IMG/VR virus record: IMGVR_UViG_3300019755_000009
Coordinates: 1-40,574 of that record
Reading direction: 5' to 3' (one strand)
Length of the DNA stretch: 40,574 nt
From: a virus
The notes below the pieces were generated by a model. It worked only from the letters and a program-made list of their open reading frames with translations. It did no database searches and was not told the DNA's origin. The translations under genes were made by a program, and so were the position numbers. Below are positions 1 to 40,574 of this stretch, piece after piece. Positions within the stretch are counted from its first letter, which is position 1; every line of letters starts with the position of its first letter.

Positions 1-345
1 ATGGAAAAAGCTTTAAGAATACTAGATGATGCAATAAAAGCACTGGAAAGTGAAGTAAGAATTTGGACTAAACAAGGAGATTTGGATATAGTAGAAAAGT
101 GTAAAAATGAGATAAAGCAATGCACTGAAGCTATTGAAAAGTTGCGTGGTGGCGAATGCTCGAACGAGAGCAGCGGTTTGCATTTACAACGTGTTATGGC
201 AAGTGCTTTACCTAAATTTATAGAACTACTAAACAAAGGTAGCTTCTTTATTTCGGCAATAGAACTTGATATGGACATGGACGGAGAGGACTTTAAGCAG
301 TTTATGGTGAAATTTATAGATGATGTAGAATCGCATTTGCCATAA
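1..345 (+). CDS. Hypothetical protein (possibly 5'-truncated)
   Basis: The reading frame gives 114 residues starting at an ATG on the first base of the window, so the true start may lie upstream. The first half is Lys/Glu-rich and predicted helical; the second half is more hydrophobic and ends with an acidic stretch. I recognise no family. The stop codon lies inside the right arm of a 10-bp inverted repeat (193-202 with 337-346) whose left arm falls inside this frame, so the frame may join two pieces of different origin. Function unknown. Confidence 0.55.
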   Translation: MEKALRILDDAIKALESEVRIWTKQGDLDIVEKCKNEIKQCTEAIEKLRGGECSNESSGLHLQRVMASALPKFIELLNKGSFFISAIELDMDMDGEDFKQFMVKFIDDVESHLP

Positions 346-346
346 C
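193..346. repeat. Inverted repeat, cassette-like unit 1
   Basis: GTTATGGCAA at 193-202 is the exact reverse complement of TTGCCATAAC at 337-346. The right arm contains the TAA stop of the ORF at 1-345, as in the other units of this window. Unlike most of them, the left arm lies inside the ORF. Confidence 0.5.
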
Positions 347-424
347 GGTTTTTCTATGGGTACGTGCTGCCCTTCAGTTTTGCACAGAATTAAAACGAGT
401 TAATAACCTTAAAATAACGGAGCG

Positions 425-748
425 ATGGCATTACGACCTAATTACAGCAGTTTAGACATGATTAGAATAGCGAAGTTTGCAAAAGAAAACCCAAACTTAA
501 AGCCAATACCACTAATAAAGGCGTATAATGAAAAATACCCAGAAGTTACAACAGAGCAAAAACTTAAGAATGTAAGGAATTGGCTTAATGATAACGCAGT
601 AATGGCGGTGGCTGAACCTATGAACGAGAGCGCAGTATTACCTATAGATGTTGTTGGCAAGACGTTTTGTTCCTGCGAACAGCCTAAGCCTAATTACCCT
701 GAAATGGTATGGTGCGACAACTGCGGATTAGAAATAAAACAAACGTAA
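425..748 (+). CDS. Hypothetical protein with C-terminal zinc-ribbon-like motif
   Basis: This is a 107-residue protein. The first 75 residues are basic and helical with a possible DNA-binding character. The last 30 carry a CxC motif and then CDNC, which together could bind zinc. A left repeat arm (653-661) sits at the junction between these two parts and the right arm (752-760) follows the stop, so the zinc-ribbon tail could be a separately acquired segment. No family is recognised. It lies in the accessory region upstream of the cytosine methyltransferase. Confidence 0.6.
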   Translation: MALRPNYSSLDMIRIAKFAKENPNLKPIPLIKAYNEKYPEVTTEQKLKNVRNWLNDNAVMAVAEPMNESAVLPIDVVGKTFCSCEQPKPNYPEMVWCDNCGLEIKQT

Positions 749-760
749 ATGCTTGCCAAC
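653..760. repeat. Inverted repeat, cassette-like unit 2
   Basis: GTTGGCAAG (653-661) pairs exactly with CTTGCCAAC (752-760). Further pairing inward, ACGTTTTGTT with AACAAACGT, is offset by five bases. The TAA stop of the ORF at 425-748 lies within the extended right arm. Confidence 0.5.
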
Positions 761-765
761 GTTTC

Positions 766-838
766 ATGTAAGATTTGAAGCGTAACCAGAAAAGAAACCT
801 TGAAAGTGCAAACGCCATATACGCTTTTAATTTTACAT
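766..838. repeat. Spacer palindrome between units 2 and 3
   Basis: The 19 bases at 766-784 match the reverse complement of 820-838 at 16 positions, leaving a loop of about 35 bases. It fills the gap between two repeat-enclosed ORFs and would fold as a long imperfect hairpin. Confidence 0.6.
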
Positions 839-841
839 TTT

Positions 842-1011
842 GTTATGGCGAGTTAATTTTTAGATATGAAAAAATTTAAGATAAAGTGGATTAACACAGG
901 TAGGATTGAGACGTTAGAAGGCTATGATTTATACCATGCTTTCGTAAGGGCAGGGTTACAAATTTGGTATAAAAAAACTGAAATATGGCAGGAACTTTAA
1001 TTCGCCATAAC
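842..1011. repeat. Inverted repeat enclosing a 44-residue ORF, unit 3
   Basis: GTTATGGCGAGTTAA (842-856) and TTAATTCGCCATAAC (997-1011) match as inverted repeats at 14 of 15 positions. The left arm ends 9 bases before the ATG and the right arm contains the TAA. This is the clearest example of the arrangement at the left end. Confidence 0.65.
866..1000 (+). CDS. Small hypothetical protein inside inverted repeat
   Basis: This short frame starts at an ATG preceded by TTTTTAGAT and encodes 44 residues, basic and aromatic-rich (ending in a WYKKTEIWQEL-like tail). No family is recognised. Reality is supported mainly by its precise fit between the arms of unit 3, which start just before its ATG and include its stop. 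It could be a small accessory peptide; function unknown. Confidence 0.5.
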   Translation: MKKFKIKWINTGRIETLEGYDLYHAFVRAGLQIWYKKTEIWQEL

Positions 1012-1061
1012 GTTAATAATATATTGCGTTGAATGCGGAATTTGATTAATTGAACAGAATA

Positions 1062-2186
1062 GTTTTTAATTTTTAGGGAGGGGGATTTTTATGAAATTTA
1101 ATTATGAGTGGACATTAAAAGATGCAAATTTTACCAAAGATAAAGGAACGGTTTTTAGCTGTTTTGCTTGCGGTGGTGGTTCGACAATGGGGTATAAATT
1201 AGCTGGTTTTGATGTATTAGGATGCAATGAGATTGACCCAAAGATGATGGAGGTATATATAGCTAACCACAACCCAAAGTATGCTTATTTAGAGCCTATA
1301 CAAACCTTTAAACTTAGAAAAGATTTACCAAAAGAATTATATAACCTCGATATTTTGGACGGGTCGCCACCTTGTAGCAGTTTTTCAATGGCTGGAAACC
1401 GTGAAAAAGATTGGGGAAAAGAAAAAAAGTTTAGAGAAGGACAAGCTGAACAGGTTTTGGATAACTTATTTTTTGACTTTATAGACCTTGCAAAAGAATT
1501 ACAGCCAAAAGTTGTAGTTGCTGAGAATGTGAAAGGGTTGCTTTTAGGTAATGCAAAAGAATATGTAAGGCGTATATATAGAGAATTTGATTTAGCTGGT
1601 TATTACTGCCAACATTGGTTATTAGATGCTTCAAAAATGGGTGTGCCACAACGTAGGGAAAGGGTGTTTTTTGTATGCCTTAGAAAAGATTTAGCAGAAC
1701 CATTTTTAGAGCAAGTAAGTTTGTTTGATATATTACCAAAAATAGAACTCAATTTCAATGAACCGGGCATAAAATATAAAGAAATAAAAAGAGGTATTGG
1801 AAGAAAAGCAAGTGAGTTGTATTATGAACGGTGGGAACAAAGAGAAGAAAATGACAGAGATTTTGGAGATATTACAAGCAGAATAAACGGCACAGGGTCT
1901 TGCTTCTCAGATGTTTTCGCAAAAAATGATATGATATTGCCAACTATTACAAGTAAAGGTGGTGTTTATGATTTTTATTCTGGACATTTTTTGAGTAAAA
2001 AAAGTTTTTGCAATGGTGGAACTTACCCACAGGATTATAATTTCTTAAAAAATAAACCTGAGTATTTAATTGGCATGAGCGTACCCCCTATAATGACTGC
2101 ACAAATAGCAACAGAGATTTATTCACAATGGATTTATGACCTTAATTGCTCGCAAGAGCAAAAGCGGGTGGGCAAAAATTAAAAAC
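1062..2186. repeat. Inverted repeat enclosing the cytosine methyltransferase, unit 4
   Basis: GTTTTTAATTTTT (1062-1074) is the exact reverse complement of AAAAATTAAAAAC (2174-2186). The arms are AT-only apart from the end base, so chance is a concern, but their placement (just before the ribosome-binding region and across the stop codon) matches the other units. Confidence 0.45.
1091..2182 (+). CDS. DNA (cytosine-5-)-methyltransferase
   Basis: The enzyme transfers a methyl group from S-adenosylmethionine to C5 of cytosine in DNA. Motif I (FxCxxGGGSTMG) is at residues 22-34, motif IV with the catalytic Cys is GSPPCSSFS at 91-99 (Cys95), motif VI is ENV at 145-147, motif VIII is QRRERV at 187-192, and motif X is GMSVPP at 328-333. 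The target-recognition region is the variable stretch around 200-290. The 363-residue length is normal and all core motifs are intact. An AGGGAGGGG run 8 bases before the ATG supports the start. No restriction endonuclease lies beside it, so it is probably an orphan enzyme protecting phage DNA or altering host methylation. Confidence 0.93.
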   Translation: MKFNYEWTLKDANFTKDKGTVFSCFACGGGSTMGYKLAGFDVLGCNEIDPKMMEVYIANHNPKYAYLEPIQTFKLRKDLPKELYNLDILDGSPPCSSFSMAGNREKDWGKEKKFREGQAEQVLDNLFFDFIDLAKELQPKVVVAENVKGLLLGNAKEYVRRIYREFDLAGYYCQHWLLDASKMGVPQRRERVFFVCLRKDLAEPFLEQVSLFDILPKIELNFNEPGIKYKEIKRGIGRKASELYYERWEQREENDRDFGDITSRINGTGSCFSDVFAKNDMILPTITSKGGVYDFYSGHFLSKKSFCNGGTYPQDYNFLKNKPEYLIGMSVPPIMTAQIATEIYSQWIYDLNCSQEQKRVGKN

Positions 2187-2240
2187 GTAGCATACTGCCA
2201 AAGCTGATTAAACGCACGAAAACAATGCAATATATTTGTT

Positions 2241-2291
2241 GTTGTGTAGCGTTTTAAAATAAAGCATTTGGTTTATAAAATGCTATACAAC
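2241..2291. repeat. Spacer palindrome A
   Basis: The segment at 2241-2256 (GTTGTGTAGCGTTTTA) pairs with 2274-2291 (TATAAAATGCTATACAAC) with few mismatches. It holds no ORF and stands immediately before a second palindrome. Confidence 0.55.
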
Positions 2292-2375
2292 GGTTTGGCT
2301 ATGCACCGTAAAAGCATAGCAGAATGTTTAATCAAATAACGGAATTTCATTGCTTTTATGGTGTATGAGCCGTTG
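2288..2375. repeat. Spacer palindrome B
   Basis: The arm at 2288-2316 pairs with 2351-2375 over most of its length (CACCGTAAAAGCA against TGCTTTTATGGTG), with a 4-base length difference. The left arm begins CAACGGTTTGGCTATG, and AACGGTTTGGCTATG recurs at 18565-18579. The 3' end of the palindrome lies 20 bases before the next gene. Confidence 0.6.
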
Positions 2376-2395
2376 TTATAAAGAGTTATTTAGTG

Positions 2396-2599
2396 ATGGA
2401 AAAATTTGAAACAGTAGGTAAAAAGATAAAAGTAAAATGCAACTCTTCAAGAACAGGAGAAGTTGAAAGAAATGGTGTGGTTTTGGAATACGACCCTAAC
2501 AGAAAATATAAGCAATACAAAATTGAGTACGAGTGGAACGGTGGCAGGAGATGGGACTGGGTTTTTAGGGGTCGTTTTTCAATGGCTAATTATTTATAA
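2396..2599 (+). CDS. Small hypothetical protein
   Basis: This 67-residue basic protein is rich in Trp, Arg and Tyr in its second half and probably forms a small beta-rich domain. A GTG one codon upstream is possible, but the ATG is more likely. It follows spacer palindrome B directly, as an accessory gene would. No family is recognised. Confidence 0.6.
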   Translation: MEKFETVGKKIKVKCNSSRTGEVERNGVVLEYDPNRKYKQYKIEYEWNGGRRWDWVFRGRFSMANYL

Positions 2600-2644
2600 C
2601 TTGTTTTTAAATGCCAATTTTGTATTACAAATCTTTGTAAGTGT

Positions 2645-2827
2645 ATGAAAACTAAAGATATAGTAAAATGTATTAGAATTGATAGAGAAACAAACGAATA
2701 CATGGCTTATTTGAAATTTCATAAAGTAAAATACAACGACTTGATACACAATGCAATTAAAGAGGTATTATTGAGTAAATGTAAAGAATTTAAGTATAAA
2801 GATAGTCAAGATAAGCTACCATTCTAA
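2645..2827 (+). CDS. Small hypothetical protein, possibly ribbon-helix-helix-like
   Basis: The 60-residue protein begins with a short strand-like segment (KCIRIDRETNEYM) followed by two predicted helices, a layout seen in some Arc/MetJ-type regulators, though no diagnostic residues can be named. It sits just before the promoter-like site at 2834-2865, between the accessory genes and the early block. Confidence 0.55.
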   Translation: MKTKDIVKCIRIDRETNEYMAYLKFHKVKYNDLIHNAIKEVLLSKCKEFKYKDSQDKLPF

Positions 2828-2833
2828 TTTATA

Positions 2834-2865
2834 TTCATTCTAAACTAAATTTAAACTTACTTTAC
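2834..2865 (+). promoter_or_regulatory. Weak Bacteroidota-type promoter
   Basis: TTC at 2834-2836 and TACTTTAC at 2858-2865 are 21 bases apart. The upstream part (AATTTATATTCATTCT) resembles the box found at 13280 and 19040. The start codon at 2869 would leave almost no leader. Confidence 0.35.
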
Positions 2866-2868
2866 AAT

Positions 2869-3333
2869 ATGAAAGAAATAGCGAAAAATAGAGAAGAAGC
2901 CATAAGAAAGATATACCTAATGATTTCTGTGGCTGGAAAAGTTAAAAATATTGATAATATACTTAGAAAAGTAGCGGATGAATATAATGTACTTCCAAAA
3001 GATTTAATTAAAATATCGGGTAATTTCAGTTTAGCTATAGGGTCTTTAGATCAAGGCAATATAGATCAAGATATCAAATTTTTAAGAGAGGGTATAAATT
3101 TATCTGTTAGAAGCAAAGAGGCTAGCGAAAAGAAATTAAAAAATATAATAAAAAAATCTACGGTCATGTATAAGAGGATTTATAAATGTCACCCGAAAAC
3201 GGAAACAAAAAGTAGTTACGAATATACACGTGACGAAATAATTAAATTTAAAAACTGTTTTGACGGTGATAAATTTCAAGATTCAGAAACTGGAGAAATC
3301 AAAACAATAGAAGAGATATGCGCGACAAGATAA
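2869..3333 (+). CDS. Hypothetical phage protein
   Basis: This 154-residue basic, helical protein is probably cytoplasmic, with Lys-rich centre and an acidic C-terminal segment. Its end overlaps the next gene by 16 bases, indicating a shared transcript. No family is recognised. It is the first gene of the early block leading to RecT. Confidence 0.65.
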   Translation: MKEIAKNREEAIRKIYLMISVAGKVKNIDNILRKVADEYNVLPKDLIKISGNFSLAIGSLDQGNIDQDIKFLREGINLSVRSKEASEKKLKNIIKKSTVMYKRIYKCHPKTETKSSYEYTRDEIIKFKNCFDGDKFQDSETGEIKTIEEICATR

Positions 3334-3656
3334 TAAAAGTGCTAAAACCCGAGATTTTAAATATTGATCTCGACGACAAAGAAATGGGTAATTCTTGCGG
3401 AGAATACTTTTTAAAAGTAAATATCGAAGGCTTAGAATTTAGTTACACTTTACCGAATTGGAAGCGTAATTTAGTTATCGATGTAGTAGGTACTGTAGTA
3501 GTAAAGAAACATGTAAGCTATTGCAATGTACACCCTAATACTTTAGAATTCGGAGTATATACAACCGACGGAGAACAGCAGGACAACAATTTAACTATAT
3601 CGGATATTTGCGAACTATTAACCGATTATTGTAATGACAATTTAGAATTATTCTAA
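3318..3656 (+). CDS. Hypothetical phage protein
   Basis: The 112-residue acidic protein seems mostly beta-stranded (alternating hydrophobic residues at about 30-60) with a short C-terminal helix. It overlaps the upstream gene by 16 bases. A terminator-like hairpin follows six bases after its stop. Function unknown. Confidence 0.65.
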   Translation: MRDKIIKVLKPEILNIDLDDKEMGNSCGEYFLKVNIEGLEFSYTLPNWKRNLVIDVVGTVVVKKHVSYCNVHPNTLEFGVYTTDGEQQDNNLTISDICELLTDYCNDNLELF

Positions 3657-3661
3657 ACTAC

Positions 3662-3690
3662 ATAAGGCTTCGATAATGTGGCCTTATTTT
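3662..3690 (+). terminator. Rho-independent terminator
   Basis: ATAAGGC (3662-3668) pairs perfectly with GCCTTAT (3681-3687), followed by a short T run. It ends the two-gene transcript at 2869-3656 and overlaps the upstream element of the next promoter. Confidence 0.65.
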
Positions 3691-3700
3691 AGTAAATTTG
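3669..3700 (+). promoter_or_regulatory. Promoter for the RecT operon
   Basis: TAAATTTG at 3693-3700 matches the TAnnTTTG element exactly; TTC at 3669-3671 stands where TTG is expected. The leader after it (TAAACTAAAAATT..GATATG) closely repeats the leader of the gene at 13332. It is placed to drive 3722 onward. Confidence 0.55.
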
Positions 3701-3721
3701 GTAAACTAAAAATTAATTGAT

Positions 3722-4717
3722 ATGAGTGAAATTAAACTAGAGCAAGTACCTGTAATTAGTCACAAACTAAAAGAAATAGGTAGCGAAGTTACAAAAAGAA
3801 TTGAGTCTTTAAACATTGAGAAACAAGTAGCTACTGAGGATACTAGAAAGAGCCTTAAAGAAATGCGAACATCTTTAAATTCTGAATTAAAAGCTTTCGA
3901 AGATCAAAGAAAAGATATAGGTAAGGCTATAAACAATCCTTATAAAGCTTTTGAAGCTGAATATAAAACACAGGTATCAGAAAAGTATAAATCTGCTATT
4001 GATTTATTGAAAGATAAAATAGCAAGTGTAGAGAATGATTTAAAAGCTAAGAAAAAAGAAGTAGTAGAGATTTATTTTAATGAGCTTATTTCTTCTGAAA
4101 ATATTGATTTCGTAAGCTTTGATAAGTTAGGATTAGATATCAATCTTTCTACTACTGAAAAGAAGTACAAAGAACAAGTAAATGAATTTATCGAACGTGT
4201 AACTGGTGATATTTCTTTAATTAAAACGCTAGAACATGAGGTTGAAATAATGGCCGAATACAAGGTATGTTTAAACACTACTAAAGCTATTAAAGATGTC
4301 CAAGACAGAAAAGAGCGTGAAAAAACTGAACTAAAAAGAAAGCAGATTCAGGAACTTAATAGAAGGAAGTTAGAGTTCGAGCGAGTCGGAATGAATTTAG
4401 ACACAGAAACAAATGTTTTTGCATTCAATACAGAGATTTATATAAGTACGGAAGCAGTAAAAGAACTTTCAAAAGACGAGTTTAGGGATAAGATTGTTGA
4501 ATTTGAAGAGATAATAAAAGATATTAAACCTGTTACTACACCTGAAAAAGAACCTGTAATTAGTAGTTTTAGTAATCCAGTAAAAGTTGAAGCTCCAAAA
4601 GTAGAAACTAAAGAAGATATTGTAAATGCTTCATTTCAAGTTAGTTCGACTTATTCGAAACTTAAAGCTTTAGGCCAATACATGAAAGATAACGGAATAA
4701 CTTATAAAAATATTTAG
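3722..4717 (+). CDS. DUF1351 family phage protein
   Basis: This 331-residue protein matches the DUF1351 pattern: a long N-terminal coiled coil (about 20-115) with the characteristic region around KAINNPYKAFEAEY, a middle domain, a second charged helical part (around 190-215), and a variable C-terminal tail. Members usually lie directly upstream of phage recombinases, as here, where RecT begins two bases after the stop. The biochemical role is unknown, but the steady linkage suggests support of recombination or replication. Confidence 0.8.
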   Translation: MSEIKLEQVPVISHKLKEIGSEVTKRIESLNIEKQVATEDTRKSLKEMRTSLNSELKAFEDQRKDIGKAINNPYKAFEAEYKTQVSEKYKSAIDLLKDKIASVENDLKAKKKEVVEIYFNELISSENIDFVSFDKLGLDINLSTTEKKYKEQVNEFIERVTGDISLIKTLEHEVEIMAEYKVCLNTTKAIKDVQDRKEREKTELKRKQIQELNRRKLEFERVGMNLDTETNVFAFNTEIYISTEAVKELSKDEFRDKIVEFEEIIKDIKPVTTPEKEPVISSFSNPVKVEAPKVETKEDIVNASFQVSSTYSKLKALGQYMKDNGITYKNI

Positions 4718-4719
4718 AT

Positions 4720-5472
4720 ATGTCAAACAAACCACAAACAAAAGTATCTATAGGAAATTATTTAAACTTTCCTAATACTCAAAAGTTCTTAACTGAGAAT
4801 TTACAGGACAATAAAAGCGAATTCGTAAGTAACCTAATTGCGTTAAGCGAAAATGATAAGAATATAGCCGAATGCGACCCTAAAAAACTTATGATGTGTG
4901 CTATGAATGCCACAGCTTTAAACCTACCTCTTAATAAAAATCTAGGGTATGCTTATGTAATAGCTTATAAAGGTGTTCCTCAATTTCAAATAGGATATAA
5001 AGGCCTTATTCAATTAGCTATTAGAACAGGAGCTTATGAGTATCTAAACGCTGTTGAAATAAGAGAAGGAGAAATAAAGCGAAATAAATTTACGGGTGAA
5101 GTAACTATATTGGGTGAATTCCCAGATAATAAAATAATAGGCTATTTGGCTTGTTTAAAATTGAATTCAGGTTTTAGAGCTTCGGTATATATGACAGAAT
5201 CACAAATAGAAGCTCATGCACTTAGATTTTCTAAATCTTATCAGTACGATAAAAAAAGCAATGGTAGTAGTAGTAAGTGGTCGGATTCGGAAGCCCGTCC
5301 GAAAATGGCTAATAAAACAGTCTTAAAAGCGTTGCTTGGTACTTATGGAGTTATGAGTACTGAATTAGGCAAAGCATTAGCTAATGACAGCGATAATGAG
5401 GATAATAATAGTAATTTTACAGATGCTGAGATTATCCCTCAAGAAGAACCTAATAAAACAGTCAAAATATAA
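4720..5472 (+). CDS. recT: RecT family single-strand annealing recombinase
   Basis: The protein binds single-stranded DNA and promotes annealing and strand exchange during phage recombination. The 250-residue length is typical. The RecT core is visible from CDPKKLMMCAMNATALNLPLNK (written across about residues 53-74) through the conserved QIGYKGLIQLAIRTG at about 90-104, the ALLGTYGVM-like part near 205-213, and an acidic, low-complexity C-terminus. It sits between the DUF1351 gene and an MBL-fold gene and upstream of SSB; the stop overlaps the next start by one base. Confidence 0.92.
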   Translation: MSNKPQTKVSIGNYLNFPNTQKFLTENLQDNKSEFVSNLIALSENDKNIAECDPKKLMMCAMNATALNLPLNKNLGYAYVIAYKGVPQFQIGYKGLIQLAIRTGAYEYLNAVEIREGEIKRNKFTGEVTILGEFPDNKIIGYLACLKLNSGFRASVYMTESQIEAHALRFSKSYQYDKKSNGSSSKWSDSEARPKMANKTVLKALLGTYGVMSTELGKALANDSDNEDNNSNFTDAEIIPQEEPNKTVKI

Positions 5473-6098
5473 TGTATAAAGTAATAGCTACTGGAAGCAA
5501 AGCAAACGCTGTATTGTATCATAATTCTATATTAGTTGATTGTGGTGTACCTTTCAAAGCTCTAAAAGATCACCTGTTAAATATACAGGTGATTATTTTA
5601 ACTCACGAGCATAAAGATCATGTTAATATAACCACGCTTAAAAAACTAAGTAAAGAAAGACCTACTTTAAGGTTTGGCTGTTGCGAATGGATGGTGGAAC
5701 ACATAAAAGGACATGTAAAGAATATAGATGTTTACAAAATCGGAGATGTTTATAACTATGGTTCTTTTTCTATCTCACCAATTAAATTATATCATGATGT
5801 GCCAAATTGCGGCTACAGGATTTTTAAAAATGATAGCAAGATATTACATGCTACTGATACATCGCATTTAGAAGGGATAACAGCGAAAGATTATGATTTA
5901 TACGCAATAGAACATAATTACGATGAAGAAAAGATAGCCGAAAATATAAGAGAAAAAGAGGGTAAAGGATTATTCTGTTATGAAAAAAGAGCCATGAACT
6001 CCCACTTATCGGAGCAACAGGCAAGGGAATTTATTTATAAAAACAAGAAAGAATCGAGTGAGGTTTTAAGACTTCATCAAAGTGATAATAATAGTTAA
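5472..6098 (+). CDS. MBL-fold metallo-hydrolase, probable nuclease
   Basis: Metallo-beta-lactamase fold enzyme of 208 residues. The metal motif is HEHKDH (residues 45-50), with further likely ligands His108, Asp129 (ATDT) and His148, and a late conserved NSHLS near 176-180. It resembles the YycJ/WalJ branch, whose members act on DNA or nucleic acid ends. It is translationally coupled to recT (start overlaps its stop), in the place where many phages carry an exonuclease partner, so a role in making single strands for RecT is an inference. Confidence 0.85.
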   Translation: MYKVIATGSKANAVLYHNSILVDCGVPFKALKDHLLNIQVIILTHEHKDHVNITTLKKLSKERPTLRFGCCEWMVEHIKGHVKNIDVYKIGDVYNYGSFSISPIKLYHDVPNCGYRIFKNDSKILHATDTSHLEGITAKDYDLYAIEHNYDEEKIAENIREKEGKGLFCYEKRAMNSHLSEQQAREFIYKNKKESSEVLRLHQSDNNS

Positions 6099-6107
6099 GC
6101 TAAAATT

Positions 6108-6476
6108 ATGAAATTTAAATTGACATTCAAACAAGAAGTAGGCAAAAAACGTAAATCTGTAGATATATTATTTTCAGCAGATACATACGCTCATGTAGAA
6201 GAACAATTTTTTAAGTACTGTGAAGAAAACGAGATTCCAATGTCCATTGGTGAATATGTAATAAGGCCTACCACTATTACCGATATTATAGTGAATAAAG
6301 AAGCTGGCATTTGGTATTTAATTACATGTATCGAGGAAGATATCGATGGAAAAGAATTTAAGCGTTATGTATTAATTGAAAGCGATAATGATATAAACGC
6401 CCGTAAAGAGATTGAAGAAATAGTAGAAGTGAAAAGTATAAGTTCAACTAAATTTATAGATGTAATATGTCAGTAA
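6108..6476 (+). CDS. Hypothetical protein, DUF4494-like
   Basis: 122-residue acidic protein with alternating strands and one helix. The pattern of a sensor-like N-terminal half and a closing STKFIDVI motif is similar in outline to DUF4494 proteins of Bacteroidota, but the match is weak. It overlaps ssb by 10 bases, so it belongs to the recombination operon. Confidence 0.6.
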   Translation: MKFKLTFKQEVGKKRKSVDILFSADTYAHVEEQFFKYCEENEIPMSIGEYVIRPTTITDIIVNKEAGIWYLITCIEEDIDGKEFKRYVLIESDNDINARKEIEEIVEVKSISSTKFIDVICQ

Positions 6477-6796
6477 ATAAGTGTATTTTTATAGGCCATT
6501 TGGGAGCCGATGCAGAAGTAAAATTCTTAGACGGTGGAATTGCAGTAGCTAACTTTTCAATTGCATGTACTGAGAAATGGACGGACAAACAAAACCAAAA
6601 GCAAGAAAAAACAGAATGGATTAATTGCGTAGCTTGGAAAGGTCTTGCAGAAGTAGCTGAAAAGTACTTTAAGAAAGGTATGCATCTTTATGTTGAAGGA
6701 AAGTATACAACAGAAGAATATACTAAAGACAATGAAAAGCGTTACGCAACTAAAATAAAGTGTACGAATATTCAAATGCTAGGCAAGAAAGAATAA
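6467..6796 (+). CDS. ssb: Single-stranded DNA-binding protein
   Basis: The 109-residue protein is a bare OB fold: MSVNKCIFIGHLGADAEV at the start, conserved VANFSIACTEKW (about 27-38), EKTEWINCVAWKGLAEVAEKY (47-67), then KGMHLYVEGKY. It coats single-stranded DNA in replication and recombination. The acidic C-terminal tail used by cellular SSB to bind partner proteins is missing, as in several phage versions. It is the last gene before a terminator at 6864-6897. Confidence 0.93.
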   Translation: MSVNKCIFIGHLGADAEVKFLDGGIAVANFSIACTEKWTDKQNQKQEKTEWINCVAWKGLAEVAEKYFKKGMHLYVEGKYTTEEYTKDNEKRYATKIKCTNIQMLGKKE

Positions 6797-6863
6797 CCAG
6801 CGTTTTAAAATAACCAATCACGCAAGTAATATTTGGCAATATGTACTTTGTAGCGTGAAGATT

Positions 6864-6897
6864 AGCGGAGCTTACTAGGTAGGTTTCCGCTTTTTTT
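6864..6897 (+). terminator. Rho-independent terminator after ssb
   Basis: AGCGGA pairs with TCCGCT and is followed by seven T. Upstream, TCACGC (6829) and GCGTGA (6853) may form an outer arm; the 60 bases between ssb and this hairpin contain no ORF. Confidence 0.75.
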
Positions 6898-6976
6898 GTG
6901 GTTGGATTGAAAATAATTAATTAAAATCATAATATTTACAATTATTAATATTAATTATAATGAAGAATAAAACATA

Positions 6977-7038
6977 AAATAATACATAGATTATAAATAA
7001 ATGTATTATATTTGTAATGAATCAATAGAATAATACAT
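6977..7038 (+). promoter_or_regulatory. Promoter and possible operator of the KilA-N gene
   Basis: TATATTTG at 7007-7014 matches the Bacteroidota -7 element, without a clear TTG upstream. AATACAT occurs at 6981 and again at 7032, and its reverse complement ATGTATT lies at 7001, so the start site is surrounded by three copies of the same 7-base word. This is the kind of layout expected for a repressor site. Confidence 0.5.
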
Positions 7039-7040
7039 AT

Positions 7041-7655
7041 ATGAAGACAAACCAAGTAATGATAAGAGATGAAATCGTAAAGCAAAGGACTAAAGACGGG
7101 TATTTTAGCGCTAATTCTATTATAGATTCATGGAATAATACAGAGGGCAACGATAAACGAAGTTTAGACTTTTATAAAAGGCAAAAAAGCGTAAAAGAAT
7201 TTATCACTTTCCTTAAAGAAAATGAAGACATAGACAAGCCTATGATATCATCTAAAGGACGTAATTCCGAAACATGGATGCACCCATTGTTATTTATTGA
7301 TTTTGCAATGTACATATCTTTAGAATTTAAAGTACAGGCTCTAAAATGGGTTTTAGATGGACTTATTAAGTCTAGAAATGATTCAGGCGACTACTACAAA
7401 GAAATGGGCGTAGCGATTTTAGAAGAATATACCGAAGTAAAAAAGAAGAAACCTAGCCCGTTTATATACATCAATGAGGCTAATATGTTAAAAGATGTAG
7501 CAGGAATTGAAAATAGTAGGAACGAATTAACAGAGAAAGAACTAAACTTACTTACATCTCTTCAAAAAGTTAATACAACCTTAATAAGGAAACACGTAGG
7601 TAAAGAATCAAGAAAGAAACAGTTATTATTGATTGCTGAATCATTAAAATTATAA
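7041..7655 (+). CDS. KilA-N domain protein, probable antirepressor or regulator
   Basis: 204 residues with a KilA-N DNA-binding domain in the first ~105: a DGYFSAN strand near 18, SFDFYKR-type helix, and the diagnostic block METWMHPLLFIDFAMYIS-like at about 78-95 followed by FKVQALKWVLDGL. The C-terminal half is charged and helical. Such phage proteins act as transcription regulators or antirepressors. It is preceded by its own promoter and by repeats that may be a binding site. Confidence 0.85.
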   Translation: MKTNQVMIRDEIVKQRTKDGYFSANSIIDSWNNTEGNDKRSLDFYKRQKSVKEFITFLKENEDIDKPMISSKGRNSETWMHPLLFIDFAMYISLEFKVQALKWVLDGLIKSRNDSGDYYKEMGVAILEEYTEVKKKKPSPFIYINEANMLKDVAGIENSRNELTEKELNLLTSLQKVNTTLIRKHVGKESRKKQLLLIAESLKL

Positions 7656-7673
7656 ACAAATAAAAGAGAGGCT

Positions 7674-8048
7674 ATGAGAAAAATAAAATTTAGAGGCTAC
7701 CACACTGGGATTAATAAATGGCTTCACGGATACAATAAAGTAGAAGGTTGTGATATTTTGGGTGAATGTATATTGCTAGGATATTGGATGAGCGAAGTTA
7801 GTTTGGACAATCTTAATGATGTAATAGTTCAACAGTTTTCAGGATTAAAAGACAATAATGGTGTTGATATCTATGAAGGCGATATACTTATGTCTAAAAA
7901 TTACGGTAAAGAATATTATACTGTAGTGGAATATCACGCACCTTCGTTTTATGCAATGGGAATAACTCATAAAACAAATAATATTTTGGCATCATCTAAT
8001 AAGACTATAATAGGTAATATATTTGATAACCCTGAATTAACAAACTAG
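7674..8048 (+). CDS. YopX family protein
   Basis: The 124-residue protein shows the full YopX pattern: MRKIKFRGYHTGINKWLHG at the start, then QFSGLKDNNGVDIYEGDI at about 55-72 and a closing IGNIFDNPEL. YopX proteins are common in phages of Gram-positive and Bacteroidota hosts; their function is unknown. It lies 18 bases after the KilA-N gene and probably shares its transcript. Confidence 0.9.
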   Translation: MRKIKFRGYHTGINKWLHGYNKVEGCDILGECILLGYWMSEVSLDNLNDVIVQQFSGLKDNNGVDIYEGDILMSKNYGKEYYTVVEYHAPSFYAMGITHKTNNILASSNKTIIGNIFDNPELTN

Positions 8049-8088
8049 CCGATAGTTTGAACTTTAAGAAAACTTTAAAATAATAGAT

Positions 8089-8190
8089 ATGAAAGAACTA
8101 AAACAACTATACAAAGAACTAACCGAAGCTGAGAAGAAGGTTATAAGAAAGTATTTAGATAAAGAAGTTTATAACGAGTTAAGTAGATAG
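8089..8190 (+). CDS. Small hypothetical protein (33 residues)
   Basis: A short frame starting at an ATG with the local GAT-ATG leader and stopping two bases before the next gene. It encodes a highly charged, probably single-helix peptide (KELKQLYKELTEAEKKVIRK). Spacing on both sides fits a real gene. Function unknown. Confidence 0.55.
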   Translation: MKELKQLYKELTEAEKKVIRKYLDKEVYNELSR

Positions 8191-8192
8191 AT

Positions 8193-8528
8193 ATGGAAGA
8201 AATAATAAAAAGTGAATTAGCTTTCACAAACGGACTAGTAATAATAGTTCTATTTTTTATAGTTTTAATTGCTTTACATTTAGATAAACTAAGGCGTGAT
8301 AAAATAGCTATTAAAAACTCATTAGAAAGGATTGAAAATGAGTACAGAAATATTTATGATGTATTAGCCAATGCAGATTATAGTAGAGAAGCTGTTTTAT
8401 TTGGTAGGCAATTACTAAATCATAATATTGAAGTACACGCAAGTAAAGATGGTAGGTGCTGGAAATACAAAGAAAAGCTTTACAACACTAAAGATTTATT
8501 CGATTTATTTTATAATCCACATCATTAA
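8193..8528 (+). CDS. Hypothetical membrane-anchored protein
   Basis: 111 residues with one N-terminal transmembrane segment (about 11-29), a basic stop-transfer stretch (KLRRDK) and a cytoplasmic coiled coil plus a small C-terminal domain containing a GRCWKYKEKLYNTKDL pattern. The last base overlaps the start of the NinB-like gene. No family recognised. Confidence 0.65.
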   Translation: MEEIIKSELAFTNGLVIIVLFFIVLIALHLDKLRRDKIAIKNSLERIENEYRNIYDVLANADYSREAVLFGRQLLNHNIEVHASKDGRCWKYKEKLYNTKDLFDLFYNPHH

Positions 8529-8947
8529 TGGCAATATACAACCTAAAAGAAAGTAAGAAGGTCGAACAAATAACGACCTATCTTACTAAACTTATTTCTG
8601 ATGGTGCTATGGTTAAACTTGAGAAGATAAAACCAAAGCGAACCAACAACCAAAACGCCTATTTACATGTATTGTTTACTTTATGGGGATTAGAGCACGG
8701 ATACACAACCGATGAAGCTAAAACAACTATTAAAAGACACTTCCACGATATATTCGTATACGAAAAGAACGGTAGTAAATATCTAGCTAGAACTAGAGAT
8801 ATGGACACAAAACAAATGAGTGATTTTACAGAGCGTTTCAGGAGGTGGTCAGAATCCGAAGGGTGTTATTTGCCTAGCCCAGAAGAATACAGGGGTAAAT
8901 ATGATTACTATCAAAACATAATTGAGATAAACAAACATTTTACGTAA
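8528..8947 (+). CDS. NinB-like recombination protein
   Basis: 139-residue protein with the family's basic patch KPKRTNNQNAYLH at about residues 36-48, the central TRDMDTKQMSDFTERFRRW segment and a C-terminal GCYLPSPEEY. This is the pattern of phage NinB/Orf-type proteins, which bind DNA with SSB and assist RecA-independent recombination. The neighbour is NinG, as in lambda-like phages, and the two genes overlap by one base. Confidence 0.75.
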   Translation: MAIYNLKESKKVEQITTYLTKLISDGAMVKLEKIKPKRTNNQNAYLHVLFTLWGLEHGYTTDEAKTTIKRHFHDIFVYEKNGSKYLARTRDMDTKQMSDFTERFRRWSESEGCYLPSPEEYRGKYDYYQNIIEINKHFT

Positions 8948-9354
8948 TGGCTAAAAAGAAAATCACATTAACCAAATTAAAAAAGAAGTATTGGGATTTA
9001 TTCAGTTTAATGATTAAATTAACTTACTCAGAAGATGGAGAAAATACTAGATGCTTTACATGTGACGCTCCTTTAAAAATTGGAACCAGTAATTGCCAAG
9101 GAGGTCATTATTACACTAAAAAAGGCTATCCTGCTTTATATTTCGACCGAAACAATGTAAGAGTTCAGTGCTATCATTGCAATATAAATTTAAGTGGAAA
9201 TACTGTAATATTCGGTGAAAGACTCTTAACTGAAGTAGGTGAAGAGGTTATGCAAGACTTAGCACTTAGGCGTCATAATATGGTTAAACGTACTCAATCT
9301 GATTATAACGAAATGATTGCTAATATAAAAGAAGAGATAGAAACCCTTAAATAA
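8947..9354 (+). CDS. ninG: NinG-like (Rap) recombination nuclease
   Basis: The lambda NinG/Rap family cuts branched recombination intermediates. In this 135-residue version the zinc ligands are Cys36 and Cys39 (CFTC), a CQGGHYY stretch with Cys50 and His54, and Cys75/Cys78 (CYHC), followed by NINLSGN, an HNH-like arrangement. It is shorter than lambda NinG but keeps the core. A terminator follows the stop. Confidence 0.85.
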   Translation: MAKKKITLTKLKKKYWDLFSLMIKLTYSEDGENTRCFTCDAPLKIGTSNCQGGHYYTKKGYPALYFDRNNVRVQCYHCNINLSGNTVIFGERLLTEVGEEVMQDLALRRHNMVKRTQSDYNEMIANIKEEIETLK

Positions 9355-9360
9355 TTACTT

Positions 9361-9398
9361 AGAATCATTCTAAACAACATCGGAATGGTTCTTTTTTT
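9361..9398 (+). terminator. Rho-independent terminator after ninG
   Basis: AGAATCATTC (9361-9370) pairs with GAATGGTTCT (9383-9392) through a ten-base stem with one wobble pair, then a T run. It closes the KilA-N to NinG transcript. Confidence 0.8.
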
Positions 9399-9409
9399 AA
9401 ATAAATAGT

Positions 9410-9452
9410 TCATTATTCGAAACTAATTGTTATCTTTACAGTATAATAATTC
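9410..9452 (+). promoter_or_regulatory. Weak promoter for the gene at 9474
   Basis: A TTCATT element at about 9409 and TATCTTTAC near 9430-9438 give spacing close to 20 bases. The -7 element lacks the final G, so this is only a candidate. Confidence 0.35.
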
Positions 9453-9473
9453 AAACAAACTAAAATAAACGAT

Positions 9474-9674
9474 ATGAAAACTTCAAACGAAACAATCACT
9501 GCAACAGCTAATCAAAGCAAGAGAACATTTACAATTCGTAAATATGTAGATGGTAAATTATCTGCAAAATACAGAACTATTCAAATGAGCCAATCAGAAT
9601 TCGATAACGAAGAAATGAATACGGAGAACGACTGGAAACAGTTCTTAAAATCCGACGATTATTATAAAGTATAA
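9474..9674 (+). CDS. Hypothetical protein
   Basis: 66-residue protein with a Thr/Asn-rich start and a beta-like centre (RTFTIRKYVDGKLSAKYRTIQM), closing with an acidic WKQFLKSDDYY. Similar short proteins are common in Bacteroidota phages, but I cannot name a family. It is a single-gene unit between a terminator and a hairpin. Confidence 0.6.
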   Translation: MKTSNETITATANQSKRTFTIRKYVDGKLSAKYRTIQMSQSEFDNEEMNTENDWKQFLKSDDYYKV

Positions 9675-9677
9675 GAC

Positions 9678-9730
9678 ACCACTTTTCCAATTCGCCCCAC
9701 CTCGTTTATTCGTTGTGGGGAACTGGTGGT
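9678..9730 (+). terminator. Strong two-part hairpin, terminator or regulatory RNA element
   Basis: CCCCAC (9695-9700) pairs with GTGGGG (9715-9720), and the outer ACCAC (9678-9682) with GTGGT (9726-9730). It occupies the whole gap between two genes. No T run follows, so it may be a regulatory structure for the HTH gene rather than a simple terminator. Confidence 0.5.
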
Positions 9731-9748
9731 ATAACTAAAAAAAATAAA

Positions 9749-9955
9749 ATGAACACAGTTAAAAAAATACTAGCAGACTTAAACAAGCGTATCGACGAAA
9801 GCGGTTATAGCCGTTATGAAATATCTAAACTATCTGGATTAAGCAAAGGAATCCTTTCAAGCATTCAGAATAATCCTAATTACGATCCTAGAATTTCAAC
9901 ACTATTAAAAATCGAAGCCGTTATTAATATTGTTTCTAAACAAGTAAAAAAGTAA
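9749..9955 (+). CDS. Small XRE-type helix-turn-helix regulator
   Basis: 68 residues read from the ATG at 9749; a TTG start 36 bases upstream would place codons inside the hairpin and is less likely. The centre (YSRYEISKLSGLSKGILSSIQNNPNYDPRISTLLKIEAVI) has the Cro/C1 helix-turn-helix layout. It probably binds an operator as a dimer. A promoter for the next gene lies in its last codons. Confidence 0.75.
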   Translation: MNTVKKILADLNKRIDESGYSRYEISKLSGLSKGILSSIQNNPNYDPRISTLLKIEAVINIVSKQVKK

Positions 9956-9960
9956 ATTGC
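9930..9960 (+). promoter_or_regulatory. Bacteroidota-type promoter inside gene end
   Basis: TTG at 9930-9932, 20 bases, and TAAATTGC at 9953-9960. The sequence ATATTGTTTCTAAA is shared with the promoter at 18120. The next ATG is at 9975, giving a leader of only a few bases. Confidence 0.6.
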
Positions 9961-9974
9961 ATAAAACTAAGGAT

Positions 9975-10139
9975 ATGAATGATACTTACGAATATATAAT
10001 TAATTGCATTCACAGCGGAGATTTTAAAGAAGCAAAAGAATGGTTTAAAATTGTAGATAGTAAAAAATTTTGGCAATATATAGATTCTGAATACCCAGAA
10101 TGCGAGTATATTTATGAAGCTAAAGATTTAATAAACTAA
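9975..10139 (+). CDS. Hypothetical protein
   Basis: 54 residues from the ATG at 9975, which follows the shared AAACTAAGGAT leader; an upstream TTG is part of the promoter instead. It is acidic with many Tyr and Trp residues. No family recognised. Confidence 0.55.
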   Translation: MNDTYEYIINCIHSGDFKEAKEWFKIVDSKKFWQYIDSEYPECEYIYEAKDLIN

Positions 10140-10150
10140 AAACCAAGGAT

Positions 10151-10372
10151 ATGAAAAACTTAAATTCAGTACTAGACGTATTAGTTCACGCCAGAGCGGA
10201 GTATGAAGCAAACGGAACAAAACCAACAGAGATTGATGAAGCTTTTAATTGTGTACAAAACTCAATAAAAGAACTGGAGGAAATAAAAGATTATATAAAT
10301 AAAATGGGTGTTGTATCTATGGCAATGAGTCGAATACGGTATAAGATAAATAATATAATTGTAAATAGATAA
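10151..10372 (+). CDS. Hypothetical protein
   Basis: 73-residue helical protein with a central Glu-rich helix (around residues 38-50) and a basic C-terminus. The leader (ACCAAGGATATG) nearly repeats that of the preceding gene. A terminator follows the stop by eight bases. Function unknown. Confidence 0.6.
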   Translation: MKNLNSVLDVLVHARAEYEANGTKPTEIDEAFNCVQNSIKELEEIKDYINKMGVVSMAMSRIRYKINNIIVNR

Positions 10373-10380
10373 ACAATCTT

Positions 10381-10414
10381 AGAAACCCCCGCACTGAAAC
10401 AAATGCGGGGTTTC
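10381..10414 (+). terminator. Strong terminator hairpin
   Basis: AGAAACCCCCGCA pairs with TGCGGGGTTTCT with one bulged C and a ten-base loop. No T run follows, but the stem is among the strongest in the window. Confidence 0.7.
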
Positions 10415-10440
10415 TGGGTGAAACTAAAAAAATAATTGAT

Positions 10441-10655
10441 ATGCATAGTTCATGTAGATACGGAGTATCAAATTCAGTAAAAAAGAAGAATTAGCGAGAG
10501 AATATGATGTAGATCATGAGATAACTGCAGCAATCGCAGAAGTAGATAATATTATTGAATCTTGTGATTTGGGACACGGATTACCATTCGAGAAACAAAC
10601 AAATGAAAGCTTAATTATAAAAGCAGTTATTAACCATCTAATCGAAAAGCTATGA
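10441..10655 (+). CDS. Hypothetical protein expressed by putative -1 ribosomal frameshift
   Basis: The ATG at 10441 is preceded by AATAATTGAT, the same leader as at 10777 and 20168, but its frame stops after 17 codons (TAG at 10492). The -1 frame is open from there to 10655 and has no ATG, GTG or TTG near its beginning. At 10479-10485 the zero frame reads A-AAA-AAG, a classic slippery heptamer; slippage of -1 there joins the two frames into about 71 residues. The downstream part is acidic and helical. Its stop overlaps the next start (ATGA), as for a translated gene. A one-base indel that broke the gene is the alternative. Confidence 0.55.
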
Positions 10656-10771
10656 AAAACCAAGCAATTTTAGACCACGTAATAAGAATGAACATAGGTG
10701 TTACTTTATTGGAAGACATACATCTGTTATATGTGAAATCATTAGTTAAGAAATTTAGACCTAAAAAATAA
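10652..10771 (+). CDS. Small hypothetical protein (39 residues)
   Basis: Starts in the ATGA overlap with the preceding frame and ends five bases before the next gene. It is a basic peptide with a hydrophobic centre and a KKFRPKK tail. Tight packing on both sides supports it. No family recognised. Confidence 0.5.
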   Translation: MKNQAILDHVIRMNIGVTLLEDIHLLYVKSLVKKFRPKK

Positions 10772-10776
10772 TTGAT

Positions 10777-11010
10777 ATGAAATATAAATTAACATGTACT
10801 ACTTACAATCAAACAGATAATGGTTTAGTTTTAAGAAATAATTTTACTGAATCAGTTGAGAATGATAAAGGCATTCTAGAAATAATTGAAAGATGGCAAC
10901 TGCCTGATTGTTTTAGATACCCTTCGATAAATAGTGTTTCTGAAATATTAGAAGGAGTAATGGTCGGAGATATTATTGTTCATGTACGTATAGTAAGATT
11001 TGGACAATGA
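10777..11010 (+). CDS. Hypothetical protein
   Basis: 77 residues, mostly predicted beta strands at both ends with a helix near 40. It begins after the AATAATTGAT leader and overlaps the next gene by four bases. Function unknown. Confidence 0.6.
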   Translation: MKYKLTCTTYNQTDNGLVLRNNFTESVENDKGILEIIERWQLPDCFRYPSINSVSEILEGVMVGDIIVHVRIVRFGQ

Positions 11011-11201
11011 AATACAAGCTAAAACAAATCGGAGATAAATTCGTAGTCTACAAGTTAGATGAAAACACCAAGAAATACGAGATAATGCGCTTTTCTGACC
11101 GTGTAAATGCTTTCACTGATACATCACAAGCTGCAAGGTATATAAAAAGGAATTTTGAGTATACAAAGAAGAAAACAGTAATGTACTTAAACTTTGAGTA
11201 A
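11007..11201 (+). CDS. Hypothetical protein
   Basis: 64-residue basic protein, opening with two short strands (YKLKQIGDKFVVYKL) and ending with a helix that holds RYIKRNFEYTKKK. It overlaps both neighbours at start and stop codons, so it is part of a coupled row of small genes. Confidence 0.6.
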   Translation: MKYKLKQIGDKFVVYKLDENTKKYEIMRFSDRVNAFTDTSQAARYIKRNFEYTKKKTVMYLNFE

Positions 11202-11434
11202 TGAAAACAGAATTCAACGAGCTTTACTATAAGTTCATAATTTTAATGGTAGTATTAATAGCTATCTCTTTAATATTTAACGACCCAATAAAATCAGTAC
11301 AGCAAGAAAACATTGTATACCAAGATTCAACGGTTACAATAGTACACTTAGAAGACTACACTGATAAAGAAGCAGAAATACAGTATAAAAACGATTGGAA
11401 AAAATACAAGCTATGGGAATACTACAAGCAATAG
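11201..11434 (+). CDS. Hypothetical single-pass membrane protein
   Basis: 77 residues with a transmembrane segment at about 11-27 and an acidic, soluble C-terminal part. It could be exposed to the periplasm. It overlaps the previous gene by one base and the next small membrane gene by 22 bases. Confidence 0.6.
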   Translation: MKTEFNELYYKFIILMVVLIAISLIFNDPIKSVQQENIVYQDSTVTIVHLEDYTDKEAEIQYKNDWKKYKLWEYYKQ

Positions 11435-11550
11435 CCATTTTATTCGGAATAGTTATGTTTTTGTTTACTTTGATTATATTACTTATACCGTTTAAAAAAA
11501 TCTTTCCTCCATCATTGGAAAAGTCAGGAATCAAAATAATAAAATCATGA
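11413..11550 (+). CDS. Small membrane protein (45 residues)
   Basis: The ATG at 11413 lies inside the end of the preceding gene in another frame. The product has a hydrophobic segment over residues 4-27 and a basic tail. The stop overlaps the next start (ATGA). The pair of overlapping membrane genes could work together, but no family is recognised and a lysis role is not supported. Confidence 0.55.
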   Translation: MGILQAIAILFGIVMFLFTLIILLIPFKKIFPPSLEKSGIKIIKS

Positions 11551-11762
11551 ATCAAGAAACGACAAATAACGGTGTATTAAATTATATACACGCAGAAACA
11601 ATTAGAACAGGCCACGGTATAAGCTATATGAGACTTGTGCAGTATTTTGATAAGACAATTGAGAGAGAAGAATTAAACGAATCCTTAAAACAGTTAATTA
11701 ATCAATCAAAAATTAAACGATATGAAAACCCAACAGGAAATATATACACGACTGACATTTAG
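11547..11762 (+). CDS. Hypothetical protein, winged-helix-like
   Basis: 71 residues with two helices and a short beta hairpin (KIKRYENPTGNIYTTDI) at the end, the layout of a small winged-helix domain. It starts in an ATGA overlap. Function would be DNA binding if the fold is right; this is an inference from pattern only. Confidence 0.55.
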   Translation: MNQETTNNGVLNYIHAETIRTGHGISYMRLVQYFDKTIEREELNESLKQLINQSKIKRYENPTGNIYTTDI

Positions 11763-11919
11763 AACAGTGGCTTGTTTTATCGCCAAGAAAAAAGAGTTTA
11801 TTAGAAGAAAGACTAAAATGGTTTACAACGGCCTCTCGAAAGAGGCTCCTGATGACTTGCGTATTAACACAGATCAGAAGTGGTTAATAGTTATTAATGA
11901 TGTTCATTTTAAAGGTTAA
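11722..11919 (+). CDS. Doubtful small basic protein
   Basis: 65 residues; the first 13 codons overlap the previous gene. A later ATG at 11818 would give 33 residues. A perfect hairpin (GCCTCT-CGAA-AGAGGC, 11831-11846) lies in the frame. The TTAAC at its stop resembles the right-arm ends of the cassette-like units, but no matching left arm was found. Confidence 0.3.
   Translation: MKTQQEIYTRLTFRTVACFIAKKKEFIRRKTKMVYNGLSKEAPDDLRINTDQKWLIVINDVHFKG
11831..11846 (+). terminator. Perfect six-base-pair hairpin with CGAA loop
   Basis: GCCTCT pairs with AGAGGC around a CGAA tetraloop. No T run follows. It may end the preceding row of small genes or act as an RNA structure. Confidence 0.35.
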
Positions 11920-11926
11920 CGTAGAT

Positions 11927-12004
11927 GCGGTATGGTTAGTAAAGCCACCCACTACTGCAACCTACAACGAACAAATGTAAATTGGCTTTATTAACTATGA
12001 CCGC
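11927..12004. repeat. Spacer palindrome before unit 5
   Basis: The 20 bases at 11927-11946 (GCGGTATGGTTAGTAAAGCC) match the reverse complement of 11984-12004 with two substitutions and one extra base. The loop is about 37 bases. It is the best palindrome among the spacers. Confidence 0.7.
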
Positions 12005-12006
12005 TT

Positions 12007-12301
12007 GTTAGCGGTTGTTATTACTTTAAAATTATGAACGGATTTAACGAACATAGACACAAAACCAACCCTAAAGAAAAAGAGATACACGACAAATTTA
12101 TAGCTGAATTTGTAGAGCCAAGATATAGTGCAAATACTATTGATAGGTTGGTTTTTGGACACCCAAATAACAGCACAACGCCTAACGACTTTTTAAGCGA
12201 TAGGGAAAAGCAAATAGTACTAAGTGCAATACAATGGCTAGGCTCACCAGTAGGACAAGGATTCTTAAAAAGTTGTGGGTTTAGCGATAATAACCGCTAA
12301 C
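12007..12301. repeat. Inverted repeat enclosing a hypothetical gene, unit 5
   Basis: GTTAGCGGTTGTTATTA (12007-12023) and ATAATAACCGCTAAC (12287-12301) are inverted repeats with one extra base. The left arm ends about ten bases before the ATG and the right arm contains the stop TAA. Confidence 0.65.
12034..12300 (+). CDS. Hypothetical protein inside inverted repeat
   Basis: 88 residues, charged at the start and with a conserved-looking core (EKQIVLSAIQWLGSPVGQGFLKSCGF). I do not recognise it. It is exactly enclosed by the arms of unit 5, which also carry its stop codon, and is flanked by palindromic spacers; this suggests acquisition as a unit. Confidence 0.65.
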   Translation: MNGFNEHRHKTNPKEKEIHDKFIAEFVEPRYSANTIDRLVFGHPNNSTTPNDFLSDREKQIVLSAIQWLGSPVGQGFLKSCGFSDNNR

Positions 12302-12304
12302 GTT

Positions 12305-12417
12305 GAGTATAAGAAACGTAGCGTTTTGAAATACTGAACTACAAATACTTACAGAAGTAAAATTGAAATAGAAAATTTAATATTAACCACTGACGGAGCT
12401 ATGTTTTTTTATATATT
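12305..12417. repeat. Spacer palindrome between units 5 and 6
   Basis: TATAAGAAACGTAGC near 12308-12322 pairs loosely with GCTATGTTTTTTTATATA near 12398-12415. It is weaker than the other spacer palindromes but keeps the same position and polarity. It also contains the GTAGCGTTTT word seen at 2247. Confidence 0.4.
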
Positions 12418-12713
12418 GTTACCGCCAGTTAATTTACAAACAAGATGAAAAAATATTTTGCTAAACTAGATGGTGATATAGTAGGAATAGACGCCTACAT
12501 AAGATTTGAGGAAACAGACATGGAAACAGCACAAGAAACGGCTGATAACTATGCAGAAGAGCATTATGGTGGATATGACGACCCATACGATGAAGATGAT
12601 TGCCCGAAGTTTTTTGCTGATGTAGAAGAATACGACAAGCAAAAACATGACAAATACTTTAGCCGCTTAAGCACACAGGGTGAATTTGAGGTTCTAGCCT
12701 AATTGGCGGTAAC
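12418..12713. repeat. Inverted repeat enclosing an acidic-protein gene, unit 6
   Basis: GTTACCGCCAGTTAATT (12418-12434) pairs with TAATTGGCGGTAAC (12700-12713) with one mismatch over 14 bases. The right arm includes the TAA stop of the enclosed gene. Confidence 0.65.
12445..12702 (+). CDS. Acidic hypothetical protein inside inverted repeat
   Basis: 85-residue strongly acidic protein; the middle (about 30-55) is very rich in Asp, Glu and Tyr (GGYDDPYDEDDCP). Such charge patterns occur in DNA-mimic proteins that block restriction or nucleases, but this is only a suggestion. It fills the space between the arms of unit 6. Confidence 0.65.
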   Translation: MKKYFAKLDGDIVGIDAYIRFEETDMETAQETADNYAEEHYGGYDDPYDEDDCPKFFADVEEYDKQKHDKYFSRLSTQGEFEVLA

Positions 12714-12741
12714 TAGCGTATAAAAGACATTAGTATTTGTA

Positions 12742-12749
12742 TATATTTG
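12742..12749 (+). promoter_or_regulatory. Promoter -7 element
   Basis: TATATTTG, a perfect TAnnTTTG word, lies about 95 bases before the gene at 12844. No TTG stands at the expected distance upstream, so the promoter is uncertain. Confidence 0.35.
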
Positions 12750-12843
12750 CAGATACCTTCAATAACCTAAACAACAACTAATTGCAAGGGTTTAAAAAAG
12801 TTGTATATAAACACCTATGTTAAAAAATGTTAAATTTATAGAT

Positions 12844-12990
12844 ATGAAAAAGAAATACAGAAACAAAAAAGGCTTAATTCACAATATAAGCCAGATTAAA
12901 AAATCACGATCTCAGTTATGGCAGGAAGTAAACGAGAACGGTAATCCAGTTGGTAAATGGTTAATGAAGGAGGAGGTTATAAATGCCTAA
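12844..12990 (+). CDS. Small basic hypothetical protein (48 residues)
   Basis: The frame starts after a GAT-ATG leader and overlaps the next start by eight bases. It is Lys/Arg-rich with a central SRSQLWQEVNENGNPVGKW pattern like a short beta hairpin. No family recognised. Confidence 0.55.
   Translation: MKKKYRNKKGLIHNISQIKKSRSQLWQEVNENGNPVGKWLMKEEVINA
12967..12976 (+). promoter_or_regulatory. Strong Shine-Dalgarno sequence
   Basis: AAGGAGGAGG stands seven bases before the ATG at 12983. Strong sites of this kind are rare in this window, where most genes have an A-rich leader instead, so this gene may be translated at a different level. Confidence 0.6.
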
Positions 12991-13273
12991 TTCATTCGCA
13001 AATTTATTTAAGAAAGCTCATAAAATAGCTGAGCAAAGAGGTAAATTCAAAAACCGTTCTTTCGTTAAAATCAAGAAAGATATTGAAGAAGAAGACGCAG
13101 AATTATACGACGAGCTTTGGGGTTGTCATATAAAAAAGCAATTCACTTTAAAAGCTGAACGCGAGGCATGGGATGGGATTATAATCCGTTTAAATGAGCT
13201 TAAAAATAACGAAGTAAATCTAATACAGAGTTTAACCGATTACGTGAAGTACCAAGAGCAAAGAGAAGACTAA
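12983..13273 (+). CDS. Hypothetical protein
   Basis: 96 residues, basic at the N-terminus (FKKAHKIAEQRGKFKNRSF) and helical afterward. The start is set by a strong Shine-Dalgarno site and an eight-base overlap with the upstream gene. No family recognised. Confidence 0.65.
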   Translation: MPNSFANLFKKAHKIAEQRGKFKNRSFVKIKKDIEEEDAELYDELWGCHIKKQFTLKAEREAWDGIIIRLNELKNNEVNLIQSLTDYVKYQEQRED

Positions 13274-13279
13274 TTTATA

Positions 13280-13310
13280 TTGGTTCTTGATAATGGAATG
13301 AGTAAATTTG
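13280..13310 (+). promoter_or_regulatory. Near-perfect Bacteroidota promoter
   Basis: TTG (13280-13282), 20 bases, TAAATTTG (13303-13310). The upstream part, ATATTGGTTCTTGATA, differs by one base from that at 19038. It drives the gene at 13332. Confidence 0.75.
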
Positions 13311-13331
13311 ATAAACTAAAAATTTAATGAT

Positions 13332-13595
13332 ATGAAAACACCAAAAGATTTTCAAGATTTTCCATATAGCAGTGTGGAACAAAAAACAGAATCTGAAATA
13401 GTAGCTTCTAATATAATGACTATATTAAGAAAAAGTGGAAATAAGTTTCGTAAGTTATCTTACAGAGAGTATAAAAAAGTTAGATTAGAAGATGGTAACT
13501 ATTCGGACATTGAAGAAATGTATTTTAAAAGAGTAGTTGGATACTGTACTAGCGCAAAAAAAGCGATGTCTTTTAGTCCTGCATGGAACAAATAA
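13332..13595 (+). CDS. Hypothetical protein
   Basis: 87-residue basic protein with a predicted helix near residues 20-35 and a RYxK-type beta segment after it. Its leader repeats that of the RecT operon (TAAACTAAAAATT..GATATG). Function unknown. Confidence 0.65.
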   Translation: MKTPKDFQDFPYSSVEQKTESEIVASNIMTILRKSGNKFRKLSYREYKKVRLEDGNYSDIEEMYFKRVVGYCTSAKKAMSFSPAWNK

Positions 13596-13647
13596 CCAAA
13601 ACAACAGATATGTAAACAGCCTAAACAAGATTACCAAAAAAGAACTA

Positions 13648-13746
13648 GTGAAGTTTAATTTTATACTAACCGCTATTATTATTCAATTTGCTTCACTGGT
13701 TGCTTTTATTGGGCTAAAAATTAAACTAAATGGATCTTACGACTAA
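13648..13746 (+). CDS. Possible small membrane peptide
   Basis: The frame is open back to 13537, but most of that overlaps the previous gene; a GTG at 13648 gives 32 residues with one transmembrane segment. A start-stop pair (ATG-TAA at 13610) after a normal-looking leader lies just upstream in another frame. The end overlaps the next gene by 17 bases. Low certainty. Confidence 0.3.
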   Translation: MKFNFILTAIIIQFASLVAFIGLKIKLNGSYD

Positions 13747-13915
13747 AATAATACAATTAAGATATAACGCAGGATTAACTCAAAAACAAGCTGCTGAAAT
13801 GGCTGGGATAAGAACCGAAACTTTAGCTTGTTGGGAGGTTGAAAGATATTCGCCAAGCGTTAAAAAATTAAATCAATATTTAGAAATATATAAAAAAGAA
13901 CTAACTATAAAATGA
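13730..13915 (+). CDS. XRE-family helix-turn-helix protein
   Basis: 61 residues made up almost wholly of a Cro/C1 helix-turn-helix: LRYNAGLTQKQAAEMAGI with recognition helix RTETLACWEVERYSPSVKKL. The WExxRxxPS signature is typical. A bare DNA-binding domain of this size could act as Cro-like repressor. It overlaps the next gene by four bases. Confidence 0.85.
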   Translation: MDLTTKIIQLRYNAGLTQKQAAEMAGIRTETLACWEVERYSPSVKKLNQYLEIYKKELTIK

Positions 13916-14121
13916 AACAAATAACTATTACTAAGAAAATACATCCTAATACTTTCGAACTAGAAATGTTAAGAAAAGCAAATATGTGTGATATTATTAA
14001 CCTTTCAGAATGTGAATTCGCTTGTTCAGAAGCTCAAGAGATAATAATAGGCCACCCTAGAACAAAATCTATATTAAGTAAAGATATTAAAGAGCAAATA
14101 GCCTTTAAGTTTAAAGGTTAA
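13912..14121 (+). CDS. Hypothetical protein
   Basis: 69 residues with three Cys, helix-rich in the middle. It is coupled to the HTH gene by an ATGA overlap, and a strong terminator follows, so the two may work as a regulator and partner. No family recognised. Confidence 0.6.
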   Translation: MKQITITKKIHPNTFELEMLRKANMCDIINLSECEFACSEAQEIIIGHPRTKSILSKDIKEQIAFKFKG

Positions 14122-14136
14122 TAGTGTGTATGTGTT

Positions 14137-14167
14137 AGGACTCGGGTAGGGGTATCCGAGTCCTTTT
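14137..14167 (+). terminator. Strong rho-independent terminator
   Basis: AGGACTCGG pairs with CCGAGTCCT around a ten-base loop and is followed by TTTT. Confidence 0.85.
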
Positions 14168-14180
14168 AAAATTAATTAGG

Positions 14181-14217
14181 ACGTCATCAAAAATAATAAC
14201 TAATAAAAATACGTCAT
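14181..14217 (+). promoter_or_regulatory. Direct repeat over a start codon
   Basis: ACGTCAT occurs at 14181-14187 and at 14211-14217, thirty bases apart, and the second copy overlaps the ATG at 14216. The spacing equals about three helical turns and could place two protein subunits on one face of the DNA. Confidence 0.35.
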
Positions 14218-14473
14218 GCAAAAATTAGAGTTAATTATCAAAGGTAACGGAACAATCCATACACAGTTAGAACGTACAGAAAAAGCATCTATATACGAAA
14301 CAGGCAGAGGTGACTTTGAAGTGATGAAGATCAAAGTATCTAAAGCCGCTGAAGTTTTCGGTAAAGAATACCCAGAACGAGAAGTTTATCCTAGTAATGA
14401 AGATTTTGGTCATACAGCTTGGTATTACATGGATAAAGAAAGAGCTTATGCAATGTATAATCGTATAAAATAG
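14216..14473 (+). CDS. Hypothetical protein
   Basis: 85 residues, with two beta hairpins in the first half and an aromatic C-terminal helix (AWYYMDKERAYAMYNRIK). The unusual ACGTCATGC start region is not the common leader. No family recognised. Confidence 0.6.
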   Translation: MQKLELIIKGNGTIHTQLERTEKASIYETGRGDFEVMKIKVSKAAEVFGKEYPEREVYPSNEDFGHTAWYYMDKERAYAMYNRIK

Positions 14474-14532
14474 ATTGATTTCAACACTTTAAAATAGGAA
14501 ATTAGTTTAATTATACTTATTTTTACATCGAT

Positions 14533-14567
14533 AATCGGTTAAGCCTTTGTGCTCAAATGAACCGATT
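14533..14567 (+). terminator. Terminator-like hairpin
   Basis: AATCGGTT pairs perfectly with AACCGATT and is followed by TTTA. A second short hairpin follows at 14574. Confidence 0.6.
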
Positions 14568-14573
14568 TTAGAT

Positions 14574-14595
14574 ACTGTCAGAAATGGCAGTTTTA
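14574..14595 (+). terminator. Second terminator-like hairpin
   Basis: ACTGTC pairs with GGCAGT (one wobble) around a six-base loop, then TTTATTTT. Two hairpins in a row separate the gene at 14216 from the replication block. Confidence 0.6.
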
Positions 14596-14604
14596 TTTTG
14601 AATT

Positions 14605-14815
14605 AAAAGTTATAAAAAATTAACATATGAAACTAAAAGAACAAATTGTAGCAAAAGGAATAAAATTTAAATGGCTATCTGATAAATTAGGCGTAAAACA
14701 GCCTGAACTATCAATGTGGCTTAATGATGTTAGACCAATGCCAGAACACATAGAAAGGGAAATTAAATTATTAATCAAGTAATTTTTTTCTCTAAAAAGT
14801 TATAAAAAATTAACA
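14605..14815 (+). repeat. 21-bp direct repeat in two leaders
   Basis: The same 21 bases (AAAAGTTATAA...AACA) occur at 14605-14625 and 14795-14815, each directly before a start codon (14627 and 14817). The shared leader may bind the same regulator or set equal translation. Confidence 0.6.
14627..14782 (+). CDS. Small Cro-like helix-turn-helix protein
   Basis: 51 residues consisting of a helix-turn-helix: FKWLSDKLGVKQPELSMWL, then RPMPEHIEREI. The recognition helix QPELSMWL is typical of Cro/XRE repressors. It shares its leader with the helicase gene downstream, so it may control that operon or itself. Confidence 0.75.
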   Translation: MKLKEQIVAKGIKFKWLSDKLGVKQPELSMWLNDVRPMPEHIEREIKLLIK

Positions 14816-14816
14816 C

Positions 14817-15974
14817 ATGGAATACACTTTAAGAACTTATCAACAGGAGTCATCTGACGCAGCAATAGAATACTTAACTGGTAAATCTAAAAAGAATGCA
14901 ATGATTGTGCTTCCTACTGGCTCAGGAAAAAGCTTAGTTATTGCAGCAATTGCAAAAGGACTCGATGCACCTGTATTGATATTTCAACCATCGAAAGAAA
15001 TACTCGAGCAGAATTTTAATAAACTAGCTTCGTACGGGATTTTAGATTGTTCTATTTACTCAGCTTCTTTTAATTCAAAAAAAATAAGTCGTATAACATT
15101 TGCAACGATAGGAAGCATTAAAAATAATGCTGAATTATTCGAGCATTTTAAGTATATTATTATTGACGAATGTCATTTTGTGAACGCTAAGAAAGGAATG
15201 TATAAAGCATTTCTAGACCAAGTTCCTTGTAAAGTATTGGGTTTAACGGCTACACCTTACAGACTATCTACTGATGGGTTTGGTGGTTCTATTCTTAAAT
15301 TCTTAACACGTACTCGTCCAAGGGTATTTGCTGATTTAATTTATCATTCTCAAATATCAGAGCTACTTGAAGCTGGTCACCTTGCTAAACTCGAGTATTA
15401 CAATATAGATGCAGTGGATGTATCAGAATTAAAAATTAATTCAACTGGTGCCGATTTTACCGACGAATCAGTAAAATCTTATTATGAAAAGATCCAATTC
15501 GATAAAAAACTAACCGAAGTAGTCGAACGATTAATCAATGCCGGTCGGAATGAAATATTAGTATTTACTAGATTTATAGATGAAGCGGAGCAATTAGTTA
15601 GTCGATTAAACGTAAGAGCTGAAATTGTAACAGGAAAAACAAAAAAGAAAGATCGCGAAAGGATATTGAATGAATTTAAGACAGGTCAAATAAAAGTTAT
15701 CGCAAATGTTGGGGTACTTACAACTGGGTTTGATTATCCTGAGTTATCAACTATTGTTTTAGCCCGTCCTACTCGCTCTTTAGCTTTATATTATCAAATG
15801 GTAGGTAGGGCAATAAGACCGCATAAAAATAAAGAATCTGGGTGGATTATAGACATGTGTCAAACATACGAGAGATTCGGTAAAGTAGAGGATTTAAAAT
15901 TAGAGTCTTCTAAGCCTAATTTATGGCATATTGAAAGTAACGGAAAACAATTAACTAACGTTTATTACGAATAA
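14817..15974 (+). CDS. Superfamily II DEAD/DEAH-box helicase
   Basis: 385-residue ATP-dependent DNA or branched-DNA helicase. Visible motifs are Q-like start RTYQQES (6-12), Walker A PTGSGKS (33-39), Walker B DECH (117-120), motif III TATP (144-147), and in the second RecA-like domain TTGFDYPE (302-309) and QMVGRAIRP (327-335). Short phage helicases of this type, comparable with T4 UvsW or phage RadD-like proteins, remodel replication forks. It is followed two bases later by the initiator gene. Confidence 0.9.
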   Translation: MEYTLRTYQQESSDAAIEYLTGKSKKNAMIVLPTGSGKSLVIAAIAKGLDAPVLIFQPSKEILEQNFNKLASYGILDCSIYSASFNSKKISRITFATIGSIKNNAELFEHFKYIIIDECHFVNAKKGMYKAFLDQVPCKVLGLTATPYRLSTDGFGGSILKFLTRTRPRVFADLIYHSQISELLEAGHLAKLEYYNIDAVDVSELKINSTGADFTDESVKSYYEKIQFDKKLTEVVERLINAGRNEILVFTRFIDEAEQLVSRLNVRAEIVTGKTKKKDRERILNEFKTGQIKVIANVGVLTTGFDYPELSTIVLARPTRSLALYYQMVGRAIRPHKNKESGWIIDMCQTYERFGKVEDLKLESSKPNLWHIESNGKQLTNVYYE

Positions 15975-15976
15975 TT

Positions 15977-16744
15977 ATGGCAATATTCAGAAAAGTACAT
16001 ACGTCAATATGGGGGGATGGGTGGTTTAGCGATTTAGAAAAAGATAAAAAACTATTTTATTTATATTTACTAACTAATGAAAAAACTAAACAATGCGGTG
16101 TTTATGAATTAACCAAAAAACAAATATCATTTGACACAGGATACAATATTGATAGAGTATCCATACTGCTTAAATACTTCATTGATATAGATAAAATTAT
16201 GTACAATGAAGAAACTAAGGAAATAGCTTTAAGGAATTGGTTGAAATACAACCAAAGTAGCTCTCCAAAGGTTGTAGCCTGTATAAATAAAGAGTTTTCA
16301 GAGGTTAAGGATAGAGTATTGATAGAGTATGTAAAGGGTATATATACTCGATCGCAAGAAGAACAAGAAGAAGAACAAGAACAAGAAGAAGAGAAAATTT
16401 TCTCAGATGAAATTAGAAATTTCACAAACTCTCTTTCTAAATATTTTGATAAAAAGATAATAGAAGATTTAACAGATAAGCAAAAAGAAAACTGGAAAGA
16501 AACAGTTGACAAGTTAATACGATTAGATAAATACTCAGAGGATGAAATAACCAAGGCTGTTAAATTCGGAAGAGAGGATGATTTTTGGAAAGATAATTTC
16601 CTTACATTACCTAAACTAAGAAAGAAAAAAGATGATGTGTCGTATATGCATAGATTCTTACAACAATCAAACAAGAAACAAAATGGAAATAACAAACAAT
16701 CGATTGGATACTCAAACGATATCTGGGACAGACAAGATTCTTAG
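15977..16744 (+). CDS. Phage replication initiator-like protein
   Basis: 255 residues. The N-terminal ~110 (FRKVHTSIWGDGWFSDLEKDKKLFYLYLL, then CGVYELTKKQISFDTG and RNWLKYNQ) is the winged-helix domain seen in phage replisome organisers and DnaD-like proteins. A Glu/Gln-only stretch around residues 126-140 links it to a C-terminal helical domain. It sits directly before a helicase loader, as in many phages, so it probably recognises the origin and recruits that loader. Confidence 0.75.
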   Translation: MAIFRKVHTSIWGDGWFSDLEKDKKLFYLYLLTNEKTKQCGVYELTKKQISFDTGYNIDRVSILLKYFIDIDKIMYNEETKEIALRNWLKYNQSSSPKVVACINKEFSEVKDRVLIEYVKGIYTRSQEEQEEEQEQEEEKIFSDEIRNFTNSLSKYFDKKIIEDLTDKQKENWKETVDKLIRLDKYSEDEITKAVKFGREDDFWKDNFLTLPKLRKKKDDVSYMHRFLQQSNKKQNGNNKQSIGYSNDIWDRQDS

Positions 16745-17351
16745 ACACAAATACGAGCCTTACAACATGAAATACGCTATTAAACAAATTTACATAATAG
16801 CAAAAAAGTATTGCGGAAATTTCAAACTATCAACTTACGAGGAAAATGTATACAAGCAATTCATTATGTGGTTGCATGGTGATGAAAATTTTGATGGTGA
16901 TTTGAAAAAAGGTATTGCAGTAGTTGGCCCAACAGGTACTGGGAAGAGTTTGATGTTTAAAATAATGGAAGATTACCGAATGATAGATGATATCCATTAT
17001 ATTTTTGCGGAAACAAATAGGCAATTATCTTGGGGGCTTGCTGTAGTTCCAGATAATTTAAATCTAGCTTATGCTTCACAAGGCGAAGAAGGATTAAGAC
17101 TTTATAAGTATCAAAACATCTTATACTTGGATGATTTAGGTACTGAAGTAGGTTCTGCCAAGCATTTCGGAAATGAGTTAGATGTAGTCAATCATGTTCT
17201 TTTTCACCGCCACAGATTAGGCAAATTAACCCTCATGTCTTCTAATATTCCAAAAGCAATGATGAAAGACAAATACGGGGATAGAGTAGGCTCTAGGATG
17301 AATGAAATGTTTAACTTTTTAACTTTGAAAACAGATGATAAAAGATTATGA
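16683..17351 (+). CDS. DnaC-like helicase loader ATPase
   Basis: 222 residues from the ATG at 16683; an ATG at 16632 overlaps the previous gene further and one at 16767 is also possible. Walker A is GPTGTGKS (82-89) and Walker B is LYLDDLG (147-153), followed by a sensor-1 SSN motif (TLMSSNIPK) and an arginine in GSRMNEMF. These are marks of the AAA+ DnaC/IstB group that loads the replicative helicase. It lacks a known long N-terminal extension. No phage DnaB was seen, so it probably loads the host helicase. Confidence 0.85.
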   Translation: MEITNNRLDTQTISGTDKILRHKYEPYNMKYAIKQIYIIAKKYCGNFKLSTYEENVYKQFIMWLHGDENFDGDLKKGIAVVGPTGTGKSLMFKIMEDYRMIDDIHYIFAETNRQLSWGLAVVPDNLNLAYASQGEEGLRLYKYQNILYLDDLGTEVGSAKHFGNELDVVNHVLFHRHRLGKLTLMSSNIPKAMMKDKYGDRVGSRMNEMFNFLTLKTDDKRL

Positions 17352-17776
17352 CAGACTTAAAAATAATTGACCAAGAAATAAGACGCTTAAGAACGAGGAT
17401 AAAAGCCGATAGACAAAAAGTAAACAAATTAAATGAAATAGCTTTCGAGCAAAGGACTAATCAAATAGTTTACCCAGATAAAAAAAGCAAAGAAAGAGTT
17501 GATAAGATTATAGAGATTGTATGTGAATATTTTGGCACTCACATTAACGAATTAAAAAGCAAACACCAACGTGGACACAAAGGCATGGTAAGAAAATTCT
17601 TAGCATACTTTCTGTATAACAAAACATTTTTAACCACAAAACATGTATCTTTAATTCTAGGCGTAAAGAGCTCCAATATAACTAATTCAAATAGATCCTT
17701 AGAAAGTATACTTCAAGTAGACAAGAAATATAAAATATATTTAAACGACTTAAGGATTAAACTAGATAACTTATAA
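17348..17776 (+). CDS. DnaA domain IV-like DNA-binding protein (divergent)
   Basis: 142 residues: an N-terminal coiled coil (about 1-40) and then a region matching the DnaA C-terminal domain, with IVCEYFGTHINELKSK (about 56-71), a basic helix, and SLILGVKSSNITNSN in place of the DnaA signature. The key DHxTV residues are not kept, so binding specificity is probably different. It overlaps the loader gene by four bases. Probably a DNA-binding partner at the phage origin. Confidence 0.65.
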   Translation: MTDLKIIDQEIRRLRTRIKADRQKVNKLNEIAFEQRTNQIVYPDKKSKERVDKIIEIVCEYFGTHINELKSKHQRGHKGMVRKFLAYFLYNKTFLTTKHVSLILGVKSSNITNSNRSLESILQVDKKYKIYLNDLRIKLDNL

Positions 17777-17786
17777 AAACAAGATT

Positions 17787-18113
17787 ATGGAAGCAGAAGA
17801 ACTAAGAATTGGGAATTATATTATAGTAAACGATAAAATACAACTAGTATGCGAATTACCATTACCAAGCAATTGCACATCAGTAAACACTAAACCCATT
17901 CCTCTAACCGAGGAGATACTTTTGAAGTGTGGGATCGTGAATGGTGAAATAAAAATTAAAGGTAGAATTGTTGAAATATATCAGCATTTCGGAGATGATA
18001 AGATATGGTTTTTCAATATCGAAGATCACTTAACTGTTGAAATAAATTACCTCCACCAACTCCAAAACCTTTATTTCGCACTTGCTCAAGAAGAACTACC
18101 TATCAACCTCTAA
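17787..18113 (+). CDS. Conserved hypothetical Bacteroidota phage protein
   Basis: 108 residues with the pattern ELRIGNY near the start, PIPLTEEILLKCGI at about 37-50 and YLHQLQNLYFAL in the C-terminal part. This combination recurs in Bacteroidota phages and prophages as far as I remember, with unknown function. It stands in the replication operon. Confidence 0.75.
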   Translation: MEAEELRIGNYIIVNDKIQLVCELPLPSNCTSVNTKPIPLTEEILLKCGIVNGEIKIKGRIVEIYQHFGDDKIWFFNIEDHLTVEINYLHQLQNLYFALAQEELPINL

Positions 18114-18119
18114 TCAATA

Positions 18120-18150
18120 TTGTTTCTAAATAACTAAACCCGTAAATTGC
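18120..18150 (+). promoter_or_regulatory. Bacteroidota-type promoter
   Basis: TTG (18120-18122), 20 bases, TAAATTGC (18143-18150), with the same ATATTGTTTCTAAA start as at 9928. It drives the DnaA-like gene at 18170. Confidence 0.65.
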
Positions 18151-18169
18151 AGAAACTAAATTCAAAGAG

Positions 18170-18565
18170 ATGAAACGACTTAAAAAAAGCATAAACAAAA
18201 ACTTGCATCGAAAAGACATCGAAAGAAAGCAAACATCATGTGTAATGCATGCTAAAATTTCAATTAACGGCATACTTCAAGTAGTAAGTATCAAGACAGG
18301 TATTTCAGTTGAAAAAATCATGCTTAAAACACGTAAGCGTGAAATATTAGAAGCTAGGCAAATATCTCATTTCTTCGCTAGTGTATACAAGTTAGGTGTA
18401 TTAGCGTATATTGGCGAGAAAATAGGTGGTAAAGATCACGCAACTGTGAAACATTCAGTTAAAACTATCACTAACTTATACCATACAAATAGAGAAAAAT
18501 TTAATATAATAAACTCTATAGATAACAAATTATGCAAAATTTATAATATTGATTCAGAGTTGTAA
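18170..18565 (+). CDS. Stand-alone DnaA domain IV (DNA-binding) protein
   Basis: 131 residues. After a basic N-terminal tail, residues about 45-105 follow the DnaA DNA-binding domain: VVSIKTGISVEKIMLKTRKR, the EARQISHFFASV helix, and the signature GGKDHATVKH, which keeps the conserved Asp-His and Thr-Val. The AAA+ ATPase and N-terminal domains of full DnaA are absent. It may compete with or replace host DnaA at DnaA boxes, or bind the phage origin. It has its own promoter. Confidence 0.85.
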   Translation: MKRLKKSINKNLHRKDIERKQTSCVMHAKISINGILQVVSIKTGISVEKIMLKTRKREILEARQISHFFASVYKLGVLAYIGEKIGGKDHATVKHSVKTITNLYHTNREKFNIINSIDNKLCKIYNIDSEL

Positions 18566-18627
18566 CGGTTTGGCTATGTGTAGTGCCTTTTACCAAACTG
18601 CACCAAACTAAATTAAATGATATAAAG

Positions 18628-18918
18628 ATGAAAGATTTAGAAATATTTGACAAAAACGGAAAGGCATTACATATAGCTGATGTTATGCCTCGTTTACAAT
18701 TAAAAACAGAGTATTATTTAGAATATGTTGAAAGATGGACTACGAGACGACACCAAAGCGGTTATACCGTAGAATACGAACTAAGAGATAGGTTTGGTAA
18801 TTATGAGTACATGGGTAAATACAGAGGGAAATATCACTTTTATGATAATGTAAAAGGTTTTGATATACATATTGACAAAGACGATTTTTTAAAGTATTGG
18901 AAACCAAATGGGGCATAA
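18628..18918 (+). CDS. Hypothetical protein
   Basis: 96 residues read from the ATG at 18628; an upstream GTG at 18583 lies in a palindrome-like stretch (AACGGTTTGGCTATG) and is less likely. The protein seems beta-rich with many Tyr. This flank links it to the accessory cassettes, though no clear enclosing repeat was found. No family recognised. Confidence 0.6.
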   Translation: MKDLEIFDKNGKALHIADVMPRLQLKTEYYLEYVERWTTRRHQSGYTVEYELRDRFGNYEYMGKYRGKYHFYDNVKGFDIHIDKDDFLKYWKPNGA

Positions 18919-18924
18919 CTCAAA

Positions 18925-18958
18925 AATAAATGTGAGTTGCGAAGCAATTCCATTTATT
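18925..18958. repeat. Hairpin
   Basis: AATAAATG pairs exactly with CATTTATT, with inner TTGC and GCAA pairing around GAA. It begins seven bases after a stop codon. Confidence 0.5.
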
Positions 18959-18966
18959 AACAGTTA

Positions 18967-19034
18967 TCGAGCGTTTTAATGCTCGAAATACTGATCTCGT
19001 GAAACTACATTACGGACGTTTTAATGTTCGTAAT
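18967..19034. repeat. Two hairpins with a shared loop
   Basis: TCGAGC-GTTTTAAT-GCTCGA (18967-18986; the stem is perfect) is followed by a second hairpin at 19009-19034 with the same GTTTTAAT loop and a different stem. The reverse complement of the same core occurs in the terminator at 38351-38368. Confidence 0.6.
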
Positions 19035-19039
19035 TTATA

Positions 19040-19070
19040 TTGTTTCTTGATAGTAAATATTTTAAATTGC
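19040..19070 (+). promoter_or_regulatory. Bacteroidota-type promoter
   Basis: TTG (19040-19042), 20 bases, TAAATTGC (19063-19070). The box ATATTGTTTCTTGATA is almost identical to that at 13278. It drives the gene at 19089. Confidence 0.7.
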
Positions 19071-19088
19071 CTGTAAAAATAAAACGGA

Positions 19089-19379
19089 ATGAACCCAGAA
19101 AAGCAACATAAAAGAATCGGAATTATCGGACACGGTGGGGATGGATTGAGCAAAAGTACCATGGCTGCAATAACCATAGCAGAAGCTAAAGGTTATGAGG
19201 TTGTAATGATTGACCCCGACAAAGTAAAAGACCATGGATTAACTATGGATACAATGGTAAAAGACGACCTAAAAAGATTAGGGGACGAAGCAAAGACCAT
19301 GGCTAAAAATTACCCTGTACTACTGCCTGAAACCAGACAGGAGCGTAGGGCAAAAGCTCGAAAAAAGAAACGAAGGTGA
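19089..19379 (+). CDS. Hypothetical protein with ParA-like N-terminus
   Basis: 96 residues. The first 40 read like the start of a P-loop protein: RIGIIGHGGDGLSKSTMAAI and then VVMIDPD, but the phosphate loop has two extra residues compared with the ParA KGGxGKST pattern, and the rest of the ATPase is missing. The C-terminus is very basic (RRAKARKKKRR). It could bind DNA or be a remnant of a longer protein. Uncertain. Confidence 0.6.
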   Translation: MNPEKQHKRIGIIGHGGDGLSKSTMAAITIAEAKGYEVVMIDPDKVKDHGLTMDTMVKDDLKRLGDEAKTMAKNYPVLLPETRQERRAKARKKKRR

Positions 19380-19436
19380 GTTATTCGTCGAATCAGACAT
19401 ACATGACCATTTTATTATAATTAATAAAGATCAGTA

Positions 19437-19467
19437 TTGCATAATTGATTAATAATTAGTAAATTGC
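19437..19467 (+). promoter_or_regulatory. Bacteroidota-type promoter
   Basis: TTG (19437-19439), 20 bases, TAAATTGC (19460-19467). The ATG at 19475 is so close that the mRNA would have almost no leader. Confidence 0.65.
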
Positions 19468-19474
19468 ATATGAT

Positions 19475-19756
19475 ATGAAAAATTTCACATTAAAGGAAAA
19501 CGAGAAATTGACAGCCGAAATAATCGACGGTTGCGCAGTATTTACCATCGAAGAGAAGAAAAAAGAGTTTAAAGGTAAGCTAATGGAGGAGGAGCCTGTT
19601 TTTGAGGATGGAAGTTATTACGAAGTTGTTTTGGATTCTAATCCTGATATAGCTTATTGGAATGGTTATTTTTTTGAAATGATTGGAAAGAATAGCGAGT
19701 TGCAGCCCGAAGAATTTGAGTCAATTAGTGCTAATAGAATAAAACTAGGAAAATGA
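19475..19756 (+). CDS. Hypothetical protein
   Basis: 93 acidic residues, predicted beta-rich, with an EEKKKEFKGK strand turn in the middle. It overlaps the next gene by four bases. No family recognised. Confidence 0.6.
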   Translation: MKNFTLKENEKLTAEIIDGCAVFTIEEKKKEFKGKLMEEEPVFEDGSYYEVVLDSNPDIAYWNGYFFEMIGKNSELQPEEFESISANRIKLGK

Positions 19757-20028
19757 ACCACCTAAAAGAACTAACAGAAAAAATATACAACCTACTACCT
19801 GAATTAAAGGTAAGTGATAAACATTATAAATCTATAGGGTTGGCTGAAGTGTTGAGGTGTTTATTGAAATGTCCTATTCTTCATGTATTAGCAATTGACG
19901 AAGAAGGCGAATTCATCCATTTAGAGAATGGTTATTTTAGTACTTCAGACATTTATTACGACCTAAAAACACCCCTACTAAAAGACCAAAGCGAAGAAGT
20001 AATTAACTTTTTAAATGAGAGGATATGA
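19753..20028 (+). CDS. Hypothetical protein
   Basis: 91 residues: helix near the start, then LAEVLRCLLKCPILHVLAIDEEGEFIHLENG (about 30-60) that fits a helix-strand-strand unit. It is coupled by ATGA overlaps on both sides, as part of a transcript from 19475. Confidence 0.6.
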   Translation: MNHLKELTEKIYNLLPELKVSDKHYKSIGLAEVLRCLLKCPILHVLAIDEEGEFIHLENGYFSTSDIYYDLKTPLLKDQSEEVINFLNERI

Positions 20029-20162
20029 AAGAATTTGAACAAAAAGTAAGAGAACTAAGAAAACAGTACCCAAACAATCAAGATTTTGGTAGAGAAGTAA
20101 GCTGGTTGATAATTGAGACTGATATAAAGAAGAAAGAAAGCGATAAACAACGAAATAAATAA
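20025..20162 (+). CDS. Small hypothetical protein (45 residues)
   Basis: Starts inside the stop of the preceding gene and ends five bases before the next one. It is a highly charged helix (KEFEQKVRELRKQYPNNQ). Function unknown. Confidence 0.6.
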   Translation: MKEFEQKVRELRKQYPNNQDFGREVSWLIIETDIKKKESDKQRNK

Positions 20163-20167
20163 TTGAT

Positions 20168-20392
20168 ATGGAATACATAGTTAGATTACCAATAAATATG
20201 AGTATAAACGTAAGCGTAGAATCAAATTCAGAAAAAGAAGCTATAGAAAAAGCTATTAAAGAATGTGACTTATCGCTAGAAGGTAAAAGCGAAAAAGGAT
20301 ATGAGATTGAAGAGTGGGATGTATATGATAAGTTGATAGAAGGTAATGTTTTTTATGGTAGTATCTATGAAGCTTATGCTGAAGAAGATTAA
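20168..20392 (+). CDS. Hypothetical protein
   Basis: 74 acidic residues with a short beta-alpha-beta start (YIVRLPINMSINVSVESNSEKEAIEKAI), similar to many small phage proteins of this kind. Leader is AATAATTGAT. No name can be given. Confidence 0.6.
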   Translation: MEYIVRLPINMSINVSVESNSEKEAIEKAIKECDLSLEGKSEKGYEIEEWDVYDKLIEGNVFYGSIYEAYAEED

Positions 20393-20411
20393 AACTTTAA
20401 TAACAAAAGAA

Positions 20412-20924
20412 ATGAAAAAACTAATTATTACCCTATTATTTATCCCTACCATGCTAACAGCTCAATTATACACAGCTGTTAGTATAGATCCTAATGTAGC
20501 TACAGGGAATAAATACAGCATGAATAACAAGCCTACATTTAACATTAAAGGCGCAATAGGTTATACATTTAACAGATTAACTATTTATCATTCTTTCGAG
20601 TACTTACCTGAATTCGAATTCGAGAGACAAGCATTAAATTTGGAATATGAAGTATTTAAAAACGTATTTGGCACCAAGTTTTCAAGTACTTTTATTGTTG
20701 GATCAGGAAGAATTTACAGAGGAAAAGCCGAATTAAAAGAATATACTTCTTTAAATTGTGGAGGAAAGATAAAATACACAATAGGTCAATTCGAGCCTTT
20801 TATTGAGTGTATGATTGATCAGAGAAAAGATTTGCCAGGAGATGATAAGGGACATTTGAAGAATAAAGATACATTTCCACATGTGAGATCGGTTAACATT
20901 GGAGTTATTTATAGATTTGATTAA
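20412..20924 (+). CDS. Secreted outer-membrane beta-barrel-like protein
   Basis: 170 residues from the ATG at 20412. The start is a typical signal peptide (MKKLIITLLFIPTMLTAQ) with a likely cut near residue 17-18; the upstream ATG at 20346 lies inside the previous gene. The mature part alternates short amphipathic strands and ends in VNIGVIYRFD, with an aromatic residue close to the end as in outer-membrane barrels. A phage-encoded barrel could alter the surface of the infected cell, for example to exclude other phages. That role is an inference. Confidence 0.7.
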   Translation: MKKLIITLLFIPTMLTAQLYTAVSIDPNVATGNKYSMNNKPTFNIKGAIGYTFNRLTIYHSFEYLPEFEFERQALNLEYEVFKNVFGTKFSSTFIVGSGRIYRGKAELKEYTSLNCGGKIKYTIGQFEPFIECMIDQRKDLPGDDKGHLKNKDTFPHVRSVNIGVIYRFD

Positions 20925-20965
20925 GTAACTAAAATTAACTAACTTGCAACCATGAATTAAAAGCT

Positions 20966-21076
20966 ATGAGATACTATAGATTAATAGAGTTAGATGATTA
21001 CTTAGAATGTGGTTGCGAACATTGCTCTATAATTATCTTCAGAAATAGCTTTATTTTTAAAATGAATTTGAACTAA
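20966..21076 (+). CDS. Small hypothetical protein (36 residues)
   Basis: Frame with a CGCEHC segment that may bind metal, followed by a hydrophobic stretch. Its stop is directly followed by the next ATG. Weakly supported by spacing. Confidence 0.45.
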   Translation: MRYYRLIELDDYLECGCEHCSIIIFRNSFIFKMNLN

Positions 21077-21163
21077 ATGTTTGCAATATCAATAGTAATA
21101 GGGATAGTAATAATAGTGTTAGGGCTTATTGGTGTTGTGATGGAGAAAAAGAAAAAGACATGA
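21077..21163 (+). CDS. Membrane micro-protein (28 residues)
   Basis: Twenty hydrophobic residues (Ile/Val/Gly) and a KKKKT tail. It starts right after the preceding stop and overlaps the next start in ATGA. A single-pass membrane peptide; function unknown. Confidence 0.5.
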   Translation: MFAISIVIGIVIIVLGLIGVVMEKKKKT

Positions 21164-21393
21164 GTTCAAAAGCAAGTATATTTTTAACAGGAGATAATGA
21201 GCATTTTTACGAAGAATGCAACGAACCACATTACGAAGGTGATAAGTTTATTGGATTTAATTTAGTTCTAGAGATTGAAAAAAAGAATATAGAGATACTA
21301 TGTAACGACGAAGAGGCTTTAGTAGTAGAATTTAATAATCCTAATTCTGAAATATATAAAGAGTTAATTAAACTGAAGAAATTTAGAGTATAA
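21160..21393 (+). CDS. Hypothetical protein
   Basis: 77 acidic residues, predicted as two beta hairpins and an end helix. Coupled to the upstream membrane peptide. No family recognised. Confidence 0.6.
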   Translation: MSSKASIFLTGDNEHFYEECNEPHYEGDKFIGFNLVLEIEKKNIEILCNDEEALVVEFNNPNSEIYKELIKLKKFRV

Positions 21394-21405
21394 AATAAAG
21401 AAGAT

Positions 21406-21783
21406 ATGAAAAATCCATTCAATAAAGAAGTAACAGAAAAAACACTAAGAAAGCAGTATAGAAAAGATGCTTTGAAAAGAATAGAGCAATTATATACTGT
21501 AGCTGATAGCATATGTAAAGAATGGGATAAGAACTCATTACCATTACTTACGTTTAGAGAGATAACCAAAAATGCAAAGTTATCGTACTCTAAAAAACAT
21601 AAAAAGCAATTTCCTATTTTAGCTAATATGGAAAAAGACTTTAATAGTTTGATCGAGACACTATACCATACAGCCGCAAAAGACTGTAAAATGATGATAT
21701 CTAAAGAACTTCCTTTGACTAAATTGAAAGATTACAAGGATGAGATTATAAAAGGATTTAAAGAAGGTATTGATGAAAATTAA
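21406..21783 (+). CDS. Hypothetical helical protein
   Basis: 125 residues, basic and nearly all helix, with KKHKKQFPILANMEKDFNSL in the middle. The final codons overlap a short downstream frame. No family recognised. Confidence 0.6.
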   Translation: MKNPFNKEVTEKTLRKQYRKDALKRIEQLYTVADSICKEWDKNSLPLLTFREITKNAKLSYSKKHKKQFPILANMEKDFNSLIETLYHTAAKDCKMMISKELPLTKLKDYKDEIIKGFKEGIDEN

Positions 21784-21844
21784 AACTATAAAGATATTTG
21801 GTTTTATAAAAGCGTTCCAAGAAAATGCAGTTATTGACGAATAA
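21773..21844 (+). CDS. Possible 23-residue peptide
   Basis: A short frame that starts in the end of the previous gene, basic then hydrophobic. Included only because many genes here overlap like this. Confidence 0.25.
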   Translation: MKIKTIKIFGFIKAFQENAVIDE

Positions 21845-21873
21845 TCAACATCAACAAATAAACGCGCTATGAC

Positions 21874-21897
21874 TTCCTAGTGGAAAGTAACTAGGAA
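21874..21897 (+). terminator. Perfect eight-base-pair hairpin
   Basis: TTCCTAGT pairs with ACTAGGAA around GGAAAGTA, followed by TTT. Probable terminator before the gene at 21917. Confidence 0.6.
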
Positions 21898-21916
21898 TTT
21901 AAAAAATAACTAAGAT

Positions 21917-22168
21917 ATGAAAGCAGAAGATATAAAACTAGCTATAGAGCATGGTGATATAAACGTAATATCTGAAAGACTAGCTAATATTATAAACGAA
22001 GGCAATGAAGAGTTAAAAAAAAGGCTTGAATTAAACGGAGTATTAATATCATTATTAGCTACTCATAATGCCATTGAGCAAGCAAGGAAAAAGCTTGATG
22101 ATAAATTTAATCCTATTTATTTTGAATTAGATGAAAATAATAAATTCATTGCAAAATCAGAGATATGA
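21917..22168 (+). CDS. Hypothetical protein
   Basis: 83-residue protein with a long helix (residues 20-70) and a beta end. It is the last small gene before the packaging genes. Function unknown. Confidence 0.6.
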   Translation: MKAEDIKLAIEHGDINVISERLANIINEGNEELKKRLELNGVLISLLATHNAIEQARKKLDDKFNPIYFELDENNKFIAKSEI

Positions 22169-22275
22169 TAAAACAAATAGAATTGCAAGAAATAGATAAA
22201 TAAACAATCCAGTGATATCAAGGGTTTAGTTAACCTTGCTCACGGGAGGGGAGACAAATAATAAAAATTACAATT

Positions 22276-22869
22276 ATGGGAAAATCGAGCGGAGAGGGAA
22301 CCAAGAAATATACAAAGCAAGAGCTACTAAACAAACTAACAGAGAAAGAGCGAATTTTCTGCCATGAATACATAATTGATTGGAATGGATCTAGAGCAGC
22401 TAGAAAAGCAGGATATAGCGAAAATACATGTGCTGTGATAGCTAGTGAGAACCTAACAAAACCTCATATTCAGCAATATATTGACTTTATAAAGGATGAT
22501 ATAGAAAAAGAAGCTGGTATAACCAAGCTAAGGCAGTTAAATGAACTGGCAAAAATAGCCTATTCCAGTATAGCACATCTTCATGAAACTTGGATTGATT
22601 TAAAAGAGTTCGAAAGTCTTACAGATGAGCAAAAAGAAGCTATTGAGAGTATCGATACTAAGACAGAACAGAAGTTCGTTTACGAACCTGAATCTGAGAA
22701 TAAAGAGCCTATAGATATAAAGTATGTTAAAATTAAGCTTTATTCGAAAGTAGCCGCATTAGATCAGATAAACAAAATGCTTGGGTATAATGCACCTGAA
22801 AAAGTAGTAGTAAATGAAGATATGAATGTACCTATAATTAGTTTCGTTAAAAATGATAGAGCTAAATGA
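22276..22869 (+). CDS. Terminase small subunit
   Basis: 197-residue DNA-recognition subunit of the packaging motor. The helix-turn-helix region typical of Terminase_2 is visible at about 20-60 (LTEKERIFCHEYIIDWNGSRAARKAGYSENTCAVIASENL), followed by helices for oligomer formation and a C-terminal beta part with YVKIKLYSKVAALDQINKMLG. It overlaps the large subunit gene by 17 bases and opens the late block; no clear promoter stands directly before it. Confidence 0.9.
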   Translation: MGKSSGEGTKKYTKQELLNKLTEKERIFCHEYIIDWNGSRAARKAGYSENTCAVIASENLTKPHIQQYIDFIKDDIEKEAGITKLRQLNELAKIAYSSIAHLHETWIDLKEFESLTDEQKEAIESIDTKTEQKFVYEPESENKEPIDIKYVKIKLYSKVAALDQINKMLGYNAPEKVVVNEDMNVPIISFVKNDRAK

Positions 22870-24097
22870 AAAATATGAACCTTTATTTACATCCGATAAG
22901 AGATATTTTATTGTAATTGGCGGAAGAGGTTCTGGAAAGTCTTTTGGAGTCAGTACATGGGATGTATTAAAGTCTTACGAAAGAGGACATAGGACGTTAT
23001 ATACAAGATACACACTCACCAGTGCTGAGAAATCAATTATACCTGAATACAAAGAAAAGATTGAAATACTAAACAAAGAGAGTCATTTTAATATAAATAA
23101 AACTAATATACAAAACAACCTTACCGAGTCGGATATAATATTCGCTGGTATACGCACAAGCTCAGGCAATCAAACTGCTAATTTAAAATCAATCCAAGGA
23201 GTTACAACGTGGATATTAGACGAAGCTGAAGAGCTTGTAAATGAGGAAACTTTTGATAAGATAGATGAATCAATAAGGACTAAAGGAAAACAAAACAGAG
23301 TTGTATTTGTATTAAATCCTTGCTATAAATCTCATTTTATATATAAGAAATTCTTCAAAGGTTACGAGAAATATATAAACATAGAAGGTTTTGATATTGA
23401 AACAACTACTCACCCAGATGTTTGCTGTATACACACCTCATATTTGGATAATCTAGACAATCTAGATGAAGGTTGGTTAAAAAAGGCGCATGCTTTAAAA
23501 CTAAATAATCCAGAAGAATATGCCCATAGGTTCCTAGGTAAATGGAAGAATAATTCAGGAAGAGTTATATTTAAAAACTGGTCAATAGTAGATGAGATTC
23601 CATCCACGGTAAAACAAATACCTTACGGGCTAGACTTCGGATTCCACCCAGATCCTACAGCAATGACAGGACTATATACTCAAGGTGATGATTTATATGT
23701 AGATGAAATACTATATAACAATAGTTTAACCAATATAGTTACTCCAAACCCTTTGCAATTAAGTATACAAGGTGAATTAGATAAAATCAACTTTGATAAA
23801 GAAAGCTTAATAATATCCGAAAGTGCAGAACCTAAAAGTATAGCCGAATTAAAAAGCCACGGTTACAATATATGGGCTACAAAGAAAGGCCCAGGATCTA
23901 TATTAAGTGGTATAAAGATGTTACTGGGTAAGAACATTAAAATAACACGTAGGTCTAAGAATATTATAACGGAATTTGAAAACTATAAGCATAGAGTAGA
24001 TAAAGATAATAATCTTCTCCCTGAGCCAATGGACGAATACAACCACGCTATTGACTCAATTAGGTACGTTCTACTCATGAAAGACAAACTATGGTAA
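22853..24097 (+). CDS. Terminase large subunit
   Basis: 414-residue ATPase-nuclease that packages phage DNA (PBSX/Terminase_3 type). Walker A is GGRGSGKS (23-30), Walker B is ILDEAEE (121-127), the coupling motif lies near NPC (155-157). The nuclease domain has Asp261 (YGLDFGFHPDP), a second acidic residue in ISESAEP (about 321-327) and a late EYNHAIDSIRY. All elements are intact. Confidence 0.95.
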   Translation: MIELNEKYEPLFTSDKRYFIVIGGRGSGKSFGVSTWDVLKSYERGHRTLYTRYTLTSAEKSIIPEYKEKIEILNKESHFNINKTNIQNNLTESDIIFAGIRTSSGNQTANLKSIQGVTTWILDEAEELVNEETFDKIDESIRTKGKQNRVVFVLNPCYKSHFIYKKFFKGYEKYINIEGFDIETTTHPDVCCIHTSYLDNLDNLDEGWLKKAHALKLNNPEEYAHRFLGKWKNNSGRVIFKNWSIVDEIPSTVKQIPYGLDFGFHPDPTAMTGLYTQGDDLYVDEILYNNSLTNIVTPNPLQLSIQGELDKINFDKESLIISESAEPKSIAELKSHGYNIWATKKGPGSILSGIKMLLGKNIKITRRSKNIITEFENYKHRVDKDNNLLPEPMDEYNHAIDSIRYVLLMKDKLW

Positions 24098-24121
24098 AAC
24101 ACATAAATTCGTATCTTGGGC

Positions 24122-24152
24122 GCGGTTCTTAATACAATTATTCGTATATTTG
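24122..24152 (+). promoter_or_regulatory. Promoter with perfect -7 element
   Basis: TATATTTG at 24145-24152. In place of TTG there is GCG, but GTTCTTAATA follows in the same position as GTTCTTGATA in the 13280 promoter. It would transcribe 24175 onward. Confidence 0.55.
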
Positions 24153-24174
24153 TGATGAGCTAATAAATATTGAT

Positions 24175-24432
24175 ATGGATAAACCACAGAAAAAAGAAAT
24201 TAAAAAACTAATCAAGAATGTCAAACGGAGCTGCTATGCAGGAATAATTCTTAAAGAACCTGAGTTTTCTATAGTTAGATATGATGATGATTTTATGCTT
24301 AATGATTATAAAGAACGTACACATCAATTAGCTATAGTATTTAGATGGTTTAGACGGTATAAGAAAGAGTATAAAGCAAGTATTACTCGCTGTGAATTAG
24401 ATAAGATTATTTTTAAATTTGATTTGACTTGA
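24175..24432 (+). CDS. Hypothetical protein
   Basis: 85 basic residues, with an aromatic FRWFRRYKKEYKAS part in the C-terminal half. Between terminase and portal, so it may help packaging or be an unrelated inserted gene. Function unknown. Confidence 0.6.
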   Translation: MDKPQKKEIKKLIKNVKRSCYAGIILKEPEFSIVRYDDDFMLNDYKERTHQLAIVFRWFRRYKKEYKASITRCELDKIIFKFDLT

Positions 24433-24442
24433 TATTGTTGAT

Positions 24443-24667
24443 ATGAAAAAGATATTATCAAAAATAACGTTATGTATTTTAATACTAGCTATAGGTGTTT
24501 TTTTAATATATGAGTTATATATTGAACCTCTTATTAGAATAAAATTAGATAATATCTATGAATATATTGCAGCAGTATTTATTATGACTTTCGTTTATTC
24601 TGTAGTGATATATTTAATAAAACTAACAGCCACTTTCTTAGGTTGGTTAATCGATAATAGTAAATAA
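24443..24667 (+). CDS. Small protein with two transmembrane segments
   Basis: 74 residues, transmembrane helices at about 6-28 and 44-68 and short charged ends. The size and two helices would fit a holin, but no endolysin was found nearby and the family is not recognised, so this stays a guess. Confidence 0.6.
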   Translation: MKKILSKITLCILILAIGVFLIYELYIEPLIRIKLDNIYEYIAAVFIMTFVYSVVIYLIKLTATFLGWLIDNSK

Positions 24668-24669
24668 GT

Positions 24670-24819
24670 ATGAATAAACTAATAAACGTATCTGAACTAA
24701 GCCGATTACTAACAGGAAGCCCTGACAATATAAGAGCTAATAAAATACCTAAAAAACATAAGTTCATGGTAGATTTATTACTTGCGATGATGGATACATG
24801 GGAGAAACTAATAAAATAG
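24670..24819 (+). CDS. Small hypothetical protein (49 residues)
   Basis: Starts three bases after the previous stop. The VSELSRLLTGSPDNIRANKIPKKH pattern suggests a small helix-turn-helix-like fold with a basic centre; too short to be certain. Neighbouring spacing supports it. Confidence 0.55.
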   Translation: MNKLINVSELSRLLTGSPDNIRANKIPKKHKFMVDLLLAMMDTWEKLIK

Positions 24820-24844
24820 AAATTCAGTATAAAAAATGGTAGAT

Positions 24845-25474
24845 ATGAAAAATCAAAGCGCTTTTGAATGGTGGGATAATCTTCCTGAAACAAGCCTAGA
24901 TAAACCTAATAAATATGGATTAGCGATGTTATTTAATACAGAGCCAAAACATATTTTGATGTGGCAAATAAAATCATTATACAAAATAGAAAAAGGATCA
25001 AAGTTGTTTGATAAAGAAGCTATGGGATTAGTGTTTGAAACAGATCATAAAGTTGAATTCACTCCTATAGATGGAAATGATTTTGAAAACATGAAAGTTA
25101 AACTTAGACCTAAATCAAAGCCTATTATACCTGAACCACCAAAATGCAGAAAGATAATAGAAGGTAAGCAGCCTGACCCTCCCAAACCAAAACAATTTAG
25201 GGTATACAAATCTAATTTCGGATGGATGGTGTCTGAAGTTAGAAAGAAAGTTAAAAAAAGGTTCTTGAGAAGTGATGTAGTTACATGGGATTATGAAGTA
25301 TTAAATATGATAGGAAAATATAAAAACCCACTAAGTTGTTCTCACACCCCATTCAGGACAAAAGATGAAGCTATTGAATGGCTTAAAGAAATAATTAAAG
25401 GGCGTAAAGAGCCTCCAACAGCCTCTTTATATAGCTACGATATTGAGTATTTTAACGAATCAGATTTAATATAA
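24845..25474 (+). CDS. Hypothetical protein
   Basis: 209 residues from the ATG at 24845, which follows GAT as at other starts; an ATG three codons upstream is possible. It contains a basic middle with a Pro/Lys-rich linker (about 95-125) and two possible small domains. It ends just before a strong terminator. Function unknown. Confidence 0.65.
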   Translation: MKNQSAFEWWDNLPETSLDKPNKYGLAMLFNTEPKHILMWQIKSLYKIEKGSKLFDKEAMGLVFETDHKVEFTPIDGNDFENMKVKLRPKSKPIIPEPPKCRKIIEGKQPDPPKPKQFRVYKSNFGWMVSEVRKKVKKRFLRSDVVTWDYEVLNMIGKYKNPLSCSHTPFRTKDEAIEWLKEIIKGRKEPPTASLYSYDIEYFNESDLI

Positions 25475-25498
25475 CCAATCTTCCATATTTTTTATCTT

Positions 25499-25525
25499 AA
25501 GCCACTTTAGCGAGTGGCTTTTTTA
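25499..25525 (+). terminator. Strong rho-independent terminator
   Basis: AAGCCACT pairs perfectly with AGTGGCTT around TTAGCG and is followed by TTTT. It separates terminase-region genes from the portal operon. Confidence 0.9.
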
Positions 25526-25542
25526 TTACACATAATTTTATT

Positions 25543-25558
25543 AAGAATCAATATAAAT
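25543..25558 (-). promoter_or_regulatory. Shared 16-bp regulatory box
   Basis: AAGAATCAATATAAAT occurs here and at 40010-40025. Its reverse complement (ATTTATATTGATTCTT) matches the TATATTGNTTCTT box of early promoters at 13277 and 19037. On the minus strand no -7 element follows here, so it may act as a binding site rather than a promoter. Confidence 0.5.
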
Positions 25559-25568
25559 TGCACATATT

Positions 25569-25599
25569 TTGTTATTTAGAATTATTATGCATAATTTTG
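25569..25599 (+). promoter_or_regulatory. Promoter of the structural gene operon
   Basis: TTG (25569-25571), 20 bases, TAATTTTG (25592-25599), a perfect match to the TTG/TAnnTTTG consensus. The start codon at 25612 or 25621 lies very close. Confidence 0.75.
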
Positions 25600-25611
25600 A
25601 AGATATAAAAC

Positions 25612-27027
25612 ATGCGCATAATGTTTGATAAACTTAAGAACGCTTACAAGGCTTTTAATCAGCCAGTTAATAAAAGTCCATACAATTACTTACCTGTACA
25701 AATAGCAGGAGGCGGTTCTTTGTCTCCTAATTACATGACTCTTTCGAGCAATAAAGCTTTAATGGGGGCTTATCTTAATCCAGCGGTGCAGCCAGCTATA
25801 AACATTTGGGGTAGGGCTGTATCAAATATGAAAAGAAGCATTAAGCAATTATCTACAGGAATTGTTTATGATGATGAAACTATAAAATCAGCACCGAAAG
25901 AAATTCAAAACCTTTATTCTCTTCTTAAGCAACCTAACCCATTTATGAGTGAAGGTGAGTTTTTAAATATGAGAACAATAGTTCAGAAGATAAACGGTAA
26001 TTCATATACTTATTACAATGTACCAGAAGCATTTCAGGCAAGAGGTAAATTAAAGATAAACGATATAACTTCTATATATTCAATGTGGCCTCAGTATACA
26101 ATGCCGTTAACGACTAGTACACCTGAGTTATTCCCTAATACATTAGCTGAAACAATAAAGGGGTATCATTTTGAGTATAGCAATTATAAGATAACTATAC
26201 CGTCTTATTTAATTATGCATTCTAACGAGGTTAATCCTTATTTAAGCTCAGGATTAAACAATAGTCCTTACAAAGGTTTATCTCCTTTGATGGCGGATAA
26301 AGAAACAATTTCTAATGTGGCCGCAGCTTTAGCCGCAAGAAACGTTTTTCACACTCAAAGAGGTGCAATAGGTTTGTTTTCACCAGACAAGAAAGACTCA
26401 TCGGGTCAAATGCCAATGTTATCGTCAGAAAGAGAGCAGTTTGATAAGGACATGGAGGATTTCGGTATACAACATAATCAAAGTAAGATTTATGTCACTA
26501 ATACCCCTATGAAGTACACTCAAATTGCTATAGACCCTAAAAATCTAGGCTTATTCGAAGAAGTATGGAATAGTGCAATTTTGATAGCTAACACATTAGG
26601 AGTGCCTAAAAACTTAGTCGAGACGTATTTAAACGGGGCTACTTTCGATAATCAAGAAAAAGCTTGGTTAAGATTCTACCAGGATAGTGTAATACCTTTT
26701 GCGTTCGGACAGGTAGAGGCAGAAAATACTACTCTAGGTCTAAAAGACATGGGGTATGCTATTGTGGGTGATTTCTCACATTTACCTATTTTGCAAGAAG
26801 ACCAGAAGAGACAAGCAGAAACAAGAGAGAAGAACGTAAAAGCAACTATTGAAGCATTTAAATATAACGCTGCAACGATTCAGGATATAGCAAGAGCTAA
26901 TGGGCTAGAATCAGACGATGAAAGGACTATATTTGAATTAAGTGATAAAGAAATAGAAATAGTACTTAATAAGTTCGAAGATGAAAACACTAACGAAGGA
27001 ACAAGCGGAAGCAATCAAGAAGCTTAA
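25612..27027 (+). CDS. Portal protein
   Basis: 471-residue portal of the HK97-like type, which forms the ring through which DNA enters the capsid. Features: N-terminal ANPAVQPAINIWGRAVS-like helix region (about 55-70), central wing with the LYSLLKQPNPFMSEGEFL block, and the stem region around LGVPKNLVETYL and DNQEKAWLRFYQDSVIPF. A start at 25621 (MFDKLKN) is as likely as 25612. It is followed by protease and capsid genes in the expected order. Confidence 0.9.
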   Translation: MRIMFDKLKNAYKAFNQPVNKSPYNYLPVQIAGGGSLSPNYMTLSSNKALMGAYLNPAVQPAINIWGRAVSNMKRSIKQLSTGIVYDDETIKSAPKEIQNLYSLLKQPNPFMSEGEFLNMRTIVQKINGNSYTYYNVPEAFQARGKLKINDITSIYSMWPQYTMPLTTSTPELFPNTLAETIKGYHFEYSNYKITIPSYLIMHSNEVNPYLSSGLNNSPYKGLSPLMADKETISNVAAALAARNVFHTQRGAIGLFSPDKKDSSGQMPMLSSEREQFDKDMEDFGIQHNQSKIYVTNTPMKYTQIAIDPKNLGLFEEVWNSAILIANTLGVPKNLVETYLNGATFDNQEKAWLRFYQDSVIPFAFGQVEAENTTLGLKDMGYAIVGDFSHLPILQEDQKRQAETREKNVKATIEAFKYNAATIQDIARANGLESDDERTIFELSDKEIEIVLNKFEDENTNEGTSGSNQEA

Positions 27028-27076
27028 TAAGGATAAAAAGAAAGCTTTAGAAAGCAATAAAATAATTAAAAAGTAA
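26981..27076 (+). CDS. Possible 31-residue basic peptide
   Basis: A frame that overlaps the portal end by 47 bases and ends four bases before the protease start. It is Lys-rich (KKLNKDKKKAL). Translation coupling could make it real, but evidence is only positional. Confidence 0.4.
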   Translation: MKTLTKEQAEAIKKLNKDKKKALESNKIIKK

Positions 27077-27079
27077 GTC

Positions 27080-27907
27080 ATGGAGGAATTAACTATACCT
27101 GAATTTGAGAATAAAAAAGATTTGTTCGATTTTCTTGTAGCAAACAAAGGAACTTTAGAGGCTCAGAAAAAAGCAGAGACAAAAGAAGCTGACGGGTTTA
27201 CATTTGCGTTGCCTTTTAATTCTAAGACTAAAGCCAATAAAGCAGATGTAGATCCAGAAAATGTCAATGAATTATTTGTAAAAGCTATCATTAATACGAC
27301 TAATGTCATGGATAGTCATTCAGATGTTCATTTAAAAGGCATTTGGACTAAGTCACTAAAAGAAAATAAAAACTTGTTATTTGCTCAGGAGCACGAAACT
27401 AGAAAATTCTCACATATAATAGCAGATGGTAATGACCTAAAAGCATATGTAAAAGAATACACATTTAAGGAATTAGGGTTTAATTTAGAAGGCAAAACCC
27501 AAGCTCTAGTGTTTGAAGCTACAGTTAAGAGAGATCGGAACCCAGAAATGTTTAAGCAGTATTCTAACGGATGGGTAAAAGAACATTCTGTAGGTATGAG
27601 ATATGTTAAGTTAATATTAGCTATCAATGATGAAAATTATGCGGCTGAATTTGACGCATGGGAAAAGTATTACCCAGAAATAGCCAACAAGAGCCTAGCT
27701 GATGATAGAGGTTATTTTTGGGCTGTTAAGGAAGCTAAGGCAATAGAAGGTAGCGCAGTACCAAAAGGCAGTAATAGTGTGACACCAACACTCGAAGTAG
27801 AAAGTAAAAACGAGCCGCTGAAAAGCACTCACAAAGATAAGGAGCCGTCTGTGGACACTCAAAATGTGAATTTATTAAAAGGAATATTAACCCATTTAAA
27901 ACAATAA
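27080..27907 (+). CDS. Prohead protease
   Basis: 275-residue serine protease of the HK97 prohead type that cuts capsid and scaffold. His105 (in QEHETRKF) and Ser170 (in KEHSVGM) are the likely catalytic pair; the fold runs from about 60 to 200. The C-terminal 70 residues are low in structure and may act as scaffold. The gene lies directly before the capsid gene. Confidence 0.85.
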   Translation: MEELTIPEFENKKDLFDFLVANKGTLEAQKKAETKEADGFTFALPFNSKTKANKADVDPENVNELFVKAIINTTNVMDSHSDVHLKGIWTKSLKENKNLLFAQEHETRKFSHIIADGNDLKAYVKEYTFKELGFNLEGKTQALVFEATVKRDRNPEMFKQYSNGWVKEHSVGMRYVKLILAINDENYAAEFDAWEKYYPEIANKSLADDRGYFWAVKEAKAIEGSAVPKGSNSVTPTLEVESKNEPLKSTHKDKEPSVDTQNVNLLKGILTHLKQ

Positions 27908-27910
27908 AAA

Positions 27911-29509
27911 ATGGACGAACAAGAAAAATTGATTAAGGAAATCACAGACCGCATTGAGGCGGCTAATGAAGGTAATTTGAGTAATGAAGAGTTTAAAACA
28001 TTTAAGGCGGAATTAACTGAAAAGTTAAAATCTGTAGAAGGTTTTGATGCCCAAGTAAAAGAATTAGATGAGGCTATTAAAGCTATTCCTGATAATTCTG
28101 AAGATGTTGAGTCATTGAAAGAAGAATTAAAAGAAATAGAAAATATAGTTAAAGAGCTTAGTAAATTAGTAGATAGAAATAATACTGCTAAGGGTGCGGA
28201 AAACAAGGAAGTTCTTCAGAGAATGACTAAAAAGCAGAAAATTAAAGCTATTTTAGGACATATCTTTAAATCTGAAGAATTTGAGAGCTTTGAAAAATCT
28301 AAGTTTAAAGGCGCTCTTGATCCTGTGAAATTAGACGATATTGATGTGGATAAAGCAACTGTATCAGTAACTAATAATTATACAGGTACTGTATTAGTAG
28401 CGGAGGTAAGAGATACAGTTAGAGATGATACACCTATGAGATCAACTCATATACGTGAAATCATGCCTCAGATGCCAACAGAACAAGCTACTATTGTAGC
28501 GCCTGTTGTATCGGGTTACGATGATAGTACCACTATGGGCGCTGATATGCTGGGGGAAAACGATGAAGCAGGAGAAAGTACTTTTACTACTACTGAACAA
28601 ACGTTTTCACTTAAGAGAATTGCAAGAGCATTGAGAATTTCAAAGAGATATTTCAAAACAAACGGCTTACGTTGGGTTGAAAATTATATTCTTCAGAGAT
28701 TACCTGACGCGCTTCAGAATGTAGAAGATTTTCAAATGCTATTCGGTGACGGTGTAGGTAACAATCTTAATGGATTGACTAGACAAGCACAGCAATTTAA
28801 TATTGCTCCTACTACTTTCGTTGCAACTGACTTTGCGAGTGTAGCAACATTTAACGGTGGTACTCAAGCTTTAGTTACCTTGGCTGCTGAACCTTCACCA
28901 AAAATTAATAATGGTGACACTATTATTATCGCAAATGCAACCGAAGCTACTTATAATGCGACTCATACAAATGTAATAGTGAAAGACGCAAAAAGCTTTG
29001 TAATTAATGTTGCTTATGTAGCAGAAGCCGACACTTCAGCATGGACTGGATCACATAGAGATTTTTGGTATCAGAATGTAGATAATGCCAACGTAAGAGA
29101 TTTAGTTTTAGCTATGGCCGCTAGATTAGAAGCAGGCGAATATAGCGCAACAGGCGTTGTAATGCATCCTAATACATTAGCTGAAATGGCAACCGTTAAA
29201 GGAACTGACGGACATTATAATTTAATTGTACTTGATGCAGCAGGACGTAGAACAATTGCTGGACTACCTTTGGCTGTGACTACAGCAATGCCAGCAGGTC
29301 ATCTATTAGTAGGTGATTTCCAAAGAGCTGTTGAAGTAGCTGATTTCACTCCTTTATCACTGCAATTTGCTGAAGATACAGAAACAGTTAAGAAAAATGA
29401 GATTGTTGTTGTAGCTGAAGAGGAATTAATTTTCCCTGTTTACAATCCTTTCTGGTTTATGTACACTAGAGTAGATGATGGCTTAACTCAATTAGAGACA
29501 CCAGCTTAA
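27911..29509 (+). CDS. Major capsid protein with inserted domain
   Basis: 532 residues. The first ~95 form a charged coiled coil (delta domain or scaffold), probably removed by the protease. The HK97-fold core runs from about 150 to the end, with the long spine helix near 235-275. A stretch at about 315-382 looks like an inserted beta domain (NGDTIIIANATEATYNATHT, then SFVINVAYV), which would explain the length above the usual 300-400 residues. Confidence 0.9.
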   Translation: MDEQEKLIKEITDRIEAANEGNLSNEEFKTFKAELTEKLKSVEGFDAQVKELDEAIKAIPDNSEDVESLKEELKEIENIVKELSKLVDRNNTAKGAENKEVLQRMTKKQKIKAILGHIFKSEEFESFEKSKFKGALDPVKLDDIDVDKATVSVTNNYTGTVLVAEVRDTVRDDTPMRSTHIREIMPQMPTEQATIVAPVVSGYDDSTTMGADMLGENDEAGESTFTTTEQTFSLKRIARALRISKRYFKTNGLRWVENYILQRLPDALQNVEDFQMLFGDGVGNNLNGLTRQAQQFNIAPTTFVATDFASVATFNGGTQALVTLAAEPSPKINNGDTIIIANATEATYNATHTNVIVKDAKSFVINVAYVAEADTSAWTGSHRDFWYQNVDNANVRDLVLAMAARLEAGEYSATGVVMHPNTLAEMATVKGTDGHYNLIVLDAAGRRTIAGLPLAVTTAMPAGHLLVGDFQRAVEVADFTPLSLQFAEDTETVKKNEIVVVAEEELIFPVYNPFWFMYTRVDDGLTQLETPA

Positions 29510-29518
29510 TATTAACAT

Positions 29519-29536
29519 GGAGGGCTTCGGCTCTCC
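29519..29536 (+). terminator. Hairpin with TTCG loop after capsid gene
   Basis: GGAGGGC pairs with GCTCTCC (one wobble) around a TTCG tetraloop and is followed by TATT. A partial terminator here would make more capsid mRNA than downstream mRNA. Confidence 0.6.
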
Positions 29537-29551
29537 TATTAACATTATATT

Positions 29552-29782
29552 ATGCAAATAGTATTAGAGGGATCAGATAAGAGCGTTAAGGCTTTGAAAA
29601 AATACATGCGTACATGGTTTAAAATTAACGGTATCAAAGAAGTCGAAGCTCAAAGCGGATCTAACGAAGAAATCAAGGAGGAATTGAGAAAAGTTGAGAA
29701 TAACCTTAACAACTACAAATCCAAATTGAAGAAAGCAAACGCAGAAATAGCCGAGTTGAAAAAAGATTTAAATAAAGGTTAA
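29552..29782 (+). CDS. Coiled-coil hypothetical protein
   Basis: 76 residues; the second half is a clear coiled coil (EEIKEELRKVENNLNNYKSKLKKANAEI across 40-70). It stands between capsid and connector genes and is probably a small virion or assembly protein. Confidence 0.65.
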   Translation: MQIVLEGSDKSVKALKKYMRTWFKINGIKEVEAQSGSNEEIKEELRKVENNLNNYKSKLKKANAEIAELKKDLNKG

Positions 29783-29783
29783 T

Positions 29784-30404
29784 ATGTTTAATACAGTTGT
29801 TGATTTTACAGGTAAATATAATCTTACGCAATTATCATTAGAGGCACAAGATATAAATGATGTTATTGATGTTGAAGAGCGTAGATTGTTAAAGGCAATA
29901 ATGGGAAGCCATGAATTTAAGTTATTAGAAGATAATTTAGATGTAGATGGTAATCCAACTACACAGCCTTACATTGACCTTGTAGAAGGCGATACGACTT
30001 ACATAGTAACTGACCAAAACAATATTGAACATGAGTTCGAATGGGATGGAATTAATCAGTTTTTAAAAGGCTTCTGCTATTACGCTGTAACCGATTGGCA
30101 AAAAACATTCAATACAGGTAGCGGAGAGGTTGAGCTAATGGGTTCTGAAACGACTACAAGCGCAGTCAATAAAACTACTCGTTTAAGAAATGAAGCTGCT
30201 GTAATAGTCGGTAAAGACTTGCGGAAATATACTACTGGTTGTAAAACAGGTATAGTTGATGTAAGCAAATACTATATAAATGAACGTAACCATAATTGGT
30301 TTTGGGAACATTCACTAGAGAATACATTTTTTAACTATATGAATTCTAATATTGATAAATTCCCTAAATGGACTTTTAAACAGCAAGATATTCTATTATG
30401 GTAA
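29784..30404 (+). CDS. Probable head-tail connector protein
   Basis: 206 residues, with an N-terminal helical part of adaptor type (about 15-60) and an aromatic C-terminus (NHNWFWEHSLENTFFNYMNSN). Position right after the capsid gene is that of head completion/connector proteins. It overlaps the next gene by seven bases. Assigned by position. Confidence 0.6.
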   Translation: MFNTVVDFTGKYNLTQLSLEAQDINDVIDVEERRLLKAIMGSHEFKLLEDNLDVDGNPTTQPYIDLVEGDTTYIVTDQNNIEHEFEWDGINQFLKGFCYYAVTDWQKTFNTGSGEVELMGSETTTSAVNKTTRLRNEAAVIVGKDLRKYTTGCKTGIVDVSKYYINERNHNWFWEHSLENTFFNYMNSNIDKFPKWTFKQQDILLW

Positions 30405-30925
30405 ACAACTCTAATCTATCACGGATGGAAAACATTAATACCATCCAATATCTTGAAGACTTATTCGAAAAGTACACTACTGAGGAATCGGTTACAGCTA
30501 CTTTTTTGAATGGACTTTTGAAGGATGTAGTTAGGGATTTGCATAAAAAAGAAAACTATCCTGCGGTGATGTTGATTGAACCAGTTAATAATAAATTAAA
30601 TTCTGATTTAGGATCATCTATCTATAAAACAGTTCCCATTAAAATGGTTGCGGCTCAGCCGACTAATTGGAGTGACAACTCTACAGATGAAATACATGGT
30701 ACTACATTATCTAATTTAGAAAGCATAGTATTTGGATTTTGGAAGTATTTAATGGATGATTTAAAGACGGATGAAAAGAAGTTAGATTTTAATTATGACT
30801 CGTACACTCATTATGCTTTAGCAACCAAGTTAGGAGGAAAGACTACTCCTTTGTTAGATAAAGTTAGTGCTGTTGAGTTTACGTTTAATTTAAGTTTTTA
30901 CACAAAATTAAGTAAATGCACATAA
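30398..30925 (+). CDS. Probable tail completion protein
   Basis: 175 residues with mixed helix and strand and a closing EFTFNLSFYTKL. It lies between the connector and major tail genes, where head-tail joining or tail terminator proteins are usual. No family match is claimed. Confidence 0.55.
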   Translation: MVNNSNLSRMENINTIQYLEDLFEKYTTEESVTATFLNGLLKDVVRDLHKKENYPAVMLIEPVNNKLNSDLGSSIYKTVPIKMVAAQPTNWSDNSTDEIHGTTLSNLESIVFGFWKYLMDDLKTDEKKLDFNYDSYTHYALATKLGGKTTPLLDKVSAVEFTFNLSFYTKLSKCT

Positions 30926-30937
30926 AAAAATAAGAAA

Positions 30938-31879
30938 ATGAGCGATAATTGCGATAATCAATTTAAAAGCTTTGGCGCAGAAGATTGCGTGAGCTTTAAT
31001 ACAGGCACGTTTGCAGGATTCACATTAATGGGTACTGTGGATAATGAAAGTGTAGCTAACGAGTTCCCAGATAGAGCGACAGCATCACTTAAAGCTAACT
31101 GGCAAGCTAAAATAGCTTTAGCGAATACGGCGCCTGATCAGGCCTTTTACCCACTAGGTAAGAGAACCGATTTTACAGAGGAGACTATCGAAGATCCAAT
31201 CGAAGAAGAAGGAACTACAGGTACTAGTTACATTGTTAGAGACGGTAAGTGGATGGTTACAACACACATACCTCTAGGCTCGTGGCAATATATAGAGCAG
31301 CTAGAGGCGTATAGGACTGGTGATTTTTCAGCGTACTTTTTTGACACAAAAGGCGGTATTATTTATTCGACCGACTCAGTAGGAAAGAAAGTGAAGCCTA
31401 TTCGTATACAAAGTGGTTCGTTAAAGGCAACTGGTGTTCCTGCTAATGGTGATATCAACGCAAAAGTAAAAATTCAATTTGTAGTAGACCCATCTGTAAA
31501 ACAAGCTAAAATTAGATATTTGGAATCTGATGATTTAGATTTTAATATTTTTAGCCCAGTAGATTTACCAGCATTAATTGAGACTAAGGTAAATATTACG
31601 ACTGCAAACATTACTACTGTAGTAGCTGACTTATGGTCTGTTTTCGATTTACCCATTAAAGGCCAAGGAAATCCAGAAACAACTTTGACGTTACTCAATG
31701 CAACTACAGGTGTGGCCATAACTACTACTAGTATAGTAGAAACACCAGCAACGCCAGGAGAGTACACTTTTACTTTTGCTTCAGGGTTGCTAGTTGGGGA
31801 AGAAGTATCTGTTATTTTTACAGATATAGCTAATTATTTTTCACTTAATTCTAATCAAGTAACTAAAGTAGCTGAATAA
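30938..31879 (+). CDS. Major tail protein
   Basis: 313 residues. The N-terminal two thirds (to about 210) are beta-rich and fit a tail-tube protein; the last 100 residues (VNITTANITTVVADLWSVF, then a TLTLLNATTGVAI..GEYTFTFASG pattern) look like an immunoglobulin-like domain, common at the end of tail-tube proteins. Position before the tail assembly and tape measure genes agrees. It is inferred from pattern and order. Confidence 0.75.
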   Translation: MSDNCDNQFKSFGAEDCVSFNTGTFAGFTLMGTVDNESVANEFPDRATASLKANWQAKIALANTAPDQAFYPLGKRTDFTEETIEDPIEEEGTTGTSYIVRDGKWMVTTHIPLGSWQYIEQLEAYRTGDFSAYFFDTKGGIIYSTDSVGKKVKPIRIQSGSLKATGVPANGDINAKVKIQFVVDPSVKQAKIRYLESDDLDFNIFSPVDLPALIETKVNITTANITTVVADLWSVFDLPIKGQGNPETTLTLLNATTGVAITTTSIVETPATPGEYTFTFASGLLVGEEVSVIFTDIANYFSLNSNQVTKVAE

Positions 31880-32055
31880 TGAATAAACAAACAGAAGAAG
31901 CATTAGGGGAATTGATGAAGCTATCAGAAGTACCTAAATACAAGCGAGAGGTATTCATTAAGTTATACCCAAAAGACCACCCTTATATGGCTAGGTTTAA
32001 TGTAACCTCAGAACAGGTTTATGATCACTGTACAAAGAAGAAAAAAGCTGAATAA
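31879..32055 (+). CDS. Small tail-region protein (58 residues)
   Basis: Starts in the stop of the tail protein gene (TAATG) and ends in the start of the next gene. A small helical, basic protein with a YPKDHPYMARFNVT region. Position suggests a tail assembly protein. No family recognised. Confidence 0.65.
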   Translation: MNKQTEEALGELMKLSEVPKYKREVFIKLYPKDHPYMARFNVTSEQVYDHCTKKKKAE

Positions 32056-32525
32056 TGTCACTAAAACCAACTATCAATAAGCTTAAAAACTGGGATGTTT
32101 ACGAGGAAATCGATAAATCTCTTAAAAAGAATGAAGCTGAGATAGTTGATATGAATATTTTACAGCATACAGAAAAAGGCGTGTACAACACGGGTATAGA
32201 GATTAACTCAGTATTCGAGTATGCGCCTTTAACAATTGAATTAAAAAGAGCTTCGGGTACTCTTACTAATAATAACCCTGAAATAATAAACCTTAATGAT
32301 AGCGGAGATTATCACGACGGATATAATATCAAAAGATTGAATAAAAAGGCATGGGATATAGAGTCTACAGACTCAAAAGCCGATGAACTAGACGATAATT
32401 TTAATTCAGGAAAAAACGAAATACGAGGCTTGACAGATGAAAACAAAAATGAAGCAGAAAATATTATATCTGAAGACATTGCTAATAGTCTTGAAGTCAT
32501 TTTTTCAGGGTTACAGATTGGATAA
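32055..32525 (+). CDS. Possible tail assembly protein (first frame)
   Basis: 156 acidic residues with a GDYHDGYNIKRLNKKAWDIESTDSKADEL pattern around 93-121 and a charged helix at the end. It overlaps the next frame, which is in the +1 frame relative to it. A T6 run at 32500-32505 in the overlap would allow +1 slippage, a known way of making tail assembly chaperones in some phages. Confidence 0.6.
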   Translation: MSLKPTINKLKNWDVYEEIDKSLKKNEAEIVDMNILQHTEKGVYNTGIEINSVFEYAPLTIELKRASGTLTNNNPEIINLNDSGDYHDGYNIKRLNKKAWDIESTDSKADELDDNFNSGKNEIRGLTDENKNEAENIISEDIANSLEVIFSGLQIG

Positions 32526-33018
32526 AAGAGGTATTCACACTGATATAAGCGATACACCGTTACAGGTGTATATAAATATAAAAAAAACTAATGATTTGTC
32601 GTGGCTGATAAAAGGCACTAAAAAAAAGTTTAAAGTTCCATTTACTTTGATACCTAAACTACAAGACACGTGGAAAAATATTGAGTACCAAGTTATAGAT
32701 CTATTAGGGATAGGCGAGGAATATCAAAAACACATGGATATTACAGCCGATATTATCAGAATGAAAATAAAATTAGCCTTAACAAAAAAAGATGTATGGG
32801 CGCATAGAATTAAATCATTAGAAGTACAGTTAAGCCAATTAGATTTAAAAGGGCATGACTTAACTTATGATGAACTTATAGCTGATTTAGATCACAATAT
32901 AGATGCATGGAAAATGGATGTTGAGCGCTTTTATTCTGCTATAAAATTAAAGAGAAAAAAAGAAAAAGAGTTAACCGCACAAAACACCAAAAATAATGGC
33001 AAAAAACGTAGTAAGTAA
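32437..33018 (+). CDS. Possible tail assembly protein (second frame)
   Basis: The frame is open from 32437, but ATGs there would translate the out-of-frame Lys-rich end of the preceding gene. The protein-like part begins near FFQGYRLDKRGIHTDISDT at about 32500. The end overlaps the tape measure start by 23 bases. Either it has a non-ATG start near 32490 or it is made by +1 frameshift from the preceding gene. The true start is uncertain; the body is helical and basic. Confidence 0.55.
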   Translation: MKTKMKQKILYLKTLLIVLKSFFQGYRLDKRGIHTDISDTPLQVYINIKKTNDLSWLIKGTKKKFKVPFTLIPKLQDTWKNIEYQVIDLLGIGEEYQKHMDITADIIRMKIKLALTKKDVWAHRIKSLEVQLSQLDLKGHDLTYDELIADLDHNIDAWKMDVERFYSAIKLKRKKEKELTAQNTKNNGKKRSK

Positions 33019-35977
33019 GGAATTTATTGATGGTGTTGAAAAACTAAATAAGGAGGTAGCTCAATTAACTACTGAATTAACTAGCTTAGATAAGGTATTA
33101 GCTGACATAAGGAGTAATACTAAAAAAACCTCTACTGACGTAATAGCTTTACAAAAAGCTGAGGTAGCAAGCGCAACAGCTACAGATAAATTAGCATCAG
33201 CAGAATTAAAACTAGCAAAAGCGCAAACAGAGGCAGCTAGAAAAACAGACATTGAAGCCAAGGCACAAGAAAGAGCAGCAAAAGAAAAAGCTAAAGCTGT
33301 AAAAGCTTCTAAAGATGCGGATTCAGCATATAAAAAAGAATCAAGAACATTAACAGAACTAAGAAATAAAGCCAAAGATTTAGCTATAACTTTAGGCGAA
33401 GATTCGAAGGAATTTAGAACAGCAGCCAAAGAAGTTAATAAGTTAGATACTAGGTTAAAAAACATAGATAAAAGCTTAGGCCAATCTCAACGCGAGGTAG
33501 GTAGGTACGAAAAAGCATGGTCTGGCGTTAAAAGCGCATTTATCGGAGGCATAGCTGCAATAGGAATTACAGGAGCATTAAGTAAAATAAAAGATGGCGT
33601 AATATCCTCACTTAAGGTGTTTTCTGATTTCGGACAAGGAGTATCGAGATTAGGAGCAATCTCAGGAGCTTCAGCGAGCGATTTAAACGCATTAGAAAAC
33701 GATGCTAAACGTTTGGGGGCAACCACTCAGAAAACAGCTAGCCAAGTATCAGAATTACAAACAGAATTCGCTAAATTAGGTTTCAACCCAAAAGAAATCT
33801 TAAAAGCTACAGAGGCAACGTTAAAACTGTCAATAGCGACGGGTGAAAATTTAGCTGATAGTGCTGCGGTTGCTGGTTCTACGCTAAGAGGATTCGGATT
33901 AAATGCTGAAGAAACACAAAGAGTTACCGATGTAATGGCTGCTTCTTTTTCTAGTTCTGCTTTAGATTTGGAAAAATTCAGAGAATCGATGAAGTTGGTA
34001 GCTCCTATTTCCAAGGCTGCAAACATTGATCTAGAAACTACAACCGCTTTATTAGGGAATTTAGCAGATAGTGGTTTAGCGGGTTCAATAGCTGGTACTG
34101 GATTAAAGAATGTAATTAGTAAACTATCTAATGAGAATAGTGCATTATCTAAAGAGCTTGGGTTTACTGTTAAAAATAGCGACGATCTAATAAATGCATT
34201 CAAAATTCTTAAGGAAAGGAATATTGACCTTACAGCCGCAACCGAACTAACAGACGAACGAAGTAAAGCCGCTTTCCTGACAATGGTTAACGGTATTGAC
34301 TCAATAGAAGGGCTTCAAAAATCTCTTAGAAAATCTGAAGGAGCCGCTAAAAGAATGGCTGATGTAATGGCTGATAATTTAGCAGGAGATACCGACAAAG
34401 CAAAGTCAGCAGTAGAGGGTTTACAGATAAGTTTAGGCGAAAGGTTGAATAGTGCGGCAAGAGCTGTTACACAAACATTTACTGATTTTGTAGGAACTGT
34501 TGATGATTTTATAAAATTAGAAGCTTCTGAAGAATTAAGAAGAGAACAGATAGAATTAAATGCGCTTGTAGGAGCTGCGACTAATGCTAATAATACCCAA
34601 GAGTCACGTAATAGACTTATAAGTGATCTACAGAAAGAATACCCTGATTTTCTAGGTAATTTAGACGCTGAAACAGTAACTAACGAACAGTTAAGAGATA
34701 GACTATCAGAAGTAAACGAAGAATATAAAACAAAAATAAATCTATTAGCTCAACAAGAATTAATAAAGGAGTTCCAAGAAGAATTGGTAGACTTACAGTT
34801 AAAAGAAAAAGATTTAATTATAGAGTTATCAGGAGCTGAAGAGGCATTAGCTAAGATACGCAAAGAAAGAGGTGAAGTTTCGGCTTCAGCATTAGGGGCA
34901 GTAGCTAAAGCTCAAGGTGATTTATCTATAGCTGTGAGTGAAACAAGTAATAGACTCGAAAACAACAGGGCTAAGCAGAAATCACTGACAGATGAGCTTC
35001 AAAAGCAATTAAATGTATTAAGTAGTCTATCAGGCGTTAATGAAGAAGCGGATGAGGTTTTAGATACAAATACCGAAATAGTAGATGAAAATACATCTGC
35101 TATAAATACTAATACCGAAGCTAAAGAGAAAAATTTTAAAACAACTTCTGAAATATACGCAGAAATAGAGAAAGAACAGCAAGCGCAACTTGAACGTGAA
35201 TTAGCTGAAATAGATGTATTGAACCAAGCAGAATTCAAGGCTTTAGAAGATGAAGAAGCGAGACAAGCTAGGTTAGTAGAAATTAAAGCTCAATCAGCTG
35301 AAGAACAAAAAAAGATAGCTGAAGCTTTAGCGAATGCGGAAAACGAATTACTACAAGCTAAAATAAACGCCTCAATTCAAGGCTTGGAAATATTAGCTCA
35401 AATAGCGGGTGAAGGTTCTGCTATAGCGAAGGCTGCATTTATATTTCAACAAGGACTAGCAATTGCATCTATTGTTAAAGACACAGAAGTAGCTAACGCA
35501 GCAGCAACAGCAGCTTACGCTCCTTTAGGTCTTGCTGGTGTACCTTTAATTGCAGCTACTAAAGCAACTAATAGATTAAATGCAGCTGCCGCAATTGGAT
35601 CTATATTAGCGCAAACTATCGGAGATTTTGCTTTTGCTGAAGGTGTAATAGATTTTCAAGGAAAAGGAACGGGAACCAGCGATAGTAATTTAGCTATGAT
35701 AAGTCACGGTGAAAGCGTTATAAAGGCTAAATCAACAGCTAAAGCACCTAAATTGTTAACAGGAATAAACAACGGAGTAATAACAGACGATGTAATACCA
35801 AGTATAACAGGTATGCGAGCAATCGAAAGCCAACAACAGCAAATTATATTTGATACTCGTAAAATGGAAGACGAAATGAGAGATGTCAAAAATCTTTTAG
35901 CAAATCAAATGTATATACTGCCTAAAGAAGGTTACAATTTAATGGATAGGAAAATGAACCGCATAAACTATCATTGA
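32996..35977 (+). CDS. Tape measure protein
   Basis: 993 residues; sets tail length and forms the channel for DNA. N-terminal coiled coils (1-170), a hydrophobic segment (about 180-200), then the TP901-type core with LGATTQKTASQVSELQTEFAKLGF (about 240-265) and LETTTALLGNLADSG near 340. Long coiled coils follow to ~770, and the end carries an SHGESVIKA motif. The length fits a tail of roughly 150 nm if about 0.15 nm per residue applies. Confidence 0.92.
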   Translation: MAKNVVSKEFIDGVEKLNKEVAQLTTELTSLDKVLADIRSNTKKTSTDVIALQKAEVASATATDKLASAELKLAKAQTEAARKTDIEAKAQERAAKEKAKAVKASKDADSAYKKESRTLTELRNKAKDLAITLGEDSKEFRTAAKEVNKLDTRLKNIDKSLGQSQREVGRYEKAWSGVKSAFIGGIAAIGITGALSKIKDGVISSLKVFSDFGQGVSRLGAISGASASDLNALENDAKRLGATTQKTASQVSELQTEFAKLGFNPKEILKATEATLKLSIATGENLADSAAVAGSTLRGFGLNAEETQRVTDVMAASFSSSALDLEKFRESMKLVAPISKAANIDLETTTALLGNLADSGLAGSIAGTGLKNVISKLSNENSALSKELGFTVKNSDDLINAFKILKERNIDLTAATELTDERSKAAFLTMVNGIDSIEGLQKSLRKSEGAAKRMADVMADNLAGDTDKAKSAVEGLQISLGERLNSAARAVTQTFTDFVGTVDDFIKLEASEELRREQIELNALVGAATNANNTQESRNRLISDLQKEYPDFLGNLDAETVTNEQLRDRLSEVNEEYKTKINLLAQQELIKEFQEELVDLQLKEKDLIIELSGAEEALAKIRKERGEVSASALGAVAKAQGDLSIAVSETSNRLENNRAKQKSLTDELQKQLNVLSSLSGVNEEADEVLDTNTEIVDENTSAINTNTEAKEKNFKTTSEIYAEIEKEQQAQLERELAEIDVLNQAEFKALEDEEARQARLVEIKAQSAEEQKKIAEALANAENELLQAKINASIQGLEILAQIAGEGSAIAKAAFIFQQGLAIASIVKDTEVANAAATAAYAPLGLAGVPLIAATKATNRLNAAAAIGSILAQTIGDFAFAEGVIDFQGKGTGTSDSNLAMISHGESVIKAKSTAKAPKLLTGINNGVITDDVIPSITGMRAIESQQQQIIFDTRKMEDEMRDVKNLLANQMYILPKEGYNLMDRKMNRINYH

Positions 35978-38346
35978 TGATAAGATACAAATTATTCATA
36001 AAACAATACAACGGCTCTGGTTATGACGACACAGAACTACATCCTAATTTCAGTAATTTTATCTATGCTCAAGATAGGGTAGATGTTCAGAATAGGCTAG
36101 ACTTAGGCGGCTCATTAGTATTCGGTGGTGGCGAAAGAGGTGATGAGTATGAGATTTTATTAGCTCTTAGAGATCGTGGTAAAATTCCATTTTGGGTACA
36201 ACAATTTAACGGTGTAGATTATACCACTATCGGCTACGGCTATCTTATAACTGATGGTGAGTTTGACGATGATAGCCGTATGGTTACTATGAATGTTGAA
36301 ACATTTACGCAGTACGAGATTTACGATAAATCAATAGATACAGAAGTAAGCACCGAACCACAAGACTATGAAGACGTGTTAACAGTAAGGAGATGGGACA
36401 ATAAATTTAAAACAAAATACTTATTTTATCCTATCGAAAGAGACGAAATACAGACAGTACAAACAAATGCAGGAGGATTAAACACAGACGGAACTTCATG
36501 GGCTAATAACAGCGAATCAGGAATTAACACTTTGTTCGATGAAGCAAAAGTAAATTCAATAGTTGGCAATAATTGGTATGGTGTGAGGTGGAATGGGTCA
36601 ATTAGCCCCGACCGAGAACCTTTACTAGCATTTACCTTTAAAAGAGCACATACAGTTAAGCAAGTTAAATTATATTCAGATGGTAGATGGGATTTACCGC
36701 AAGGATTAGTTTCTCTATACGATAGCGGAGGTTTTCTTTTAAAATCTGATGCATTAGCACCTGTAACTACTACAGGATCAGTACACGAGCAAACTATAAC
36801 ATATACAACAGAAATAGAAGGAGTTACTCTTATAACAGTAGCTTATGCAGAATTAGGATTAACTCAAAGCTACTACCCTTTAGAATTCGAGTTTTATACA
36901 GATCACGACGAATTAAACAAAAGTGATAACACGGTAACAGGTGAATTAGTACTACAAGGAGCTAGAAGTTTAAGAATGTCTATTATTGATTTATTAAGAG
37001 CTAATCAAGCACCTAATATCTCAGCTTATAATCCAGTTATTGAGGATTTCTTATTAAATTTTTCAGGCACAGAATTAGAAAACGCCTTAATAATTCCTTC
37101 AGGAAGCTTAAGAGGTGATGATGATGATTATGAAAACATGTCTTTGTCTAAAATGAATCAATTCTTAAATAATATTCTGCATCGATACGTAAGGATAAAT
37201 GGAAGTTCAACTTTATTTAATGCTATAGATGGTATATGGTTCGATAACGATAAATCAGGATCTTTAATACCTATAAAAGAAATAGATTACAAAGAAAATA
37301 TAGGATTAGATTTAACTGCTTATCAATATGGGGCAGATGGACAGTTAATAAACTGGTCTAAAAATCTTTCAACTATAAATATAGAAAACCTAGATAAACC
37401 TAGATTTATAAGATATAGAACCGAAAGCAAAAATGAGTTTTTCAAAACTATAGATGTAAATTTTGATAAGTCTATATCTACAAATGATATGCTTGAAATA
37501 GCCTTAGATCCTTGGGCTACAGATATAGAAGGTTTATTGTCTTTGCCTGATGATTTTAGCGGTAAGTTTATGCTTGCTAAATGCGATATAATAACCGAAA
37601 CTTCACATTACACGCAATTAAATAATGTAGCTATAAGTAATTCAGGATATACTGTTGCATCTGGGTTCGATTTATTAGATGGCGCACCTTGGGCGAACAC
37701 GGCTTTAACTTCATTTACTCTTACTAATAATAGCGTTAACTTTCAAAGCTGCGAGACAAATACCTTCTCATTAAGTGCAGGTGACACAGTAAGAGTATCA
37801 ACTGGTTCTGATTTACTTGTATTTATTAACTTGGGAAGTGCAGCATGGCAACAATTAACCAATAGCGAAGGTATAGCAGAAGTAACAGTAAAAGATGCGG
37901 TAACCGCAAAAATTGGATTTATTGGCTCGACAGGTGATTACGATGTAGTACTAACTGTTGAGACTATAATTTATGAGGTAGTAGAAACAGATGGAATTGC
38001 CAACAAAGATTTTTCAATATCAAAATTACTAGATACCTACATTGCTGAGATGCCATATAATAAAGCATCGTTTAACGGCTTTGAGAATATAGATGTAAAT
38101 CAGAAGCCTGATAGAAAAATAAAAGATATATTATTTCCTCTTATACCCTTATCGAACTCAATTGATTTAGACCAAGGAATTATAACAGATCAAGGAGTCA
38201 TACAGCCAACTAGAATTAGTGTGCAATGGGATGGCTCATGGCCTAAATTGGAAGGTAATTTCTATAAAGATGATTCTTTCTTAAGAATTACTGAAGAAGG
38301 AGAGCAAAGAATTACAGAAGAAGGTGAAGACAGAATAACTGAATAA
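35977..38346 (+). CDS. Large tail protein, possible distal or fibre protein
   Basis: 789 residues from the ATG at 35977, which overlaps the tape measure stop; a TTG three bases earlier is less likely. It follows the tape measure, where distal tail and receptor-contact proteins are coded. The first 120 residues (GSGYDDTELHPNFSNFIYAQDRVDVQNRLDLGGSL) look like a tail-baseplate domain. The C-terminus has three near-identical short repeats (RITEEGE) as found at the ends of some phage proteins. A terminator follows. Family not certain. Confidence 0.7.
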   Translation: MIRYKLFIKQYNGSGYDDTELHPNFSNFIYAQDRVDVQNRLDLGGSLVFGGGERGDEYEILLALRDRGKIPFWVQQFNGVDYTTIGYGYLITDGEFDDDSRMVTMNVETFTQYEIYDKSIDTEVSTEPQDYEDVLTVRRWDNKFKTKYLFYPIERDEIQTVQTNAGGLNTDGTSWANNSESGINTLFDEAKVNSIVGNNWYGVRWNGSISPDREPLLAFTFKRAHTVKQVKLYSDGRWDLPQGLVSLYDSGGFLLKSDALAPVTTTGSVHEQTITYTTEIEGVTLITVAYAELGLTQSYYPLEFEFYTDHDELNKSDNTVTGELVLQGARSLRMSIIDLLRANQAPNISAYNPVIEDFLLNFSGTELENALIIPSGSLRGDDDDYENMSLSKMNQFLNNILHRYVRINGSSTLFNAIDGIWFDNDKSGSLIPIKEIDYKENIGLDLTAYQYGADGQLINWSKNLSTINIENLDKPRFIRYRTESKNEFFKTIDVNFDKSISTNDMLEIALDPWATDIEGLLSLPDDFSGKFMLAKCDIITETSHYTQLNNVAISNSGYTVASGFDLLDGAPWANTALTSFTLTNNSVNFQSCETNTFSLSAGDTVRVSTGSDLLVFINLGSAAWQQLTNSEGIAEVTVKDAVTAKIGFIGSTGDYDVVLTVETIIYEVVETDGIANKDFSISKLLDTYIAEMPYNKASFNGFENIDVNQKPDRKIKDILFPLIPLSNSIDLDQGIITDQGVIQPTRISVQWDGSWPKLEGNFYKDDSFLRITEEGEQRITEEGEDRITE
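38281..38346 (+). repeat. Tandem coding repeat RITEEGE
   Basis: The last coding bases hold three copies of a unit of about 27 bases encoding RITEEGE plus one or two spacer residues, the third cut by the stop. Codon choice differs between copies (AGAATTACT, AGAATTACA, AGAATAACT), so the protein sequence is kept rather than the DNA. Confidence 0.7.
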
Positions 38347-38372
38347 AAAAGGAGCATTAAAACGCTCCTTTG
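38346..38372 (+). terminator. Terminator of the structural operon
   Basis: AGGAGC (38350-38355) pairs with GCTCCT around ATTAAAAC and is flanked by A and T runs, so it could act in both directions. The loop is the reverse complement of the GTTTTAAT loop at 18973 and 19018. Confidence 0.85.
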
Positions 38373-38394
38373 GTTATTACTTAAGACCAGTAAG

Positions 38395-38416
38395 ATCACA
38401 CATTGAAACGTGTGAT
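38395..38416. repeat. Hairpin
   Basis: ATCACAC pairs exactly with GTGTGAT around ATTGAAAC. No ORF of note surrounds it. Unknown role. Confidence 0.5.
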
Positions 38417-38461
38417 AACTGTCAACATCAACCATGCTACGCACGGTAACGATGTTTTTGA

Positions 38462-38511
38462 GTTGTACGCCATTAACAAATATGTAAAAAGAAAACCAAA
38501 CGGCGTACAAC
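38462..38511. repeat. Perfect 10-bp inverted repeat without ORF
   Basis: GTTGTACGCC (38462-38471) is the exact reverse complement of GGCGTACAAC (38502-38511). The 30 bases between are A-rich and hold no gene. It resembles arms of the cassette-like units but encloses nothing. The gap 38373-38600 holds this and the preceding hairpin only. Confidence 0.65.
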
Positions 38512-38573
38512 AACAAATATACTTCATGGCTTTCTAGTGTTTTTAATTAAGGTTCGTGCTGTTTGACCAAAAA

Positions 38574-38612
38574 GAAAAAAGCCCCCGCGCTTCTGTTTTT
38601 TCAAAACAGTTG
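38574..38612 (-). terminator. Terminator of the reverse-strand gene group
   Basis: On the minus strand, CTGTTTT pairs with AAAACAG across the stop codon of the methyltransferase, then AAGCGCGGGGGCTT is followed by TTTT. Probable end of the reverse transcript. Confidence 0.55.
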
Positions 38613-39263
38613 GAGTTGGCGTTTGTGCAACTCATATTGTTCAGCCCCTTTTTTAAAATAGTCTGAATCTATTTCACAAATATCAATATCAAACTTTTCA
38701 TCATGGCAAGCAAGTGCAATTGTCATACTACCACCGTTTGTATCTAGTATTTTATCCCCTTTGTTTGCATAGTTTTGCAGCAGCCATCTATAAAGGTGTT
38801 TAGGCTTCTGTGTTGGATGTATCGTTCCCTCTTGTAATAGTATTGATCTATTTTTTGTGTAAATACGTGTAGGGCAATCGAAACTACTATAAGCAAGTTC
38901 GCAATCACTCATAGTTAATCCGTGCTGCGCTTTATCCCAAATAATCCATCCTTTATGTCCTTCGTTAAGGTGTTCAACAAAATAATTACCTCCCCAAATT
39001 ATTTGGTTTTTACTCACTCTAAATAATTGCTCAAAGTATTCAGCTTTAGGTATTGCATTATCCCAATCTTTTTGTGCATGTCCTTTTCGGTCACTCTTCT
39101 TTCCTTTTTTACTTTCTTTTTGCCCGTCAATACCTAAGCCATAAGGTGGGTCAACAATAGCAAGGTCATAATAGTTATCTGGAGTAGTTCTCATAAACTC
39201 TATATTATCTACATTAAAAAAATTAATGCCCTCCCCTTTTTTTTCTTTTTTACTTTCGTTCAT
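38601..39263 (-). CDS. Adenine-N6 DNA methyltransferase
   Basis: 220 residues; transfers methyl from S-adenosylmethionine to adenine N6. The catalytic motif IV DPPY is at 38-41 and comes before the cofactor motif LDTNGGS (173-179), the beta-class order; HPTQKP at 149-154 precedes it, as usual. In motif I, TNGGS replaces the more common GSGTT form but keeps two glycines. A basic insert (about 48-62) may be part of target recognition. No endonuclease lies nearby, so it is probably an orphan protecting phage DNA. The gene opposes the structural genes. Confidence 0.92.
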   Translation of the reverse strand: MNESKKEKKGEGINFFNVDNIEFMRTTPDNYYDLAIVDPPYGLGIDGQKESKKGKKSDRKGHAQKDWDNAIPKAEYFEQLFRVSKNQIIWGGNYFVEHLNEGHKGWIIWDKAQHGLTMSDCELAYSSFDCPTRIYTKNRSILLQEGTIHPTQKPKHLYRWLLQNYANKGDKILDTNGGSMTIALACHDEKFDIDICEIDSDYFKKGAEQYELHKRQLQLF

Positions 39264-39310
39264 TTATTTAAGTTTTATCTGTTATTTACGCCACGCAGTA
39301 TATTAAAACC

Positions 39311-39502
39311 TTAGGGTGCATTAACTTCGTCCATTAGTTGCCCCAACTCTTCTTTTAAACAATATCCATCGCACTCTGTATTATCCCATATTGCGGTTAC
39401 TTCCATTACATTTTTTACATATATTCCTTCATCACATTTGTTTAAAATATCCAACGCTGCTTGCATTAGTATCTTTGCTCGTTCTTGCTGTTCTTGTGTC
39501 AT
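39311..39502 (-). CDS. Small hypothetical protein inside inverted repeat
   Basis: 63 residues from the ATG at 39502 (reverse strand). A longer reading from 39625 would translate the repeat itself and is rejected. The protein is helical and acidic with a CDGYC segment. Its stop codon lies at the outer end of the right arm of unit 7. No family recognised. Confidence 0.65.
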   Translation of the reverse strand: MTQEQQERAKILMQAALDILNKCDEGIYVKNVMEVTAIWDNTECDGYCLKEELGQLMDEVNAP

Positions 39503-39520
39503 AATAATAACGCACCCTAA
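39311..39520. repeat. Inverted repeat enclosing a reverse-strand gene, unit 7
   Basis: On the plus strand TTAGGGTGCATTAAC (39311-39325) pairs with AATAACGCACCCTAA (39506-39520), with two or three mismatches. The arrangement relative to the gene is the same as in units 3, 5 and 6, though the gene is on the other strand. Confidence 0.65.
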
Positions 39521-39530
39521 CAATATATAA

Positions 39531-39620
39531 TTCAGTGGCGTTAAGGTGTCAATTTTAACCACTGTGCAGTTTTGTAAGTTTGTCGGTATGCGAAAAGTTC
39601 TGCAATCAATCGCCACTGAA
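39531..39620. repeat. Spacer palindrome next to unit 7
   Basis: TTCAGTGGCG (39531-39540) pairs exactly with CGCCACTGAA (39611-39620). No ORF lies inside. It separates unit 7 from the next reverse-strand gene. Confidence 0.65.
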
Positions 39621-39651
39621 GTCATATACTAACCGTTGTAGGAAATTGTGT

Positions 39652-39933
39652 TTAAGCTATTATATTATTCCAACATTTACCGCAAACAGTTTTTGTAGTG
39701 CCTATTCCGTGAGTAGCTGTTTCTTTTTTACAGCTTACACACAACTGTTCGCTTCTAGGGTGCTTGCACTCCGCTTCGCTAAATACAACAACAGGTATAG
39801 GTAATTTTTTAAACTCAGTCCAGTTGTTATATGCAACTATCTGCTCTTCATAAATGTCAGGGTCGCAAGGCGTTTCTTCTATGTACTTTTCTGCTAATTC
39901 GCAACGTTGTTTCCAATATTCTAATTCAGTCAT
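39652..39933 (-). CDS. Hypothetical zinc-ribbon protein
   Basis: 93 residues. The N-terminal part is an acidic helix (MTELEYWKQRCELAEKY), and the C-terminal part has CVSCKK and CGKCW, two CxxC pairs that would bind one zinc. A promoter-like site at 39988-40018 points to it. The gene starts the reverse-strand island. Function unknown. Confidence 0.7.
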   Translation of the reverse strand: MTELEYWKQRCELAEKYIEETPCDPDIYEEQIVAYNNWTEFKKLPIPVVVFSEAECKHPRSEQLCVSCKKETATHGIGTTKTVCGKCWNNIIA

Positions 39934-39987
39934 AATATTATCTCGTTTAAGTCGTTTAAAAATCTACCCATACCAAACACGTTAAAA

Positions 39988-40018
39988 CAAAATAACGAAA
40001 ATAACTATCAAGAATCAA
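39988..40018 (-). promoter_or_regulatory. Reverse-strand promoter
   Basis: On the minus strand TTG (40018-40016), 20 bases, TTATTTTG (39995-39988). The -7 element has one mismatch. The box TATATTGATTCTTGATA is the same as at 13280 and 19040. Confidence 0.55.
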
Positions 40019-40042
40019 TATAAATAAGCTTATAAATATTAT

Positions 40043-40073
40043 TTGTAATTAGACTAAATAAACATTAACTTTG
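40043..40073 (+). promoter_or_regulatory. Late forward promoter
   Basis: TTG (40043-40045), 20 bases, TAACTTTG (40066-40073), a perfect consensus match. The ATG at 40078 follows within five bases, so the mRNA is probably leaderless or nearly so. Confidence 0.75.
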
Positions 40074-40077
40074 AAAC

Positions 40078-40574
40078 ATGAAGATAGTGAAAGTAGGCAC
40101 AAGCGAAATAGAACAACAATACGGTTATAATGATTTAACCGCTGTAGCTACTTACTCTTCTTTACCTTCATTTTACATAAAACTACAAGGTACTATAACT
40201 GAATTCGTTATAAAAAAATACTTTGACGAAACATTTATAAAAGAAATTCCATTAGATGAAGGAGATATTGCAAGCGACGGAACTTTTTTATATTTCCCTA
40301 CTACATCTGTAGATACTGAATTAGCCTCATTAATGGGTTCAGGCGGTCAATATCAATATTCTTTCAAAGTAGATGGTCAAGAATATAAATCAAACTTTCG
40401 ATTTGCTTTTAAAGGTATTATTTTCCCTAGAAATATTATTTTTAGTACAGTAGTAGTTGATGATGTAGGTGGCGGCAATGGTAGTATTACCGTTAACGCT
40501 CAAGGAGGCTACCCACCGCTTACTTATTCTAAAGATGGAGGCAGTACTTATCAGAGTTCTAATATATTCAGCGG
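40078..40574 (+). CDS. Late protein with SprB-like repeat, 3' end outside window
   Basis: 165 residues are visible and the frame is open to the last base. The first ~125 residues form an all-beta domain without a recognised name. The last 30 read GGNGSITVNAQGGYPPLTYS and then KDGGSTYQSS, the pattern of SprB repeats found in gliding adhesins and other large surface proteins of Bacteroidota. There is no signal peptide. It follows the tail genes, so a tail fibre or host-binding protein is likely. Confidence 0.75.
   Translation, partial: MKIVKVGTSEIEQQYGYNDLTAVATYSSLPSFYIKLQGTITEFVIKKYFDETFIKEIPLDEGDIASDGTFLYFPTTSVDTELASLMGSGGQYQYSFKVDGQEYKSNFRFAFKGIIFPRNIIFSTVVVDDVGGGNGSITVNAQGGYPPLTYSKDGGSTYQSSNIFS

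Follow-up and report, generated by a model that had tools for sequence, protein, structure and literature searches.

The window analysed here is the whole of one IMG/VR record (G000), a tailed-phage sequence of 40,574 bp. The left end carries a row of four arm-bounded units, the last of which contains a methyltransferase gene whose matches are mainly to phages of Flavobacterium and other Bacteroidota. When GTT...AAC↓G pairs (the arrow marks the boundary) are sought mechanically under the requirement that their ends be perfectly complementary, exactly the four units that a first-pass annotation had described are recovered. They lie at 193-346, 653-760, 842-1011, and 1062-2186, with exact arm pairing over 10 bp (extendable), 9 bp, 10 bp (extendable), and 13 bp, respectively. 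The four pairs in a row are real: the first 2400 bp hold seven arm pairs of ≥8 bp, four of ≥9 bp, and three of ≥10 bp, compared with 0.3, 0.1, and 0.025 in dinucleotide shuffles, so that shuffled sequence rarely yields such arms, the outcome on which the annotation had staked its reading. As it had also stated, a TAA stop lies inside the 15-nt right arm of every unit (343-345, 746-748, 998-1000, and 2180-2182), and the left arm lies 5' of the start codon in units 3 and 4 but within the ORF in units 1 and 2. In the wider family the arms are ≈15 nt long and have a constant G·T wobble at position 11, which is present in units 1 and 3 and absent from units 2 and 4. The description was nevertheless incomplete, as it missed the hairpins between units and at least four additional units elsewhere in the window (2375-2600, 12007-12301, 12418-12713, and 18682-18919).

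Read from the left, all on the plus strand, positions 1-192 belong to a long-loop attC-like site of which the record contains the 3' part, the R'' box falling outside. The loop of this site encodes the N-terminal 64 residues of ORF1 (1-345), its L stem (GTTGTAAGTGCTGACCGC/GCGGTTTGCATTTACAAC) is complete in two related records (G001 and G002), and the site is also found in contigs L001 (100%) and L005 (99%). A candidate "unit 0" fused into ORF1 was rejected, since the L stem of the long-loop site accounts for its arms. Unit 1 is a cassette body that holds the C-terminal half of ORF1 between its own arms (GTTATGGCAAGTGC/GCATTTGCCATAAC), with the G11/T11 wobble. A second long-loop attC-like site follows at 347-652 (L stem TCTATGGGTACGTGCTG/CAGTATTACCTATAGA); a fold of 344-655 closes the stem, and the loop contains the start of ORF2 (425-748) at 425 and 76 codons. 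The C-terminal part of ORF2 lies in unit 2, whose arms (GTTGGCAAG/CTTGCCAAC) are atypical in lacking the wobble. An attC-like hairpin at 761-841 (CATGTAAGATTTGAAGCGTA/TACGCTTTTAATTTTACATT) stands 5' of unit 3, which carries an ORF at 866-1000 between wobble-bearing arms (GTTATGGCGAGTTAA/TTAATTCGCCATAAC; G11/T11). A short degenerate site with a weak fold (1012-1061, -5.7 kcal/mol) stands 5' of unit 4, in which arms without the wobble (GTTTTTAATTTTT/AAAAATTAAAAAC) enclose the C5-cytosine methyltransferase ORF (1091-2182).

The additional units repeat this arrangement. The attC-like hairpin at 2292-2374, which folds at -30.9 on the coding strand and -19.8 on the other, precedes the unit at 2375-2600 (ORF 2393-2599, right arm with TAA). 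The hairpin at 11919-12006, 83-97% similar to sites in many other viruses, precedes the unit at 12007-12301 (ORF 12034-12300), and one of the long class at 12302-12417 precedes that at 12418-12713 (ORF 12445-12702). In the hairpin at 18567-18681 an ATG (18628) lies in the loop and opens an ORF that continues into the next unit (18682-18919), with its TAA in the right arm. Two further elements were seen in the window. An inverted repeat of 51 bp at 2241-2291, bounded by GTT/AAC (GTTGTGTAGCGTTTT/AAAATGCTATACAAC), leaves no space for a gene and may be either a unit that is empty or a site's stem. A minus-strand attC-like hairpin at 39496-39642 (ACAAC↓GGTTAGTATATG..GTTAGGGTGC) is 85% like positions 12827-12975 of another phage record (G018); a right arm for its unit was looked for and not found.

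The arm geometry extends to a family. Among 107 unique units gathered from contigs related to the window, the arms start with GTT, end with AAC, and pair inward over ≈15 positions, with G at position 11 of the left arm and T at that of the right arm in 81 units (G·T scored as neutral). Relative to the R box consensus GTTRRRY, position 4 is R in 98 of the 107 and position 5 in 48; GTTAT is also frequent in intI-adjacent host sites (22 of 45). Across 715 kb of phage genomes there are 76 strict units, against one in block-shuffled sequence; at that shuffled rate, about one per 0.7 Mb, a lone strict unit in another contig may have arisen by chance. Scans of sequence collections with 14- to 17-mers gave mostly chance matches, and the arms were used as a filter.

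The hairpins that separate the units consist of an imperfect L''/L' stem, unpaired spacers, and a variable loop between R boxes. In a 35-site alignment their covariation is 0.570, falling to ≤0.201 when slid. One motif makes up both the R arm (GTTATNNNNNGT) and, in inverted orientation, the L stem (GGTATGNNNNGT), each with G·T at the same place. Site lengths are bimodal (80-92 and 112-127 nt), besides the two very long-loop sites of the window that contain the ORF1 and ORF2 starts; the long class has a narrow length peak at 120-124 nt. A search of Rfam gave no relevant match. The exact hairpin pattern, too narrow to prove absence, had no match in 396 Bacteroidota genomes; searches for the window site among named phages and for a site related to it among plasmids likewise gave none. 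A covariance model of loop-trimmed sites (R1) was insensitive because real loops are long, and it is excluded from every count. The more stable fold lies on the coding strand in 84 of 109 sites. This preference, the G·U pairs that RNA allows, the stop codon in the right arm, and the start codon in or near the left arm would all suit a role at the RNA level (mRNA start/stop pairing, terminators, or translation control), to which the mosaic boundaries are incidental. RNA pairing requires no GTT/AAC triplet, however, and such a role would predict neither the polarity shared with host integrons nor the ends of the copied blocks that we describe below; we consider it highly improbable.

Host integrons supply the reference for polarity. 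An IntI above the TIGR02249 (NCBIfam) cut-off is encoded in 105 of 396 Bacteroidota genomes (≈27%) and in none of 14 control genomes, suggesting that integrons are commoner in the phylum than the one complete Bacteroidetes integron reported in PMC9024848. In several Bacteroidota genomes attC arrays adjoin intI and lie on the strand that its polarity predicts; those at L433, L434, L439, L429, L424, and L425 have own arms of 10-11 bp. A position matrix built from 31 intI-adjacent host sites favors the strand opposite the phage gene in 89 of 97 phage sites (median 13.8 bits), and the polarity signature AAC-AA ... C-GTT is present on that non-coding strand. Because the matrix scores these sites higher opposite the gene, the inter-unit hairpins are, on sequence grounds, attC sites by architecture. 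The first-pass annotation had seen a likeness to integron cassettes, which stands, but its restriction of that likeness to outline does not. In a phage sample drawn through one hairpin motif and the relatives of the window, the gene is antisense to the attC in 136 of 150 units (14 sense), whereas 38 of 45 host cassettes are sense (7 antisense). With the phage gene antisense, the attC travels 5' of its gene. The coding strand then corresponds to the attC bottom strand, and its better folding agrees with the established preference of integron integrases for the bottom strand.

Comparisons among relatives locate the ends of the mobile segment. The sister contig L001/G001 is identical to the window over positions 1-762 (100%) and diverges beyond; identity ends at TTGCCAAC↓GT, after which L001 continues with another hairpin and another gene, which have an arm pair of their own. 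Phage G016 contains two copies of a 297-bp block of hairpin and gene, 100% identical and in opposite orientations; the block ends at TAAC↓G and GCTAAC↓, and the flanks of the copies are unrelated. Contigs L296 and L354 have a 455-bp block in common at 100% identity between unrelated flanks, and an 88% copy with like ends is present in phage record G026. In all three cases a gene and one adjacent attC move with triplet ends, as cassettes do. Since the copied blocks include the upstream hairpin and end at AAC↓G, the moving block is the upstream hairpin with its downstream gene, from AAC↓G to AAC↓G; read in attC orientation, this block is a textbook cassette in which the gene points the other way. 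Movement of only the segment between the arms was rejected because the copies include the hairpin, and block ends and polarity rule against the classical layout, in which the hairpin would lie on the 3' side of the gene. The single-gene capture system with gene-specific ends that had been proposed from the window thus survives, as do its association with Bacteroidota phages and the expectation that boundaries in relatives fall at the arms; the unit from arm to arm is replaced by the longer block.

Two of the alternatives can be weighed against these junctions. Ordinary homologous recombination between conserved linker hairpins, for example by a phage RecT, could also shuffle genes: the hairpins are 83-98% similar among viruses with different neighbors, and the phage carries a RecT-family gene (4720-5472). 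Yet the junctions lie at the triplet rather than within the hairpins, the sequences flanking the copies in G016 and in L296/L354 have nothing in common past TAAC or AAC(G), and the own-arm pairing and wobble would be left unexplained, which makes this route very unlikely. The same copies tell against the RNA-level role, as 100%-identical blocks stop exactly at the AAC triplet between unrelated flanks, one of them in inverted orientation.

A further junction is of a different kind. Window positions 1-196 and L005 positions 5001-5196 have the leader and upstream region alike and then different genes, and the two diverge at the R' box (GTTA↓TGGC versus GTTA↓GGCG) rather than at AAC↓G. The result is two in-frame proteins with a common N-terminal part of ≈64 residues and different C-terminal parts, so that ORF1 and its L005 sister are candidate chimeric proteins produced by exchange. 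The position of this junction counts against the cassette model, as it is not predicted by bottom-strand attC recombination. Frames that span the junction are common: in 54 of 160 units (about a third) a frame that begins at an ATG within the upstream hairpin runs across R' to the stop in the right arm, as at window 18628-18918, and in Polaribacter phage P12002L the annotated gp37 and gp60 likewise start 5' of their own unit's left arm. Translation would begin at these hairpin starts, and where a left arm falls within the ORF, the reason is a start codon located in the preceding hairpin's loop. Because the frame spans the recombination junction, a captured gene could be expressed without a start codon of its own, and exchanges would give chimeric proteins.

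No tyrosine recombinase (PF00589) is encoded in the window record, in agreement with the earlier statement that no recombinase lies there, or in the 19 viral records searched; serine recombinases and transposases were outside this search. With no PF00589 protein, none of the 19 records holds the intI and attI next to the array that define a complete integron, and the arrays are therefore CALINs (integron gene cassettes without an integrase) at most. Many other IMG/VR contigs carry integron-integrase-like genes (189 relatives). The 80 retained (loci L442-L521) are 45-52% identical to the Bacteroidota type, and their loci hold 2 strict units in 768 kb. A host Bacteroidota IntI acting in trans is the most economical proposal and the likely enzyme. 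PMC9892861 reported recombination with attI1 through IntI1 for one of two tested P12002L attC sites. P12002L carries own-arm units like those of the window, with the position-11 wobble, although the tested site is not necessarily among them.

These results also bear on whether another recombinase, phage- or host-encoded, moves the sites, their attC likeness reflecting common ancestry or convergence. The phage arms are longer than those of host cassettes (15 versus 10-11 bp) and have a fixed wobble unlike them, and no strict phage-type unit was found at the examined host intI loci, where arms are shorter. Spacing and flanking bases, on the other hand, match the intI-polarized host attC in 89 of 97 sites, the viruses encode no tyrosine recombinase of the PF00589 family in the 19 records, and the published IntI1 assay (PMC9892861) concerned a carrier of such units. 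We regard a non-integron enzyme as unlikely.

Taken together, the units are probably integron gene cassettes without an integrase, carried in reversed layout by a tailed phage of Bacteroidota and mobilized by an IntI supplied in trans. The sequence shows that each mobile block comprises an attC-like hairpin and a gene with an invariant AAC↓G triplet at either end; the arms are the cassette's own R boxes, ≈15 bp long with a fixed G·T wobble, and the attC lies on the strand opposite the gene it accompanies. Host IntI would act on the folded attC bottom strand, here the coding strand, and cut within the AAC/GTT triplet, with cassettes swapped among co-infecting phages, prophages, or host arrays. 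The lack of the wobble in units 2 and 4 and the weakness of the site 5' of unit 4 speak against this explanation, as do the shorter arms and missing strict units of the examined host arrays and, as a narrow pattern, the hairpin's absence from the 396 Bacteroidota genomes. More tentatively, and with somewhat less than even confidence, we suggest a phage-adapted branch in which the 5' attC serves as a translation-initiation and N-terminal module, site-specific exchange shuffles protein halves in addition to genes, and the long cassette-specific arms favor insertion over excision, again with a host Bacteroidota IntI in trans. If this picture is correct, it offers a concrete mechanism by which Bacteroidota phages become mosaic gene by gene and turn over their small genes and methyltransferases. 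Phages would exploit a host-encoded integrase in trans, and a reversed attC with internal start codons would be a new route to captured-gene expression and chimeric proteins.

The first-pass annotation could name no described element, but a relative exists. CALINs in virulent phages, including the Flavobacteriia phage P12002L, were published in 2023 (PMC9892861) and resemble the window in that attC-like sites flank single small genes and methyltransferases and no integrase is present; P12002L further shares the own-arm units and wobble. In the sections consulted, that paper does not report gene polarity opposite the attC, 15-bp cassette-specific arms, start codons within the site, or blocks exchanged between phages. 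Within the terms used, a literature search found nothing on reversed cassette polarity or long wobble-marked arms. Bacteroidota chromosomal integrons have the same spacing and flanks (AAC-AA-L''..L'-5/6 nt-GTT), own-arm pairing, and single-gene cassettes, but their attC is 3' of the gene (38 versus 7), intI is adjacent, and their arms of 10-11 bp have no fixed wobble. In class 1 and Vibrio-type integrons a cassette is a gene with its own attC, the GTT triplet of the R box is the exchange point, and the folded bottom strand is the substrate; the attC lies 3' of the gene, the cassettes are mostly promoterless, and the 7-bp R box reads GTTRRRY. The phage units resemble these cassettes in the pairing of gene and attC, the triplet exchange, and the folded bottom strand, and differ from them in an attC 5' of the gene and, in many, an R box of GTTAT.
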